From contig NZ_JAJLPA010000001.1 in the NCBI RefSeq assembly GCF_025548555.1, positions 124,001 to 188,000 on the forward strand: 64,000 bases of DNA. The letters are read 5' to 3'. A program made the translations under genes and the position numbers. Source of the DNA: Sphingomonas sp. A2-49 (GTDB lineage: Bacteria > Pseudomonadota > Alphaproteobacteria > Sphingomonadales > Sphingomonadaceae). This document shows, piece by piece, positions 1 through 64,000 of the stretch (the first letter of the stretch is position 1; each line of letters opens with the position of its first letter). The notes under the pieces are model-generated. The model had not been told where the DNA came from. It did no database searches and worked only from the letters and a program-made list of their open reading frames with translations.

Positions 1-593
1 TGGCCGCTGCGCCGCTCCAGCATCAGCGAGGCATAGGGCAACGCGACCTTCATCGGCACCTGCGTCGCGCCCTGCGTCGGCAGCATCAGCTGCTGCGCCA
101 TGATGTCGCGGGCGATGTCGGTGCGGATCTGCGCGTCGGTCAGCTTCTGGTCGGCGAGCAGGCGCTGGTACAGGTTGGGATCGAACTGGCCGTTGGGGCC
201 GCGCAGGCCGGGAATGCTGGCGATCACGCCATCGACCGACCGCTTGCTGACGACCATCCCCTGGTCGTGCCCGAAGGCGTCGAGCGCGAGGCTGTTGATC
301 GTACGGTCGAGCGTCGATTGCAGCCCGCCCTGCGCCAGCAGCTGTTCCATCGTCGCGGTCGGGTCCTGCTGGCGCGCGGCCTGCAACTCGGTCTGGACGC
401 GATTGCGCAGTTCGGCGGCGACGACCTTTTGCCCGCCGACCGACGCGACGGCATCGCCCGTCAGCCCCGTCTTGCTGCCGCTCAGCCCGGTGACGTCACC
501 CGCCGCGAACGCCAGTGCGATGACGCCGAGGACGATGAAGGTGACGACGATGCCGGCCTTGGAATTGATGATCCGGCGGAAGAAGCTGAGCAT
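1..593 (-). CDS. PpiD/SurA_N-type periplasmic folding chaperone (partial, 3' end off window)
   Basis: The reading frame starts at the ATG complementary to 591-593 and runs off the left edge, giving about 197 N-terminal residues. It begins with a short basic stretch (FFRRIINSK) and one membrane helix rich in V, I, L and A (about residues 13-31), followed by a periplasmic segment of SurA_N type (VASVGGQKV, then the LRNRVQTEL helix, and a GLRGPNGQFDPNLYQRLL segment near residues 128-145). This is the layout of PpiD: an inner-membrane anchored chaperone with an N-terminal SurA-like lobe, usually a parvulin domain, and a C-terminal lobe. The parvulin part is not in the window, so isomerase activity cannot be judged. 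It is divergent from tpiA across 110 bases. A generic SurA_N protein is the alternative. Confidence 0.85.
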   Translation of the reverse strand, partial: MLSFFRRIINSKAGIVVTFIVLGVIALAFAAGDVTGLSGSKTGLTGDAVASVGGQKVVAAELRNRVQTELQAARQQDPTATMEQLLAQGGLQSTLDRTINSLALDAFGHDQGMVVSKRSVDGVIASIPGLRGPNGQFDPNLYQRLLADQKLTDAQIRTDIARDIMAQQLMLPTQGATQVPMKVALPYASLMLERRSG

Positions 594-703
594 GGAAGGC
601 CGATCGTCCCTTGAATAGTCGCGGGGTGCTTTAGGGGGGCTGCGCCTTGCCTTCAAGCGCGCGAGGGCGCATCGCCTGTTGAACATGTAAAACAGGAGGT
701 CGG

Positions 704-1450
704 ATGACGCGGCGCAAGCTCGTGGCGGGCAATTGGAAGATGAACGGATCGCGCGCCAGTCTGGCCGAGCTGGACGGCATCGCCGCGGCCGCCGCCGCCG
801 CACCGGGGGTCGACGTGGCGATCGCGGTGCCCTTCACGCTGATCGCGCCGGCGGCGGAGCGGGTGCCCGCGTTGCAGATCGGTGCCGAGGACGTGCACGA
901 AGCGGAGGCCGGCGCGCATACCGGCTGCGTCTCCGCCGCGATGGTGGTCGAGGCGGGTGCGCGATTCGCGATCGTCGGCCACAGCGAGCGCCGCGCGGAC
1001 CAGGGCGAAACCAGCCACGACGCCTGGGCGAAGGCCGCCGCGGCGCGCCGGCAGGGGCTGCACGTCATATCGTGTTGCGGCGAGACCGAGGCGGAGCGCG
1101 ACGCCGACCGCGCCGAGCGCGTCGTCCAGGCGCAGATCGAGAAATCCGTTCCCGACAATGCCGACGGCAGCTGGTTCACGCTCGCCTACGAACCGCGCTG
1201 GGCGATCGGCACCGGCCGCACCCCGACGCTCGAACAGATCGCCGCGATCCATTCGATCGCGCGCGCCAAGCTGCGGATGCTGATCGGCGATGCCGCCGAC
1301 GGCGTACGGATCCTGTACGGCGGGTCGGTCACCGGTGAGAATGCGGCGACAATCCTCGCCTGCGAGAACGTCGATGGCGCGCTCGTCGGCGGTGCCAGCC
1401 TGACCGCCGCCAAGTTCGTGCCGATCATCGAGGCGGCGGCGGGCCTGTAG
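704..1450 (+). CDS. tpiA: triosephosphate isomerase
   Basis: This is a full-length cytoplasmic TIM-barrel enzyme of 248 residues that interconverts dihydroxyacetone phosphate and glyceraldehyde 3-phosphate in glycolysis and gluconeogenesis. The catalytic set is complete: N10 and K12 in GNWKMNG, H93 in VGHSERR, and E163 in AYEPRWAIGTG. The phosphate-gripping loop GGSVTGEN follows near residue 206. An AACAGGAGG ribosome binding site lies just before the ATG, which supports this start. It is divergent from the PpiD-like gene. The next gene, 38 bases downstream, encodes a TonB-like protein on the same strand, so the two may be cotranscribed. Confidence 0.98.
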   Translation: MTRRKLVAGNWKMNGSRASLAELDGIAAAAAAAPGVDVAIAVPFTLIAPAAERVPALQIGAEDVHEAEAGAHTGCVSAAMVVEAGARFAIVGHSERRADQGETSHDAWAKAAAARRQGLHVISCCGETEAERDADRAERVVQAQIEKSVPDNADGSWFTLAYEPRWAIGTGRTPTLEQIAAIHSIARAKLRMLIGDAADGVRILYGGSVTGENAATILACENVDGALVGGASLTAAKFVPIIEAAAGL

Positions 1451-1488
1451 CGGTCAGCGTTGCGAAAGGCGCGCGGGCTTATCATCTG

Positions 1489-2235
1489 GTGATGGTGATC
1501 GCACCCGCTCCCTTGCGCGAACGGCTCGGCGCCGCGGCGCTGACCGCGCTGATCGTCGTGGCGCTCGGCTATGCCCTCGTGCTCGGTCTGGCGTTCGGCG
1601 GCACGGCGCAGCCGGTGCAGCAGGCGCTCGCGACGTTCGACCTGGCGGTCCCGCCGCCGCCGCCCGAACGGGTGATCCCGCCGCCGCGCAAAATCAACCG
1701 CCCGAGCGGCCGCGCGTCGCCGCCGAACCTGCGATCGAAGGCGACGGAGGTCACCGCACCAGTGCCCGTCATCCAGCTCGCGCCGCCGCCACCGGTCGTC
1801 GTCGCGCCGCTCCCCAATATCGGCGTGCAGGCGACCTCAGGCGCGTCGGATCGCGCCGGACCGGGGACGGGCGCCGGCGGCATCGGCGACGGTAACGGGG
1901 CGGGTGGCGACGGCGATGGCGACGGCAGCGGGTTCGAACGCGTACCCCGGCTGATCGACGGCCGGATCAAGGGTTCGGATATCCCCGACCCGATCCTCGA
2001 CATCGGCTTTCGCGGCGTTGTCGGCGTCCGCTATCGCGTCGAGACGAACGGGCGCGTCACCGGTTGCACCGTGGCGCGGTCGAGCGGCAACACGCTGATG
2101 GACCAGGCGACGTGCCGCGCGATCGAAAAGCGCTTCCGTTACGTCCCGTGGCGCGATGCGGCCGGCCGGCCGGTGCGGTCGACGGTGCTGCGCGACCAGC
2201 AATGGGACATCGATCCGCCGACGATCGACCAATAG
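1489..2235 (+). CDS. TonB-like energy transducer protein
   Basis: This 248-residue protein has the TonB layout: a short cytoplasmic N-terminus, one membrane helix (about residues 15-38), a proline-rich periplasmic segment (about 50-105, with PPPPP and PPPP runs), a Gly/Asp-rich linker (about 122-148), and a TonB_C-like domain (about 165-240, with GVVGVRYRVETNGRVTGC and the RAIEKRFRY helix). Such proteins carry proton-motive energy from ExbB/ExbD to outer-membrane receptors. No exbB or exbD is nearby, so the partners must be encoded elsewhere. The start is ambiguous: a GTG at 1489 is followed at once by an ATG at 1492. The Gly/Asp linker is unusual for TonB. Confidence 0.8.
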   Translation: MMVIAPAPLRERLGAAALTALIVVALGYALVLGLAFGGTAQPVQQALATFDLAVPPPPPERVIPPPRKINRPSGRASPPNLRSKATEVTAPVPVIQLAPPPPVVVAPLPNIGVQATSGASDRAGPGTGAGGIGDGNGAGGDGDGDGSGFERVPRLIDGRIKGSDIPDPILDIGFRGVVGVRYRVETNGRVTGCTVARSSGNTLMDQATCRAIEKRFRYVPWRDAAGRPVRSTVLRDQQWDIDPPTIDQ

Positions 2236-2246
2236 GGTAGGGGCCG

Positions 2247-3608
2247 CTACCGCGGGTAGCGTTGCTTCAGCATCGCGTAGCAGGCGCGCAGCGCAAAGGC
2301 GTCGCCGCCCTTGGGACGGCCGGGTCTGGCGGCAGGGCGCCACGCGAAGACGTCCATATGCGCCCATGCCACCCCCTTCGGCACGAACCGGCGCAGGAAC
2401 AATGCCGCGGTGATCGCACCGGCGAAACCGCCGTCGGGAGCGTTGACCATGTCGGCGATGTCCGACCTCAGCATCTCGTCATACCCGTCCCACAGCGGCA
2501 TCCGCCACAGCGGGTCGTCGAGCGCCTCGCCAGCTGCCAGCACCGCCTGCGCCAGCGCGTCGTCGTCCGTGAACAGCGGTGGCAGGTCGGGGCCGAGCGC
2601 GACCCGTGCCGCCCCGGTCAGGGTGGCGAAATCGAGGATCAGCGCCGGCGCGCCCTCACCGGCCCTGGCAAGGGCGTCCGCGAGGATCAGTCGTCCCTCG
2701 GCATCGGTGTTGGTGTTCTCGATCGTCGGGCCGAGCCGGCTGCGCAGCACGTCGCCGGGGCGAAACGCATTGCCGGCGATCGCATTTTCCACCGCGGGGA
2801 TCAGCAGATGGAGCCGCACCGGCAGCTGCGCCGCCATCACCAGATCGGCAAGCGCGAGCGCGTGTGCCGCGCCGCCCATGTCCTTCTTCATCAGCCGCAT
2901 GCCCGCCGCCGGCTTGATGTCGAGCCCGCCGGTGTCGAACGTCACGCCCTTGCCGACCAGCGCGACGCGCGGATGCGCGGGATCGCCCCATTCCAGTTCG
3001 ATGAGCCGCGGCGCGCGCGCCTTTTCGGCGGCCTGTCCGACCGCGTGGATCAGCGGATAACCGGTGGCGAGCGCATCGCCGCGGGTGACGGTCATCGTCG
3101 CGCCGTAACGCCGCGCGAGCGCGTCGGCCGCCGCTTCCAGCTCGGCCGGGCCGAGATCGCCGGCTCCGGTGTTGACGAGGTCGCGGACCAGCGCGGTCGC
3201 CGCGGCGATGCGCAGCGTCTCGTCGATCGCGGCGACTTCGGTGGTCAGCAGCACGCGCGCGCCCGCATCCTCCACCGTGCGGTAGCGGTCGAAGCGGTAC
3301 TGGCCGAGCACCCATCCGAGCGCGGCGGGGCCGAGGTCGCCCGCGACGCGATAGGTGCCGGCCGGCAGCGCCTCCACGAGCTTTGCAAGCATCCAGGGGC
3401 CGGGGCGGGGCGCGACCACCACCGCCTGCACGTCCTCATCGGCGTAGACCGCGTGGCTGCCGGGCGTGCCGGCGAAGCGCTGTGCCGCCAGAGCGGCGCG
3501 CACGCGCGCCGGTTGCACGGCCAGCCAGCCGTCGTGGTCGGCGGGCGCGACGATCGCAATGGTACGCGCGGGCTGGCCGCGATCGGGCTGGAGCAGGGCT
3601 TCGACCAT
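2247..3608 (-). CDS. leucyl aminopeptidase family (M17) metallopeptidase
   Basis: This 453-residue cytosolic peptidase removes N-terminal residues from peptides using two metal ions. The C-terminal catalytic domain shows the M17 set: K220 and D225 in VGKGVTFDTGG, the KKDMGGAA helix near 241-248, and the signature NTDAEGRL (D302, E304, R306). The N-terminal 150 residues are the less conserved regulatory domain. It is somewhat shorter than E. coli PepA (503 residues), as in the alphaproteobacterial M17 subgroup. The beta-lactamase-fold gene ends at 3610, just upstream on the same strand, so the two are probably one transcript. The end is convergent with the TonB-like gene, 11 bases away. Confidence 0.93.
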   Translation of the reverse strand: MVEALLQPDRGQPARTIAIVAPADHDGWLAVQPARVRAALAAQRFAGTPGSHAVYADEDVQAVVVAPRPGPWMLAKLVEALPAGTYRVAGDLGPAALGWVLGQYRFDRYRTVEDAGARVLLTTEVAAIDETLRIAAATALVRDLVNTGAGDLGPAELEAAADALARRYGATMTVTRGDALATGYPLIHAVGQAAEKARAPRLIELEWGDPAHPRVALVGKGVTFDTGGLDIKPAAGMRLMKKDMGGAAHALALADLVMAAQLPVRLHLLIPAVENAIAGNAFRPGDVLRSRLGPTIENTNTDAEGRLILADALARAGEGAPALILDFATLTGAARVALGPDLPPLFTDDDALAQAVLAAGEALDDPLWRMPLWDGYDEMLRSDIADMVNAPDGGFAGAITAALFLRRFVPKGVAWAHMDVFAWRPAARPGRPKGGDAFALRACYAMLKQRYPR

Positions 3609-3609
3609 C

Positions 3610-5010
3610 CTAGTTCGCCGGGCTGACGAGGAATTGTTCGTAGCGCTCGCCGCCGTCCGGTTCGGCGAAGGTGCCGATCGACAATTTCTGTTTGGGATAG
3701 GTCACCGTGTAGCGGCGCTGGACGAAGCCGCCGCGCAGCCGCTTGGGGGCGGCGAGCTCGAACCCGGTGGGTTCGCCGAGCGGCGACAGGCTGGCCCTGT
3801 AGTCGGCGAGCACCTGCGGCGTGAAATAATAGGAGGCATTCGCGGTCAGGCGGGTGCGGTCGAGCGTGCCGTTGCGCAGCGCGTCGAACATCGCGCGTGC
3901 GGCCCTGGTCCGGGTCGCCTCGATCGCGTCCGCGCCCGCGGGCAGCACGACCTTGGCAATCCCCTGCGCGATGGTGACGAAGGCGTCGCCGAAATCGGCG
4001 TTGGTGAGCACCACGATCGCCGCCTTGCGGTCCGGGAACACGATGTTTTCGGACAGGAAGCCGACCGCCTCGCCGCTATGCTCGACATAGGCCTCGCCCG
4101 CACGATTGCCGAGGCTGACGCCGAGGCCGTAATTGGTCGTACTGCCGTCGGCGAGCAGCACGGGCTTTTCCTGCGCCGCCCAGTCGTCGGCGGGCAGCAG
4201 GCTGCGGTTCAGCCGCGCGACGTCCCATTTGGCGAGATCGCCCGCGCTCATCGACAGTTCGCCGGCGGCGAACAGCCATCCCTCCGCGGGGGGCGGCGCG
4301 GCCCGCACCGGCCCCAGCGCGTTGCGGTGATAGCCGACGGGGAAGCTGCCGCCGACCGCCTTGTCCTGATCGATCGCCGTGATGCCGAGCGGCCGGAAGA
4401 TGCGCCGCTGGAGAAAGGCCATCAGCGGTTCGCCCGCAGCCTTTTCGGCGATCAGGCCGGCGACGACATAGCCGGTGTTGGAATATTGCCACTGCGTGCC
4501 GGGCGCGAAATCGAGCGGCTTCTTCGCCCAGCGATCGACGATCGCCTGCGGCGTCGTCGGTTTCTCCATCGCGGCGAAACTATAATCCTGCGGCCAGTAA
4601 TCCTGCAATCCGGCGGTGTGGGAAAGCAACTGGCGGATGGTGATGCGGTCGCCGCCGCTGATCCCCGGCAACCATCTGGCGACCGTGTCGTCCATCGACA
4701 GCTTGCCGTCATCCTCCAGCAGCAGCAGCGCGGCGGCGGTGAACTGCTTGGAGATCGACGCGATCTGGTACGGCGCCTCCGGCCGCGCGGGCGCCGCGTC
4801 CGATTGCCTGCCATAGGCCTTGACCAGCACGATCCTGCCGCCGCGAACCACGGCGACCTGCGCCGATGGCGTGCCGGTGCTGGCGAGGCCGTCGGCCACC
4901 ACCTTGTCGACCGCGATCCGCTCGGCCGTGGTCAGGTCTTGGGCGGTGGCGGGAAGGGCTGCGACCGACAGGCTGGCGGCAGTCAGGGCGATGAGGGGGC
5001 GGCACTGCAT
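3610..5010 (-). CDS. secreted serine hydrolase, beta-lactamase class C / DD-peptidase fold
   Basis: This is a 466-residue exported protein. The frame is open to 5028, but the ATG at 5010 places a clean signal peptide at the N-terminus, with cleavage near ATAQ-D. The penicillin-recognising fold is visible: S85-x-x-K88 (SISK), the Y176-S-N triad and an HSGEAVG box near residue 315 that takes the KTG-like position. The C-terminal 100 residues form an extra beta-rich domain found in many family S12 esterases and peptidases. The substrate cannot be told from sequence. Homologues include D-aminopeptidases, esterases and AmpC-like enzymes, so a resistance function should not be assumed. It sits upstream of the M17 aminopeptidase with a one-base gap. 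Confidence 0.88.
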   Translation of the reverse strand: MQCRPLIALTAASLSVAALPATAQDLTTAERIAVDKVVADGLASTGTPSAQVAVVRGGRIVLVKAYGRQSDAAPARPEAPYQIASISKQFTAAALLLLEDDGKLSMDDTVARWLPGISGGDRITIRQLLSHTAGLQDYWPQDYSFAAMEKPTTPQAIVDRWAKKPLDFAPGTQWQYSNTGYVVAGLIAEKAAGEPLMAFLQRRIFRPLGITAIDQDKAVGGSFPVGYHRNALGPVRAAPPPAEGWLFAAGELSMSAGDLAKWDVARLNRSLLPADDWAAQEKPVLLADGSTTNYGLGVSLGNRAGEAYVEHSGEAVGFLSENIVFPDRKAAIVVLTNADFGDAFVTIAQGIAKVVLPAGADAIEATRTRAARAMFDALRNGTLDRTRLTANASYYFTPQVLADYRASLSPLGEPTGFELAAPKRLRGGFVQRRYTVTYPKQKLSIGTFAEPDGGERYEQFLVSPAN

Positions 5011-5058
5011 CGCGCCTTGCTGCCACACCGGCGTCGGCGGACGATAGTGAAATCGTCG

Positions 5059-6216
5059 TCAGCGTTTGGGCCATTCCCACCGCGGGCCGATGCGATCGCG
5101 CGTGCGCGTTTCCCCCATGTCCTTTTCCAGCTCGATATCGCCGACGTCACCGCCGCCGCGCAGCGCGTCGACGAGCGTGTCGTTGTGCGAGACGACGACG
5201 ATCTGACAGCGCCGGGCCGCCGCCAGCAACAGGCGGGCGAGCGCGGGCAGCAGCGACGGGTGAAGGCTGGCTTCGGGTTCGTTGAGCACCATCAGCCCGG
5301 GCGGTCGCGGCGAGAGCAGCGCGGCGACCAGCATCACGTAGCGCAGCGTGCCGTCCGACAGTTCCGGCGCCCGCATCGGTCTGAGCATGCCGGGCTGGCG
5401 CATCGCGAGCACCGCATTCTCCATCCCGCCATCGCCAAGGTCGATTCCCGACCCCGGGAAGGCGTCGTCGATCGCGGCGGCGAGGGCGTCCTCGTCGCCG
5501 AAGGCGCGGATCGTCGCGATGGCGGCGACCAGATCGGATCCGTCGCCCGCCATCACCGGCGTATAGGTGACGACCTGCGCCTTGCGGGCGGGCGCATCCT
5601 GATCGGTGCGCAATGCGTCGTAGAATCGCCAGTCGCGCATCCGTTCGCGCATCAACAGCAGTTCGAGTCCGTCGACCGGATCCGCGGCGTGGGTCACCAT
5701 CGATTCGAACCCCGACAGGTCGATCGGACTGCGTCGCCATTCGCCCGTTTCGTTCGAGCGCAGGCTGACGGTCCGGCCGCGCCGCTCGGCGAACGTCGTG
5801 GCGCGGCGGCACAGGTCACCGGTCCACATCGCCTCGACCTTGATCTCCGGATCGTGCGCGAAGCCGGTGCCGGGGATCGGCGGTCCGAGATCGATCGCAT
5901 AGCCGAAATCGGGACCCGAGAATCCTAGCTTAAGGCTGACCGGTCCGCTGCGCACCGTGCCCTGCACAGGCATGCGGCCGGCACGCATGTCGCGGCTGAT
6001 CCGTTCGGGGCCGGCCCAGAGCACCGATGCCAGCCCGCCGTCGCGCGCGAGCGAGGCGATCAGGCGCCCTTGCGCGACGTCTGCGAGCAACCGCAGCGCG
6101 CGATACAGACTCGACTTGCCGGCGCCGTTGGTACCGGTGACGACGGTGAGCGGCGACAGTTCCAGCGTCAGGTCGCGAATCGATCGATAGCCGTGGATCG
6201 CCAGCCGCGTCATCAT
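5059..6216 (-). CDS. AAA family ATPase (AAA_21 / COG4637-like)
   Basis: This ATPase of about 385 residues has Walker A GTNGAGKS near residue 26, an ABC-type signature-like ELSDGTLRY near 280, and Walker B plus catalytic glutamate in VLNEPEASLHP followed by a switch histidine in VVSHND. The RSIRDLTLEL opening is typical of RecF/SMC-like ATPases that act alone or with a nuclease. No nuclease gene is adjacent, so this is not an obvious OLD/abortive-infection pair. Two ATGs in a row (6216 and 6213) can start it; a GGGAG lies ten bases before the first. It follows rimO on the same strand by 34 bases. Its cellular role is unknown. Confidence 0.8.
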   Translation of the reverse strand: MMTRLAIHGYRSIRDLTLELSPLTVVTGTNGAGKSSLYRALRLLADVAQGRLIASLARDGGLASVLWAGPERISRDMRAGRMPVQGTVRSGPVSLKLGFSGPDFGYAIDLGPPIPGTGFAHDPEIKVEAMWTGDLCRRATTFAERRGRTVSLRSNETGEWRRSPIDLSGFESMVTHAADPVDGLELLLMRERMRDWRFYDALRTDQDAPARKAQVVTYTPVMAGDGSDLVAAIATIRAFGDEDALAAAIDDAFPGSGIDLGDGGMENAVLAMRQPGMLRPMRAPELSDGTLRYVMLVAALLSPRPPGLMVLNEPEASLHPSLLPALARLLLAAARRCQIVVVSHNDTLVDALRGGGDVGDIELEKDMGETRTRDRIGPRWEWPKR

Positions 6217-6250
6217 CGTGCCATGGCTCCCCGTGCCGGACGCAGGGCCG

Positions 6251-7576
6251 CTAGACCGGCACGCCGTACAGGTCGTGGTCGTCGGCATCCTCGATGCTCA
6301 CGCCGACGATGTCGCCGACCGCCAAGTGCGCGGCATCGCGCAGGAAGACCTGGCCGTCGATCTCCGGCGCGTCGGCCTGGCTGCGGCCGGTCGCGCCTTC
6401 GTCGCCGACCTCGTCGATGATGACGGGCAGCGTGCGGCCGACCTTGGCGGCGAGCTTGGCAGCGCTGATCGCGGCGGTCTTCGCCATGATGCGCTGGTAG
6501 CGTTCCTCCTTTAGCGCCTCGGGGACGTGGTCGGGCAGGGCGTTGGCGGCGGCACCCTCGACGGGTTCGAAGCGGAACGCGCCGACGCGGTCGAGCTGCG
6601 CCTCGTCGAGCCAGTCGAGGAGATATTCGAAATCCGCCTCCGTCTCGCCGGGGAAGCCGACGACGAAGGTCGAGCGGATCGCGATGTCCGGACAGATGTC
6701 GCGCCACTGGTGGATGCGGCTCAGGACCTTGGCATCGTTGCCCGGACGCTTCATGCGCTTCAGCACCGACGGCGCGGCATGCTGGAACGGGATGTCGAGA
6801 TAGGGGAGGACCAGCCCCTCTGCCATCAGCGGAATGACCTGGTCGACGTGCGGATAGGGATAGACGTAGTGCAGGCGGACCCACGGCGCGATCCGGCCGA
6901 GTTCGCGCGCGAGATCGGTCATGTGCGGCACGACCTCGCGGCCGTGCCACATCCGCGGCTCCTTGCGGATGTCGATGCCATAGGCCGAGGTGTCCTGACT
7001 GATGACGAGCAGCTCGCGCGTGCCGGCCGCGACCAGCTTTTCCGCCTCGCGCAGGATCGCGTCAGGGCGGCGGCTGACGAGGTCGCCGCGCAGCGACGGG
7101 ATGATGCAGAACGAGCAGCGGTGGTTGCAGCCTTCCGAAATCTTGAGGTAGCTATAGTGCCGCGGCGTCAGCTTGAGGCCGGCGTCGGGGATCAGGTCGA
7201 TATAGGGCGACAGGTTCGCCGGCGCGGCCGCATGCACCGCCTCCACCACCTGCTCATACTGATGCGCGCCGGTCACAGCGAGCACCTGCGGGAAGCGGGT
7301 GCGGATCACCTCCGCCTCCTTGCCCATGCAGCCGGTGACGATGACGCGGCCGTTCTCGGCGATCGCCTCGCCGATTGCCTCGAGGCTTTCCTCCTTCGCG
7401 CTGTCGAGGAAGCCGCAGGTGTTGACGAGCACGACGTCGGCGCCGGCATAGTCGGCGGACATTTGATAGCCGTCGGCGCGCAGCTGCGTCAGGATGCGCT
7501 CGCTGTCGACGAGGTTCTTGGGACAGCCGAGCGACACCATGCCGACGCGCGGCGGGGAGGGGAGACGAGTTGCCAT
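6251..7576 (-). CDS. rimO: ribosomal protein S12 methylthiotransferase RimO
   Basis: This radical SAM enzyme of 441 residues adds a methylthio group to the conserved aspartate of ribosomal protein S12. The N-terminal UPF0004 domain carries its three cluster cysteines ([22 protein letters not shown]). The radical SAM cysteines are in CNHRCSFC near residue 150, and a C-terminal TRAM domain ends the protein. The frame stays open far upstream to 8614, but family alignment (MVSLGCPKN opening) and the ATG at 7576 fix the start; the upstream frame is the shadow of anmK. The gene is divergent from anmK over 156 bases. Confidence 0.97.
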
Positions 7577-7732
7577 GAGTGGGGCGCACATAGTCGTTTT
7601 CGCCGCGCTTCGCCAGATGGCGCCGCCCGACGCGCGGTTCGCGGCCCGACAGCGCGCGTTCGTCGCATCGCAGGCGGGTGACGCTCGACAGGCCGGCGGC
7701 CGGGCGGCAGAGCCGGCCGGGGAGTCGCGAAC

Positions 7733-8818
7733 ATGCTGGCAATGGGACTGATGTCGGGAACGTCGCTCGACGGGATCGACGCGGCGCTGATCGAAACCGA
7801 CGGCGAGGGGCAGGTGCGCGCGATCGCATTTCGCGGCGAACCCTATTCCGACGCCGCGCGCGCGCAGCTGGCGGCGGCGACCGCGCTGGCGCTGACCTTC
7901 GACCGGCCGCGCGCCAGCCCGGATCTGGTCGCGGCGGGCGACCTGATCGACCGCACCCACGCGCTGGCGGTGCACAAGCTGCTGCGCGAGGCGGGCGTCG
8001 AGCCCGGCGCGGTCGACGTCATCGGCTATCACGGCCAGACGGTCGCGCATCGTCCCGATCGCGGCTGGACATGGCAGATCGGCGACGGCGCCGTGCTGGC
8101 GCGCGCCACCGGTATCGCGGTCGTCGCCGACTTCCGCAGCGCCGACGTGGCGGCGGGCGGGCAGGGCGCGCCGCTGCTGCCGGTCTATCACGCCGCGCTG
8201 GTCGCGGGACTCGACCTGCCCGTGGCGGTGCTCAACCTGGGGGGAGTCGCGAACGTCACCTTCGTCGGCAGCGACGGCGCGCTGGTCGCGTTCGACACCG
8301 GTCCCGCCAACGGGCTGATCGACAGCTGGGTGGAGGCGGAAACCGGCGCGCGCTTTGACGAGGGCGGCAGGCTGGCGGCGGCGGGGCGGGTCGACGAGGC
8401 GGTGCTGACCGGCATGCTCGATCATGGCTTTTTCGAGCTGGCGCCACCCAAAAGCCTGGACCGCAACGATTTCACCATCCAGCCGGCGCGCGGACTGGCG
8501 GCGGCGGACGGCGCCGCGACGCTGACCGCCTTTACCGCGGCGAGCGTCAACGAGGCGATCGACCGGCTGCCCGAGCGGCCGCGGCGGCTGATCGTCGCGG
8601 GTGGGGGACGCCACAATCCGACGATGCTGCGCATGATCGCCGAGCGCACCGGACTGACCCCCGAACCGAGCGATACGCTGGGCTGGAACGGCGATGCGAT
8701 GGAGGCGGAGGGTTTCGCCTATATGGCGGTCCGTACGCTGCGCGGCCTGCCGATCAGCTTTCCGGGTACGACCGGAGTCGCGCGATCGCTGGTCGGCGGG
8801 GTCGTCAGCCGCCCCTGA
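7733..8818 (+). CDS. anmK: anhydro-N-acetylmuramic acid kinase
   Basis: This 361-residue kinase converts 1,6-anhydro-MurNAc, released by lytic transglycosylases, into MurNAc-6-phosphate, so peptidoglycan sugar can be reused. The N-terminal phosphate-binding stretch [15 protein letters not shown] and the [10 protein letters not shown] motif near residue 187 are diagnostic, as are the GYHGQTVAH and VAGGGRHN segments. A GGGGAG ribosome binding site lies seven bases before the ATG. It fits with the lytic transglycosylase at 47208 elsewhere in the window. The last 14 bases overlap the end of a small convergent gene. Confidence 0.96.
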
Positions 8819-9080
8819 GCCGCGGGGCGGCGAGCGGCGTGACGACCCTCACCGGTATCGGACAGCCGTCGACCTCGCGCAGCACGGTGTAGAAGGGCTC
8901 GGCCGGCGGCATGTCGCCCAGCTTGCGCAACGGCGGCGGCGGCCGGTCGCCGATCCGCTTCGTCGCCTTCGCCGCGCACGCACGCGGGACAGCCCCAAGG
9001 ACCGGCATGCGCGAACCGGGCAGCGGCCCGGCATGCAGCGCCGTAGGCGTCAGCACTAGCAGCAACGACAAGCAACGCAT
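8805..9080 (-). CDS. small secreted protein of unknown function
   Basis: This predicted protein has 91 residues. From the ATG at 9080 it starts with a convincing signal peptide ([17 protein letters not shown]) and the mature part is about 73 residues, with a PPPP run and two cysteines. Two upstream in-frame starts (9087 and 9113) would spoil the signal peptide. I recognise no domain. Its 3' end overlaps anmK by 14 bases in convergent orientation. Coding is supported mainly by the signal peptide, so confidence is moderate. Confidence 0.55.
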
Positions 9081-9129
9081 GGCCCATCTCCCGAACCAGT
9101 CAAAGTCTAGCACGAACGGCGATGCCGAT

Positions 9130-10308
9130 CTAGCGCTTGCGCGTCAGTTCCCGCATCGCCTCGTCCAGTCCGGCAAGGGTCAGCGGGTACATGCGGTCCG
9201 TCATCAGCTCGCGCAGGATGCGGATCGACTGGCTGTATCCCCATTGCGTGTCGGGCACCGGATTGAGCCACACCGCGGCGGGATAGGTGTTGGTCAGCCG
9301 TTGCATCCACACCGCGCCGGCCTCTTCGTTGGCGTGTTCGACCGATCCGCCGGGATGCGTGATCTCATAGGGGCTCATCGACGCATCGCCGACGAAGACG
9401 AGCTTGTAGTCGTGACCGAACTTGTGGAGCACGTCCCACATCGGCGTGCGCTCGGCGAAGCGACGGCGGTTGTCCTTCCACACGCCTTCATAGGGACAAT
9501 TGTGGAAATAGAAGAATTCGAGGTTCTTGAATTCCGCGGTCGCCGCGCTGAACAATTCCTCGCACAGCTTGACCCAGGGGTCCATCGAGCCGCCGACGTC
9601 GAGGAACAGCAGCAGCTTCACCGCATTGCGCCGCTCGGGACGCATCCGGACGTCGAGCCACCCCTGGCGCGCGGTGCCGTCGATCGTGCCGTCGATGTCG
9701 AGTTCGTCGGCGGCGCCTTCGCGCGCGAAGCGGCGCAGGCGCCGTAACGCGACCTTGATGTTGCGCGTGCCGAGCTCGCGCGTCGAATCGAGGTTGCGGA
9801 ATTCGCGCTGGTCCCAGACCTTGATCGCGCGCTGGTGCCGGCCTTCGCCGCCGATCCGCACGCCCTCCGGATTGTAGCCGCCGTTGCCATAGGGGCTGGT
9901 GCCGCCGGTGCCGATCCACTTGTTGCCACCCTGGTGGCGGCCCTGCTGTTCCTCGAGCCGCTGCTTCAGCGTCGCCATGATCTCGTCCCACGAGCCGAGC
10001 GACTCGATCTTCGCCATCTCTTCGGGGGTCAGGTATTTCTCCGCGACCGCCTTCAGCCAGTCGGCGGGAATGTCCTCCGCCTGGGTGCCATAGGTGGTGG
10101 CGATGCCGCGGAACACCTTGGCGAAGACCTGGTCGAACCGATCGAGCAGCCCCTCGTCCTTCACATAGGTGGCGCGGGCGAGATAATAAAAGGCCTCGGG
10201 CGTCGAATCGATGACCTCGGCATCGAGCGCCTCGAGCAGGACCAGATGCTCCTTCAGGCTGGCGGGGATGCCGGCGGCGCGAAGCTCGTCGAGGAAGTTC
10301 AGGAACAC
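9130..10308 (-). CDS. VWA domain-containing CoxE-like protein
   Basis: The product has about 392 residues. The frame has no ATG near the conserved N-terminus; a GTG at 10308 gives MFLNFLDELRAAGIP, which matches the usual start of the family, so I chose it. The C-terminal half is a von Willebrand A domain with the variant metal site DVGGS near residue 235 (the first serine of DxSxS is glycine, as common in CoxE-like proteins). The middle has a Gly/Asn-rich stretch (GGNKWIGTGGTSPYGNGGYN). Members usually work with a MoxR-type AAA ATPase in protein or cofactor assembly, but none is adjacent here. Confidence 0.88.
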   Translation of the reverse strand: MFLNFLDELRAAGIPASLKEHLVLLEALDAEVIDSTPEAFYYLARATYVKDEGLLDRFDQVFAKVFRGIATTYGTQAEDIPADWLKAVAEKYLTPEEMAKIESLGSWDEIMATLKQRLEEQQGRHQGGNKWIGTGGTSPYGNGGYNPEGVRIGGEGRHQRAIKVWDQREFRNLDSTRELGTRNIKVALRRLRRFAREGAADELDIDGTIDGTARQGWLDVRMRPERRNAVKLLLFLDVGGSMDPWVKLCEELFSAATAEFKNLEFFYFHNCPYEGVWKDNRRRFAERTPMWDVLHKFGHDYKLVFVGDASMSPYEITHPGGSVEHANEEAGAVWMQRLTNTYPAAVWLNPVPDTQWGYSQSIRILRELMTDRMYPLTLAGLDEAMRELTRKR

Positions 10309-10403
10309 CGTTGCGGCCCCCGGTTTTGGCTGTGGATGACGAATGGCGGGCTGGTCATGCCGTGACGCTAGGCGCGAAGCCCCGCGCAGGACAGCCCGGT
10401 GCG

Positions 10404-12314
10404 CTATTTCGCGGGGACCACCGGCAGTTCGACGTAGCTGCCCTGCGCCGCGCCGCGACCGATGGTTATTGTCGCCTTGCGATAATCGGCCGGCCTCGCG
10501 TCGAAGATATTGGGGACGTAGGTCTGCGGATTGCGGTCGTAGAGCGGGAACCAGCTCGACTGCACCTGGATCATGATCCGGTGGCCGGGCAGGAAGACGT
10601 GGTTGGCGTGCGGCAGCTGGATCTTGTAGCCGGTCATCGCGCCGGGCGTGATCGGTTCGGGCGCCGAGAAGCTGTTGCGATACCGCCCGCGCAGGATGTC
10701 CATCGCGACGGGCAATTGATAGCCCGACATCTCCGGCTTTTCGCCGTATTCCGCTGGATAGACGTCGATCAGCTTGGCGACGAAATCGCCATCGGTTCCG
10801 GTGGTGCTGGCGACCAGATCGACGATCGCCGCGCCCGAGATGGCGACCGGTTCGGTCAGCGGCTCGGTCTGGTAGACGAGCACGTCGGGCCGGTCCGAAA
10901 ACGGCCGCTGGTCGTCGACCAGCCACTGCCGCCACGTCGATCCCGAGGCATAGGTCGGGCGGATCGGGCGCAGGCGATAGGGGATCGGCCGCGCCGGGTC
11001 GGACACATAGCTGTCGGTGCCGGTGCCGGTCGACACCGTCGACGCGAGGCCGCCGTCGCCGGCGAAATACAGCCGCCGCATCGGTGCGGCGCAGGTCGTG
11101 CCGGGGCAGGCCAGCGGCCAGCCCGGCAGGCTCTGCCAGCGGTTGGTGCCGGTCTGGAACGCGACCACGGGGGCGAGCGGCGCAGCGGCCGGTGCGTTCG
11201 TCTTCAGATGCGCGTCCCAGAAGGGCAGCAGCACCTCGCGCCGAAACCACAGCGCGGTGTCCGAATCGAACCGCAGCGCCCCCAGCGTCGATCCGTCGCC
11301 GTTGGCGCCGCCATGCGCCCAGGGGCCGATCGCGAGATGGTTGACGTGATCGGGGTCGACCTTGCTCACCGCCATATAGGCGGCGATCGCGCCATAGATG
11401 TCCTCCTGGTCCCATTGCGACGCGACCCAGAGCGTCGGCACCGTCTGCGGCTGGCGCGGCAGGATCGTCTCGAGCGCCTGCGCCTGCCAATAGGCGTCAT
11501 AGGTCGGGTGATCGTGCAGCCGCTGCGCCACCGGCAGCTGGAAGAGCCCGCGGCTCCTGGCAAAGCCGCTCGCCGACACCGCCTTCAGGAAGGTGTTGTA
11601 ATCGTCGTAATCGTCGCGCCACAGGTCGCCTGCGCTGCCCTTGGCGGTGTCCTGGCTGAAATAATAATCATAGCCGACCATGCGATAAGCGCCGCCATGG
11701 AAGTCGTCGTCCCCCATCCAGGTGTTGATGACCGGGTTCATCGGCACCGCCGCCTTCAGCGCGGGGTGCGGCTTCACCAGCGCCATCGCCGCCATCATGC
11801 CGTCGTAGCTGGTGCCGGTGATGCCGACACGCCCGTTGCTGTTTTTGAGATTTTTCACCAGCCAGTCGATCGTGTCGTAGGCGTCGGTGGAATGGTCGAC
11901 CTTCGTCCCGTTCAGCGGCCCGATCAGCGGCCGTTCGTTGACATAGGCGCCCTGCGACCCGTGCTTGCCGCGCACGTCCTGCCAGACGCGGATATAGCCC
12001 GCGTCGATCAGCATCGCATCGGGCGGGCGCACCACCATGCGGAAGCTGGGGCTGGTGTCGCGACCCGTCGGGCCGTCCGCGCCATAGGGCGTGCGCTGCA
12101 GGATGATCGGCGCATCGGTGACGCCACGCTTCTGGAAGATGACGGTGTGCAGCTTGACCCCGTCGCGCATCGGGATCTCGACCACGCGCCGCTCGTAATC
12201 GGCCTGCATGTCGACCGGCTTGAACGTCTTGGGGATGTCCGAGGGCAATTGTTGCGCGGCCACGGCGGTGGCGAGCGTCACGGCGATGGCGGAGGCGGTG
12301 AAGAGCGCGCGCAT
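10404..12314 (-). CDS. CocE/NonD family hydrolase (S15 type, alpha-amino-acid ester hydrolase-like), secreted
   Basis: This exported hydrolase has 636 residues, with a signal peptide ending near AVAAQ. The catalytic serine is in GTSYDG (about residue 170), the acid is likely in the ASQWDQEDIYG segment, and the histidine is in GPWAHGG. The C-terminal part is the jelly-roll domain (PF08530 type) of X-Pro dipeptidyl-peptidases, cocaine esterase and cephalosporin/glutaryl acylases. The substrate is probably an ester or amide of a small acyl or amino acid, but is not predictable. The ATG at 12314 has a GGGGAA ribosome binding site; a longer open frame to 13085 is not coding. Confidence 0.92.
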   Translation of the reverse strand: MRALFTASAIAVTLATAVAAQQLPSDIPKTFKPVDMQADYERRVVEIPMRDGVKLHTVIFQKRGVTDAPIILQRTPYGADGPTGRDTSPSFRMVVRPPDAMLIDAGYIRVWQDVRGKHGSQGAYVNERPLIGPLNGTKVDHSTDAYDTIDWLVKNLKNSNGRVGITGTSYDGMMAAMALVKPHPALKAAVPMNPVINTWMGDDDFHGGAYRMVGYDYYFSQDTAKGSAGDLWRDDYDDYNTFLKAVSASGFARSRGLFQLPVAQRLHDHPTYDAYWQAQALETILPRQPQTVPTLWVASQWDQEDIYGAIAAYMAVSKVDPDHVNHLAIGPWAHGGANGDGSTLGALRFDSDTALWFRREVLLPFWDAHLKTNAPAAAPLAPVVAFQTGTNRWQSLPGWPLACPGTTCAAPMRRLYFAGDGGLASTVSTGTGTDSYVSDPARPIPYRLRPIRPTYASGSTWRQWLVDDQRPFSDRPDVLVYQTEPLTEPVAISGAAIVDLVASTTGTDGDFVAKLIDVYPAEYGEKPEMSGYQLPVAMDILRGRYRNSFSAPEPITPGAMTGYKIQLPHANHVFLPGHRIMIQVQSSWFPLYDRNPQTYVPNIFDARPADYRKATITIGRGAAQGSYVELPVVPAK

Positions 12315-12388
12315 GTGAATTCCCCGAGGTGTGTCGGGAATGTGGCACGCCGACGCGGGCAGGTCGAGAGGGCCGGTGGCGGCTTCGC

Positions 12389-12952
12389 CTAGCGGCCGGC
12401 CCCCGGAACATAGGCGTCGATCAGCGCCCCGACATAGTCGGGATTGCGCGCGGTCAGCTGGGGCGATGGACGTCCGCCGTAGATGAAGCCCTTCACCGGA
12501 TAGATGCCGCCGCCCAGCCCATCGACATCGCGGTACCAGACCTTGACCTCGCTCCAATCGTTGCCGGTCGACACGTCGTACAGCGTCACGTCCTGCTCGG
12601 CATGGCCGCGCTCGCCGTTCCGGCGCGACCAATTGGCATGGGTCAGCATCAGCACCCGCCGCTCGACGATCCTGCTGACCACCGCGACATGACCCATCGG
12701 CAGCCGCCCGGTGCGCGCGAAGACGATGACCGATCCCGTCCGCGGCGCGTGGCCGCGGTCGTAGCGCCCCTCCGCTTGGTCCCACCACGTCCAGGCATCG
12801 CCGAAGATCCGGATGCCCGAGGCCGCCCGCGCGAACGGCACGCACTGGCCGACATAGTCGAGCAGTCCCCCCGATGGCGCCGCCGCCGCGGCGCATGCGC
12901 TGCCGATCGACACCGAAAGCAAGACGCCGAACGTGGCAAGGGAACCCCGCAT
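12389..12952 (-). CDS. CHAP domain-containing secreted peptidoglycan hydrolase
   Basis: This 187-residue protein has a signal peptide (cleavage near ACAAA) and a CHAP domain covering nearly all of the mature part. The catalytic cysteine is in GQCVPFAR (about residue 37) and the histidine in MGHVAVV (about residue 88). The WTWWDQA segment and VIVFAR strand are typical. CHAP proteins are amidases or endopeptidases that cut peptidoglycan cross-bridges or stem peptides; sphingomonad genomes carry several short single-domain versions. It lies just upstream of the CocE-type gene (74 bases) on the same strand. Confidence 0.88.
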   Translation of the reverse strand: MRGSLATFGVLLSVSIGSACAAAAAPSGGLLDYVGQCVPFARAASGIRIFGDAWTWWDQAEGRYDRGHAPRTGSVIVFARTGRLPMGHVAVVSRIVERRVLMLTHANWSRRNGERGHAEQDVTLYDVSTGNDWSEVKVWYRDVDGLGGGIYPVKGFIYGGRPSPQLTARNPDYVGALIDAYVPGAGR

Positions 12953-13067
12953 GGCGCCCGTGTATAACCGGCAAATGACCGCAGCGTTGGAAAATATGGT
13001 TAACGCACGACGGGCTGCCGGCCGCCCCCACGCAAGGGCGCCTGCTGCCGGATTTGGTCACGGCTAC

Positions 13068-13093
13068 GGAACAGTCGCCGCACACGTAACGTT
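13068..13093 (+). promoter_or_regulatory. EcfG (general stress sigma factor) promoter
   Basis: A perfect GGAAC -35 element (13068-13072) is followed after exactly 17 bases by CGTT (13090-13093). This is the consensus of promoters read by EcfG, the general stress sigma factor of Alphaproteobacteria. It points at the small membrane protein gene starting at 13151, 57 bases downstream of the -10 element. Confidence 0.75.
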
Positions 13094-13150
13094 TTGTTTC
13101 CGACGCTGGGCCCTGTCGGTCACGCGTGCGTTTGGAAGGGAAGCCTGACG

Positions 13151-13297
13151 ATGTTGTGGACGATCGCCGTAATCCTGCTGGTCCTCTGGCTGCTGGGCTT
13201 TTCGCTCCACATCGCGGGCGGGCTGATCCACATCCTGCTGGTGATCGCGGTCATCGTCGGCCTGATCCAGCTCTTCACCGGCCGCAAGGCGCTCTAG
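13151..13297 (+). CDS. lmo0937-family small membrane protein
   Basis: This 48-residue protein is almost entirely hydrophobic: two membrane helices (about residues 3-22 and 24-42) with the pattern MLWTIAVILLVLWLLG then IHILLVIAVIV, ending in a short basic tail. That matches the lmo0937 family of tiny inner-membrane proteins, common in stress regulons and of unknown function. A GGAAGGG sequence lies 11 bases before the ATG. A longer in-frame start at 13094 would add a polar stretch foreign to the family. The EcfG promoter upstream argues for induction under general stress or starvation. Confidence 0.85.
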   Translation: MLWTIAVILLVLWLLGFSLHIAGGLIHILLVIAVIVGLIQLFTGRKAL

Positions 13298-13304
13298 CGT
13301 ACGG

Positions 13305-13327
13305 GCGGCCCTCTCCGCGAGGGCCGC
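13305..13327. terminator. hairpin between convergent genes, possible bidirectional terminator
   Basis: A 9-bp perfect stem (GCGGCCCTC / GAGGGCCGC) with a 5-base loop fills the 37 bases between the 48-residue membrane protein gene and the LytTR regulator gene, which end toward each other. Neither side has a real T tract, so it may act with Rho or only stabilise 3' ends. Confidence 0.55.
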
Positions 13328-13334
13328 ACCGCCG

Positions 13335-14141
13335 TCAGTGGACGAAGCGGGCGACCACGTCGCGATAGCTGCGGCTGACCTTCACGCTGGCGCCCGAATT
13401 CAGCACCAGGAAGCATTCGCCGTTGGTGTGCGGCTTCACCTGCTTCACGAGGTCGAGGTTGACGATCGTCGACCGGTGGACGCGCTGGAAGCGCCGCGGG
13501 TCGAGCCGCTTTTCCAGATCCTTCATCGTTTCGCGCAGGATCAGCGTATTGTCGCCGGTGTAGATGCACATGTAATCGCCGGCCGCATCGATCCGCTCGA
13601 TCGTGTCGACGTCGACGCGGAAAATCTGCCCGCGATCCTTGATGTTGATGAGCTTTTCGAAGCGGTTGGCGCTGACTGCGTCGCCCGCGCCGCCATCGGC
13701 CATGTCCGCGGCCGCCTCCGGCGCATGCTCGGCAAGCACCTCCTTCAGCTTCTCCACCTCCTCGACGCCGCGCTTTTCGCTAAGCCTTTGCCGCACCCGT
13801 TCGATCGTGTCGGCGAGACGCGATTCCTCCACCGGCTTCATCAGATAATCCACCGCCTGCGCCTCGAACGCGCGCAACGCATGGTCGGAATAGGCGGTGA
13901 CGAAGACGAACAGCGGCGGTTCGACCTCCATCAACCCCTGCACCACCGAAAAGCCGTCGAACCCGGGCATCTGGATGTCGAGGAAGACGAGGTCGGGCTT
14001 GTGCGTCTTGATCGCCCGGATCGCCTCGCGGCCGTTGGAGCATTTCTCGATGATCTCGATGTCATCATGCGCCTGGAGCCGAAGCTCCAGCCCCTGGATC
14101 GCGAGTGGTTCGTCGTCCACCAGGATGGTTCTGATCGTCAT
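13335..14141 (-). CDS. LytTR-family response regulator
   Basis: This 268-residue regulator has an N-terminal receiver domain with the acidic pair DDE (residues 9-11), phosphoacceptor aspartate in VFLDIQMPG (near 55) and the conserved K in DYLMKPVE. A charged linker (about 122-165) leads to a C-terminal LytTR DNA-binding domain (about 170-265) with the characteristic HRSTIVNL and SRSYRDVV segments. Its start overlaps the stop of the kinase gene by four bases (ATGA), so the two are translationally coupled. In other bacteria such pairs control envelope, exopolysaccharide or peptidase genes. The target here is unknown. Confidence 0.94.
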   Translation of the reverse strand: MTIRTILVDDEPLAIQGLELRLQAHDDIEIIEKCSNGREAIRAIKTHKPDLVFLDIQMPGFDGFSVVQGLMEVEPPLFVFVTAYSDHALRAFEAQAVDYLMKPVEESRLADTIERVRQRLSEKRGVEEVEKLKEVLAEHAPEAAADMADGGAGDAVSANRFEKLINIKDRGQIFRVDVDTIERIDAAGDYMCIYTGDNTLILRETMKDLEKRLDPRRFQRVHRSTIVNLDLVKQVKPHTNGECFLVLNSGASVKVSRSYRDVVARFVH

Positions 14142-15250
14142 GCGGCCTCTCTACTCAGATCGTCGAGCTGGAAGGGAATCTCGATATCCACCGAAAAGCC
14201 TCCAGCCGGCGTGGTACGCGTCTCGAAACGGTGGTCCGGGCCATAGGCCTGGACCAGCCGCTCCCTGATATTGGGGAGACCCACGCCGGTTGAAAGGCTT
14301 GGCATCGCGCGTCCGTCCTGCAAACCCGGCCCGGTGTCGGATACGCCGATCTGCACGCGATCCCCGGCGAGCCGCACGCGCACGCAGATTTCGGCACCGT
14401 CCTCCTGCGTGCTGACTGCATATTTGATCGCATTCTCGACCAGCGGCTGGAGCAGCAGCGAGGGCAGGCGCGCGCGCTCGGCCGCCTGGTCGATGTCGAA
14501 TTTGGGGCGCAGCCGCTCCTCGAAGCGCATCTTCTCGATCTCCAGGTACAGCTTCAGCGTCTCGACCTCCTGCGCGACCGTGACGTGCGCGGTCGGTTCG
14601 TTGGCGAGCGTGTAACGCAGGAACGACGACAAGCGGCTCAACATGGCGTTCGCCCGCTCGGTCTGCTTCAGCAGCACCAGCGTCGAGATCGAGTTGAGCG
14701 TGTTGAACAGGAAGTGCGGATTGAGCTGATAGCGCAGCATCGCCAGCTGCGCCGACGACGCCTGGTTCTCCAGGTGCTGCATCTGGTCGATCTGGTCTTC
14801 GACGATCAGGTAGAAGTTGATCCCGAAATACAGCGCCGACCAGCCGAACAGGGCGGTGAAGGTGACGTAGATGGTGACGAGCAGCCGCGGCAGCGTGACC
14901 CCGGGCTGGTCGTTCTGGATCAGCGACCACGTAAAGGCGTCGAGGAACGCCCAGAACAGCGTCGCACCCGCAAAGGCGACGATCGTCAGGATCAGCCCCG
15001 GCACGCGCGGCAGGCTGCGGAAATAGCCATACAGCGTCGAGAGCAACAGCGTCACGCAATAGCCGACGATCGCCTCGACGATCACCGGGATGATCGCGTC
15101 GAGCGACAGGTTGCTGAGCGAAGAGGCGCCGCGCAGCAGCAGGTAGCCGGTCCAGCCGACCGCCTGCAACGTCCAGAACGCGCGGCTCTTGTTCTCGAAG
15201 AAGGGGCGCACGTTGAGCGCGGGGCGGGGTGGGGCGGGAAGCGTCGCCAT
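14138..15250 (-). CDS. LytS-type sensor histidine kinase (His_kinase PF06580 family)
   Basis: This membrane kinase has 370 residues starting from the ATG at 15250; the open frame extends 13 codons further without family support. Four hydrophobic helices (about residues 25-150) form the sensor part, followed by a coiled-coil stretch. The phosphorylation box QLNPHFLFNTLNSIS lies near residue 185. The ATP-binding part has PLVENAIKYAV and GVGLPNIRERL. It lacks an extracytoplasmic sensor domain, so the signal is probably sensed in or at the membrane. It forms a coupled operon with the LytTR regulator at 13335-14141. Confidence 0.94.
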   Translation of the reverse strand: MATLPAPPRPALNVRPFFENKSRAFWTLQAVGWTGYLLLRGASSLSNLSLDAIIPVIVEAIVGYCVTLLLSTLYGYFRSLPRVPGLILTIVAFAGATLFWAFLDAFTWSLIQNDQPGVTLPRLLVTIYVTFTALFGWSALYFGINFYLIVEDQIDQMQHLENQASSAQLAMLRYQLNPHFLFNTLNSISTLVLLKQTERANAMLSRLSSFLRYTLANEPTAHVTVAQEVETLKLYLEIEKMRFEERLRPKFDIDQAAERARLPSLLLQPLVENAIKYAVSTQEDGAEICVRVRLAGDRVQIGVSDTGPGLQDGRAMPSLSTGVGLPNIRERLVQAYGPDHRFETRTTPAGGFSVDIEIPFQLDDLSREAA

Positions 15251-15287
15251 GTCCCGCGCGTCTCTACACGGGCAGGCGCCGGGGTGC

Positions 15288-15328
15288 AAAAAAGAAGGGC
15301 CGCCGCTCCCGGATGGAAACGGCGGCCC
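15288..15328 (-). terminator. Rho-independent terminator of the TonB-dependent receptor gene
   Basis: Read on the minus strand, a 9-bp perfect stem (GGGCCGCCG / CGGCGGCCC, loop 14 bases) is followed by TTCTTTTTT. It lies 29 bases after the receptor stop codon and before the start of the histidine kinase gene, which it insulates from receptor transcription. This is the clearest intrinsic terminator in the window. Confidence 0.85.
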
Positions 15329-15356
15329 GTAGGGCGCGCGTTGCGGGTGCTCGCTG

Positions 15357-18300
15357 TCAGAAGGAGAAGCGGGCGCCGACGCGGATCAGGTAAAGCGAGT
15401 TGGCGATGTTCGGCGCCGCCGTGTTCGGCGTGCGGAAGGAGGTGTAACGGTATTGCGCGCAGCGCTGCGTTGGCGTCGTGTTGACCACGCCGGTCCCAGG
15501 AGCGGTACCGGTCGGCGTCGCGACACTCAAACAGGCAACCTGAACCAGCGGAGCGTATTGCGGAAAGCCAAGCTGGCGAAGGCCACCCCAATCCTTGTTC
15601 AGCAGATTGGGCAAGTTCTCGATATCACCGAAGATCGACACGCGCGAACCACCGATGAATGTCGGCAGCTCCTGCTCAAGATGGAGATCGATGCGGGTAA
15701 AAGCTCTGTTCCGCGCAATGTTACGCGGCGCAATACGCCCGCGGTACTTGTTCAACACGCTGTTGCTAATCAGGTTCTCGACGGCAGTCTGCGTATCCGC
15801 GGAATCGTAGCTTACAATCGGATCGGTGGTGCCGGTCGGTACATAGAATAGGAAACGGCTGTCGCCGCTTGTTCCCAGACCCGTGCCGAGGGTGCCGAAC
15901 ACCGGCGAGCGGTTGCCGGTGCTCTGCATCGTGTAGCTAAACGGCCGTCCCGCACGGGTCTCGCCAAACAGTTGGAACGTCGTCTTATAGTCGCCAAAGA
16001 ATGCATGGTCGAAGCCGAGGTTGTACTTAAACGCCCACTTCGTCTGATCTGCCGAAATGCCGTAGGGAGCATTGTTGGGATCGGACATTGCTGTGTTGGC
16101 ATAGTTCGACGTCGCGGTGGACGACGATGCAGGACTGACGTCCTTGATATCCTGATAGGTATAGCTGCCGCCGACGGACAGTCCGAAATCGAATGTCTTG
16201 TCGAAGCGGATCACGGCGATATGGCTGCGCCCCTTGCCCGTGTTGAAGAGCAGGATGTCGGAATTCGTGTCGGCGGTTTGACCGGTGACGCCCGGCGTCG
16301 GCAGGAAGTTATAACGCGGGCGGCCATCCGGCAGTGTGCCGATCTGTACCGATCGTAGATCGGTGAACGTCACCGCATCGTTGGTCATCGTGTAAAGATA
16401 GTTGGCACCAACGTTGAAGCCGAACAGCTTGTAATCGGCCGACAGCGTAAGCTTGGTGACCGACGGGAGGCGGAAGTCCTGCGCAATGGCGTTCACCGGT
16501 GCGGTGCGAAGCGACGCTGTTGCCGTCGCGAGATAATTGTTCACCGAAGCAGGAATGCTCGTGCCTGTGACGCCATTCAATGCCGCGGTGCAAACACCGT
16601 TCAACGCGGTCGTGTTGTAGGGCGAAGCACAAGTGGTGGTGACACCACCAGCGGCAAGCGCCCGGGTGACCGTCGAAATCCGGTTGGTCAGGATGCCGGT
16701 ATTCGAGAAGCTGTTCGACAGATAAATGTCAGGTGAGCCGCCACCGAAGACCGCCGCGCCAGCACGGAGCCTTAGATCGTGGATCGGCTTCCATTCCGCC
16801 TGGATGCGCGGCTGGAAATTGTCGAGGCCCTTATACGTCTTGGTGTTGTAAAACCCGTAACGGTTGAAGAAGCTATCGTTCGGTGCAACCTGACTGCGCA
16901 TCGCATAGAGATCATAGCGCGCACCATAGGTCAGCGTCAGCGCGTCGCTGATGCTCCACGTATCCTGAAGGCCAAACGTGTATTGCTGATAACGGAAATC
17001 AGCAGCGGCATCACGCGAGTTCAATGAAACAGCATTCGAATAGTCGAACTGCGAGGCCGCGCGGTTCTGAAAATCAGCAATGGAGTCGAAGTAATATGCG
17101 CCGTTAACACGTTGCAGGAAATAGTTATAGGTTCGGTTGGCGTTTACCTCCGCAAGCGCCTTTACCTCATGTCCCTCGGCAGTATAGCGCGCTTCGAAAG
17201 ACCCGCCCCACGTATCGAAAAACAGTTCATTTGCCTGACGGCTGATATCCGGGCCGAAGACGACGGTCGGATTGCCGGTTCCGCACGAGTTGACGAGGTT
17301 GCCCGTCGCCTGAACCACACTCGTCGGCGATGTGCAGACGGTGAACTGTGCAAAATTGTTGCCCAGCAACGGGGTCGATCCAACCTTGTTGGACTTGTAG
17401 ATGAAACGCGCTTCCGTCGACAGATTGTCCGTCCAGTCGGAGTTCAACTGGGCGATTCCCGCACGCAACAGAACGCTACGCTGATAGTAATCGGACGCCA
17501 AGCCCAGCCCAGGCGTCGAAGTCGAGGTGCTGCTGCCCTGGGCGACCGTGCTCGATTCATATGCATTGATATAAGAAAGCGACAAGCGCTGACCTGTGGT
17601 GATGTTCCAATCAATCCGACCGACGATCTTCTCGTCCTTCTGATTGTTGATCGAAACCACACCGCCCGGATCGTAGCTGTAAACCGACTTCGCGATACCG
17701 GTAATTTGATCGACCTGAGCTTGGCTAAGTCCCGGGATCTGACCGATGGTGCTAGGCGTCAGCGGTCGCGGGTCCGTGTTGCGCTCGGCCGACACCATGA
17801 AGAACAGCTTGTCTGCGATCAGCGGACCGGAGAAGGTGGCGCCATAAGTTTCCGAATTGTACTTCGGCGTTACGAAGACGTTCGATCCGATGCGCTTGCC
17901 CTGCAGGGAATCGCGGCTTTGCGAATAGAAGCCGGTGCCGTGGAATTCGTTCGTTCCCGACAGCAGCACCGTGTCGATCGCGCCACCCTGAAAATTTCCC
18001 TGACGGATGTCGATAGGAGCGATCGACACGGAGAACTGGCTGATCGCGTCGAACGGGATCGGACCGCGGCCAGTCGGGTTGGCATCGGAATTCAAGCCGA
18101 AATTGTCACCCACCTGTACACCATTGATGGTGAAGCGGTTGAAACGCGGGTTGACGCCCGCAAAGCTGACTGCGCGGCTGTTCGACAGGTCCAAGGTCGC
18201 CAGGGGGTCTCGACGCTCCAAGTCTCGGATGTCGCGATTGACCGAGGCAACCTTGCGGATGTCTTCCTGCGTCAGCACCGTACGGAGGCCGCTACCAACC

Positions 18301-18695
18301 GTGCCGGCCCCCGCGATGGACCGCGCCGTGACGACGATATCCTCGCCTGCTCCGCCCGATGCCGTTGCTGCGGCAAGCTCCACCGGCAGTTCGAATGCCT
18401 GCTGGGCGACGGTGAAGATGTCCGTAACCGTCGTATTGCCCTGGGGGCTAGTGATCTCCACGGTGAACGGTCCGCCGACGCGCAGACCCGACTGCGTGAA
18501 CGATCCGTCCGCGCTGGTGGTCGTTTCGGTGCGGGTGTTCGAGGGAACGTTAATGACGGTGACGGTGGCACCCGAAACCGGTGCACCATTCGCGGTGACC
18601 GTGCCGCGGATCGTCGACGTCGTCTCCTGCGCCGATGCGGCGGCCGGAACGATCAGCGCGACCGCGGCCACGCCCAGGAAAAGGTTATTACGCAT
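15357..18695 (-). CDS. TonB-dependent outer-membrane receptor, Oar-like, with carboxypeptidase-regulatory-like N-domain
   Basis: This outer-membrane receptor has 1112 residues. The ATG at 18695 gives a signal peptide (cleavage near ASAQE), which excludes the open frame upstream. Residues of about 28-110 form a carboxypeptidase regulatory-like beta sandwich (TIRGTVTANGAPVSGATV), then a plug domain (about 125-260, with VVTARS and RFTINGVQVGDNFG) and a long beta-barrel ending in GARFSF, the terminal aromatic signal for BAM insertion. This is the Oar-like subclass, often linked to uptake of peptides, glycans or metal complexes. No substrate-specific genes flank it. Its base composition is lower than the neighbours: three 60-base lines I counted (from 17041, 17101 and 17341) are 52% G+C. 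A strong terminator follows. Confidence 0.93.
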   Translation of the reverse strand: MRNNLFLGVAAVALIVPAAASAQETTSTIRGTVTANGAPVSGATVTVINVPSNTRTETTTSADGSFTQSGLRVGGPFTVEITSPQGNTTVTDIFTVAQQAFELPVELAAATASGGAGEDIVVTARSIAGAGTVGSGLRTVLTQEDIRKVASVNRDIRDLERRDPLATLDLSNSRAVSFAGVNPRFNRFTINGVQVGDNFGLNSDANPTGRGPIPFDAISQFSVSIAPIDIRQGNFQGGAIDTVLLSGTNEFHGTGFYSQSRDSLQGKRIGSNVFVTPKYNSETYGATFSGPLIADKLFFMVSAERNTDPRPLTPSTIGQIPGLSQAQVDQITGIAKSVYSYDPGGVVSINNQKDEKIVGRIDWNITTGQRLSLSYINAYESSTVAQGSSTSTSTPGLGLASDYYQRSVLLRAGIAQLNSDWTDNLSTEARFIYKSNKVGSTPLLGNNFAQFTVCTSPTSVVQATGNLVNSCGTGNPTVVFGPDISRQANELFFDTWGGSFEARYTAEGHEVKALAEVNANRTYNYFLQRVNGAYYFDSIADFQNRAASQFDYSNAVSLNSRDAAADFRYQQYTFGLQDTWSISDALTLTYGARYDLYAMRSQVAPNDSFFNRYGFYNTKTYKGLDNFQPRIQAEWKPIHDLRLRAGAAVFGGGSPDIYLSNSFSNTGILTNRISTVTRALAAGGVTTTCASPYNTTALNGVCTAALNGVTGTSIPASVNNYLATATASLRTAPVNAIAQDFRLPSVTKLTLSADYKLFGFNVGANYLYTMTNDAVTFTDLRSVQIGTLPDGRPRYNFLPTPGVTGQTADTNSDILLFNTGKGRSHIAVIRFDKTFDFGLSVGGSYTYQDIKDVSPASSSTATSNYANTAMSDPNNAPYGISADQTKWAFKYNLGFDHAFFGDYKTTFQLFGETRAGRPFSYTMQSTGNRSPVFGTLGTGLGTSGDSRFLFYVPTGTTDPIVSYDSADTQTAVENLISNSVLNKYRGRIAPRNIARNRAFTRIDLHLEQELPTFIGGSRVSIFGDIENLPNLLNKDWGGLRQLGFPQYAPLVQVACLSVATPTGTAPGTGVVNTTPTQRCAQYRYTSFRTPNTAAPNIANSLYLIRVGARFSF

Positions 18696-18875
18696 CGCTA
18701 GTGTCCCCTTTGAGCAGCACGCTCGAAAATCGCGGCACGTTTCATCGCCGTTGCCGCGGCCCATGTGGGTTGAATATTGCGGGTTTGTGACATTGGCGAG
18801 TCGCGAAGGGGGACAGGGCATCTTCCCTTTTTGTGCGTTGCAAAAACGCCACGCTTTCCGGGCTTTGCATGCGGT

Positions 18876-18907
18876 GCCCGCGCCGTAGGGAACCAGCCGG
18901 CGCGGGC
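18876..18907 (-). terminator. GC-rich hairpin after ligA
   Basis: A 10-bp perfect stem (GCCCGCGCCG / CGGCGCGGGC, loop 12 bases) begins five bases after the ligA stop codon. No T tract follows on the minus strand, so it is a candidate Rho-assisted terminator or mRNA-stabilising hairpin rather than a clear intrinsic terminator. The rest of 18696-18875 is the leader of the receptor gene; I see no clear operator or riboswitch in it. Confidence 0.45.
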
Positions 18908-18911
18908 GGGT

Positions 18912-22167
<3,256 letters not shown>

Positions 22168-22173
22168 CCGGGG

Positions 22174-23832
22174 TCAGGCGGTTTCGAGCAGCCGCAGGGC
22201 CTGGGCGCGCGCCTCGTCGGTGACGGTGGCGCCCGACAGCATCCGCGCGATCTCCTCGCGCCGCTCCGCCTCGGCCAGCACGCGGACGCCGGTGCGGGCG
22301 ACGGTGCCGTCATGGCTCTTGGCGATCAGCAGATGCTCCGCGCCGCGGGCGGCCACCTGCGGCGAATGCGTGACGACCAGCAGCTGGGTGTGCTCGGCCA
22401 GCCGCGCCAGCCGCTCGCCGATCGCGCTCGCCACCGCGCCACCGACGCCGCGGTCGATCTCGTCGAAGATCATCGTCGCCGCGCCGCCTTCCTCGGCCAG
22501 CGCCACCTTCAGTGCGAGGATGAAGCGCGACAGTTCGCCGCCGCTGGCGATCTTGGCGAGCGGCGCGAACGGCGCGCCGGGGTTGGTCGCGATCTCGAAC
22601 TCGACGCGGTCCTTGCCGTGAGCGGACCAACCTTCGCGGCCCAGCGTCGCCACGACAGTGCGGAACCGCGCCGCGTCGAGTTTCAGCGGCGCCAGTTCGC
22701 CCGCCACCGCCACGTCGAGCCGTTCGGCGGCGGCATGACGGCGCTGCGACAGGATGTCGGCGGCGGCGTCGAAATCGGCGCGCGCGGCGGCGACCGCGGT
22801 TTCGAGCAGCGCGATGCCGTCCTCGCCCGCCTCGAGCCGATCGAGCTTCGTGCGAAGCTCCCCGGTCAGGGCGGCGAGGTCGTCCGGCTGGACGCGATGC
22901 TTGCGCGCCATGCCGCGCAATTCGAACAATCGCGCCTCATCCTCTTCCTGCGCGCGCGGATCGAAGGCGAGATCGCGACGGGCTTCGGCCAGCTGTTCTT
23001 CGGCCGCCGAGGCCTCGATCACCGCGCGGTCGATCGCGGCCAGCGCCTCGCCCAGCGCGGGATGGTCCGCCGCGATCCGTTCGAGCACGCGCGCGGCCTG
23101 GCGAAGCCGCGCGAGGCCGCCGTCGGAGCCGTCGAGAAAATCGTCGATCGCGGCGAGTTCGTCGGCGATCTTCTCGGCGCGCTGCATGCCGCGCCGCTTG
23201 TCCGCCAGCGCCTCTTCCTCGCCCGGTTCGGCGGCGAGCGCGGTCAGTTCGCCGACCGCATGTTCCAGCCATTCGCGGTCGCGCGCCGCGGTCTCGATCT
23301 CGGCCTTTGCAGCAGCGAGCGCGGCGTCGGCGGCGCGCAGCGTCGCCCAGGCGCGCGCGGTATCGCCCGGATCGACCCGGCCGAAGGCGTCGAGCAGAGC
23401 GCGATGCCCGCGCGCGTTGAGCAGGCCGCGATCGTCGTGCTGGCCGTGGATCTCGACCAGCATCGGCGCCATTTCGCGCAGCAGCGCGGCGCCGGCCGGC
23501 TGGTTGTTGACGAACCCGCGGCTGCCGCCGTCGGCCTTGACGATCCGGCGGACGAGCAGGGGCTCGCCCGGCTCGATCTCGACGCCATTGTCGTCCAGCA
23601 GCGCGGCCAGCGGGCCGGCGGGGGGATCGAAGGTAGCGGTGACGACCGCCTGCGCGGCGCCGTGGCGGACCAGCCCCGTCTCGCCGCGCCCGCCCAGCGC
23701 CAGTCCCAGCGCGTCGAGCAGGATCGACTTGCCCGCGCCGGTTTCACCGGTCAGCACGTCGAGCCCGGCGCCGAATTCCAGGTCGAGTGCCTCGATCAGC
23801 ACCACATCGCGAATGGACAGCGCGGTCAGCAT
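22174..23832 (-). CDS. recN: DNA repair protein RecN
   Basis: This SMC-like ATPase of 552 residues acts in double-strand break repair. Walker A is GETGAGKS near residue 29, the ABC signature is ASGGELSRF near 450, and Walker B is MIFDEIDRGVGG. Between them lies a long charged coiled coil rich in Ala, Glu and Arg (about 160-400). Its start at 23832 matches the family (LTALSIRDVVLIE). The open frame continues through bamD and beyond but is a shadow. I see no GTTC-N7-GTTC LexA site upstream, so SOS control is not evident. It follows bamD on the same strand by 77 bases and ends six bases from the convergent SDR gene. Confidence 0.96.
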   Translation of the reverse strand: MLTALSIRDVVLIEALDLEFGAGLDVLTGETGAGKSILLDALGLALGGRGETGLVRHGAAQAVVTATFDPPAGPLAALLDDNGVEIEPGEPLLVRRIVKADGGSRGFVNNQPAGAALLREMAPMLVEIHGQHDDRGLLNARGHRALLDAFGRVDPGDTARAWATLRAADAALAAAKAEIETAARDREWLEHAVGELTALAAEPGEEEALADKRRGMQRAEKIADELAAIDDFLDGSDGGLARLRQAARVLERIAADHPALGEALAAIDRAVIEASAAEEQLAEARRDLAFDPRAQEEDEARLFELRGMARKHRVQPDDLAALTGELRTKLDRLEAGEDGIALLETAVAAARADFDAAADILSQRRHAAAERLDVAVAGELAPLKLDAARFRTVVATLGREGWSAHGKDRVEFEIATNPGAPFAPLAKIASGGELSRFILALKVALAEEGGAATMIFDEIDRGVGGAVASAIGERLARLAEHTQLLVVTHSPQVAARGAEHLLIAKSHDGTVARTGVRVLAEAERREEIARMLSGATVTDEARAQALRLLETA

Positions 23833-23909
23833 CGCCGCCGATATAGCGCGGGCGGCGCGGATGTTGATCCCTAAACGTTCTGCGGCGCGCACAATTCGCG
23901 CCGCGAGCG

Positions 23910-24878
23910 TCAAGTCGTCGGCGTTTCCGTGCTGGGCGCCGGCGCGCCGGTGGTGCCGCCGCTCGGCGCGACCGGGGTCGGCGTGCCGGGCGCCTCCGCA
24001 TTGGGCGTCGCGGTGCCCGATTCGCCGGGCAGCGACAGCGGCTGCGCACCGGGCGTGCCGACGGGCACGATCGGCTGCCCCGCCGCGATCGGCGCCGCGG
24101 CGGTGTAGGGATGCTCCTGCATCAGCTTGTAGGCATGGCCGTACCAGTCGGTGCCGGGATAATTGGCGCCGAGCACCGCGGTCGCCTTCTGCGCCTCGCC
24201 CGGCAGGCCGAGCGACAGATAGCTTTCGGTCAGCCGCATCAGCGCCTCGGGCGTGTGCGTGGTCTGCTGGTATTTGTCGATGACGGTGCGAAAGCGCAGC
24301 GTCGCCGCCAGCCACTGGCCGCGCGTTTCGTAGAAGCGCCCGATCTCCATCTCCTTGCCGGCAAGGTGATCGTTGACGAGATCGATCTTCAGCCGCGCGT
24401 CGGACGCATAGCGGGTGTTGGGATAGCGGCGGGTCAGTTCGCCGAGCGCGTTGAGCGCCTGCAGCGTGATCTTCTGGTCGCGCGTCACGTCGCGGATCTG
24501 TTCGTAATAGCTGAGCGCGACGAGATAATAGGCGTAGGGCGCATCGCGGTTGCCGGGGTGGACCGACAGGAAGCGCTGCGCCGACTGGATGCTCTCGGTA
24601 TAGTCGCGATTGAGGTAATAGCTGAACGCGCTCATCAGCTGCGCGCGGCGGGCCCAGATCGAATAGGGATGCTGTCGCTCGACTTCGTCGAACAGCACCG
24701 CCGCCTCCTTGTAGCGGCCCTGGTCGAGCCGCTTGCGCGCGGTCGAATAGAGCGTGCCGACATCGCGCGCGACATAGGGCAGGTCGGATTTCGCGCGATT
24801 GCGGGCACAGCCCGCGATCGGAAGCGCGAAGACGGCGATCAGCGCTGCGGCAAGCGCCTTGGACTGGGGGGTACGCAT
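23910..24878 (-). CDS. bamD: outer membrane protein assembly factor BamD
   Basis: This is an outer-membrane lipoprotein of 322 residues. The signal peptide ends in the lipobox LPIAGC, and a string of TPR units follows (about 40-255: YSTARKRLDQGRYKEAAVLFDEVE, the NRDYTESIQSAQRFL and YYLVALSYYEQ helices). BamD holds BamA and recognises the beta-signal of barrel precursors. The C-terminal 60 or so residues form a low-complexity Pro/Ala/Thr/Gly tail, making it longer than E. coli BamD (245 residues). Its ribosome binding site sits inside a near-perfect 15-base palindrome. It is divergent from manA. Confidence 0.95.
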   Translation of the reverse strand: MRTPQSKALAAALIAVFALPIAGCARNRAKSDLPYVARDVGTLYSTARKRLDQGRYKEAAVLFDEVERQHPYSIWARRAQLMSAFSYYLNRDYTESIQSAQRFLSVHPGNRDAPYAYYLVALSYYEQIRDVTRDQKITLQALNALGELTRRYPNTRYASDARLKIDLVNDHLAGKEMEIGRFYETRGQWLAATLRFRTVIDKYQQTTHTPEALMRLTESYLSLGLPGEAQKATAVLGANYPGTDWYGHAYKLMQEHPYTAAAPIAAGQPIVPVGTPGAQPLSLPGESGTATPNAEAPGTPTPVAPSGGTTGAPAPSTETPTT

Positions 24879-24880
24879 CG

Positions 24881-24895
24881 GCTAAGGTCCTTAGC
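24881..24895. promoter_or_regulatory. 15-base dyad over the bamD ribosome binding site
   Basis: GCTAAGG-t-CCTTAGC is a perfect 7-bp inverted repeat with one central base, ending two bases before the bamD ATG. The minus-strand copy contains the AAGGA ribosome binding site. With a one-base centre it cannot form a normal hairpin, so a dimeric DNA-binding protein site is the likelier reading. Confidence 0.4.
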
Positions 24896-24969
24896 GTAAG
24901 CCCGTGCCTGCGAACAATCCCCTGTCTCGCACGTTGGCGCTCACGAGTTTCGATCACGAAAGGACCCCC

Positions 24970-25797
24970 ATGCCGGCTACGTTGCTCCATACCCATCGCG
25001 TCGAAAAGCCATGGGGCCGGCACGATCTGGGCTTCGGGTTCGCGGATGCGCCGGCGGATGGCGCCCCGGTCGGCGAGATCTGGTTTCAGGAGCCCGGCGA
25101 CACCACCCCCGACCTGCTCATCAAATATCTGTTCACCGGGGAAAAGCTGTCGGTGCAGGTCCATCCCGACGACGACCAGGCGCACGCCCGCGGCCTGCCG
25201 CGCGGCAAGGACGAATGCTGGACGATCCTGGCGGCGCGACCCGATTCGACGATCGCGTTGGGACCGAATGCGCCGATGACCGCCGAACAGCTGCGCGCCG
25301 ACGCACAGGACGGGTCGATCGAGGCGGATCTCGACTGGGTGCCGATCAAGGTCGACGATTTCTATTATGCGCCCTCGGGCACGATCCACGCGATCGGCGC
25401 CGGCCTGACGCTGATCGAGGTCCAGCAGAATTCCGAGACGACCTATCGTCTGTACGATTACGGCAGCGACCGCGAGCTGCACCTCGACGACGGCGTCGCG
25501 GTGTCGCACCTGACGCCGTACCAGCCGATCGTCTCGCCGGGGCCGGCGGGGGAGGGGCGTGATATCCTCGTCGAGGGGCCGAAATTCGTGCTGGAACGCT
25601 GGACCGGCGGCACGCGCCAGGTGTCGCTGGCCGACGGGCAGACCGGATGGCTGGTGCCGATCCGCGGGTCGGGCACGGTTGCGGGCGTCGCCTTCACGGC
25701 GGGCGAGTGCGTGACCGTGACGGGCAGCGAGGCGGTGACGGCGAGCGACGATTCCGACCTGCTGTTCGCCTATCCCGGGACGCGGCGTATCGCCTGA
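24970..25797 (+). CDS. manA: class I mannose-6-phosphate isomerase
   Basis: This short cupin-type phosphomannose isomerase has 275 residues and links fructose-6-phosphate to mannose-6-phosphate for GDP-mannose and exopolysaccharide synthesis. Zinc ligands are visible in QVHPDD (near residue 60) and GTIHAIG (near 140), with the EVQQNSETTYRLYDYG strand typical of the compact type. The start at 24970 has GAAAGGA before it; a GTG at 24904 in the same frame would add 22 unlikely residues. The next gene on the strand is a GT4 glycosyltransferase, 43 bases downstream, so the pair may serve a mannose-containing glycan. Confidence 0.92.
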   Translation: MPATLLHTHRVEKPWGRHDLGFGFADAPADGAPVGEIWFQEPGDTTPDLLIKYLFTGEKLSVQVHPDDDQAHARGLPRGKDECWTILAARPDSTIALGPNAPMTAEQLRADAQDGSIEADLDWVPIKVDDFYYAPSGTIHAIGAGLTLIEVQQNSETTYRLYDYGSDRELHLDDGVAVSHLTPYQPIVSPGPAGEGRDILVEGPKFVLERWTGGTRQVSLADGQTGWLVPIRGSGTVAGVAFTAGECVTVTGSEAVTASDDSDLLFAYPGTRRIA

Positions 25798-25840
25798 CAT
25801 GCGGCAGGAAGCGTTAACCCCGATCGGCTAGCGTCGGCCC

Positions 25841-27046
25841 ATGCTCCGCGTACTGACGCTGTCCACCCTGTTCCCCGATGCGACGCGGCCGAATTTCGGT
25901 ATCTTCGTCGAACGGCAGACGCGCGGGCTGGCGCAAGCGCCAGGCGTCGCCGTCAAGGTGGTCGCTCCGATCGGGTTGCCGCCGGGGCCGCTCGCGCTGA
26001 TCCAGCATGGAGACAAGCTGTCGCTGCCGGCACGCGAGACGTGGCGCGGGCTCGACGTGCATCGGCCACGCTTCACGACGATCCCCGGTGTCGGTGGCCG
26101 GTGGCATGCGCATCACCTGCAACGTGCACTGGAGCCGGTGCTCGACGCGGTGCGCGCCGATTTTCCGTTCGAAGTGATCGATGCCTCCTTCTTTTTCCCC
26201 GATGGGCCCGCGGCGGTCGCGCTCGGGGCGCGCTATGGCGTGCCGGTATCGATCAAGGCGCGCGGCGCCGACATCCATCACTGGGGCCGCGCGGCCCCGA
26301 CGGAGGCGCAGGTCGTCGCCGCGGGCCTCGCCGCGGACGGCCTGCTGGCGGTAAGCGGCGCGATGCGCGAGGACATGATGGCGCTGGGCCTGCCCGGCGA
26401 ACGCATCCGGGTCCATCACACCGGCGTCGATCTCGACCGGTTCCGGCCGGTGGACCGGGACGCGGCGAAGGCCGCGCTGGGCATCGCGGGGCCGCTGGTC
26501 CTATCGCTCGGCGCGCTGATCCCGCGCAAGCGACATGACCTCGTGCTCCGCGCCGTCGCGGCGCTGCCGGGCGTGACGCTGGCGATCGCCGGCGAGGGGC
26601 CGGAGCACGGCCGCCTGCTCGACCTCGCCACGGCATTGGGGATCCGCGACCGCGTGCGCATGCTGGGCGGCGTGGCCCACGACATGCTTCCCGCGATCGT
26701 CGGCGCCGCCGACGTCATGGCGCTTGCCTCGGCGTCGGAGGGGCTCGCCAATGCTTGGCTGGAGGCGCTCGCCTGTGGGACGCCGATCGTCATCTGCGAC
26801 GCTGGTGGCGCGCGCGAGGTGGTGACGAACCGGGATGCGGGACGGATCGTCGCGGACGATCCGGAGGCGCTGACGGCGGCGATCCGCGACCTGCTGGACC
26901 ACCCGCCGGCGCCGGCAGCGGTCCGGGCGGCGGCCGAGCCGTTCACCTGGGCCGCGAACACCGCCGCGCTGGTCGAGCATCTGGCCGGGCTGGTCGCGCG
27001 GGGCCGGCGTCGGACCGTCCGCGTCCGTCAGACGTCGAGAGGGTAG
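25841..27046 (+). CDS. GT4-family glycosyltransferase
   Basis: This 401-residue GT-B glycosyltransferase has an N-terminal acceptor domain (STLFPDATRPNFGIFVERQ opening) and a C-terminal nucleotide-sugar domain starting near 200 (LVLSLGALIPRKRHDLVLRA, then GEGPE, and the E-x7-E pair in SEGLANAWLEALACGTP). It has no membrane helix and probably works at the cytoplasmic face on a lipid-linked or nucleotide-linked acceptor. Its short basic tail overlaps the convergent Mth938-like gene by 19 bases. The upstream manA suggests a mannosyl donor, but this is inference from position only. Confidence 0.9.
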   Translation: MLRVLTLSTLFPDATRPNFGIFVERQTRGLAQAPGVAVKVVAPIGLPPGPLALIQHGDKLSLPARETWRGLDVHRPRFTTIPGVGGRWHAHHLQRALEPVLDAVRADFPFEVIDASFFFPDGPAAVALGARYGVPVSIKARGADIHHWGRAAPTEAQVVAAGLAADGLLAVSGAMREDMMALGLPGERIRVHHTGVDLDRFRPVDRDAAKAALGIAGPLVLSLGALIPRKRHDLVLRAVAALPGVTLAIAGEGPEHGRLLDLATALGIRDRVRMLGGVAHDMLPAIVGAADVMALASASEGLANAWLEALACGTPIVICDAGGAREVVTNRDAGRIVADDPEALTAAIRDLLDHPPAPAAVRAAAEPFTWAANTAALVEHLAGLVARGRRRTVRVRQTSRG

Positions 27047-27396
27047 AGCGCCGCCCCGATCATCCGGCCTTCGCCGCGCAGCACGCCCCAGGCGCGCGCG
27101 GCGGCACGGCTGTCCATCGCCTCCACCCCGATCCCGCGCGCGTCGAGCGCATGGACCAGCGCGGCGGGCGGGTGGACCAGTGCCGCCCCCGTCCCCAGCA
27201 ACAGGAATTCCGGTCCGTCGGCGATCAGCGCCCCGAGCGTGTCGAGGGTCAGATCGGCCAACGCCGGCGGGTCCCATGCGCTCGCGGTGTCGGGCGTGAG
27301 CAGCACCGCGCGATGGATCACGTCCTCGTCCAGGCGAAAGCCGGTACCCGCGAAACCGCGGACGATCGGTCCGCCCGCGGCGGCCTCGCGATCCAT
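27028..27396 (-). CDS. Mth938-like domain protein (DUF498, NDUFAF3 relative)
   Basis: This is a small cytoplasmic protein of 122 residues, single alpha/beta Mth938 domain: VRGFAGTGFRLDEDV near the start, LLLGTGAALVHPP in the middle, GIGVEAMDSRAAARAW near the end. The same family includes mitochondrial NDUFAF3, a complex I assembly factor. It lies ten bases after secF on the same strand and is presumably the last gene of the yajC-secD-secF operon, an arrangement I recall from other alphaproteobacteria. Its molecular activity is not known. The ATG at 27396 matches the family length. Confidence 0.88.
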   Translation of the reverse strand: MDREAAAGGPIVRGFAGTGFRLDEDVIHRAVLLTPDTASAWDPPALADLTLDTLGALIADGPEFLLLGTGAALVHPPAALVHALDARGIGVEAMDSRAAARAWGVLRGEGRMIGAALYPLDV

Positions 27397-27406
27397 CCGC
27401 ACCGGC

Positions 27407-28381
27407 TCAGCGGTCCCGCGGGACCACGCGTTCGGCGTTGTCGATTCCCGTCCGGCCCGGCTTTTCGGGGGCGTTGGGTTCCGCACGCAGGCCGAGCGTG
27501 ATGAGCAGCGACGACGACACGTAGATCGACGAATAGGTGCCGACGACGATGCCGAGGATCATCGCCGCGGTGAAGCCGCGCAGCACATGGCCGCCGAGCA
27601 GCAGCATCGCGACCAGCGCGAGCAGGATCGTGACCGATGTCATCACCGTGCGCGGCAGCGTCTCGTTGACCGACAGGTTGATGATCTCGCGCATCTCCAT
27701 CTTGCGATAGCGGCGCATGTTCTCGCGGATGCGGTCGTCGATCACGATCTTGTCGTTGATCGAATAGCCGATGATGGTCAGCACCGCGGCGATGATGTTG
27801 AGGTCGAATTCGAACCCCGACAGCGCGAAGAAACCGATCGTCATCAACAGATCGTGGACGATCGCGACGATGGTCGAGACGCCGAACTGCCATTCGAAGC
27901 GCACGATCGCGAACAGGCCGATGCCCAGCACCGCGAGCACGACCGCGAGCACGCCGTTGCGGATCAGCTCGTTCGACACCTTGCCCGACACGGTCGAATA
28001 GCGGCTGAACGTCGCACCGGGGAACGCCTGGCCCAGCGCAGTCTCAACCTTCTTGACCACGGCGTTGGTCGCGCCGTCGTCCGCGCCGGTCTGCACGGGC
28101 AGGCGGATGATGAGCGTCTGCGGCCCGCCCTGCTGCTGGAGCGAGGCTTCGCCGACGCCGAGGCCGTCGACGACCGAGCGGACCTTGTTCTGGTCCGGCG
28201 GGGTCGCGAAGGTTTCCTCGATCATCAGGCCGCCGGCGAAGTCGACGCCGAAGTTCAGGCCCTTGTAGACCGTCAGGCCGACCGCGAGCGCGCTCAGCAG
28301 CAGCGTGAGGCCGAACGCCCAGCCGCGCAGGCGCACGAAGTCGATATTCGTGTTGTCGGGTACGATTTTCAGGAGGCGCAT
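27407..28381 (-). CDS. secF: protein translocase subunit SecF
   Basis: This 324-residue inner-membrane protein has six helices and one periplasmic loop after the first helix. The opening (LLKIVPDNTNIDFVRLRG), GLNFGVDFAGGLMIEE motif near residue 50 and the helix-rich second half (SINDKIVIDDRIREN, then the RTVMTSVT loop) are those of SecF. With SecD it uses the proton gradient to pull proteins through SecYEG on the periplasmic side. It follows secD by 15 bases. Confidence 0.97.
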   Translation of the reverse strand: MRLLKIVPDNTNIDFVRLRGWAFGLTLLLSALAVGLTVYKGLNFGVDFAGGLMIEETFATPPDQNKVRSVVDGLGVGEASLQQQGGPQTLIIRLPVQTGADDGATNAVVKKVETALGQAFPGATFSRYSTVSGKVSNELIRNGVLAVVLAVLGIGLFAIVRFEWQFGVSTIVAIVHDLLMTIGFFALSGFEFDLNIIAAVLTIIGYSINDKIVIDDRIRENMRRYRKMEMREIINLSVNETLPRTVMTSVTILLALVAMLLLGGHVLRGFTAAMILGIVVGTYSSIYVSSSLLITLGLRAEPNAPEKPGRTGIDNAERVVPRDR

Positions 28382-28396
28382 GTCAGGCCTTTCGCC

Positions 28397-29998
28397 TCAG
28401 ATGTTGATCGTCTTGGGCTTCTCGCGCCGGATCCACTGCGCGACGAGCATGCGCGTGAAGGTGACGGCGGTGAAGACCGAGGTGACGATGCCGATGAGCA
28501 GGACGACGGCGAAACCCTTCACCGGGCCGGAGCCCAGGATGAACATGATGATGCCCGAAATGGCGTGCGTCATGTTCGCCTCGAAGATGGTGCGGCTGGC
28601 CTCCTTGTAGCCCAGCTCGACCGCCTGGACGACGCTGCGGCCGCGGCGGCGTTCCTCGCGGATGCGTTCGTTGATGAGCACGTTGGCGTCGACCGCGGTA
28701 CCGATCGTCAGCACGAAGCCGGCGATGCCCGGCAGCGTCAGCGTGCCCTTCAGCAGTGCGAGCACGCCGAGGATCACGAAGACGTTGATGACGACGGCGA
28801 GGTTCGCATAGAGGCCGAAGCGGCCGTACGTCACGAACATGAACGCGACGACGAGCGCGACCGCGACCGCGGAGGCGAGGATGCCGGCGCGGATCGAGTC
28901 GGCGCCCAGATCCGGGCCGACGGTCGATTCCTCGATCACCTTCAGATTCACGTCAAGCTTGCCCGAACGCAGTGCGATGGCGAGCTGGTTGGCGCTTTCC
29001 ACGGTGAACCCCCCGTTGATGACCGCATTGCCGCCGAGGATCGGCTCGTTGATATTCGGTGCCGAGATAACCTGATCATCGACGATCATTGCGAATGGCT
29101 TGCCGGTGTTCTGCTGCGTAACCCGCGCGAAGCGGTTGCCGCCAACCGCATTGAACGTAATCTGGACGTTCGGCTGATTGGTCTGCTGATCGAATCCCTG
29201 ACGCGAATCGGCGAGGTCGTTGCCCGAAATAATGACCGGACGCTTCACCGCGATGAAGGGGATGCCCGAGGGATTCCCAGGATAGGGCAGCACCTGGCTG
29301 CCGATCGGGGCGATGCCCTTGGCGAGGTCGGCGGGGTTGTTGGCGGTGGTGTCGACCAGCTTGAACTCCAGCCGCGCGGTCTTGCCGAGCAGGTCCTTCA
29401 GCGCCTGCGGATTGCCGAGGCCGGGCACCTGCACCAGGATGCGGTTGTCGCCTTGGCGGACGATGGTCGGTTCGCGCGTGCCGAGTTCGTCGATGCGCTT
29501 GCGCACGACGTCGGTCGCGTCCTCCATCGCGGTCTTGATGGCCTGCGTCAGGCCGGCCTGCGTCGGCGACAGCACGAAGCGGCTCGAATCGACGACCTGA
29601 ATGTCCCATTCGCGCTGGCCCGTCATCCCCGCGCCGCCGCCGGTGATGCCGAGCAGGCGTTCGCGCGCGGCGTCGACCTGACTCGGATCGCGCAGCATGA
29701 AGCTGATCTGGTTGTTGCGCGTCGAGATGTCGCCGATCAGGATCCGCGGCGTGCCGTTGCGCATCGTGCCCTGGATCTGCTCGCGCATCGCCTCGATCCG
29801 CGTATTTGCAAGATCCTGCGTATCGGCTTCCAGCATCAGGTAGCTGCCGCCCGCCAGATCGAGGCCCTTGTTCACCCGCGGGTGGAACGGCCAGTTCGCG
29901 GTGGTGGATTCGGGCAGGAACGTCGGGATCGCCAGCGCGCACAGCACCGCCAGCAACGCCCAGATCGACACCACCTTCCAGCGGGGAAAGTCGAGCAT
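28397..29998 (-). CDS. secD: protein translocase subunit SecD
   Basis: This 533-residue partner of SecF has helix 1 near residues 8-26, then a large periplasmic P1/base region (GLDLAGGSYLMLEAD at about 45, LVQVPGLGNPQALK-type strand near 180) and five C-terminal helices with the SecD/RND motif AVDANVLINERIREE near residue 450. The stop of yajC and start of secD share one base (TGATG), indicating translational coupling. Length and motifs are normal for alphaproteobacteria, which lack the longest P1 insert. Confidence 0.97.
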   Translation of the reverse strand: MLDFPRWKVVSIWALLAVLCALAIPTFLPESTTANWPFHPRVNKGLDLAGGSYLMLEADTQDLANTRIEAMREQIQGTMRNGTPRILIGDISTRNNQISFMLRDPSQVDAARERLLGITGGGAGMTGQREWDIQVVDSSRFVLSPTQAGLTQAIKTAMEDATDVVRKRIDELGTREPTIVRQGDNRILVQVPGLGNPQALKDLLGKTARLEFKLVDTTANNPADLAKGIAPIGSQVLPYPGNPSGIPFIAVKRPVIISGNDLADSRQGFDQQTNQPNVQITFNAVGGNRFARVTQQNTGKPFAMIVDDQVISAPNINEPILGGNAVINGGFTVESANQLAIALRSGKLDVNLKVIEESTVGPDLGADSIRAGILASAVAVALVVAFMFVTYGRFGLYANLAVVINVFVILGVLALLKGTLTLPGIAGFVLTIGTAVDANVLINERIREERRRGRSVVQAVELGYKEASRTIFEANMTHAISGIIMFILGSGPVKGFAVVLLIGIVTSVFTAVTFTRMLVAQWIRREKPKTINI

Positions 29999-30336
29999 CA
30001 GTCGTTCGCCGGTTTCGAATTGAGCCCGGTCACCTCGGCCAGCGTCGCCTTGACCACGCGGATGCGGGTGTTCGGCGCGACCTCGACCTCGACGATCGTG
30101 TCTTCCACGCGCGTCACCTTGCCGACGATCCCGCCTGCGGTGACGACGCTGTCGCCCTTCTTCACCGCGGCGACCGCCTGCTGCAACGCCTTCATCCGCG
30201 TCTGCTGCGGACGAATCATCAGGAAGTAGAAGACGATGAAGATGAGCAGCAACGGTGCGAAGCTGATGAGCGAGGCGAGCCCGCCCGATTCAGCGGCGCC
30301 GCCGGCGGTCTGTGCATAAGCTGGGGAGATGAACAT
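29998..30336 (-). CDS. yajC: preprotein translocase subunit YajC
   Basis: This is a 112-residue single-pass inner-membrane protein. The helix is at about residues 24-42 (APLLLIFIVFYFLMIRPQQ), followed by the conserved KALQQAVAAVKKGDSVVTAGGIVGKV stretch and a small cytoplasmic beta domain. It is part of the SecDF-YajC accessory complex and often contacts AcrB-like proteins. The ATG at 30336 fits the family; the open frame further upstream crosses the tRNA and is not coding. It is the first gene of the secDF operon; the promoter should lie in 30337-30551, where I see no distinctive operator. Confidence 0.95.
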   Translation of the reverse strand: MFISPAYAQTAGGAAESGGLASLISFAPLLLIFIVFYFLMIRPQQTRMKALQQAVAAVKKGDSVVTAGGIVGKVTRVEDTIVEVEVAPNTRIRVVKATLAEVTGLNSKPAND

Positions 30337-30551
30337 CTGGTCCGTGCATGGCTGATCGGCGGGAGAATCCCCCCCCGCACCTGAAGCGCCGCGCGCTAGC
30401 ATCGCTTGCGCGCCCACGCAATGTCGCGTCGCGGGCACGGGCCTCGCCCGGCTGCGCGGCTTGCGTGCAAACGCGGCTTGCATCGTCCGACCGACCCGCC
30501 TACAGGCCCCGCTCCGGGATCGGTGGCCATCGCGCCGCACGGTCCCTCGGT

Positions 30552-30628
30552 CGGGGCGTAGCGCAGCCTGGTAGCGCATCACACTGGGGGTGTGGGGGTC
30601 GCAGGTTCGAATCCTGTCGCCCCGACCA
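30552..30628 (+). tRNA. tRNA-Pro (anticodon GGG)
   Basis: This is a 77-base cloverleaf. The acceptor stem CGGGGCG pairs perfectly with CGCCCCG, followed by A and an encoded CCA. The D arm is GCGCAGCCTGGTAGCGC, the anticodon stem TCACA/TGTGG holds loop CTGGGGG (anticodon GGG), and the T arm contains GGTTCGAATCC. It reads CCC codons, abundant in this GC-rich genome. It is divergent from yajC and upstream of the SMP-30-like gene. Confidence 0.97.
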
Positions 30629-30776
30629 ACATTTCGGCATCGTCGGGAGCGGACAGGGCAGTGGGCGCGGATCGCGCCTGCGACGCTCCGCGTGTCGCAC
30701 GGCCGATAGCGCTGGCGCGGGCGCCGGCCGCGGCTATGCTCGGCGACGATCGAACAGCGGAAAACCGGACCCCGAT

Positions 30777-31829
30777 ATGGCGAAGACCGACAGCGGCATG
30801 GATCGCCGCCACCTGATGCTGGGCGGCATGGCGATGATCGGATCGGCCGCGTTCGCGCGCGTGCCCGTGGCGCCGCCGCCGGGCACGCCCGACGCGCCGG
30901 CGCTCCTGCGGCTGTCGCCCGCGCTCGACCGGATCGTCGCGCCGGGTACGACAGCGGAGGTGATCGCCACCGGCGTCCGCTGGGCGGAGGGGCCGGTATG
31001 GATCGAGGACGGTAATTATCTGCTGTTCTCCGACCCGCCGGCGAACCTGATCCGGCGCTGGCGGCCGGGCCGCGGCGCCGAGCCGTTCCTGACGCCGTCG
31101 GGCGCGGGCGGCACCGACCCGAAACGGGTGCGTGAGCCCGGCGCCAACGGGCTGGCCATCGATGCCGGCGGCGCCCTGCTGATCGCGAACAGCGGCGGGC
31201 GGACGATCGACCGGTTCGACCTGACGACGCGCCGCCGAACGGTGGTCGCGGACCGCTACCGGGGCAGGCGTTTCAACAGCCCCAACGACCTGCACGTCGC
31301 GCGCGGCGGTGCGATCTATTTCACCGATCCGCCCTATGGCCTGACCGACGGCGACACGTCGTCGCTGAAGGAACAGGCGGTCAACGGCGTCTACCGCCAT
31401 TTGCCGGAAGGGACGGTCGAGCTGCTCGACGGCATGCTGACCCGGCCCAACGGCATCGCCCTGTCGAGCGACGAGCGACGGATGTACGTGTCGGTATCCG
31501 ATCCCGATGCGCCGCGGATCATGGTCTACAACCTCGATGCGGCGGGGCGGCCGAAGGATGCGCGCGTCTGGCTCGATGCCCGGCCGATGCTGGCGGGTGG
31601 CGCGGCGCCGGGGCTGCCCGATGGCATGAAGGCGGCGCGCGACGGCACGATGATCTGTTCGGTGCCGGGCGGCATGATGCTGCTGACCCCGGAGGCGGAG
31701 CCGCTCGGCCTGGTATCGACCGGCGCACCGATCGCCAACGTCGCATTCGGTGAGCGGCGGCGCGTCCTCTACATGACCGCGAACGACCGCGTGCTGCGCC
31801 TGCCGCTGCGACCGGGATGGGCGGGCTGA
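30777..31829 (+). CDS. SMP-30/gluconolactonase family protein with Tat-like signal
   Basis: This is a 350-residue six-bladed beta-propeller lactonase. Key segments are WAEGPVWIEDGNYLLFSD (metal glutamate, near residue 75), FNSPNDLHVA (metal asparagine) and RPNGIALSSDERRMYVS, with the general-base aspartate in GLPDGMK near 270. The N-terminus has an RRHLMLGG box and a hydrophobic stretch ending AAFAR, consistent with Tat export. Relatives hydrolyse gluconolactone, other sugar lactones or organophosphates. A second ATG at 30798 could also serve as start. The longer frame from 30348 runs through the tRNA and is rejected. Confidence 0.9.
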   Translation: MAKTDSGMDRRHLMLGGMAMIGSAAFARVPVAPPPGTPDAPALLRLSPALDRIVAPGTTAEVIATGVRWAEGPVWIEDGNYLLFSDPPANLIRRWRPGRGAEPFLTPSGAGGTDPKRVREPGANGLAIDAGGALLIANSGGRTIDRFDLTTRRRTVVADRYRGRRFNSPNDLHVARGGAIYFTDPPYGLTDGDTSSLKEQAVNGVYRHLPEGTVELLDGMLTRPNGIALSSDERRMYVSVSDPDAPRIMVYNLDAAGRPKDARVWLDARPMLAGGAAPGLPDGMKAARDGTMICSVPGGMMLLTPEAEPLGLVSTGAPIANVAFGERRRVLYMTANDRVLRLPLRPGWAG

Positions 31830-31918
31830 CCCGCGCCGACGTGCACCCAAAATGACTTCGTAACCGGCCGTTTACCGCGGGTGCGCATGCCGGTGCCCAT
31901 GGTCGCTGCGGGGTTTCG

Positions 31919-32950
31919 ATGACGCGTCTTCACTGGGTGCAACGGCTTGCCATGGCGGTGCTGCTCGCCACGGCGCTGCCCGGCGTCGCTGCCGCCTGCA
32001 CGGTGACGTCGAAGGTGACGGCCGCCGCCGGCCCCTATTCGTCCGCGGCGGTGGCGGCGGCGAAGGTGCCGGCGATCGCGACGCAGGCGGGCTTTACCTG
32101 CGCGGCCTCGATCCTCAATCTCTTCGGCGGCAATTACCTGAAGGCGACCTTCACCAGCCTCAACGGCCTGACGCTGAAGAACGGCAGCAGGACGCTTCCC
32201 TACACCGCCTTCGCCGATTCCGGCTCGACCGTCCAATGGACGCAGGGCAAGCAGGTCGACTATGCGCAGAACAACCTGCTCAACGTGCTGGGGCTGCTTG
32301 GCGGAAGCGGCGCAACCCTGCCGCTCTACGTCAAGCCGGGCAGCGCGACGGGGCTGACCGACGGCGATTATGTCGACAAGATCACGATCGCCTGGGACTG
32401 GCAGATGTGCAGCGTCGCCTTCGTGCTGGGCAATTGCGCGGGCACGCTCGACAAGGGGACGGGGACGAGCGAGATCACGGTGACGGTGACCGTCGCCAGG
32501 CAGGACATGACGATCGCGCTGACGTCGGTGACGACCTGGGATCCGGTCAACGGCGCCGGCCGACCGCTCGCCCTGCCGGGGAGCAAGGGGCGGACCAGCC
32601 TGGTGGTGCGCAACCCCGACCTCGTGTCGCTCGACGACGGCTCGATCGCGCTCGTCTATCAGGTGCCGGCGAAGACCAGCGTCGCGCTGGACGGCGACGG
32701 CACGGGATCGGCGACGATCGTCGGCTACACCGACGGATCGCCGACGTCGGGCACGACGATGACCTACACCGCCGGCAGCAGCACCGACGACGTCGACTTT
32801 TCCGCCGACAATGCCGCGAGCTGGACCTATGCGCCGGTGGCGGGGAACCGCACGTCCGAAGCCGCGGTGACGCATATCCGCTTCCGCCCGCGCGGCGCGA
32901 TGAGGCCGGGTAGCAGCTTCACGCTCTCCTTCCCCTATCTGGTGCGCTAG
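31919..32950 (+). CDS. secreted SCPU (spore coat U/Csu pilin-like) plus DUF11-like protein
   Basis: This 343-residue exported protein has a signal peptide cleaved near VAA-AC. Residues of about 27-180 look like an SCPU/CsuA-type subunit: an N-terminal cysteine, a second one in GFTCAAS, the LPYTAFAD strand, LPLYVKP, and the DGDYVDKITIAWDW strand. Residues of about 190-343 match the DUF11-like C-terminal unit (TSVTTWDPVNG, LPGSKGRTSLVVRN, SWTYAP, THIRFRPRG then FTLSFPYLV). SCPU proteins are normally pilus subunits delivered by a chaperone and usher; none is present here. It is convergent with the efflux operon, whose last gene overlaps it by four bases. Assignment is by pattern, not by a search. 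Confidence 0.65.
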   Translation: MTRLHWVQRLAMAVLLATALPGVAAACTVTSKVTAAAGPYSSAAVAAAKVPAIATQAGFTCAASILNLFGGNYLKATFTSLNGLTLKNGSRTLPYTAFADSGSTVQWTQGKQVDYAQNNLLNVLGLLGGSGATLPLYVKPGSATGLTDGDYVDKITIAWDWQMCSVAFVLGNCAGTLDKGTGTSEITVTVTVARQDMTIALTSVTTWDPVNGAGRPLALPGSKGRTSLVVRNPDLVSLDDGSIALVYQVPAKTSVALDGDGTGSATIVGYTDGSPTSGTTMTYTAGSSTDDVDFSADNAASWTYAPVAGNRTSEAAVTHIRFRPRGAMRPGSSFTLSFPYLVR

Positions 32951-34404
32951 CGCCGGGGTGGGGGCGGCGCGGTCCAGCCGAGCCCCAGCGCCTTCTGGAG
33001 CGATACGTAGTCGCCGGTCAGGCTCGCGATCCCCGACGACAAATTCTGGTCGGCGGCGACGCGGCTGCGCTCGGCGTCGAGCGAATCGATCAGCGTCGCG
33101 GTGCCCGCGCCGAATCGCTGCTGCATCAGCACCGCCGCGCGATCCGCGCTCGCCTTGCTGCGCATCAGGCTGGCGACCGTCTCGCGCCGATGGCCGAAGC
33201 GCGACAGCGCACCCTCCGCGTCCTTCAGCGCGGAGAGGACCGCGGCGCGATATTGTGCCTCCGCCTCGTCGCGCTGGCCCTCGGCCTGTTCGATACGGGC
33301 GCGATTGCGCCCGAAATCGAGGAAATTCCATTGCAGCATCGGCGCGGCGAGCGCGACGAGCTTGTCCGGGCTGATATCGGACAATTGCGTGCCGCCGAGG
33401 CCGATCAGTCCGAGGATGTTCAACCGCGGGAAGCGTGCGGCATCGGCGACGCCGACCTGTGCGGTGCGCTGCGCCAGCGTACGCTCGGCGGCGCGGATGT
33501 CGGGCCGGCGCTGCAACAGCGCGGCGGGATCGCCGACCGCGACCCCCGCGGGCGGCAGCGGTACCGGCGCGGTGGTCGCGAGCAACGCGTCGAGCGCGCC
33601 CGGCTCCTGACCGGTCAGGACCGCAAGCGCGTCGACATAGCCCTCCATTTCGGCCTGGAGCGGCACGATCTGGCCATTGGTCGTCTCGACCTGACCGCGC
33701 AGCCGCTCGACGTCGAGGGCGGACGCCGCGCCGCGATCGAGCCGCTGCTGCGTCAATGCCAGCATCCGCTGCTGCATCTGCGCCGACTGACGCGACAGTG
33801 CGATACGGCGCTGGCGATCGCGCAGATTGACATAGGCCTGTGCGACCTCTGCGGTCAGGCTGACCTGCGCATCGGCGACGTTCGCCTCGGCGGCCTGCGC
33901 CTGCGCCCGGGCGGCCTCGACCGAGCGGCGGCGGCCGCCGAACAGGTCGACTTCCCAGCTGGCATCGAAACCGAGGTTGTAGAAATCGACCGCGCTCGCG
34001 CCGTTGCTGCTGTTGGTCGCGCTCCCGCTGCCGCTGCTGCCGCCCAGGTCGATGCCGGGCACCCGTGCGTGAAGGTAGGTCGCGGACGCATTCGCGCTCG
34101 GCGCCTGGTTGGCGCGTTCGAGGCGCAGCGAGGCGCGCGCCTGCCGCAGCCGCGCTTCGGCCACCGCGATGTCGGGATTGGCGGCGAGCGCGCGCGTCTC
34201 CAGATCGTCGAGCGTCGGATCGCCGAGCTGCGTCCACCAGCAGGCGACCCCGGGGGCGGCGGGGGACGCGGTCGGGCCGCCGCGGACGAAGCCGGTTTGG
34301 CCGGGCTTGCCCGACAACGTCGCGGGCGGGCCGGCGTAATTCGGGCCGACGGTGCAGGCGCCGAGGATCAGCGCGAGGGAGAGGAGGGGGAGGGTACGCA
34401 TCAT
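32947..34404 (-). CDS. efflux outer membrane lipoprotein, NodT/OprM (TolC) family
   Basis: This is a 485-residue outer-membrane channel subunit. The signal peptide ends in a lipobox (LILGAC) and the mature part opens with the family hallmark TVGPNYAGPP. Two OEP repeats follow, each a long helical hairpin with Ala/Gln/Arg-rich coiled coil plus a short beta-hairpin (LFGGRRRSVEAARAQAQAAE near residue 150; LNFLDFGRNRARIEQAEGQR-type segment near 375). It forms the trimeric exit duct for the EmrAB-type pump encoded just upstream on the same strand (four-base gap). Confidence 0.93.
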   Translation of the reverse strand: MMRTLPLLSLALILGACTVGPNYAGPPATLSGKPGQTGFVRGGPTASPAAPGVACWWTQLGDPTLDDLETRALAANPDIAVAEARLRQARASLRLERANQAPSANASATYLHARVPGIDLGGSSGSGSATNSSNGASAVDFYNLGFDASWEVDLFGGRRRSVEAARAQAQAAEANVADAQVSLTAEVAQAYVNLRDRQRRIALSRQSAQMQQRMLALTQQRLDRGAASALDVERLRGQVETTNGQIVPLQAEMEGYVDALAVLTGQEPGALDALLATTAPVPLPPAGVAVGDPAALLQRRPDIRAAERTLAQRTAQVGVADAARFPRLNILGLIGLGGTQLSDISPDKLVALAAPMLQWNFLDFGRNRARIEQAEGQRDEAEAQYRAAVLSALKDAEGALSRFGHRRETVASLMRSKASADRAAVLMQQRFGAGTATLIDSLDAERSRVAADQNLSSGIASLTGDYVSLQKALGLGWTAPPPPRR

Positions 34405-34408
34405 CGCC

Positions 34409-35992
34409 TCAATGCATCGCCGCGACCTTGCCGTGCGGCAGCGGGCGGAGGAACAGGACGAGCGGCACCACGCAGCAGATGCCGACCGAAAGCAGCCAGA
34501 ACAGGTCGTTGTAGGTCATCACCAGCGCCTCGCGCTGGATCGTGCCGCCGAGCGAACGGATCGCGGTGGCGGTGCCGCCGAGCGACCGGCCCATCCCCGC
34601 CAGGTAATCCTGCAGCGCGACCGAATTGGCGTTGAGCGTTTCGTCGATCCGCCGGCTGTGCAGGTAGCTGCGCTGGTCCTGCAACGTCGCGATTCCCGCG
34701 AGCGCGAACGATCCGCCGATGTTGCGCGCCGCGCTGAACAGTCCCGCGGCGTCGCCCGCCTCCGACGGCTTCACCGACGCGATCGCCGCCTGGTTGAGGA
34801 AGACGAAGCCCAGGATCGTGCCGACGCCGCGCAGCAGCTGCGAATCGGTGAACGCGCTGCCGACCGAATCCGCGGTCAGCGTCGTGTCGAGGTGGCAGCT
34901 GAGCGCCATCAGCAACAATCCGGTCGCGACCGCGATCCGGATGTCGAGATGACGGATCATGATCGGCACCAGCGGCATCATCAGCAGGCTGGGGATGCCG
35001 CTGAGCAGCACGACCTTGCCCGATTGGAGCGCGTTATAGTCGGCGATCGCGGCGAGGAACTGCGGGATCACGTAGCTGCTGCCGTACAGGACCATGCCGA
35101 GCACGAGCCCCATCGTCGCCACGCTGCCGAACTGCCGGTCGAGCAGCAGCCGCAGCTTCACCACCGGGTTGCGCGACACGAACTGGCCCGCGAACAGCAT
35201 CGCGAGCCCGAGGACGGTCAGCGCGGTCAGCTTCAGGATCAGCGCCGACTGGAACCATTGTTCACGCTGGCCCTCCTCGAGTACCACGGTCAGCCCGCCG
35301 AGGCCGAGCGCGAGCCCGGCGATGCCGAGCCAGTCCGCTTTCGCCAGTTCGTTGAGGTGCGCCTTCTGGTGCGGCAGGCCGACGAGCAGCAGCACGAGCA
35401 ACAGCGCACCGACCGGGATGTTGAGGAAGAAGGCATAATGCCAGCTGACGTTTTCGGTCAGGTAGCCGCCGATCAGCGGGCCGAGCACCGGCCCCAGGAT
35501 CGCGGTGACGCCGAACAATGCGGTGCCGATCGGCTGCTGCGCGCGGGGCAGGCGGGTGGCGATGATCGTCATCGCGGTCGGGATCAGCGCGCCGCCGGTG
35601 ATCCCCTGTCCGGCGCGGCCGATAATCATCATCGTCAGCGTCGTCGACAGGCCGCAGACGACGGAAAAGGCGGTGAACAGAACCGATGCGATCAGCAGGA
35701 ACGTACGCAGTCCCAGCACCCGCTCCAGCCAGGCGGCGAGCGGGATAATGATGATCTCCGCGACGAGGTAGGAGGTCGCGATCCACGTTCCCTCGGTGCC
35801 GCTCGCGCCGATCTCGCCCTGGATCACCGGCAGCGCGGAATTGACGATCGAGATGTCGAGCGTCGCCATCAGCGCGCCGAGGCTGCCCGCCGCCACCGCC
35901 AGCCACGCGCCGAGGTCGGCGCGATCGGGCGGGGCGGCGCGTTCCGGCAGGCCGCCGGTCGCGCGCCTTGCCGGCGACGCGGCGGCGCTCAT
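34409..35992 (-). CDS. emrB: DHA2-family MFS drug exporter (EmrB/QacA type)
   Basis: This is a 527-residue, 14-helix proton antiporter. The motif D1 LDISIVNSALPVI lies near residue 45, motif A-like ERVLGLRTFLL after helix 2, and motif C GPVLGPLIGGYL near 165. The WHYAFFLNIPVG segment is diagnostic for the EmrB subgroup. It should move lipophilic toxic compounds through the periplasmic adaptor and the outer-membrane channel encoded next to it. The start overlaps the adaptor stop by four bases, so translation is coupled. The symbol reflects subfamily, not proven substrate. Confidence 0.93.
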   Translation of the reverse strand: MSAAASPARRATGGLPERAAPPDRADLGAWLAVAAGSLGALMATLDISIVNSALPVIQGEIGASGTEGTWIATSYLVAEIIIIPLAAWLERVLGLRTFLLIASVLFTAFSVVCGLSTTLTMMIIGRAGQGITGGALIPTAMTIIATRLPRAQQPIGTALFGVTAILGPVLGPLIGGYLTENVSWHYAFFLNIPVGALLLVLLLVGLPHQKAHLNELAKADWLGIAGLALGLGGLTVVLEEGQREQWFQSALILKLTALTVLGLAMLFAGQFVSRNPVVKLRLLLDRQFGSVATMGLVLGMVLYGSSYVIPQFLAAIADYNALQSGKVVLLSGIPSLLMMPLVPIMIRHLDIRIAVATGLLLMALSCHLDTTLTADSVGSAFTDSQLLRGVGTILGFVFLNQAAIASVKPSEAGDAAGLFSAARNIGGSFALAGIATLQDQRSYLHSRRIDETLNANSVALQDYLAGMGRSLGGTATAIRSLGGTIQREALVMTYNDLFWLLSVGICCVVPLVLFLRPLPHGKVAAMH

Positions 35993-37167
35993 CGCGCGCG
36001 CGCCTCGTTATGCTGGTCCTGCTCGTCGCGGATCCGCTGCACCGCGCCCTTTGCCGAACGGGTATCGACGGTCACGTCGACAGACATGCCGGGGACGAGC
36101 AATTTGCGCGTCTCGGCCCCCGCGTCGAGTGCGATGCGCACCGGCACGCGCTGTACGATCTTGGTGAAATTGCCCGTCGCGTTCTGCGGCGGCAGCAGCG
36201 AGAATTGAGCACCGGTGCCGGGCGAGACGCTCTCGACATGGCCGTGAATCTCGACGCCGGGCAGCGCATCGGCCTCCAGCGTCACCGGCTGGCCGACCCG
36301 CATCAGCCCGAGTTGCGTTTCCTTGAAGTTGGCGGTCACGTAGATCTGCTCGACCGGGACGACCGACATCAGCCGCGTGCCCGCCTGGACGAACTGGCCG
36401 ATGCGCACCGTCTTGTCGCCGACGCGCCCGTCGATGCTCGCACGCAGGATCGTCGCGCCGACGTTGACGTTCGCCGCCTGCAACTGCGCACGGCTCGCCT
36501 CGCCCTGCGCCTGTGCCTGCTGCACCTGCGCCTGCAACGTGCCGATCCGGCGGGTCGCACTGGTCAGCGCGGCATCGGCGGCCGCGACCTGCGCATCCGC
36601 CTGCCGCGCCTGGTTCTGCAATTGCGACAGCTTCTCGCGCGTCTCGGCACCGGACGCCGCGAGCGGCCGGTAGCGGACGACCTCGGCATGCGCGAAGGCG
36701 GCGTCGCTGCGCGCGGCGGCGAGGTCCGAGCGCGCCTTCATCACCGCCGCATCCTGTTCGCGAATCTGCGCGCGTACGCCCTGCGCATTGGCGCGGGCGA
36801 CGTCGATCTGCGCCTCGACCTGCGCCGCCTGCGCACGATAGTCGCGTGCGTCGATCCGCAGCAGCGGGTCGCCGGCCTTCACCCGCTGGTTGTCCGCGAC
36901 GAACACCGCATCGACATAGCCCGACACCTTGGGCGAGATCGTCACCGCGTCCGCCTGGATATAGGCGTCGTCGGTGCCCTGCATGAACTTGCCGACGCTC
37001 TGGTAGCGCACGTACCACAGCACCCCGCCGATCACCGCGAGCGCCAGCACGACGAACAGGACGATCCGCACGCGTGGATTGCGCAGCGGCGACGTCCTTG
37101 CCTTCGCGTCATCGGCGTCGACCGCCGTGTCGCCGGGTTCGTCCTGCGGTGTCTCGTGTTCGGCCAT
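35989..37167 (-). CDS. emrA: HlyD/EmrA-family periplasmic adaptor
   Basis: This 392-residue membrane fusion protein has a cytoplasmic N-tail, one helix (about residues 34-54), a lipoyl half-motif (GTDDAYIQADAVTISPKVSGYV, near 62-83), a long alpha-helical hairpin with heptad Ala/Gln/Arg pattern (about 110-235), the second lipoyl half (ILRASIDGRVGDKTVRIGQFV) and the beta-barrel (VTANFKETQLGLMRVGQPV). It bridges the EmrB-like pump to the outer-membrane channel. It is the first gene of a three-gene efflux operon, divergent from marR with an operator-like dyad between. Confidence 0.94.
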   Translation of the reverse strand: MAEHETPQDEPGDTAVDADDAKARTSPLRNPRVRIVLFVVLALAVIGGVLWYVRYQSVGKFMQGTDDAYIQADAVTISPKVSGYVDAVFVADNQRVKAGDPLLRIDARDYRAQAAQVEAQIDVARANAQGVRAQIREQDAAVMKARSDLAAARSDAAFAHAEVVRYRPLAASGAETREKLSQLQNQARQADAQVAAADAALTSATRRIGTLQAQVQQAQAQGEASRAQLQAANVNVGATILRASIDGRVGDKTVRIGQFVQAGTRLMSVVPVEQIYVTANFKETQLGLMRVGQPVTLEADALPGVEIHGHVESVSPGTGAQFSLLPPQNATGNFTKIVQRVPVRIALDAGAETRKLLVPGMSVDVTVDTRSAKGAVQRIRDEQDQHNEARAR

Positions 37168-37210
37168 GCGTTCGATCTTCGTGGTGCGGGATGCGCGCTA
37201 GATGCTCGCA

Positions 37211-37228
37211 CTTGCAGCATAGTGCAAG
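37211..37228. promoter_or_regulatory. operator-like inverted repeat between emrA and marR
   Basis: CTTGCA-N6-TGCAAG is a perfect 6-bp dyad over 18 bases, the size and shape of a MarR-dimer site, in the 85-base divergent region. Two smaller dyads follow toward marR: CATT-T-AATG (37231-37239) and GAGG-gt-CCTC (37239-37248), the latter covering the marR ribosome binding site. Confidence 0.6.
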
Positions 37229-37252
37229 ACCATTTAATGAGGGTCCTCACAT

Positions 37253-37696
37253 ATGTCTGCGCCCGATCACCTCGCCTCCAGCCTTTTCAGCGTGTTCCTG
37301 CGCATGCACCGGCTGATGAACCGTCGGATGGCGGACCAAGGCGCGTCGCTCGCGCGCACCAAGCTGCTTCTGTTTCTCGAGCGCCGCGGGCCGGCGCGGG
37401 CGGCGGATATCGCGGAATTCTTCGACAACGCGCCGCGCACCGTCACCGAGGCGATCGACGGGCTGGAGCGCGACGGCCTCGTCGTCCGCACCGCCGACGC
37501 GCGCGACCGGCGCGTCAAGCAGGTGTCGATCACCGACGAGGGACGACGGGTGATCGGCGAGACGGAGCCGCTGCGGCAGGACCTCATCCACGGCGTCTTC
37601 GGCGTGCTCGATGCGGAGGAGCGCGTGCGCATGGGCGACATGCTCGGCCGGATGGCGGCGGCGCTGGACGCGCAGGAGGCGCCGCGCCCCGACTGA
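37253..37696 (+). CDS. MarR-family transcriptional regulator
   Basis: This 147-residue winged-helix repressor has a dimerisation helix at the N-terminus (FSVFLRMHRLMNRRMA), the helix-turn-helix at about residues 45-75 (RAADIAEFFDNAPRTVTEAIDGLERDG region) and the wing with DARDRRVKQVSITDEGR near 80-97. This is the classic MarR pattern. It is divergent from the emrA-emrB-channel operon, so it most likely represses both promoters and is released by a pump substrate. GAGGG precedes the ATG. Confidence 0.93.
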   Translation: MSAPDHLASSLFSVFLRMHRLMNRRMADQGASLARTKLLLFLERRGPARAADIAEFFDNAPRTVTEAIDGLERDGLVVRTADARDRRVKQVSITDEGRRVIGETEPLRQDLIHGVFGVLDAEERVRMGDMLGRMAAALDAQEAPRPD

Positions 37697-37775
37697 GCTT
37701 TGCTGTTGCATCCGATCCGGCCTGTGTTAGCCTGTCGTCCGTACCACCGACAGAGTGGCGGAGAGGAGAGGTGCT

Positions 37776-37883
37776 GTGGACCGGTATCAACCGACCTTGT
37801 GCCAATGCGGATTCGGCATGCTGTGCTGCGCGAGCGGGGCCGCGCTGTCGATCTGCGCGATGACGTTCATGCTGCTGGGATAA
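37776..37883 (+). CDS. possible 35-residue cysteine-rich hydrophobic peptide
   Basis: A GTG at 37776 is preceded by a strong purine-rich site (GGAGAGGAGAGG) at good spacing and opens a 35-codon frame ending in TAA. The peptide would start MDRYQPTLCQCGFGML and continue as one hydrophobic helix with four more small or sulphur residues, five cysteines in all, ending FMLLG. I recognise no family. It lies alone in the 287 bases between marR and ybdD; the remaining sequence there shows no clear gene. Evidence is only the ribosome binding site and the membrane-like composition. Confidence 0.35.
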   Translation: MDRYQPTLCQCGFGMLCCASGAALSICAMTFMLLG

Positions 37884-37983
37884 GCCGGCAGCGGTGTCGA
37901 TCTGGCGGACGGCGGTGGGTCGCTCACGACCGCGCCGCCGGGGCTGCGCGTGTGATCCCTCATCCTCTGCCTGCCGTGCCCCG

Positions 37984-38175
37984 CTAGCAGCACTTCCCCC
38001 CGCCACGGCCGCCGTAGCGCGCCTCCTGCCGGTTCCGGAAGAACGCGGCCTCGCTCATCACCGGTTCGCCGGGGTGCGCCGTCGCCATATGCTCGGCATA
38101 GGTGCGGTACGACGGCACGCCGACCATCAGCCGCCCCGTATCGGCGATCGCCCGCCAGGCAGCGGCGGGGCTCAT
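37984..38175 (-). CDS. YbdD/YjiX family small protein (DUF466)
   Basis: This 63-residue cytoplasmic protein has the family core: a GVPSYRTYAEHMATAHPGEPVMSE-type segment (about residues 19-42), AFFRNRQEARYGG, and a terminal Gly-rich KCC tail. YbdD-type proteins are always encoded directly after CstA/BtsT-type transporters and are needed for their activity in E. coli. The ATG here overlaps the cstA stop (ATGA), so the two are coupled. Confidence 0.93.
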   Translation of the reverse strand: MSPAAAWRAIADTGRLMVGVPSYRTYAEHMATAHPGEPVMSEAAFFRNRQEARYGGRGGGKCC

Positions 38176-40229
38176 TCCGCGGCCACCGCCACCATCGGCG
38201 GGATTTCGCTGGTGCTCGGCCCCGCGATCCGGCGGGCGATCAGGCAGGTCCGGATGCCGTAGCCGATGATCGAGACCACGACGCCGAGGAACAGCGCGCA
38301 CAGCGCCGCATCGATACGGTCGTTCATGACGATGCGCCCCATTTCGGCGAGCGACTTGGCGGGGGCAAGTACGCGGCCGTCCGCCGCCGCCTCTGCGAAG
38401 CGGCCGGCGTGGGCGAGGAAGCCGACGCGCGGATCGGCGGAAAACAGCTTCATCAGGCTCGCGGTGACGGTGCACAGCACCAGCCACGTCGCGGGCAGGA
38501 TCGTCACCCAGGCGTAGCGTTCGCGCTTCATCCGGAACAGCGCCACCGTCGCCAGCACCAGCGCCACCGCGGCGAGCATCTGGTTCGAGATGCCGAACAG
38601 CGGCCACAGCGTGTTGACGCCGCCGAGCGGATCGGTGACGCCCTGATAGAGGAAGAACCCCCAGGCGATCACGCACAGGGCGGTGCCGACCAGACCCGGC
38701 ACGAACGAGGTGGCGTTGCGGAAGCGCGGGATCGCGAGCCCGATCAGGTCCTGCAGCATGAACCGGCCCGCGCGGGTGCCCGCATCGACCGCGGTGAGGA
38801 TGAACAAGGCCTCGAACAGGATCGCGAAATGGTACCAGAAGGCCATCATCGCGCGTCCGCCGATCAGGTTGCTGAAGATGTGCGCCATGCCGACCGCCAG
38901 CGTCGGCGCGCCGCCGGCACGGCTGATGATCGTCGTCTCGCCGACGTCGCGCGCGGTCGCGGCGATCGTGTCCGCGGTGATCGGGAAGCCCATCGCGGTG
39001 ACGGCGGCGGCGGCGCTGGCGGCATCGGTGCCGACGATCGCGGCGGGGCTGTTCATCGCGAAATAGACGCCCGGATCGATGATCGACGCCGCCACCAGCG
39101 CCATGATCGCGACGAAGCTTTCCATCAGCATCGCGCCATAGCCGATGAAGCGCGCGTCGCCCTCGCTCGCGATCAGCTTGGGCGTGGTACCGCTCGCGAT
39201 CAGCGCGTGGAACCCCGATACCGCGCCGCAGGCGATGGTGATGAACAGGAACGGAAACAGCGATCCCGACCAGACCGGGCCGCTGCCGTCGACGAAGGCG
39301 GTGAGCGCGGGCATGCGCATCAGCGGCGCCACGACGACGATGCCGATCGCCAGCGCGGCGATCGCCCCGATCTTGAGGAAGGTCGACAGATAGTCGCGCG
39401 GCGCGAGCAGCAGCCACACCGGCAGCAGCGACGCGACCGCGCCATAGCCGATCAGGATCCAGCACAATTGCACCGGCGTATAGGTGAACCACGGCGCCAG
39501 GCTGGCCGACGCGGCGACGTCCTGGCCGTAGACGATGGCGAGGATCAGCCCGACGAGGCCGAGCAGCGACACCTCGCCGATCCGGCCCGGCCGGATCCAG
39601 CGGGTGTAGATGCCCATCATCAGCGCAAGCGGGATCGTCGCGACGACGGTGAACATGCCCCATGGGCTGCCCGCCAGCGCCCGCACGACGATCAGCGCCA
39701 GCACCGCGAGGATGATGACCATAATCATGAACGCGCCGAACAACGCGATCGTCCCCGGTACCGCGCCCATCTCCATCCGGATCAGCTCGCCCAGCGACCG
39801 GCCGTCGCGACGCATCGACAGGAACAGCACCATGAAATCCTGCACCGCGCCCGCCAGCACCACACCGGCAAGGATCCAGAGCATGCCCGGCAGATATCCC
39901 ATCTGCGCGGCGAGCACCGGGCCGACCAGCGGTCCCGCACCGGCGATGGCGGCGAAATGGTGTCCGAACAGCACGCGGCGGTCGGTCGCGACGAAATCGA
40001 GGCCGTCGGGATGGCGCACCGCCGGCGTCGGGCGGTCGGGATCGAGCCCGACGACGACTTTCGCGAGGTACAGCGCGTAGAAGCGATAGGCGATCAGGTA
40101 GACCGACACCGCCGCGACGACGATCCATACGGCGTTGACCGCCTCGCCGCGCGCCGTGGCGATGACCGCCAGCGCGGTGGCGCCGACGAGGGCAAGGGCG
40201 ATCCACCCGATCCTGCCTGCGATGGTCAT
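38172..40229 (-). CDS. cstA: carbon starvation protein CstA (pyruvate/peptide transporter)
   Basis: This 685-residue inner-membrane transporter has about 16-18 helices. The CstA N-domain motif HFAAIAGAGPLVGPVLAAQMGYLPG near residue 75-100 and the GAVQDFM segment are characteristic, and the C-terminal DUF4161-like part carries GISNQMLAAVAL near 560. Relatives (CstA, BtsT) import pyruvate and, in some species, peptides during carbon limitation. The ATG at 40229 with GAGACGGAG before it gives the family length; the upstream open frame is not coding. It forms a two-gene operon with the YbdD-type gene and lies beside acs. Confidence 0.95.
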   Translation of the reverse strand: MTIAGRIGWIALALVGATALAVIATARGEAVNAVWIVVAAVSVYLIAYRFYALYLAKVVVGLDPDRPTPAVRHPDGLDFVATDRRVLFGHHFAAIAGAGPLVGPVLAAQMGYLPGMLWILAGVVLAGAVQDFMVLFLSMRRDGRSLGELIRMEMGAVPGTIALFGAFMIMVIILAVLALIVVRALAGSPWGMFTVVATIPLALMMGIYTRWIRPGRIGEVSLLGLVGLILAIVYGQDVAASASLAPWFTYTPVQLCWILIGYGAVASLLPVWLLLAPRDYLSTFLKIGAIAALAIGIVVVAPLMRMPALTAFVDGSGPVWSGSLFPFLFITIACGAVSGFHALIASGTTPKLIASEGDARFIGYGAMLMESFVAIMALVAASIIDPGVYFAMNSPAAIVGTDAASAAAAVTAMGFPITADTIAATARDVGETTIISRAGGAPTLAVGMAHIFSNLIGGRAMMAFWYHFAILFEALFILTAVDAGTRAGRFMLQDLIGLAIPRFRNATSFVPGLVGTALCVIAWGFFLYQGVTDPLGGVNTLWPLFGISNQMLAAVALVLATVALFRMKRERYAWVTILPATWLVLCTVTASLMKLFSADPRVGFLAHAGRFAEAAADGRVLAPAKSLAEMGRIVMNDRIDAALCALFLGVVVSIIGYGIRTCLIARRIAGPSTSEIPPMVAVAAE

Positions 40230-40302
40230 CCGCTCCGTCTCCCTCGCGCCATGCCTAGTCAGCGCGTGCCGACGGAGCAACAGCGGGGCGGCAGACGGCG
40301 GG

Positions 40303-42240
40303 TCACCCCACCCGGTTGGCGACCAGATCGTCGACCACCGCCGGATCCGCCAGCGTCGACGTATCGCCAAGGCTGCTCACGTCTCCTTCGGCGATCTTGC
40401 GCAGGATGCGGCGCATGATCTTGCCCGACCGCGTCTTGGGCAGGGCGGGCGCGAACTGGACCTTGTCGGGCGTCGCGATCGGTCCGATCTCCTGCCGGAC
40501 CCAGGCGACCAGCGCCTTGTGCAGATCGTGCGAACCTTCGCGCCCCGCATTGAGCGTGACATAGGCATAGATGCCCTGGCCCTTCACGTCGTGCGGCATG
40601 CCGACGACGGCGGCCTCGGCGACGGCCTCGTGCAGCACCAGCGCGCTCTCGACCTCGGCGGTGCCCATCCGGTGGCCGGAGACGTTGATGACATCGTCGA
40701 CGCGGCCGGTGATCCAGTAATAGCCGTCGCCGTCGCGGCGGCAGCCGTCGCCGGTGAAATATGTGCCTTCGTAGGTGGTGAAATAGGTCTGGAAGAACCG
40801 CTCGGCGTCGCCCCACACGCCGCGCATCTGGCCGGGCCAGCTCTGCGTGATGCACAGATTGCCCTGCGCCGCGCCGGTCAGCACCGCGCCCTGATCGTCG
40901 ACCAGCTGCGGCGCGACGCCCGGCAGCGGCTTGGACGCCGAACCGGGTTTCATCGGGATCGCGCCGGGCAGGGGGGCGATCATGATGCCTCCCGTCTCGG
41001 TCTGCCACCAGGCATCGACGATCGGCGCGCGGCCTTCGCCAACGACGTCGTGATACCAGCGCCACGCCTCCGGATTGATCGGCTCGCCGACCGATCCCAG
41101 CAGCTTCAGCGACGACCGGTCGGTCCGGCGGACATAGTCGTCGCCCTCCTTCATCAGCGCGCGCAGCGCGGTCGGCGCGGTGAACAGCGTGTGGACCTTG
41201 TGCCGGTCGACCACCTGCCAGATCCGGCTGGCGTCGGGCCAGGTCGGCAGGCCCTCGAACATCAGCGTCGTCGCGCCGTTGGAAAGCGGGCCGTACAGGA
41301 TATAGCTGTGGCCGGTGACCCAGCCGATGTCCGCCGCGCACCAGAACACCTGGCCCGGCTTGTAGTCGAAGGCGATCTTGAAGGTGAAATCGGCCCACAG
41401 CAGATAGCCGGCCGAGGTGTGCAGCACGCCCTTGGGCTTGCCCGTCGAGCCGCTGGTATAGAGGATGAACAGCGGATCCTCCGCCGCCATCGGTTCGGGC
41501 GCGCAGTCGGTGGAAACGCTCGCCGCTGCCTCGTGATACCAGACGTCGCGTTCGGTCATCGCGACGTCGGCGCCGGTCGCCCGGACGACGATCACGCGCT
41601 CGAGCCAGGGCGCGCGGGCCGCGGCCTCGTCGACGCAGGCCTTCAGCCTGATCCGCTTGCCGCCGCGCCGGCCCTCGTCCGCGGTGATGACGATGCGCGA
41701 TCCGCAATCCTCGATCCGGCCGGCGAGCGCGTCGGCGGAAAAGCCGCCGAACACCACCGAATGGATCGCGCCGATTCGCGCGCAGGCGAGCGCGGCATAG
41801 GCTGCCTCGGGGATCATGGGCATGTACAGCGTGACGCGGTCGCCCTTCGCCACCCCCTGCGCCTTCAGCACGTTGGCGAAGCGGCAGACTTCGGTGTGCA
41901 GCTCGCGATAGGTGATGTGGCGCGCATCCTCGCCCGGTTCGTCCGGTTCCCAGATGATCGCGACCGTGTCGCCCTGCTTCGCCAGATGCCGGTCGAGGCA
42001 ATTGGCGGCGACGTTGAGGCGACCGTCGGCGAACCATTTGATATGGAAGTCGGCCTTGGCGAACGACCAGTCGCCCGCGATCGTCGGCGGCGTGATCCAG
42101 TCGAGCCGCTTGGTCGCCTGGTCGAGCCAGAAGGCGCCCGGATTGCTCGCCGCCGCCTCGTATAATTCCTCATATCCCTTCGGGGACAGGCTGGCATTGG
42201 TCCAGTCGCCGGTGATCGGATAGATTTCTGGATCGGTCAT
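40303..42240 (-). CDS. acs: acetyl-CoA synthetase
   Basis: This 645-residue AMP-forming synthetase turns acetate, ATP and CoA into acetyl-CoA. The P-loop is [11 protein letters not shown] near residue 262, the acetate pocket tryptophan in [10 protein letters not shown] near 410, the hinge region follows [18 protein letters not shown] near 520, and the catalytic lysine sits in the C-terminal SGKIMRR motif, the usual site of acetylation control. All parts are intact. It is followed by cstA-ybdD on the same strand (73-base gap), forming a pyruvate/acetate use module. A 10-bp hairpin lies in its leader. Confidence 0.97.
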
Positions 42241-42257
42241 CACGCACCCTCTACGAA

Positions 42258-42283
42258 CCGCGGGCGCGCAGCGGCGCCCGCGG
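42258..42283 (-). other. strong hairpin in the acs leader
   Basis: A 10-bp perfect stem (CCGCGGGCGC / GCGCCCGCGG) with a 6-base loop lies 18 bases before the acs ATG and 54 bases after the stop of the upstream hydrolase gene. No T tract follows. It could be a processing or termination signal for the hydrolase mRNA, or a structure limiting acs translation. Confidence 0.5.
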
Positions 42284-42337
42284 CAGTGACTAGCCAAGCG
42301 GCCGGCGTCGCGCCAGCCGCCGTGCGCGCCGACGCGA

Positions 42338-43165
42338 TCAGCGACCGAGGAAGGTGAGGAGGTCCGCGGTCAGCCGGTCGCCATGCGTGGCGAACAACCC
42401 GTGCGGCGCGCCGTCATATTCGACCAGCTGGCTGTTCGCGATCCCGACCGAGGCGGGGCGCGCCGCCGCATCGATCGGCACGGTCTGGTCCGACGTGCCG
42501 TGGATGATGAGCGTCGGCACCCGGAACGCCGCCAGATCGGGCCGGAAGTCGGTATGGCCGAACGCCTGTGCGCACGCGAGCGTCGGCTTCAGCCCCGCCT
42601 GTATCGCGGTCGCCGTCGCCCAGTCGAGCACGTCGTCGCTGACCGGATGGCTGATGACGCCGACGCCGAAGAACTGCTTGAAGAACGTGTCGCGGAAGAA
42701 ATGCGCGCGATCCTTCTGGATGTTCGCGCCGATCCCGGCGAGCGCGTCCTCGGGCGTGCCGTAGGGGTTGTCCTCCGTCTTCAGCATGTACGGGACGACC
42801 GAGGCGACGAGGCCTGCGGCGATCACGCCCTTGCCGTCGTGGCGGCTCATGTAGCGCGCGACCTCGCCGCCACCCATCGAGAAGCCGATCACCGCGGCGT
42901 CGGTATCGGCCCCCGTCGCCGCCATGACGTCGGCGAGGTCGTCGGCGAGCGTGTCATAGTCATAGCCGTTCCACGGCTGGCCCGACCGCCCGAACCCGCG
43001 CCGGTCGTAGGCGATCGCCCGGAAGCCCGCGTCCGCCAGCGCCATCATCTGCGGATCCCAGCTGTCCGCCGACAGCGGCCAGCCGTGCAGCAGCACGACC
43101 GGACGGCCCGATCCCCAGTCCTTGACGTAGATGTCGGTGCCGTCGCGCGTTTTGACGTAAGGCAT
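42338..43165 (-). CDS. alpha/beta hydrolase, non-heme chloroperoxidase/arylesterase type
   Basis: This is a 275-residue cytoplasmic esterase-like protein. The nucleophile elbow is GFSMGGGE (about residue 96), the acid is in HGTSDQTVP (about 220-229) and the histidine in GAPHGLF (near 254); the oxyanion segment [10 protein letters not shown] is near residue 27. These are the marks of the cofactor-free haloperoxidase/aryl esterase group, whose real substrates are usually unknown. The ATG at 43165 follows ACAGGAG. An EcfG-type promoter ends 33 bases upstream, so this is probably a general-stress gene. The rest of the 171-base gap to the MFS gene holds nothing else I can name. Confidence 0.92.
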
Positions 43166-43198
43166 TGGTCGTGCTCCTGTCGGTATGTCCGGCGCGTC

Positions 43199-43223
43199 AA
43201 CGACGCCGGCCGGCCACCGTTCC
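43199..43223 (-). promoter_or_regulatory. EcfG (general stress sigma factor) promoter
   Basis: On the minus strand GGAAC (43223-43219) and CGTT (43202-43199) are separated by exactly 16 bases, matching the EcfG consensus with no mismatch. The -10 element is 33 bases from the ATG of the alpha/beta hydrolase, a normal leader length. Confidence 0.75.
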
Positions 43224-43336
43224 GTCGCCGGGCAAGCCGCCGCGCGGCGCGGCGTCCCGCTCGTCCGCCGGAATTGATGCGGGAAGCCGACGCGGCACCG
43301 CTGAAACGGTCGCGGATGCGCCTGCACCACGACCTC

Positions 43337-44761
43337 CTATCGCGGCACCTGCGTTCCCGGCTGCTCGTCCTCCGCCTCCTCTGCCCTGGGGTTGCGGATC
43401 GACGGGCGCAGGCGCGCGACGCTGCACAGCCCGGCGACGAGCGCGAGGCCGGCCGCGACGAGCGGTGGCGTGGAGCCGGCGCCGATGCCCGTCGCCAGCA
43501 GCGCCGCGACCAGCGTCGCGCCCGTCGTCTGCCCGACGAGCCGTACCGTGCCGACCAGCCCGCCGGCCGCCGCCGCCCGCTCGCGCGGTGCCGACCCGAT
43601 GATGAGCCGTGCGTTGGGCGGCAGGAACAGGCCGAAACCCGACCCGCACAGCGCCATCCGCCAAGCGATATCGAGATAGGCGGCATCGGCGGGCAGGGCG
43701 GCGATCAGCAGCAGCGCGACGATCGACACCGCCATGCCGATGCCGCCGAGGATGCCGGCGGGCACGCGATCCGACAGCCAGCCCGCCAGCGGCGCGACGA
43801 TCATGTTGGTGAGCGGCCATGGCGCGATCGCCGCCCCGACCTCCGCCGCGCTGAAGCCATAGCCGTGCTGGAGCCGGAACGGCGTCGACAGCAACAGCGT
43901 CATCGACGCGGTGAAGGCGGTATAGGCGCCGACCGCCGACAGTGCGACCACCGGCCGGGCGAGCAGGTCGACGGGCAGGATCGGCTTGGCCTCCCCCCGT
44001 TCGCGTCGAACGAAGACCCAGCCGATCGCCGCGCCGACCGCGACGATCGCCGCCGACACCACCGGGCTGTCGCCGTGCACCGCGCTCTCCGCGCCCGAGA
44101 TGACGAGCCCGATCATCGCGGCACACATCACCGCGCCGAGGACATCGAAGGGTTCGGCACGCGGTTGCGGCGCAGGCAGCGCCCGGCCGAGCACGAGGCT
44201 GAGGATCGCGAACGGCACCGCGCTGGCGAACACCCACGGCCAGGGCGCGATGCCGAGCACCAGCCCGCCCAGCGTCGGTGCGAGCGCGGCCGAGCTCGAC
44301 ACCACCACCGAATTGATGCCGAGGCCGCGGCCGAGCTCGCGCGCGGGATAGATCGAGCGGATCAGCGCCGACGAGACGCTGAGCGCCGCCGCCGCGCCGA
44401 GCGCCTGCGCCGCGCGCACGACGAGCAGGAACGGCAGGCTCTTGGCGAAGAAGCACAGCATCGTCGCGACGGTGAACACCGCCTGCCCGAACTGATAGGT
44501 GCGTTTCAACCCGAAGCGGTCGCCGAGGCCCGCGAACGGCAGGATCATCATCGCCAGGATCAGCTGGTAGACCGTCACCACCGCCACGACGGCGCTGTTG
44601 TCGACACGCAGGTCGCGCGCGATCGTCGGCAGCGCGACGGTCGCGATGCCGCCGTCGATGATGACAAGCGCCGTGCCCGCGCAGATCGCGCCGATCGCGA
44701 CATAGCGGCGGGGAAGGGGCAGGCCGTCGGCGGTTGCCAGATCATTCGGGGAGGTGCGCAT
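43337..44761 (-). CDS. MFS transporter (DHA2-like, drug exporter type)
   Basis: This is a 474-residue, multi-helix major facilitator protein. It opens with a cytoplasmic tail and helix 1 motif IDGGIATVALPTIARDL near residue 40 (the DHA2 D1 motif), motif A GDRFGLKR near 82 and repeated glycine-rich helices to the end. It resembles EmrB/SmvA-type exporters but has no adaptor gene next to it, so it probably exports to the periplasm alone. The ATG at 44761 is supported by family start; the frame upstream overlaps the divergent prolyl oligopeptidase gene and is not coding. Confidence 0.87.
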   Translation of the reverse strand: MRTSPNDLATADGLPLPRRYVAIGAICAGTALVIIDGGIATVALPTIARDLRVDNSAVVAVVTVYQLILAMMILPFAGLGDRFGLKRTYQFGQAVFTVATMLCFFAKSLPFLLVVRAAQALGAAAALSVSSALIRSIYPARELGRGLGINSVVVSSSAALAPTLGGLVLGIAPWPWVFASAVPFAILSLVLGRALPAPQPRAEPFDVLGAVMCAAMIGLVISGAESAVHGDSPVVSAAIVAVGAAIGWVFVRRERGEAKPILPVDLLARPVVALSAVGAYTAFTASMTLLLSTPFRLQHGYGFSAAEVGAAIAPWPLTNMIVAPLAGWLSDRVPAGILGGIGMAVSIVALLLIAALPADAAYLDIAWRMALCGSGFGLFLPPNARLIIGSAPRERAAAAGGLVGTVRLVGQTTGATLVAALLATGIGAGSTPPLVAAGLALVAGLCSVARLRPSIRNPRAEEAEDEQPGTQVPR

Positions 44762-44817
44762 TGCGCGGCAACGCTTTGCCCGGCAAGACCGTCGCATCCA
44801 AGGGAGATGCACCAAAG

Positions 44818-46968
44818 ATGATCCTGCGCAGCCTGCTGCTCGCCTCGACGCTCCTTGCCGCCACGTCCGCGGCCGCCCAGATGGCGCCGATGACCAACGC
44901 CCCCGCCGCCCCCGCTGCTGCCGATGCCGCGACCGACCCGTATCTCTGGCTCGAGGACAAGGACGGCGCCAGGCCGCTCGCCTGGGTCGAGGCGGAGAAT
45001 GCGCGGACGCTGCCGCGGCTCCAGTCCGATCCACGCTACCGGACTTTCTATGCCGAGGCGCTGGCGATCGCATCCGCCAAGGATCGCATCCCGATGCCGA
45101 ACCAGCTGTTCGGCCGGATCTACAATTTCTGGCGCGATGCCGATCATCCGCAGGGCGTCTGGCGCTGGACGAGCGAGGCGGGCTACGCCGCGGCGCAACC
45201 GCAATGGACGACGGTGCTCGACCTCGACGCCCTGTCGCGGGCGGAAGGCAAGAAATGGGTGTGGAAGGGCGCGACCTGCCTGCAACCCGACGAACGGATG
45301 TGCCTCGTCGCGCTGTCCGAAGGGGGCGAGGACGCGGTCAGCTATCGCGAATTCGACCTCCAGACCGGTGCGTTCGTGACCGGCGGCTTCGCGCTCGCCA
45401 AGTCCAAGCAAGGCGCGTCCTGGCTCGACCGGGACACGCTGCTCGTCAGCCGCGACTGGGGCGAGGGCAGCATGACCGCATCGGGCTATCCCTTCGTCGT
45501 CAAGCTGGTGAAGCGCGGGCAACCGCTCGCCGCCGCCACCGAGATCTTCCGCGGCCAGCCGTCGGACCAGCTCGGCACCTATGCTGGCGTGATGACCGAC
45601 GGGCAGGGCAACCGGCTGGTGACGATCGTCCGCCGCACGACCTTCTTCGGCGGCGAGACGCACGTTTGGTCGCCGAGCGGCACGCGCAAGCTCGACATCC
45701 CGGCGCGCACCTTCCCCGCCGGCATGGTCGCAGGCCAGGTGCTGTTCCAGACGAGCGATCCCTGGGGCGCGGTGCCCGCCGGCGCCGTCGCCGCGGCGCC
45801 GCTCGCCGCGGTCCGGAGCGGCTCGATACGCCCCACGGTGCTGTTCGCACCCAATGCGCGCCAGTCGGTCGACGAGGTGGTCGCGACGAAAGACCGCGTC
45901 GTGCTGATCTACAACGACAATGTGCGCGGGCGCGCGACCGTGTTCACGCCCGGTGCGGGCGGTTGGACGTCGAAGCCCGTAACCCTACCCGACAACGCCT
46001 CGCTCGGCGTGGCGAGTGCCGAGGACAAGAGCGATCGCGCCTACCTGACGGTCACCGGATTCCTGACGCCGACCACGCTGTTGCCGCTCGATGCCGCCAC
46101 GGCGACCGCCGCGCCACCGGTGAAGACGCTGCCGCCGCGCTTCGACGCCGCCAACCTCGTCGTCGAGCAGCATGAGGCGACCTCGACCGACGGCACGAAG
46201 GTTCCGTATTTCGTCGTCCATCGCAAGGGCATCGCCCTGGACGGCAGCACGCCGACGATCATGACCGCCTATGGCGGGTTCGAGGTGTCGATGCTGCCGA
46301 GCTATTCGGGCGCGACCGGCAAGCTGTGGCTGGAGCGCGGCGGCGCCTATGTCCTCGCCAACATCCGCGGCGGCGGCGAGTTCGGGCCGGCCTGGCACGA
46401 CGCCGGGCGCAAGACCAAGCGGCAGGTGATCTACGACGATTTCGCCAGCGTCGCGAAGGACCTGTTCGCCCGCCGGATCACCAGCGCGCAGACGCTGGGC
46501 ATCTATGGCGGATCGAACGGCGGCCTGCTGATGGGCGTCGAGTTCAACCAGCACCCCGACCTGTGGAAGGCGGTGACGATCCAGGTGCCGCTGCTCGACA
46601 TGATCCGTTACGAATCGATCGCCGCGGGCGCATCCTGGGTCGACGAATACGGGTCGGTATCGATCCCTGCGGAAAAGGCGTTCCTCGACAAGATCTCGCC
46701 CTATCAGAACATCCGCAAGGGCGTCGCCTATCCCGAACCCTATATTTGGACGACGACGAAGGACGATCGCGTCGGCCCGCAGCACGCGCGCAAGTTCGCC
46801 GCGCGCCTGAAGGAATATGGCCTGCCGTATCTCTTCTACGAGGATACCGCCGGCGGTCATTCGGGCGATGCCGATATCGAGCAGGGCGCGCGCCTTCAGG
46901 CGCTGCAGATGACGTATTTCGCGCAGAAGCTGATGGGACCGGCCAGCCCGCAGACCGCAGCGAAGTGA
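44818..46968 (+). CDS. secreted prolyl oligopeptidase family serine peptidase (S9)
   Basis: This is a 716-residue exported peptidase with a signal peptide cleaved near SAAAQ. The N-terminal two thirds form a beta-propeller that limits access to small peptides (PYLWLEDKDGARPLAWVE opening). The catalytic domain has the nucleophile in GIYGGSNGGLLMG (near residue 565), the aspartate in TTKDDRVGP and the histidine in TAGGHSGD. It resembles S9A enzymes that cut after proline in short peptides, but the residue preference is not certain. The ATG at 44818 follows AAGGGAG. It is divergent from the MFS gene over 56 bases. Confidence 0.93.
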   Translation: MILRSLLLASTLLAATSAAAQMAPMTNAPAAPAAADAATDPYLWLEDKDGARPLAWVEAENARTLPRLQSDPRYRTFYAEALAIASAKDRIPMPNQLFGRIYNFWRDADHPQGVWRWTSEAGYAAAQPQWTTVLDLDALSRAEGKKWVWKGATCLQPDERMCLVALSEGGEDAVSYREFDLQTGAFVTGGFALAKSKQGASWLDRDTLLVSRDWGEGSMTASGYPFVVKLVKRGQPLAAATEIFRGQPSDQLGTYAGVMTDGQGNRLVTIVRRTTFFGGETHVWSPSGTRKLDIPARTFPAGMVAGQVLFQTSDPWGAVPAGAVAAAPLAAVRSGSIRPTVLFAPNARQSVDEVVATKDRVVLIYNDNVRGRATVFTPGAGGWTSKPVTLPDNASLGVASAEDKSDRAYLTVTGFLTPTTLLPLDAATATAAPPVKTLPPRFDAANLVVEQHEATSTDGTKVPYFVVHRKGIALDGSTPTIMTAYGGFEVSMLPSYSGATGKLWLERGGAYVLANIRGGGEFGPAWHDAGRKTKRQVIYDDFASVAKDLFARRITSAQTLGIYGGSNGGLLMGVEFNQHPDLWKAVTIQVPLLDMIRYESIAAGASWVDEYGSVSIPAEKAFLDKISPYQNIRKGVAYPEPYIWTTTKDDRVGPQHARKFAARLKEYGLPYLFYEDTAGGHSGDADIEQGARLQALQMTYFAQKLMGPASPQTAAK

Positions 46969-46970
46969 AG

Positions 46971-46999
46971 CCCGCCCCTCCTCTCCGCGGCAGGGCGGG
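46971..46999 (+). terminator. weak hairpin after the prolyl oligopeptidase gene
   Basis: CCCGCCC and GGGCGGG form a 7-bp stem with a 15-base loop, two bases after the stop codon. No T tract follows. It separates the peptidase gene from the oppositely oriented tRNA-Ser. Confidence 0.35.
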
Positions 47000-47006
47000 G
47001 AGGGGG

Positions 47007-47096
47007 TGGCGGAGAGAGTGGGATTCGAACCCACGGTAGGCTTCCACCTACGGCGGTTTTCAAGACCGCTGCCTTAAACCACTCGGCCATCTCTCC
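47007..47096 (-). tRNA. tRNA-Ser (anticodon TGA)
   Basis: This is a 90-base class II tRNA on the minus strand. The acceptor stem GGAGAGA pairs with TCTCTCC, and CCA is encoded. The anticodon stem GCGGT/ACCGC holds loop CTTGAAA (anticodon TGA), the long variable arm is GTAGGTGGAAGCCTAC, and the T loop contains GTTCGAATCCC. It reads UCA and wobble UCN codons. Confidence 0.97.
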
Positions 47097-47207
47097 GTGG
47101 TCGGCCCCGGATAGTCGCACCGCGGCTGCCCGTGCAAGCCCTGCGACGACAGGAGGTTCCCGTCGTCCGCCCCCTGTGGCACCACGATTCCCATGTGGGG
47201 GCAACGA

Positions 47208-48236
47208 ATGACACGCGGGCTGCGCGCCGGGATCCTGGCGACGACACTGGCGCTCGCGGCATCGGCGCCGGCTGCGGCGCAGGACGAGGCCGGGTTCCAG
47301 GCGTATCTCGCCACGTTGCGCCAGCAGGCGCAGGCGGAGGGCGTGACGCAGCGGACGATCGATGCGGTCTTCCCGACGCTGACGCTCAGCGACCGGACGA
47401 TCGAGCTCGATCGCCAGCAGCCGGGCAATCCCGGCAGCACGGCGACGCCGCCCTTCGCCCCCTATCGCGCCAGCCACGTCGATGCGGCGCGGATCGGGCG
47501 CGGGCGGACGACCTATCAGGCGCAGCGCGCGCGGCTGGCGCGGGTCGAGCGGGATACGGGCGTGCCCGAATCGATCATGGTCGCGATCTGGGGGCACGAG
47601 ACGAACTACGGCGCCTATACGGGCAATTTCGATCTTCTGCGCAGCCTCGCCAGCCTCGCGTACGAGGGGCGGCGGCGCAGCCTGTTCGCGGGCGAGTTCA
47701 TCGCCGGGCTCAAGATCCTCGACCGTGGCATCCCGCGCGAACAGCTGAAGGGCAGCTGGGCGGGCGCGACCGGCAACCCGCAGTTCCTGCCCTCGGTGTA
47801 CCTGCGGCTGGCGCGCGATGGCGATGGCGACGGCCGCGCCGACATCTGGACCAGCCCCGCCGATACGCTCGCCTCGATCGGCAATTACTTCCAGAACGCC
47901 GGCTGGCGGCCGGGTCAGCCGTGGGGGGTCGCGGTCAGCGTGCCCGCTGGACTCGACCGGAGCGGGCTGGCGAGCCGGCTGGTGTCGCCGCGCTGCCCGC
48001 GCGTGTTCGAACGGCACAGCCGCTGGCGGACGATCGCCGAATGGCGCGCGCTGGGGCTCGTGCCGCAGGGCAGGGCGTGGCCCGCCGACGGCGTGCAGGC
48101 GACGCTGATCGAACCCGATGGCCCCGGCGCCACCGCCTATCTGCTGACCGGCAACTACCGCGTCATCCTCGATTACAATTGTTCGAACTTCTATGCGCTG
48201 TCGGTCGGCCTGCTCGCCGATGCGGTAGAGGGCTGA
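47208..48236 (+). CDS. lytic murein transglycosylase (MltB/SLT_2 type)
   Basis: This exported enzyme of 342 residues has a signal peptide cleaved near AAAQD. It cuts the glycan strand of peptidoglycan with formation of 1,6-anhydro-MurNAc. The catalytic glutamate is in IWGHETNYG (near residue 128), followed by LASLAYEGRRR and the GSWAGATGNPQFLPSVYLR segment typical of MltB. The region GDGDGRADIW resembles the calcium loop of this family. A second start at 47193 is possible, but the GGGGGC before 47208 and signal-peptide shape favour 47208. Its product feeds anmK. The DD-carboxypeptidase gene follows by 85 bases. Confidence 0.92.
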   Translation: MTRGLRAGILATTLALAASAPAAAQDEAGFQAYLATLRQQAQAEGVTQRTIDAVFPTLTLSDRTIELDRQQPGNPGSTATPPFAPYRASHVDAARIGRGRTTYQAQRARLARVERDTGVPESIMVAIWGHETNYGAYTGNFDLLRSLASLAYEGRRRSLFAGEFIAGLKILDRGIPREQLKGSWAGATGNPQFLPSVYLRLARDGDGDGRADIWTSPADTLASIGNYFQNAGWRPGQPWGVAVSVPAGLDRSGLASRLVSPRCPRVFERHSRWRTIAEWRALGLVPQGRAWPADGVQATLIEPDGPGATAYLLTGNYRVILDYNCSNFYALSVGLLADAVEG

Positions 48237-48321
48237 CGCCGCGCGGCGGCGGCGCTATGCCTGCCGTCCGATCCTGTATTCCAGATCCCGTATCCGTGCC
48301 CGGAAAGTCAAAGACGCCGTC

Positions 48322-49488
48322 ATGAACAAGCTGATTGCCGCTCCCCTCGCCATCGTCGCGCTCGCCGTTCCCTCGGTCGCCGCCGCCCCGCAGTTTCAGG
48401 GCAGCGCGCCGATCGCCTATATGGAGGACCTGTCGTCCGGCGCGGTCCTGTACCAGCGCGACGCCGACCGGCGCATGCCGCCGGCGTCGATGGCGAAGAT
48501 GATGACGGTCTACGTCGCCTTCGACATGATAAAGAAGGGCGAGCTGAAGCTCGACCAGACGTTCCAGGTGCGCCCGGAGACGTGGCAGCGCTGGCACGGA
48601 CCGCAGGCGGGATCGACGATGTTCCTGTCGACCGGCGAGAGCGTCAGCGTCGAGAACCTGCTGAAGGGCATCGTCACCCTGTCCGGCAACGATGCCTGCG
48701 TCGTGCTGGCGGAGGGCATTTCGGGGACCGAACAGACGTTCACCGACCGGATGAACCAGCAGGCGCGCAAGCTCGGCCTGACCAACAGCCACTTCGGCAC
48801 GTCGAACGGCTGGCCCGACAGCGGCGTCACCTATGTGACGGCGCGCGATCTCGCGCACCTCGCCACCGCGACGATCACCGACTTCCCGGACCTCTACAAG
48901 CGCTTCTATTCGCTGCGCAGCTTCACCTGGGGCAAGACGCTGGGCGCCGGCGCCGACATCACCCAGGCGAACCGCGATCCGTTGCTTGGACGCGTCGCGG
49001 GCGCCGACGGGCTGAAGACGGGGCATACGGAGGAAGCGGGCTACGGCTTCACCGGCTCGGCCGACCAGAACGGCCGGCGTCTGGTGATGGTCGTCGCCGG
49101 ACTGACCTCGTCGGGCGCGCGCGCCGAGGAATCGGTACGCTTCATGGACTGGGGCTTCCGGGCCTGGCAGGCGAGGCCCGTCGTCGCGCAGGGCAAGCAG
49201 GTGTCGACCGCCGAGGTACAGATGGGCAGCGCAAGCACCGTCGGCCTCGTCGCGCCGCGGCAGCTGACGGTGACGCTGCCCGCCGGCGCAGTGCCCCAGA
49301 TGAGCGCCAAGGTCGTCTACGAAGGCCCGATCCGCGCGCCGATCAAGGCCGGCCAGCATATCGCCGACCTGATCGTCAAATCGCCCGAGATGCCCGAGCA
49401 GCGCCTGCCGCTGGTCGCCGCCGCCGACGTGGGCGAGGCGGGCTTCTTCGGCCGCGCCTGGGCGGGCCTGACGTCGCTGTTCGGTTGA
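48322..49488 (+). CDS. D-alanyl-D-alanine carboxypeptidase (PBP5/DacC type)
   Basis: This periplasmic penicillin-binding protein of 388 residues removes the terminal D-Ala from stem peptides. Signal peptide cleavage is near SVAAA. The active site is complete: SxxK in PASMAKMM (near residue 57), SGN in TLSGNDACVV (near 120) and KTG in GLKTGHTEEAG (near 232). The C-terminal PBP5_C beta domain ends in a short amphipathic helix (FFGRAWAGLTSLFG) suited to peripheral membrane binding. It precedes holB directly; the thymidylate kinase gene that I would expect between them in sphingomonads is absent. Confidence 0.95.
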   Translation: MNKLIAAPLAIVALAVPSVAAAPQFQGSAPIAYMEDLSSGAVLYQRDADRRMPPASMAKMMTVYVAFDMIKKGELKLDQTFQVRPETWQRWHGPQAGSTMFLSTGESVSVENLLKGIVTLSGNDACVVLAEGISGTEQTFTDRMNQQARKLGLTNSHFGTSNGWPDSGVTYVTARDLAHLATATITDFPDLYKRFYSLRSFTWGKTLGAGADITQANRDPLLGRVAGADGLKTGHTEEAGYGFTGSADQNGRRLVMVVAGLTSSGARAEESVRFMDWGFRAWQARPVVAQGKQVSTAEVQMGSASTVGLVAPRQLTVTLPAGAVPQMSAKVVYEGPIRAPIKAGQHIADLIVKSPEMPEQRLPLVAAADVGEAGFFGRAWAGLTSLFG

Positions 49489-49513
49489 TGGCGGCCGCCC
49501 GGGCGGCGGGCCG

Positions 49514-50488
49514 ATGACCCGTCTGGTCGGCCACGACGACGCGCAGGCGGCGTTCGCCGCCGCGTTGCGCAGCGGCACGTTGCATCATGCCTGGCTGCTG
49601 GTCGGCCCCGAGGGCGTCGGCAAGGCGCAATTCGCCGCCGCTGCCGCGCTGCGCATGCTGGCGGAGGCGAGCGCCACCGGCGTCGACGCGCCCGGCCTCG
49701 CCGTGCCGGACGGGCATCCCACCCGCGCCCTCGTCGATCCCGGATCGCATCCCGATCTGCGCGTGATGCGGCGCCTGCCCAAGGATGCCGAGAAGCCCGA
49801 TCAGGACATCGCGCGCAGCATCACGATCGCGCAGGTGCGCGCCCTGCAACCGATGTTCGCGACGACCCCGTCGATGGGCGCGCGCCGCGTCGTCGTCATC
49901 GATGCGGCCGACGATCTGGAGCGCAACGGCGCCAATGCGCTGCTCAAGAACCTGGAAGAGCCGCCGGTCGGCACGATCTTCCTGCTCGTCAGCCACGCGC
50001 CCGGCCGGTTGCTGCCGACGATCCGGTCGCGGTGTCGCGTGCTGCGCTTCGCCGCCCTCGACGATGAGGCGATGGCGCGGGCGCTGGGGCAGGCGCTGCC
50101 CGACGCCGATCGCGACGAGATCGCCGCGCTGGTCCGCACGGGGGAGGGCGCTCCCGGCCGTGCCATCCGCTACGCCGGGCTGGATATCGAGGCCCTCGAC
50201 AGCGCGATCGCCCACATCGCACGGGACGGCGATCCGATGAACGCGCACCGTGCCGCGCTGGCCAAATCGCTGGCGGGGAAGGGCAATGCAGCGCGCTACG
50301 AGGCGTTCCTCGATCGCGTGCCGGCGATGATCGCGCGCGAGGCGCGCCAACGGTCGGGATCACGGCTGAAGACGGCGCTCGACGCGCAGGCGGCGGCGCG
50401 CGACCTCGCCGGCGCGGCGCTCGGCCTGTCGCTCGATGCGCAGGCGACCGTGTTCGAGATGGCGGCGATCGTCGCGACGCTGCGCTGA
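49514..50488 (+). CDS. holB: DNA polymerase III subunit delta'
   Basis: This clamp-loader subunit has 324 residues. Its AAA+ core opens with MTRLVGHDDAQAAF and HHAWLLVGPEGVGKAQFA (Walker A-like, near residue 30). The sensor and arginine-finger region is seen in VVIDAADDLERNGANALLKNLEEPP (near 120-145), and SHAPGRLLPTIRSRCRVL follows. The zinc module found in some delta' proteins appears missing, as common in alphaproteobacteria. Ribosome binding before the ATG is weak. metG follows by 60 bases in the same direction. Confidence 0.93.
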   Translation: MTRLVGHDDAQAAFAAALRSGTLHHAWLLVGPEGVGKAQFAAAAALRMLAEASATGVDAPGLAVPDGHPTRALVDPGSHPDLRVMRRLPKDAEKPDQDIARSITIAQVRALQPMFATTPSMGARRVVVIDAADDLERNGANALLKNLEEPPVGTIFLLVSHAPGRLLPTIRSRCRVLRFAALDDEAMARALGQALPDADRDEIAALVRTGEGAPGRAIRYAGLDIEALDSAIAHIARDGDPMNAHRAALAKSLAGKGNAARYEAFLDRVPAMIAREARQRSGSRLKTALDAQAAARDLAGAALGLSLDAQATVFEMAAIVATLR

Positions 50489-50548
50489 GGCGTGCCGGGC
50501 GTGCGGGTTCGGCTTCAATTCGCCGGATCGATCGACTAGGAGGCGGCC

Positions 50549-52108
50549 ATGGCCGATCCTTATTACATCACGACCGCGATCCACTATCCCAACGGGCGGC
50601 CGCATATCGGCCACGCCTATGAAATGATCGCCGCCGACGCGATCGCGCGGTTCCAGCGCCAGGCCGGGCGCGACGTGCGGTTCCAGACCGGGACCGACGA
50701 ACACGGGCTGAAGATGGCGCAGACCGCCCGCGCCCGCGATTGCGACGTCCGCGCCTTCGCCGACGAAATGTCGGCGCATTTCAGTGGCATGGCAGACACG
50801 CTCAACATCTCGTACGATCGCTTCATCCGCACCGTCGAGCCGGCGCATTATACCGCGAGCCAAGCGATCTGGCAGGCGATGCAGGACACGGGCGACCTGT
50901 ATCTCGACCGCTACGAGGGCTGGTATTCGGTCCGCGACGAGGCCTTCTACGACGAGAAGGAGCTGATCGACGGGGAAGGGGGGCAGCGCCTGTCGCCGCA
51001 GGGTACGCCGGTCGAATGGACCGCCGAGGAAACCTGGTTCTTCCGCCTGTCGAAATACCAGCAGCCGCTGCTCGACCTCTATGCCGCCAATCCCGATTTC
51101 ATCCGGCCCGAGGCGCGTCGGAACGAGGTGATGCGCTTCGTCGAGGGCGGCCTGTCCGATCTGTCCGTGTCGCGGACCAGCTTCGACTGGGGCGTACCGG
51201 TGCCGGGCAGCCCCGGCCACGTCATGTACGTCTGGGTTGATGCACTGACCAACTATTTGACCGGCGCCGGCTATCCCGACGATGCCGACACGATGGCGCG
51301 GTTCTGGCCGGCGGACCTGCACCTGATCGGCAAGGACATCACGCGCTTTCACACGGTCTATTGGCCCGCCTTCCTGATGTCGGCGGGCCTGCCGCTGCCG
51401 AGACAGGTGTTCGCGCACGGTTTCGTCCTCCACCGCGGGGAAAAGATGTCGAAATCGGTCGGCAACGTCGTCAGTCCGGACGAACTGACGGAGGCGTTCG
51501 GAGTCGACGCGGTCCGTTATTTCCTGCTGCGCGACGTCAGCTTCGGCCAGGACGGCAGCTATTCCGCCGAGGCGATCGTGACCCGCGTCAATGCCGAGCT
51601 CGCCAACAGCTTCGGCAACCTCGCCCAGCGGACGCTGTCGTTCGTGGCCAAGACCCTCGCCGGCGCCTTTCCGGATGCGGGGCGCAGCGACCCGGCGGAT
51701 GCGATGCTGATCGAGGAGGTCGTCGTCGCTTGCGCCGGCTTCACGACCGCGTTCGGCGACCTGATGCTCAACCAGGGGATCGAGGCGTGGATGCGCGGCG
51801 TCTTCGCCTGCAACCAATATATCGACGCGCAGGCGCCATGGGCGTTGCGCAAGACCGATCCCGAGCGGATGCATGCGGTGCTCGGCACGCTGATCCGCGC
51901 GATCCGCATGCTTGCGATCACGATCCTGCCGGTCGTGCCGGATGCCGCGGCGAAGGTGCTCGACCAGGTCGGCGCGGCCGAGCGCGACCATGCGGCGGTG
52001 GACGACGACGGCTGGTATGCGCGACAGGCGGCGTCGGGCTTCGTCATCGCCCCGCCGTCGCCGGTATTCCCGCGGCTGGAGATGCCGGCTGCGGTGACGG
52101 ACGCGTGA
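50549..52108 (+). CDS. metG: methionyl-tRNA synthetase
   Basis: This class I synthetase has 519 residues. HIGH appears as RPHIGHAYE (near residue 14) and KMSKS as GEKMSKSVGN (near 300). The anticodon-binding helix bundle fills the C-terminal third. The C-terminal tRNA-binding/dimer domain of longer MetG proteins (E. coli 677 residues) is absent, which is the usual short form in alphaproteobacteria. A TAGGAGGCGG ribosome binding site precedes the ATG. The stop and the tatD start share one base (TGATG). Confidence 0.97.
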   Translation: MADPYYITTAIHYPNGRPHIGHAYEMIAADAIARFQRQAGRDVRFQTGTDEHGLKMAQTARARDCDVRAFADEMSAHFSGMADTLNISYDRFIRTVEPAHYTASQAIWQAMQDTGDLYLDRYEGWYSVRDEAFYDEKELIDGEGGQRLSPQGTPVEWTAEETWFFRLSKYQQPLLDLYAANPDFIRPEARRNEVMRFVEGGLSDLSVSRTSFDWGVPVPGSPGHVMYVWVDALTNYLTGAGYPDDADTMARFWPADLHLIGKDITRFHTVYWPAFLMSAGLPLPRQVFAHGFVLHRGEKMSKSVGNVVSPDELTEAFGVDAVRYFLLRDVSFGQDGSYSAEAIVTRVNAELANSFGNLAQRTLSFVAKTLAGAFPDAGRSDPADAMLIEEVVVACAGFTTAFGDLMLNQGIEAWMRGVFACNQYIDAQAPWALRKTDPERMHAVLGTLIRAIRMLAITILPVVPDAAAKVLDQVGAAERDHAAVDDDGWYARQAASGFVIAPPSPVFPRLEMPAAVTDA

Positions 52109-52884
52109 TGTTCGCCGACAGCCACTGCCATCTCAACTACAAGGGCGTATTCGAGCAACAGGCCGACGTGCTCGCGCGCGCCCGCGACCGCGGCGTCGGC
52201 GCGATGCTCAACATCTCGACGCGCGAGAGCGAATGGGATGCGGTGGTTGCCACCGCCGAGCGCGAACCCGATGTCTGGGCGTCGATCGGCATCCATCCGC
52301 ACGAGGCCGACCAGCATCCCCATATCGACACCGCGCGGCTGGTCGCGCGGGCGGCGCATCCGCGGATCGTCGGCATCGGCGAATCCGGGCTCGACTATTT
52401 TTACGACCATTCGGATCGCGCGCGGCAGCAGGCGAGCTTTCGCGCGCATATCGCCGCGTGCCGTGCGACCGGCCTGCCGTTGATCGTCCATACCCGGGAT
52501 GCCGAGGACGATACCCTCGCGATCCTGCGCGACGAGATGGAGCAGGGGGCGTATCGGGGGGTCATCCACTGCTTCACCGCCAGCGGCGCCTTCGCCGACG
52601 CGGCGCTCGACCTCGGCTTATACATCTCCATCTCCGGGATCGTGACGTTCAAGAACGCGCGCGATCTTCAGGAGACCGCGGCGCGCCTGCCGATCGAGCG
52701 GCTGCTGATCGAGACGGATGCGCCGTTCCTGGCGCCGGTGCCGAACCGCGGCAAGCCGGGTGAGCCCGCGTTCGTCGCCGATACCGCCGCTTTCCTCGCC
52801 CGGCTCCGTGGCGAGCCGATCGAAACACTCGCGGAACGGACCGCGGACAATTTCTTCGCCCTGTTCGACAAGGCGAAGCGATGA
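52108..52884 (+). CDS. tatD: TatD-family metal-dependent deoxyribonuclease
   Basis: This amidohydrolase-fold nuclease has 258 residues. Metal ligands are visible in DSHCHLNY (residues 4-11), GESGLDY (near 91), HTRDAEDD (near 128), HCFTASG (near 153) and ETDAPFLAP (near 205). TatD proteins have 3'-5' DNase activity and join DNA repair and quality control. Its start overlaps the metG stop by one base and its stop overlaps the next gene by four bases, so it is translationally embedded in the operon. Confidence 0.94.
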   Translation: MFADSHCHLNYKGVFEQQADVLARARDRGVGAMLNISTRESEWDAVVATAEREPDVWASIGIHPHEADQHPHIDTARLVARAAHPRIVGIGESGLDYFYDHSDRARQQASFRAHIAACRATGLPLIVHTRDAEDDTLAILRDEMEQGAYRGVIHCFTASGAFADAALDLGLYISISGIVTFKNARDLQETAARLPIERLLIETDAPFLAPVPNRGKPGEPAFVADTAAFLARLRGEPIETLAERTADNFFALFDKAKR

Positions 52885-53645
52885 AGGTCCGCATCCTCGG
52901 CTCCGGCACCTCGTCGGGTGTGCCGCGGATCGGCAACGACTGGGGCATGTGCGACCCCGCCGAGCCCCGCAATCGCCGGTCGCGCGCGTCGCTGCTCGTC
53001 GAGCATGAGGGGATACGGGTATTGATCGATACCGGTCCCGACATGCGCGAACAATTGCTCGCCGCCGATGTCGCGGCGGTCGATGCGATCATCTGGACCC
53101 ACGACCACGCCGATCACTGCCACGGCATCGACGACGTGCGCCAGATCTTCCATGCGCTCGGCCGCCCGGTGCGCGGGTTTGCGCGGCCGACGACGCGGGC
53201 CGCGCTCGAACAGCGCTTCACCTATGTGTTCGCCGGACGACAGGGCTATCCCCCGACGATCGATGCCGCCGACCTGCCCGACCGGCTGACGATCGGCGGG
53301 ATCGAGATCGATGTCGTCGACCAGCCGCACGGCAATATCACCACTGCCGGGCTGCGGTTTTCGGCGGGTGGCATGACGGTCGGCTATGCGACCGATTTCC
53401 ACGCTCTGACCCCGGCGATGCGCGTGCTCTACACCGGGCTGGACGTGTGGATCGTCGATGCGCTGCGTTACGCGCCGCACCCCACGCATCCCGACGTGCC
53501 GACGGTGCTCGGCTGGATCGACGCGCTGCGGCCGCGCCGGTCAGCCTTCATACACATGGACCATAGCATGGATTATGCGACACTGGTGGCGACACTGCCG
53601 CCGGGAGTCGAACCAGGCTATGACGGGCTCGAATTCACGCCATGA
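52881..53645 (+). CDS. MBL-fold metallohydrolase (PhnP/RNase Z-like)
   Basis: This is a 254-residue metallo-beta-lactamase fold enzyme. It opens with ILGSGTSSGVPRIG, has the metal motif THDHADHCHG (near residue 74), a second histidine in DQPHGNI (near 150) and ends with the FIHMDHSMDY segment. The pattern matches PhnP-type cyclic phosphodiesterases; no phn genes are present, so a role in nucleotide or RNA-derived cyclic phosphate turnover is possible but unproved. It overlaps both neighbours by four bases (ATGA). Confidence 0.92.
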   Translation: MKVRILGSGTSSGVPRIGNDWGMCDPAEPRNRRSRASLLVEHEGIRVLIDTGPDMREQLLAADVAAVDAIIWTHDHADHCHGIDDVRQIFHALGRPVRGFARPTTRAALEQRFTYVFAGRQGYPPTIDAADLPDRLTIGGIEIDVVDQPHGNITTAGLRFSAGGMTVGYATDFHALTPAMRVLYTGLDVWIVDALRYAPHPTHPDVPTVLGWIDALRPRRSAFIHMDHSMDYATLVATLPPGVEPGYDGLEFTP

Positions 53646-54259
53646 CGATCGATGCGGGCGGCCATATGCTGCTCTATCTGCTGTTGCTGGTCCTGCCGGT
53701 CTCGGCGCTGATCGCGCGGCGCGTGCCGATCCTGCGTGTGCTGCTGTCGCTGGCAAGCTGGGCGGTGCTCGCCGGTATCCTGCTGGTCGTCTTCAGCCAG
53801 CGTGAGAAGTTCGACCCGTATCTGCAACGCGTGGCGAGTCTGTTGAAGCTCGACGACCAGAATGTGGTCGGCCGGGAAACGCACATCCGCATGTCGCCCG
53901 ACGGCCATTTCTGGGCACGGGTGACGATCGATGGCGTCGCGCGGCGCATGCTGGTCGACAGCGGCGCGACGGTCACCGCCTTGTCGACCGCGACCGCCCA
54001 GGCCGCTGCGCTCGATGTCCGCAAGAGCGTCTTTCCGATGATTCTCAACACTGCAAACGGCCGGATCAGTGCGCAGACCGCGGAAGTCCGCGAGCTGCGA
54101 CTGGGCGACATCGCCGCACGCGATCTGCCCGTCGTGGTATCGCCGGCGTTCGGCGACACCGACGTGCTGGGGATGAATTTCCTGTCGAAGCTGAAGTCGT
54201 GGCGGGTCGAAGGCAATATCCTGATCCTCGAACCGCACCGACCACAGGATTTTACATAA
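53642..54259 (+). CDS. membrane-anchored retropepsin-like aspartic protease (clan AA, TIGR02281 type)
   Basis: This 205-residue protein starts with two hydrophobic helices (about residues 9-25 and 31-51) and ends in a single retropepsin-like domain (about 85-200). The catalytic DSGAT is at 106-110, in MLVDSGATVTALS, followed by the hydrophobic-Gly pair in VLGMNFLSK. As with retroviral proteases it must dimerise to be active. Members of this family are widespread in alphaproteobacteria, with unknown targets. It overlaps the MBL gene by four bases, the last tight link in the run from metG. Confidence 0.9.
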   Translation: MTIDAGGHMLLYLLLLVLPVSALIARRVPILRVLLSLASWAVLAGILLVVFSQREKFDPYLQRVASLLKLDDQNVVGRETHIRMSPDGHFWARVTIDGVARRMLVDSGATVTALSTATAQAAALDVRKSVFPMILNTANGRISAQTAEVRELRLGDIAARDLPVVVSPAFGDTDVLGMNFLSKLKSWRVEGNILILEPHRPQDFT

Positions 54260-54305
54260 TGCCTATTATCGATCTTGCCGTGATCGGTGGAGGGGGCCCT
54301 TTCCG

Positions 54306-55034
54306 ATGATTGAACGGCTTGTGGCGATCATGGCGCGGCTGCGCGATCCGCAGCATGGGTGCGAATGGGATGTCGCCCAGACCTGGGCGACGATCGCGCC
54401 CTATACGATCGAGGAAGCCTATGAGGTCGCCGACGCGATCGAGCGTGGCGATGCGACCGACCTCCGCGACGAGCTCGGCGACCTGCTGCTCCAGGTGGTC
54501 TTCCACAGCCGGATCGCCGAGGAAGCCGGCGCGTTCGCGCTGCCCGACGTGGTCGCCGCGATCAGCGACAAGATGGAACGACGCCACCCGCACATCTTCG
54601 GCGCCGCAGAGCGCAGTCCCGGCTGGGAGGAATTGAAGGCGGCCGAGCGCGCCGGCAAGGACGACGACAGCGCGCTCGCCGGCGTGGCGGCGGGAATGCC
54701 GGCGTTGTTGCGTGCGGTAAAGTTGCAGAAGCGCGCCGCACGCGTCGGTTTCGACTGGCCCGACGCCGGTGGGTCGCTCGCCAAGGTGCACGAGGAGATC
54801 GCCGAGGTGGCCGCCGCTCCGGCCGCGGAGATCGCCGAGGAAATCGGTGACCTGCTGTTCGCGGTGGTGAACTGGGCACGCCACCTGGGCGTCGACCCCG
54901 AAGCGGCGCTGCGGGCCGGCAACGCCAAGTTCGAACGACGCTTTCGCGGCATGGAGCAGATGGCAGGCGCCGGCTTCGCCGCACTGAGCCTCGCCGACAA
55001 GGAAGCGTTGTGGCAGCAGGTTAAGGCGCGTTAA
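54306..55034 (+). CDS. mazG: nucleoside triphosphate pyrophosphohydrolase MazG
   Basis: This 242-residue all-alpha enzyme hydrolyses (d)NTPs to monophosphates and pyrophosphate, keeping noncanonical nucleotides out of nucleic acids. Both MazG repeats are visible: the first with CEWDVAQT and IEEAYEVADAI then DELGDLLLQVVFH (about residues 18-70), the second with VHEEIAEV and EEIGDLLFAVVNWAR (about 165-195). Length is close to E. coli MazG (263). It lies 46 bases after the protease gene and is convergent with hflX, six bases away. Confidence 0.95.
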   Translation: MIERLVAIMARLRDPQHGCEWDVAQTWATIAPYTIEEAYEVADAIERGDATDLRDELGDLLLQVVFHSRIAEEAGAFALPDVVAAISDKMERRHPHIFGAAERSPGWEELKAAERAGKDDDSALAGVAAGMPALLRAVKLQKRAARVGFDWPDAGGSLAKVHEEIAEVAAAPAAEIAEEIGDLLFAVVNWARHLGVDPEAALRAGNAKFERRFRGMEQMAGAGFAALSLADKEALWQQVKAR

Positions 55035-55040
55035 CCCCGG

Positions 55041-56327
55041 TCAGCGTTGCAGGAACCGTTCGTAATCGCGTTCGGCGAGCCGCACTTCATATTGCGTTTC
55101 CAGCCCCTCGCTCGACTGGCCGAGCATCTCGCCGTGCGCGTGCAGCCAGGCCGCACCGGCGCCGTCCTCCGCTGCAAGCGTGATCCAGTATCGACGGTGG
55201 CCGGCGGTCAGCTTCGCCGCGACCTGCCCGATCAACGCATCGACCCCTTCCCCGCCCAGCGCCGACAGCGCGACGACGTCGTCCCGCCGCTCTGCCTCGG
55301 CGAGCACCGCGTCGTGACGGTCGGCGTCGAGCAGGTCGAGCTTGTTCCACGCCTCGAACCGCGGCGTCAGGTCCGATACGCCGATCTCGGTCAGCACCGC
55401 CTCGACGTCGGCCCGCTGCGCCTCTGTATCGGGATGCGCGATGTCGCGGACGTGGACGAGCAGGTCGGCCGACACCACCTCCTCCAGCGTCGCCTTGAAC
55501 GCGGCGACGAGCTGGGTCGGCAGGTCCGACACGAACCCGACGGTGTCGGACAGGATCGCCTTGTCGATTCCCGGCAGCGATACCTGGCGCAGCGTCGGGT
55601 CGAGCGTCGCGAACAACAGGTTTTCCGCCATGACGTGCGCACCGGTCAGCCGGTTGAACAGCGTGGATTTGCCGGCGTTGGTATAGCCGACCAGCGCGAT
55701 CACCGGCCACGGCGCCCGCTGCCGCCGCTCGCGATGCAGGCCGCGGGTCCGACTGACCTGCTCCAGTTCGCGGCGCAGTCGGGCCATGCGGTCGCGGATC
55801 AGCCGGCGATCGGCCTCGATCTGCGTTTCGCCGGGCCCGCCGAGGAAGCCGAAGCCGCCCCGCTGGCGTTCGAGGTGGGTCCAGCTGCGTACCAGCCGTC
55901 CCGCCTGATAATCCAGATGCGCAAGCTCGACCTGCAACCGCCCCTCGGCGGTCGCGGCGCGCTCGCCGAAGATTTCGAGGATCAGCCCGGTACGGTCGAT
56001 CACCTTGGCCTCGAGCGCGGTTTCGAGGTTGCGTTGCTGTACCGGGGTCAGGCTCGCGTCGAAGACGACGAGATCCGCCTCGTTCTGGCGGACCTGCACC
56101 GCGAGCTGTTCCACCTGACCGCTGCCGATCAGCGTCGCCGGCTTGGGCGCGCGCACCCGCACCGCGACCTTGTCGGTGACGACGAGGCCGATCGCGGCGG
56201 CGAGCCCGGCGGCCTCGTCGAGCCGCGCATCGGCGTCGCGATGCGCGTCCCCCTGGTCGGGGAGCACGATCAGCGCACGCCCGCCGCGGGCGAAATCGTC
56301 ACGGTCGCGGTTGAACCCGGTGGTCAT
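55041..56327 (-). CDS. hflX: GTPase HflX
   Basis: This ribosome-associated GTPase has 428 residues. The N-terminal HflX domain (about 20-190, with IGSGQVEQLA and VIDRTGLILEIF) precedes a coiled coil (RRLIRDRMARLRRELEQV) and the G domain: G1 GYTNAGKS, G2 ATLDPT, G3 DTVGFV, G4 NKLD. HflX splits or rescues stalled ribosomes, mainly in stress. It lies three bases after hfq on the same strand, the usual hfq-hflX pair. Confidence 0.96.
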   Translation of the reverse strand: MTTGFNRDRDDFARGGRALIVLPDQGDAHRDADARLDEAAGLAAAIGLVVTDKVAVRVRAPKPATLIGSGQVEQLAVQVRQNEADLVVFDASLTPVQQRNLETALEAKVIDRTGLILEIFGERAATAEGRLQVELAHLDYQAGRLVRSWTHLERQRGGFGFLGGPGETQIEADRRLIRDRMARLRRELEQVSRTRGLHRERRQRAPWPVIALVGYTNAGKSTLFNRLTGAHVMAENLLFATLDPTLRQVSLPGIDKAILSDTVGFVSDLPTQLVAAFKATLEEVVSADLLVHVRDIAHPDTEAQRADVEAVLTEIGVSDLTPRFEAWNKLDLLDADRHDAVLAEAERRDDVVALSALGGEGVDALIGQVAAKLTAGHRRYWITLAAEDGAGAAWLHAHGEMLGQSSEGLETQYEVRLAERDYERFLQR

Positions 56328-56330
56328 CGA

Positions 56331-56816
56331 CTATTCGTCCGTCTCGCCCTCGTCGGCGAGGTTGAGCGCCCGCGCGGGCTGGATCGTCGACACCGCATGC
56401 TTGTAGACCAATTGGGCCATGCCCTCGCGCTGGAGCAGCATGCAGAACAGGTCGAAGCCGGCGATATGGCCCTGAAGCATCACGCCGTTGATGAGGAACA
56501 TCGTCACCGAATCTTCGGACTTACGCACGGCGTTCAGGAATATTTCCTGCAACAACGGCTGCTTGCGCTGCGCTTCGCCGACGGAGTCGACGATCGCGGC
56601 GATATCCATCGGACCCGACGGCATGATCGTCGAGATCGCATGTTTGTAGATCAGCTGCGACTGGCCGTCGCGGCGCAGCAGCACCGAGAAATTGTCGAAC
56701 CAGGTAACGATACCCTGAAGCTTGACGCCCTTCACGAGGAACATCGTCACCGGCGTCTTCGAGCGACGCAGGGCATTGAGGAACAGGTCCTGGAGGGACC
56801 CTTGCTTGTCGGCCAT
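56331..56816 (-). CDS. hfq: RNA chaperone Hfq, tandem two-domain form
   Basis: This 161-residue protein is two full Hfq units in one chain. Unit 1 spans about residues 5-68: [29 protein letters not shown], and IYKHAISTI. Unit 2 spans about 86-149: [29 protein letters not shown], and [10 protein letters not shown] 17-residue linker joins them. Ordinary Hfq is a hexamer of about 70-100 residue chains, so this should form a ring from three chains. The units differ at functional spots: proximal QD becomes QE, and rim RR (17-18) becomes RK (98-99) in unit 2; distal KLQG becomes MLQG. Hfq pairs small RNAs with mRNAs. It follows ntrX by 122 bases, which may hold its own promoter, and is followed by hflX. 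Confidence 0.96.
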
Positions 56817-56938
56817 GAGGAGCCTTTCGTATTATTGGCGAGCCGTTAGCCCGCTATCGCGCCGTTTCCCGGCGTCGGATGCCGGTCGGTTCGACCAGCC
56901 ACATGCATCTATGAACGATGATGCCCCGCGTCCAGCGA

Positions 56939-58315
56939 TCAATCCTCGCGCATGTCGGTGATGCCGAGCAACTTGAGCTTCCGGTGCAGCGCCGATCGCT
57001 CCATCCCGATGAAGCTCGCGGTGCGGCTGATGTTGCCCGAAAAGCGGCGGATCTGGACGCGCAGATATTCGCGCTCGAACGTCTCGCGCGCCTCGCGGAG
57101 CGGTGCGCCCATGATCGCGCCGCCGCCACCGCCGCCGATATCGCCCTGATCGCCCAGCACTTCCGCGGGCAGCAGGTCGAGGTCGATCCGACCGATGCGG
57201 TCGCCCGGCGCGAGGATGATCGTGCGCTCGACCACGTTGCGCAGCTGGCGGACGTTGCCCGGCCAGTCGTAGGACTGGAGCGCGACCATGGCGTCCGACG
57301 CGATCTCCGGCGTCGGGACGCGGCGGTCGGCGGCATAATGCGCGATGAAATGCTCGACCAGCGCGGGAATGTCCTCCCGCCGCTCGGCCAGTGCCGGGAT
57401 CGGCACCGGCACGACGTTGAGCCGGTAATAGAGGTCCTCGCGAAAGCGCCCCTCGGTGATCTCATGCGCGAGGTCGCGCGAGGTGGCGGACACGACGCGG
57501 ACGTCGACCTTGACGATGCGGGTGCCGCCGATGCGGCTGAAGCTCTGGTCGGTCAGCACGCGCAGGATCCGAGCCTGCGTCGCGATCGGCATGTCGGCGA
57601 TCTCGTCGAGGAACAGCGTGCCGCCATGCGCCTGTTCGAGCAGTCCCGGGCGGACGAGGTCGCCCCCCTCCTCCACCCCGAACAGTTCCTCCTCGACCCG
57701 TTCGGGCGTCATCCGCGCCGCGCTGACGATGACGAACGGCGCCTGGACGCGGTTGCTCCATCCGTGCAGCAGCCGCGCGGCGACCTCCTTGCCGACGCCG
57801 GCGGGGCCCATGATGAGCACCCGGCTGCCGGTCGCCGCGACGCGCTTCAGCGTCGCACGAACGGCGTTGATCGCGCCCGAACTGCCCGTCAGGTCGCTTT
57901 CGCGACCTGCGGAGACGCGCAGGCTCGCGACTTCCCGACGCAACCGTTCGGTTTCGGTCGCGCGGGCGACCAGCAGCAGCAGGCGCTCCGCCTCGAACGG
58001 CTTTTCGATAAAGTCGCTCGCACCGCGCCGGATCGCGGCGACCGCGGTGTCGAGGTTGCCGTGGCCCGAGATGACCAGCACCGGGATCGACGGATCGCGT
58101 CGCTTGATCTCGTCGAGCAGTTCCAGCCCGTCGAGCCGCGATCCCTGCAACCAGACGTCGAGCAGCACCAGCGACGGCCGCCGCGTGGCGATCGCCTCCA
58201 GCGTCGCGTCGCTGTCGGCCGCGGTCCGGGTTTCGTAGCCTTCGTCCTCAAGGACGCCGGCGACCAGTTCCCGGATATCGTGTTCGTCGTCGACGACGAG
58301 GATGTCGAGCGCCAT
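56939..58315 (-). CDS. ntrX: NtrX-type response regulator lacking the GAFTGA loop
   Basis: This is a 458-residue AAA+ response regulator. The receiver domain has D10-E11, phosphoacceptor D53 in LLDVWL and K105 in EKPF. The AAA+ domain has Walker A GPAGVGKE (170-177) and Walker B TLFLDEIAD (233-241), then a Fis-type helix-turn-helix (about 420-455, ISRTASFIGMERSALHRKL). The sigma-54 contact motif GAFTGA is missing: where NtrC at 60674-62089 has GHERGAFTGA, this protein has GVEEGGDLVRPG. It therefore probably acts as a sigma-70 type regulator or repressor. It pairs with ntrY three bases upstream. Confidence 0.95.
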   Translation of the reverse strand: MALDILVVDDEHDIRELVAGVLEDEGYETRTAADSDATLEAIATRRPSLVLLDVWLQGSRLDGLELLDEIKRRDPSIPVLVISGHGNLDTAVAAIRRGASDFIEKPFEAERLLLLVARATETERLRREVASLRVSAGRESDLTGSSGAINAVRATLKRVAATGSRVLIMGPAGVGKEVAARLLHGWSNRVQAPFVIVSAARMTPERVEEELFGVEEGGDLVRPGLLEQAHGGTLFLDEIADMPIATQARILRVLTDQSFSRIGGTRIVKVDVRVVSATSRDLAHEITEGRFREDLYYRLNVVPVPIPALAERREDIPALVEHFIAHYAADRRVPTPEIASDAMVALQSYDWPGNVRQLRNVVERTIILAPGDRIGRIDLDLLPAEVLGDQGDIGGGGGGAIMGAPLREARETFEREYLRVQIRRFSGNISRTASFIGMERSALHRKLKLLGITDMRED

Positions 58316-58318
58316 ATG

Positions 58319-60544
58319 CTAATTCCGATTGCGTGTGAGTGCGGCGAGCTGGTCGTCACCGACGGGTTCGGGTGCGCTGGCACCCTGATCGAGCGCGGCG
58401 AGGGCATCCGCATCGAAGGCCATGCGGACGACCGTGCCCCCCTTGTCGCGGTCGGCGAAGGTCATGATGCCGTGATGCTCCTCGACGATCTTCTTGACGA
58501 TCGCGAGGCCGAGGCCGGTGCCGCGGGCGCGGGTGGTCATATAGGGCTCGACGATCCGGTCGCGGTCGGGCGGCAGGCCGACGCCGCTATCGGCGACCTC
58601 GACCACCACGGCGCCGTCGTCCGCACGCACGCACATCACCACCGAACCACCGTCTTCGCCTTTCGCCTCGATGGCTTCGACCGCATTCTTGACGATATTC
58701 GTGAATGCCTGGCTCAACTGGCGGCGATCGCATACCAAGGTCGGCGCCGGGACGTCATGGTCGAGTTCGAAGCGAACGCCGGGATGCGCGACCTCGTGCA
58801 GGAACAAGGCCTGGCGGGCGATGTCGACCAAGGATTCCTCGCGGAACACCGGTTTGGGCATCCGCGCGAAGGACGAGAATTCGTCGACCATCCGGCGCAG
58901 GTCGCCGACCTGGCGCACGATCGTCTCGGTCAGCCGCGCGAACGTCGTGTCGTCGGGGTCGATCTTGCTGCCGTAGCGGCGCTGGAGCCGCTCGGCTGCG
59001 AGCTGGATCGGGGTCAGCGGGTTCTTGATCTCGTGCGCGATCCGGCGCGCGACGTCGGACCAGGCGGCGCGGCGCTGGTCGAGCAGCTGCTGCGTGATAT
59101 CGTCGAAGGTCAGGATCGGCCCAGAATCGGTCCGCGCGATCCGCACCGCGAGCGTCCGCGGCTCCCCGCCCCGCGCCACCTGTACGATCGCCTCGCGCTC
59201 GCGCCCGGCGACGAGGTCCGCCAGTTCCGGCGCGACCGCGCCCAACGGTCGCCCGACGAGGCCATCGACGCCGGTACCGATCAGCTCGGTCGCGGACCGG
59301 TTGGCGATCCGCACCGTCCCGTCCTCCGCCACCGCGATGACGCCGGCGGAGACGCCTGCCATGACCGCCTCGATCAGCGCGCGGCGGTTGTCGAGCTGGT
59401 CGTTGGCGGTCACCAGCGCGCTCGTCTGTTCCTGGAGCCGTCCGGTCATCTGGTTGAACGCGTTGGCGAGCGTGCCCACCTCGTCCTTGCGGCGCGGGTC
59501 GGGAACCCGCGCGGTCAGGTCGCCGGTCGCGACCTTGCGCGCGGCGTCGACCAGTTCGGCGACCGGCCGCACCAGCCGGTCCGCGACCGCGAGCGCCGCC
59601 CAGACGGCGATGCCGACGATGAGCAGCGATACCAGCAACAACGCCGCGTTGAACTTGAGTTGCAGTGCACGCGACCGGCTCTGGAGGGCCTGATAGTCGC
59701 GGACGATCGCGTCGCCACGGCGGATCTGGCTGGCGAGCTGAGGATCGAAGATCCGCGCCGAATAGAGATAGGCGCCCTTGCCATAGGATATCGGCACGAC
59801 CGCCCCGATGCGGTCGTCGCTGCGCACGATCACATAGGGCGCGCCCCGATCAAGCGCCTGCTCCATCGCGGGCGAGACGATGTTCTGCAACGGCCGTTCA
59901 TAGGGGTTGAGGACGATCAGCGGATCGCCCTCGCCCTTGCGGATAATCATCGCCTCCGACTGTTCGCGGCGATAGGTCTGGACGAGCAGGAGCTGCTGGA
60001 AATACGGGCTGTCGACCGCATGGCCCTGCAATTCCGCGGACAGATCGCCGCTCATCGCCTGCACCTGCGCGACGACGCGATCGACCTCGCGCTGGTAGTT
60101 CTCGCCGACCAAAGTGCGGGCATTCTCTAGCATGCCGCTGGCGCGGTCGGACGACCAGAATTCGACCCCGATCTGGAACAGGAGCGAGGCGAAGATCGTC
60201 ACCAGCAGCGCCGGTACCGCGGCGATGATCGAGAAGATCGCGACGAGCCGGACGTGCAGCCGTCCCTCGCCGCCCACCGCGGATGCCGCGGCGCGCCGTC
60301 GCGCGATACGGCGGCCGACGAGCATAAGCAGCGCGATGCCGGGCACCAGATTGGCCACCAGCAGCGACGCGATCGTCGGCGGCGACAGGGGCATCTGTGG
60401 CGTGCTGCTTGCCGCGATGACGAAGTAGGTGGCGGTGGCGATCGCGATCGCCAGCGCGAGGACCAGCGCCTCCACCGCGGGCGTTATCCGCAGGAGGCGC
60501 GCCCGGTCGGTCTCATGTAGATCGGGCATCGGGGCCGCGTTCAT
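58319..60544 (-). CDS. ntrY: nitrogen regulation sensor histidine kinase NtrY
   Basis: This is a 741-residue membrane sensor kinase. Three or four N-terminal helices come first (about residues 20-140), then a large extracytoplasmic domain (about 145-295), another helix (about 300-325), a HAMP domain, a PAS domain (near 390-490), and the kinase core with H-box RIAHEIKNPLTP (near 510), N-box IVKNAVEAIE and GTGLGLAIVKKIVEEH. NtrY senses nitrogen or redox status and phosphorylates NtrX. The ATG at 60544 is preferred; 60529 is possible. The 129 bases before it hold an imperfect dyad. Confidence 0.95.
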   Translation of the reverse strand: MNAAPMPDLHETDRARLLRITPAVEALVLALAIAIATATYFVIAASSTPQMPLSPPTIASLLVANLVPGIALLMLVGRRIARRRAAASAVGGEGRLHVRLVAIFSIIAAVPALLVTIFASLLFQIGVEFWSSDRASGMLENARTLVGENYQREVDRVVAQVQAMSGDLSAELQGHAVDSPYFQQLLLVQTYRREQSEAMIIRKGEGDPLIVLNPYERPLQNIVSPAMEQALDRGAPYVIVRSDDRIGAVVPISYGKGAYLYSARIFDPQLASQIRRGDAIVRDYQALQSRSRALQLKFNAALLLVSLLIVGIAVWAALAVADRLVRPVAELVDAARKVATGDLTARVPDPRRKDEVGTLANAFNQMTGRLQEQTSALVTANDQLDNRRALIEAVMAGVSAGVIAVAEDGTVRIANRSATELIGTGVDGLVGRPLGAVAPELADLVAGREREAIVQVARGGEPRTLAVRIARTDSGPILTFDDITQQLLDQRRAAWSDVARRIAHEIKNPLTPIQLAAERLQRRYGSKIDPDDTTFARLTETIVRQVGDLRRMVDEFSSFARMPKPVFREESLVDIARQALFLHEVAHPGVRFELDHDVPAPTLVCDRRQLSQAFTNIVKNAVEAIEAKGEDGGSVVMCVRADDGAVVVEVADSGVGLPPDRDRIVEPYMTTRARGTGLGLAIVKKIVEEHHGIMTFADRDKGGTVVRMAFDADALAALDQGASAPEPVGDDQLAALTRNRN

Positions 60545-60554
60545 CACGGCTCTC

Positions 60555-60575
60555 GTACAACGGGGATTGTTGCAC
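60555..60575. promoter_or_regulatory. imperfect dyad upstream of ntrY
   Basis: GTACAAC and GTTGCAC (one mismatch in seven) flank a 7-base spacer, 11 bases before the ntrY ATG in the 129-base gap after ntrC. It does not match the TGCAC-N5-GGTGCA NtrC site. A separate ntrYX promoter in this gap is plausible. Confidence 0.3.
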
Positions 60576-60673
60576 GGAAACCACATAATTTCGGATTGGC
60601 GATGGTTTGTGGTGACACTGCGGCAGATCGCCTGTGCCGGAATGGGACGGGGCTATTGCAGACGGACCTTAGG

Positions 60674-62085
<1,412 letters not shown>

Positions 62086-62089
<4 letters not shown>

Positions 62090-63132
62090 GGCCGCGCGGC
62101 GCGTGGCAGGAGGAGGCGGAGCGTCGTCATTTCGGGACTTCCTTCGCGGGCGTATTGGACGATGCCGCCCATGTCGCGCATCAGCTTGTCGACCAACGCG
62201 AGGCCCAGCCCCTGCCCCTCCGGCCGCCCCGACACGAACGGGTCGAACAGATGATCGGCGATGTCCGCCGGCGCGCCCGGACCGTTGTCGAGCACGCAGA
62301 TCTCGATCGGCAGCGGCACGCGCGGGCGGCCGGGCGCCGCGGCGACCGACATGCCGTGACGATAGGCGGTGGTGATGACGATCCGGGGGTTGCGCTCCAG
62401 CTTCGATGCTTCGCGCGCATTCTTCAGAAGGTTTATCAGGATCTGGAGCGTCGCGTCGCGGTTGATCGCGGCGGGCGGCAGCGACGGATCGAACCGCTCC
62501 TCGATCGTGATGCCGCGCGCGAACCCAGCGAGGGCCAGCCGGCGCGCATGACCGATCAGGGGATAGATGTTTTCCGGCGCGATCGGCAGCGGGCGGGTGT
62601 CGCTGAAATCCTGCATCCGGTCGATCAGCGCGGCGATCCGATCGACCTCCGTCACGATCAGCGTCGTCAGCTCGCCCGCGCCGATCAGCTGAGCGGCCCC
62701 GCGGATCCCCGACAGCGGGTTCTTGATCTCGTGCGCGAGCATCGCCGCGGCACCGCTGGCAGCGCGGGCGCTGGCCCCTCGCCCTGCGGCGTGGCCCAGC
62801 CCGCGCGTGCTGGCGGCGCTGTGCAGCGTGATCGTCCGCCAGCCGGGGTGATCGGCGATCGCCGCCTCGACGAAGTCGACGCGGATCTTGGGGCCGTGCG
62901 GGATCGCGATCTCGGTATCGTAGAAGGCGACGCCCTGCCCCTCGCGGCGATCGCCGTCGGCGGGTGGCGGCAGGATCGCGGCGAGCGGTTGTCCCCGCAT
63001 CACCCGTTCGGAAAGGTTGAGCAATTGCTCGGCCAGCGCGTTGGCGTGCGCGATGCGATCGTCCGGATCGACGACGACGACCGCGACGGGCAGCGCGGCG
63101 AACAGTTCCGAAAACCCCGGCCGGATCGCCAT
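62086..63132 (-). CDS. ntrB: nitrogen regulation sensor histidine kinase NtrB
   Basis: This is a 348-residue soluble kinase with an N-terminal PAS domain (about 8-115, DDRIAHANALAEQLL), H-box AHEIKNPLSGIRGAAQLI (near residue 135), N-box NLLKNAREA and G-box GQGLGLALVDKLM. In the standard scheme it is controlled by PII (GlnB) and phosphorylates or dephosphorylates NtrC. It lies eight bases after dusB, an arrangement conserved across alphaproteobacteria. Confidence 0.96.
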
Positions 63133-63139
63133 GGCCGGG

Positions 63140-64000
63140 TCAGGCGGCCTGCTGCTGCCGGGCGGGCTGGTCGCGATGCGGCGCGTAGAAATCGGCGAGC
63201 ATGCGCTTGACGGTCGCGGCGTCGGGCTGCTGGTTGACGGCGTTGCGGAACTCCGCCGATCCGGTCAGCCCCTTGGTGTACCAGCCGATATGCTTGCGCG
63301 CCATATTGACGCCGGTCACGTCGCCATAATGCGCGAGCATCGTCTCGTAATGCTCGAGGATCACATGGTATTGTTCGTCGAGTGACGGATCGGGCCGGCG
63401 CGTGCCCGATGCCAGATACTCCATCACCTGACCCAGCAGCCACGGCCGGCCATAGGCGCCGCGGCCGATCATGATCCCGTCCGCCCCGGACTGGTCGAGC
63501 GCGGCGACCGCATCGTCGATGTCGCAGATGTCGCCGTTGGCGATCACCGGGATCGACACCGCCTCCTTGACCGTGCGGATGAAGCGCCAGTCCGCTTCGC
63601 CCTTGTACATCTGGTTGCGGGTCCGCCCGTGGACGGTGATGAGCCGCACCCCCAGATCCTCGGCGATGCGCGACAGTTCGGGGGCGTTCAGGCTGTCGTG
63701 ACACCAGCCCATGCGCATCTTCAGCGTCACCGGCGCCTTTACCGCCTTCACCACGCTGTCGACCAGCGCCGCGGCGAGCGTCAGGTCGCGCATCAGCGCC
63801 GAACCGGCGTCGCCATTGGTGACCTTCCGGACCGGACAGCCCATGTTGATGTCGATGATCGCCGCGCCGCGATCCTCGGCGAGCTTCGCGGCTTCCGCCA
63901 TCTCATAGGGCGTGCAGCCGACCAGTTGCATCGACACCGGCTCCTCGGACAGATGCCACGCCGCCTTCTGGATCGACTGACGCGTTTCGCGGATCGCCGC
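63140..64000 (-). CDS. dusB: tRNA-dihydrouridine synthase DusB (partial, 5' end off window)
   Basis: About 286 C-terminal residues are visible; the frame stays open through the right edge, so the start is outside. This flavoprotein reduces uridines in the tRNA D loop. The catalytic cysteine is in [10 protein letters not shown], the substrate-side H-x-R in [13 protein letters not shown], and FMN phosphate contacts in PVIANGDI and [10 protein letters not shown]. The C-terminal helical domain follows ([14 protein letters not shown]). It is the first gene of the ntr cluster seen in this window. Confidence 0.95.

Follow-up and report, generated by a model that had tools for sequence, protein, structure and literature searches.

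A double Hfq of sphingomonads with two electrostatically unequal units that may alternate in a three-chain ring

The window, the whole stretch of 64,000 nucleotides of the Sphingomonas sp. A2-49 genome analysed here, carries an hfq gene within a minus-strand run of the order ntrY-ntrX-hfq-hflX (Table 1). The gene reads from an ATG at 56816, which is preceded by an AAAGG stretch, to a stop that ends at 56331 on the minus strand. A frame that is open on the plus strand and overlaps hfq was rejected as a gene. A scan for promoters and terminators returned a single promoter-like and a single terminator-like match, each on the plus strand opposite hfq, and at Rfam gathering thresholds no match was found in 54000-60700. 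Just upstream of the run the list of open reading frames holds a second response-regulator frame, NtrC-like in look, on the minus strand at 60674-62089.

Table 1. Features of the double hfq locus and its neighbours, in window positions.
Feature	Positions	Strand	Basis
hfq (double Hfq), 161 aa, two Sm units	56331..56816	minus	PF17209 twice; NF010691 290.5 bits vs cut-off 270
Unit A, residues 7-70: resembles ancestral Hfq, with K28, K31 and a full basic rim	56607..56798	minus	PF17209, alignment; 6gwk match
Linker, residues 71-87; short helix at 73-79 in model	56556..56606	minus	dN/dS 0.32
Unit B, residues 88-151: diverged Hfq, N28, M31, L41, Q63, weakened rim (E19, Q47)	56364..56555	minus	PF17209, alignment
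Acidic C-terminal tip, residues 152-161	56334..56363	minus	sequence, tail charge
hflX, 3 bases downstream of hfq	55041..56327	minus	TIGR03156 456.2 bits vs cut-off 216.75
ntrX, 122 bases upstream of hfq	56939..58315	minus	NF051870 746.6 bits vs cut-off 600
Sensor histidine kinase, probably ntrY by position	58319..60586	minus	histidine-kinase matches; 0 of 25 listed matches reach cut-off

Pfam PF17209 matches the 161-residue chain twice, at 105.2 and 89.7 bits against a cut-off of 27, which confirms the claim of an initial annotation, made from the DNA letters and given with no strand, that one chain holds two complete Hfq units. The chain also matches the NCBIfam model NF010691 over its full length (residues 1-161) above the curated cut-off. 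Unit A and unit B of the window share 55% identity, far above chance, and are joined by 17-19 residues according to the boundary chosen. In what follows positions within a unit are given in E. coli numbering, by an offset that agrees with alignments to 1hk9 and 6gwk. All proximal (Q8, F42, Y55, K56, H57) and distal (Q33, Q52, T61) pocket residues are present in both window units. The residues that had been named in chain numbering, Q9-D10 and Q90-E91, R17-R18 and R98-K99, K32 and M113, Y57-K58-H59 and Y138-K139-H140, were all read correctly. The nearest named relatives of the protein, from a search that may omit records very near the window, are in Sphingomonas sp. UBA978 (97%) and S. melonis (96%). 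A single-domain hfq elsewhere, the finding that the annotation had named as counting against its reading, was looked for, and there is no further PF17209 match in the 3.93-Mb, 54-contig genome (completeness 100%). The double Hfq is the sole Hfq of this cell.

The double form is a trait of the window's family. In a sample of 396 genomes of the order, 313 belong to this family, with two Hfq matches in 300 of them and a single match in 13; the 83 genomes of other families comprise 76 with one match, 6 with none and 1 with two (the counts 300, 13, 76, 1 and 6 were tallied by hand from the order-sample rows). This last genome, G001, was rejected as a double since its second match is a contig-end fragment, identical to the first from the ATG to the break (L043, L044). 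In all 62 chains read fully (61 fetched plus the window) the two units share a reading frame; the linker measures 17-21 aa in 60 chains and 10 or 12 aa in the other 2. Wider samples of the class (289 genomes, 245 with a match) and the phylum (397 genomes, 336 with a match) gave stop-free two-unit spans in 5 and 20 genomes respectively, all of the window's family, among the matches listed; these are the best 150 or so of each sample, in which doubles are expected at the top, although one that has diverged strongly might have escaped. Four further candidates, G399, G664, G405 and G596, turned out to be single Hfqs with open frames of 92-94 aa in which the match had run beyond the stop codon. Two-piece hits on plasmids such as those of Paracoccus and Sinorhizobium, seen among the 20 listed of 85 records, span about 220-270 bases and were likewise rejected, since in each case the two halves of the query had matched the same single-unit Hfq.

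A few database records deserve separate mention. Sphingomonas-type double hfq genes occur in records titled Microvirga sp. SRT01 (L207, 90% identity) and Bacillus sp. 2B10 (L236, 81%), which are probably mislabelled. An 880-kb record of a plasmid collection, NZ_CP155749.1 of Sphingomonas parapaucimobilis, has a double hfq at 92% identity; this record is possibly a second chromosome, or else a contig assigned to the wrong type. In a viral collection 1 of 56 candidate stretches is an Hfq relative, a 231-base match on the 52-kb contig L273 with 58% identity in its best segment.

The doubles have a single origin in our sample. In a tree of HflX and NtrX, 59 doubles form one clade with an SH-aLRT of 99.5 and the single-unit members of the family lie outside it, so that the character is explained by 1 change, one gain of the double Hfq and no loss in that sample. 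The tree comprised 59 of the 62 doubles (three lacked the larger flanks), 10 single-unit family rows and 19 outgroup rows; short rows, near copies and 10 further outgroup rows were left out, and 19 rows cover less than half of the columns. In a separate tree of the units over 64 columns, A and B each occupy one side of a branch, with support of 91 and 98. Ten of the 13 single-unit family genomes were fetched, and in these HflX lies beside hfq in 9 of 10 and an NtrX match of at least 356 aa is found in 8 of 10. The window's order ntrX-hfq-hflX is thus the gene place of the single-unit family hfq, and as these genomes share the same hfq neighbours the fusion probably arose in place. A methionine at position 24 is found in 52 of 62 A units, 57 of 62 B units and 9 of 10 single units of the family, and the order's other single units have valine there (27 of 28). 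That this methionine is common to A, B and the family's single units is a sign, from sequence comparison, that the duplication would be native rather than imported.

To compare the units we aligned those of the 62 doubles with 64 single units. The alignment omitted loci L001 and L002, which are the window, L019, which is the locus of L033 again, and the fragment L044. It also omitted L009 and L031, which agree with L008 and L029 in frame position and score and are presumed to be near copies; the 62 doubles include the two very diverged chains L049 and L050. The two surface types that had been described in the window's chain persist across the family (62 chains), but only some of the individual differences do so. 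At position 28 all 62 A units have lysine, all 62 B units asparagine, and all 64 single units asparagine. Position 31 is lysine in 60 A units and arginine in 2, methionine in 61 of 62 B units and lysine in 64 of 64 single units. The distal difference at position 31 that had been pointed out (KLQG versus MLQG) holds for the family. The other two do not: at the QD/QE site glutamate stands at position 9 in just 16 of 62 B units, and at the RR/RK site position 17 of unit A is arginine in 18 and lysine in 44 of 62 chains, with lysine in 6 of 62 B units. Among the A, B and single units (of 62, 62 and 64), position 63 is M in 58, Q in 61 and M in 64; position 38 is W in 60, A in 51 and W in 64; position 41 is N in 59, L in 54 and N in 61; and position 47 is R in 61, E in 48 and R in 63. 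K28 and M31 each probably reflect one event, and the 62 chains are not to be counted as 62 independent cases. Two of the three chains of genus g12 that were read, L049 and L050, have strongly diverged units with linkers of 12 and 10 aa and break several of the family patterns, and in unit A of L050 a glutamine replaces the proximal histidine.

Summed as charge, these differences follow a fixed pattern. Over five rim positions the net charge is +5 in all 64 single units and in 61 of 62 A units; in B units it ranges from -2 to +5 with a mean of +0.16, and the basic residues at 17, 19 and 47 are gone from most of them. The window's own unit B has a rim of +2, which is only partly weakened. At the distal loop (positions 28 and 31 together) the charge is +1 in 64 of 64 single units, +2 in 62 of 62 A units and 0 in 62 of 62 B units, so that each chain has a total of +2, that of two single units.

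Unit B is the more variable of the two, with a mean B-B identity of 0.71 versus 0.83 for A-A, and its rim residues vary widely, as would be expected if it were a passive spacer that closes the ring, has no RNA role and owes its differences to relaxed drift. This explanation is unlikely in our view, given what has stayed constant in unit B: Q8, Q52, K56, H57 and T61 are kept in 62 of 62 B units, and N28, M31 and Q63 each occur in no fewer than 61 of 62, a constancy that drift would not produce. Moreover dN/dS among close relatives is 0.034 for unit A and 0.050 for unit B, near that of A, and 0.32 for the linker, in 78 of 1225 pairs (at least 88% identical) from 50 chains, the window and 49 of 80 named loci. 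Judged by these ratios both units are under strong purifying selection, and the value of 0.050 means that unit B is not decaying in these lineages.

Conservation extends to the residues that recognise bases. Q8, L26, G29, L32, Q52, K56 and T61 are invariant in each of A and B (62 of 62), and F25, Q33, F42, Y55 and H57 are kept in at least 60 of 62 of each. Since the base-recognising residues are retained in both units, the data favour unequal rims and distal charge over two base specificities. The initial annotation had suggested that a single ring could hold two classes of RNA in fixed register; in a stronger form of this idea unit A would serve one class and unit B the other. Two persistent surface types accord with such a division, and L41 of unit B (54 of 62), next to the proximal F42, could shift preference there; yet the residues of the A and R pockets, as these are described in the text available of PMC6422490, are nearly the same in both units, and the A-B difference is mainly one of charge. 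Two RNA classes would be less likely still than a passive spacer.

The C-terminal tails add to the asymmetry. The segment behind unit A is a near-neutral linker (mean net charge +0.23, range -3 to +4, n=62), which takes the same place as the acidic tail of single Hfq, whose mean net charge is -3.9 to -4.4 in three single groups (n=63; the count omitted one single-unit tail, that of L037, with 152 aa of read-on). The tail behind unit B has a mean net charge of -5.7, with 2 of 62 tails at 0 or +2, and in 54 of 62 doubles the last five residues hold at least 2 acidic ones. The acidic tip hence stands behind unit B only, not behind A. In Caulobacter Hfq the acidic tip is described as packing onto the basic rim of the neighbouring protomer (PMC6561178), and in models of the E. 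coli protein acidic tips touch R16, R17, R19 and K47 (PMC5606850). If A and B alternated in a ring, a basic A rim would lie beside every B tip.

Hfq rings were part of the training data of AlphaFold2, which gave a single-chain model with a pLDDT of 90.3 and a pTM of 0.86 from 70 aligned doubles, made up of the window plus 69 of 80 named loci. For two units of equal size a pTM of 0.86 indicates that the relative placement of A and B, as read from this single-chain prediction, would be confident. The predicted fold is that of Hfq: in a fold search with the model the 50 matches listed per list were all Hfq entries or complexes, the best with a Z of 10.1 over 71 residues, and model residues 5-77 aligned to 6gwk with an rmsd of 0.8 and a Z of 10.1 (71 aligned). 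The VIA-align rows cover unit A and the fold match hardly bears on unit B. Among 35 matching PDB sequences, the longest of 114 aa, there was no solved double-Hfq structure.

An arrangement of six chains in an A6 ring and a B6 ring tied together by linkers is the least probable of the alternatives, for although the linker, 17-21 aa long in 60 of 62 chains, might physically permit it and each unit alone looks like ordinary Hfq, by simple arithmetic the A6 ring would have a distal-loop charge of +12 and the B6 ring of 0 where a mixed ring totals +6, just as a single-unit ring does, the B tails would face B rims that are mostly without charge, and the predicted pTM of 0.86 suggests that A and B pack within one chain.

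Because the units differ in charge throughout the family, and in a way that evens out within each chain at the distal loop, we consider a ring of three chains in which A and B alternate, with three full and three weakened rims, to be the most likely oligomeric state. Three chains per ring with alternation had been put forward from the window alone, and the idea is plausible in that it fits the complementary charges of the units and the confident single-chain model (pTM 0.86). The interpretation offered by the annotation as a whole is partly supported. Taken together, an origin by fusion in place and an alternating three-chain ring with unequal rims seem to us a probable account of the double Hfq. 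According to this account hfq would have been duplicated in tandem and fused in place at the root of a single large clade within the window's family. Three chains would close one pseudo-hexameric ring in the strict order A-B-A-B-A-B. Unit A would supply the basic rim for sRNA-mRNA pairing and the extra positive charge of the distal loop; unit B would retain the uridine and A-R-N base pockets, with a weakened rim and no distal-loop charge, and bear the acidic tail. Each of the three tails may dock on an adjacent basic A rim. In this way three tips would be matched by three basic rims, which preserves the one-to-one balance of ordinary Hfq, and the distal-loop charge of the ring would still add up to six but lie on alternate subunits. 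Such a ring would have fewer pairing sites than one of six full rims.

How much the weakened rim matters may be judged from E. coli mutants. In the available text of a preprint (PMC12262471) hardly any sRNA-mRNA chimeras were captured with the rim mutant R16A and almost fourfold fewer with the distal mutant K31A, and both kept intermediate RpoS levels. These effects suggest that the residues lost from unit B are of a kind that matters for pairing. As both mutants keep partial regulatory function, the effect of the weakened B rim could also be small.

The double Hfq, and the idea of a three-chain ring, are already in print, and the window adds one member. Yang et al. 2010 described the Hfq of Zymomonas mobilis (ZMO0347) as a single chain with two Sm-like domains, like the double Hfq here, found the same in six other Sphingomonadales, asked whether three proteins suffice for a ring and reported stress phenotypes of the hfq mutant (PMC2877685). 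The remark in the annotation that double Hfq had been noted in sphingomonads was therefore accurate. That study differs from ours in resting on a comparison of domains and predicted sites and on mutant phenotypes; unit-by-unit charge, origin and structure were not seen in its available text. N. aromaticivorans is listed with two hfq-like copies in PMC3474761, which we infer to be one double gene. Later papers on Z. mobilis (PMC9797736, PMC5770649) cover expression and phenotype, and the ring make-up of double Hfq is not taken up in their available text. In the open-licence literature available, which was not searched for charge asymmetry as such, nothing was found on the charge asymmetry, single origin or structure of double Hfq. 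As far as the literature found shows, three features of the asymmetry appear to be new: its extent over the whole family, its electrostatic nature and its balance within each chain at the distal loop. Among single Hfqs that of Caulobacter crescentus (6gwk, PMC6561178) shares 69% identity with unit A over 71 residues, a basic rim and an acidic chain end, but is a single-unit homohexamer with six rims and six tips.

Hfq has mostly been studied as a sixfold-symmetric ring, in which a mutation hits all six positions. Two unequal units per chain make it possible to ask, in a natural system, what number of rims and distal sites a ring requires, and the double Hfq lets mutations be confined to alternate ring positions. 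It is also a traceable case, with one gain and no loss in our sample, of an Sm ring whose once identical subunits are becoming specialised, as those of eukaryotic Sm rings also did. In eukaryotic Sm/Lsm hetero-rings diverged duplicates share one ring of seven members as separate chains. In the double Hfq, by comparison, both units lie in each chain and a pseudo-sixfold ring is expected; the yeast Sm/Lsm rings are summarised in PMC2877685. We are inclined to believe, with rather less assurance than for the account above, that hundreds of sphingomonad species contain a bacterial Sm ring of obligate, specialised, alternating subunits, which would be pseudo-threefold, with three competent and three attenuated rims, a conserved distal total and each tip meeting a basic rim. 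If so, it would be a natural and long-stable counterpart of the half-mutant rings that one might engineer to ask what number of rims is needed.

The N-terminus also varies among the doubles. Such two-unit chains are represented by a curated NCBIfam equivalog of 176 positions, NF010691 (PRK14091, RNA chaperone Hfq), whose match to the window protein runs through all 161 residues but starts at model position 16, the window protein being without the model's N-terminal stretch. Among the 54 fetched doubles with an ATG start (L054-L108; 7 of the 61 fetched doubles were left out of the count as they lack an ATG start), 30, the window protein not among them, have a stretch of 24-57 residues before unit A with a loose TLSARP-like pattern, and the remaining ones have 7-20 residues there. 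The TLSARP-like stretch may be a docking tail.
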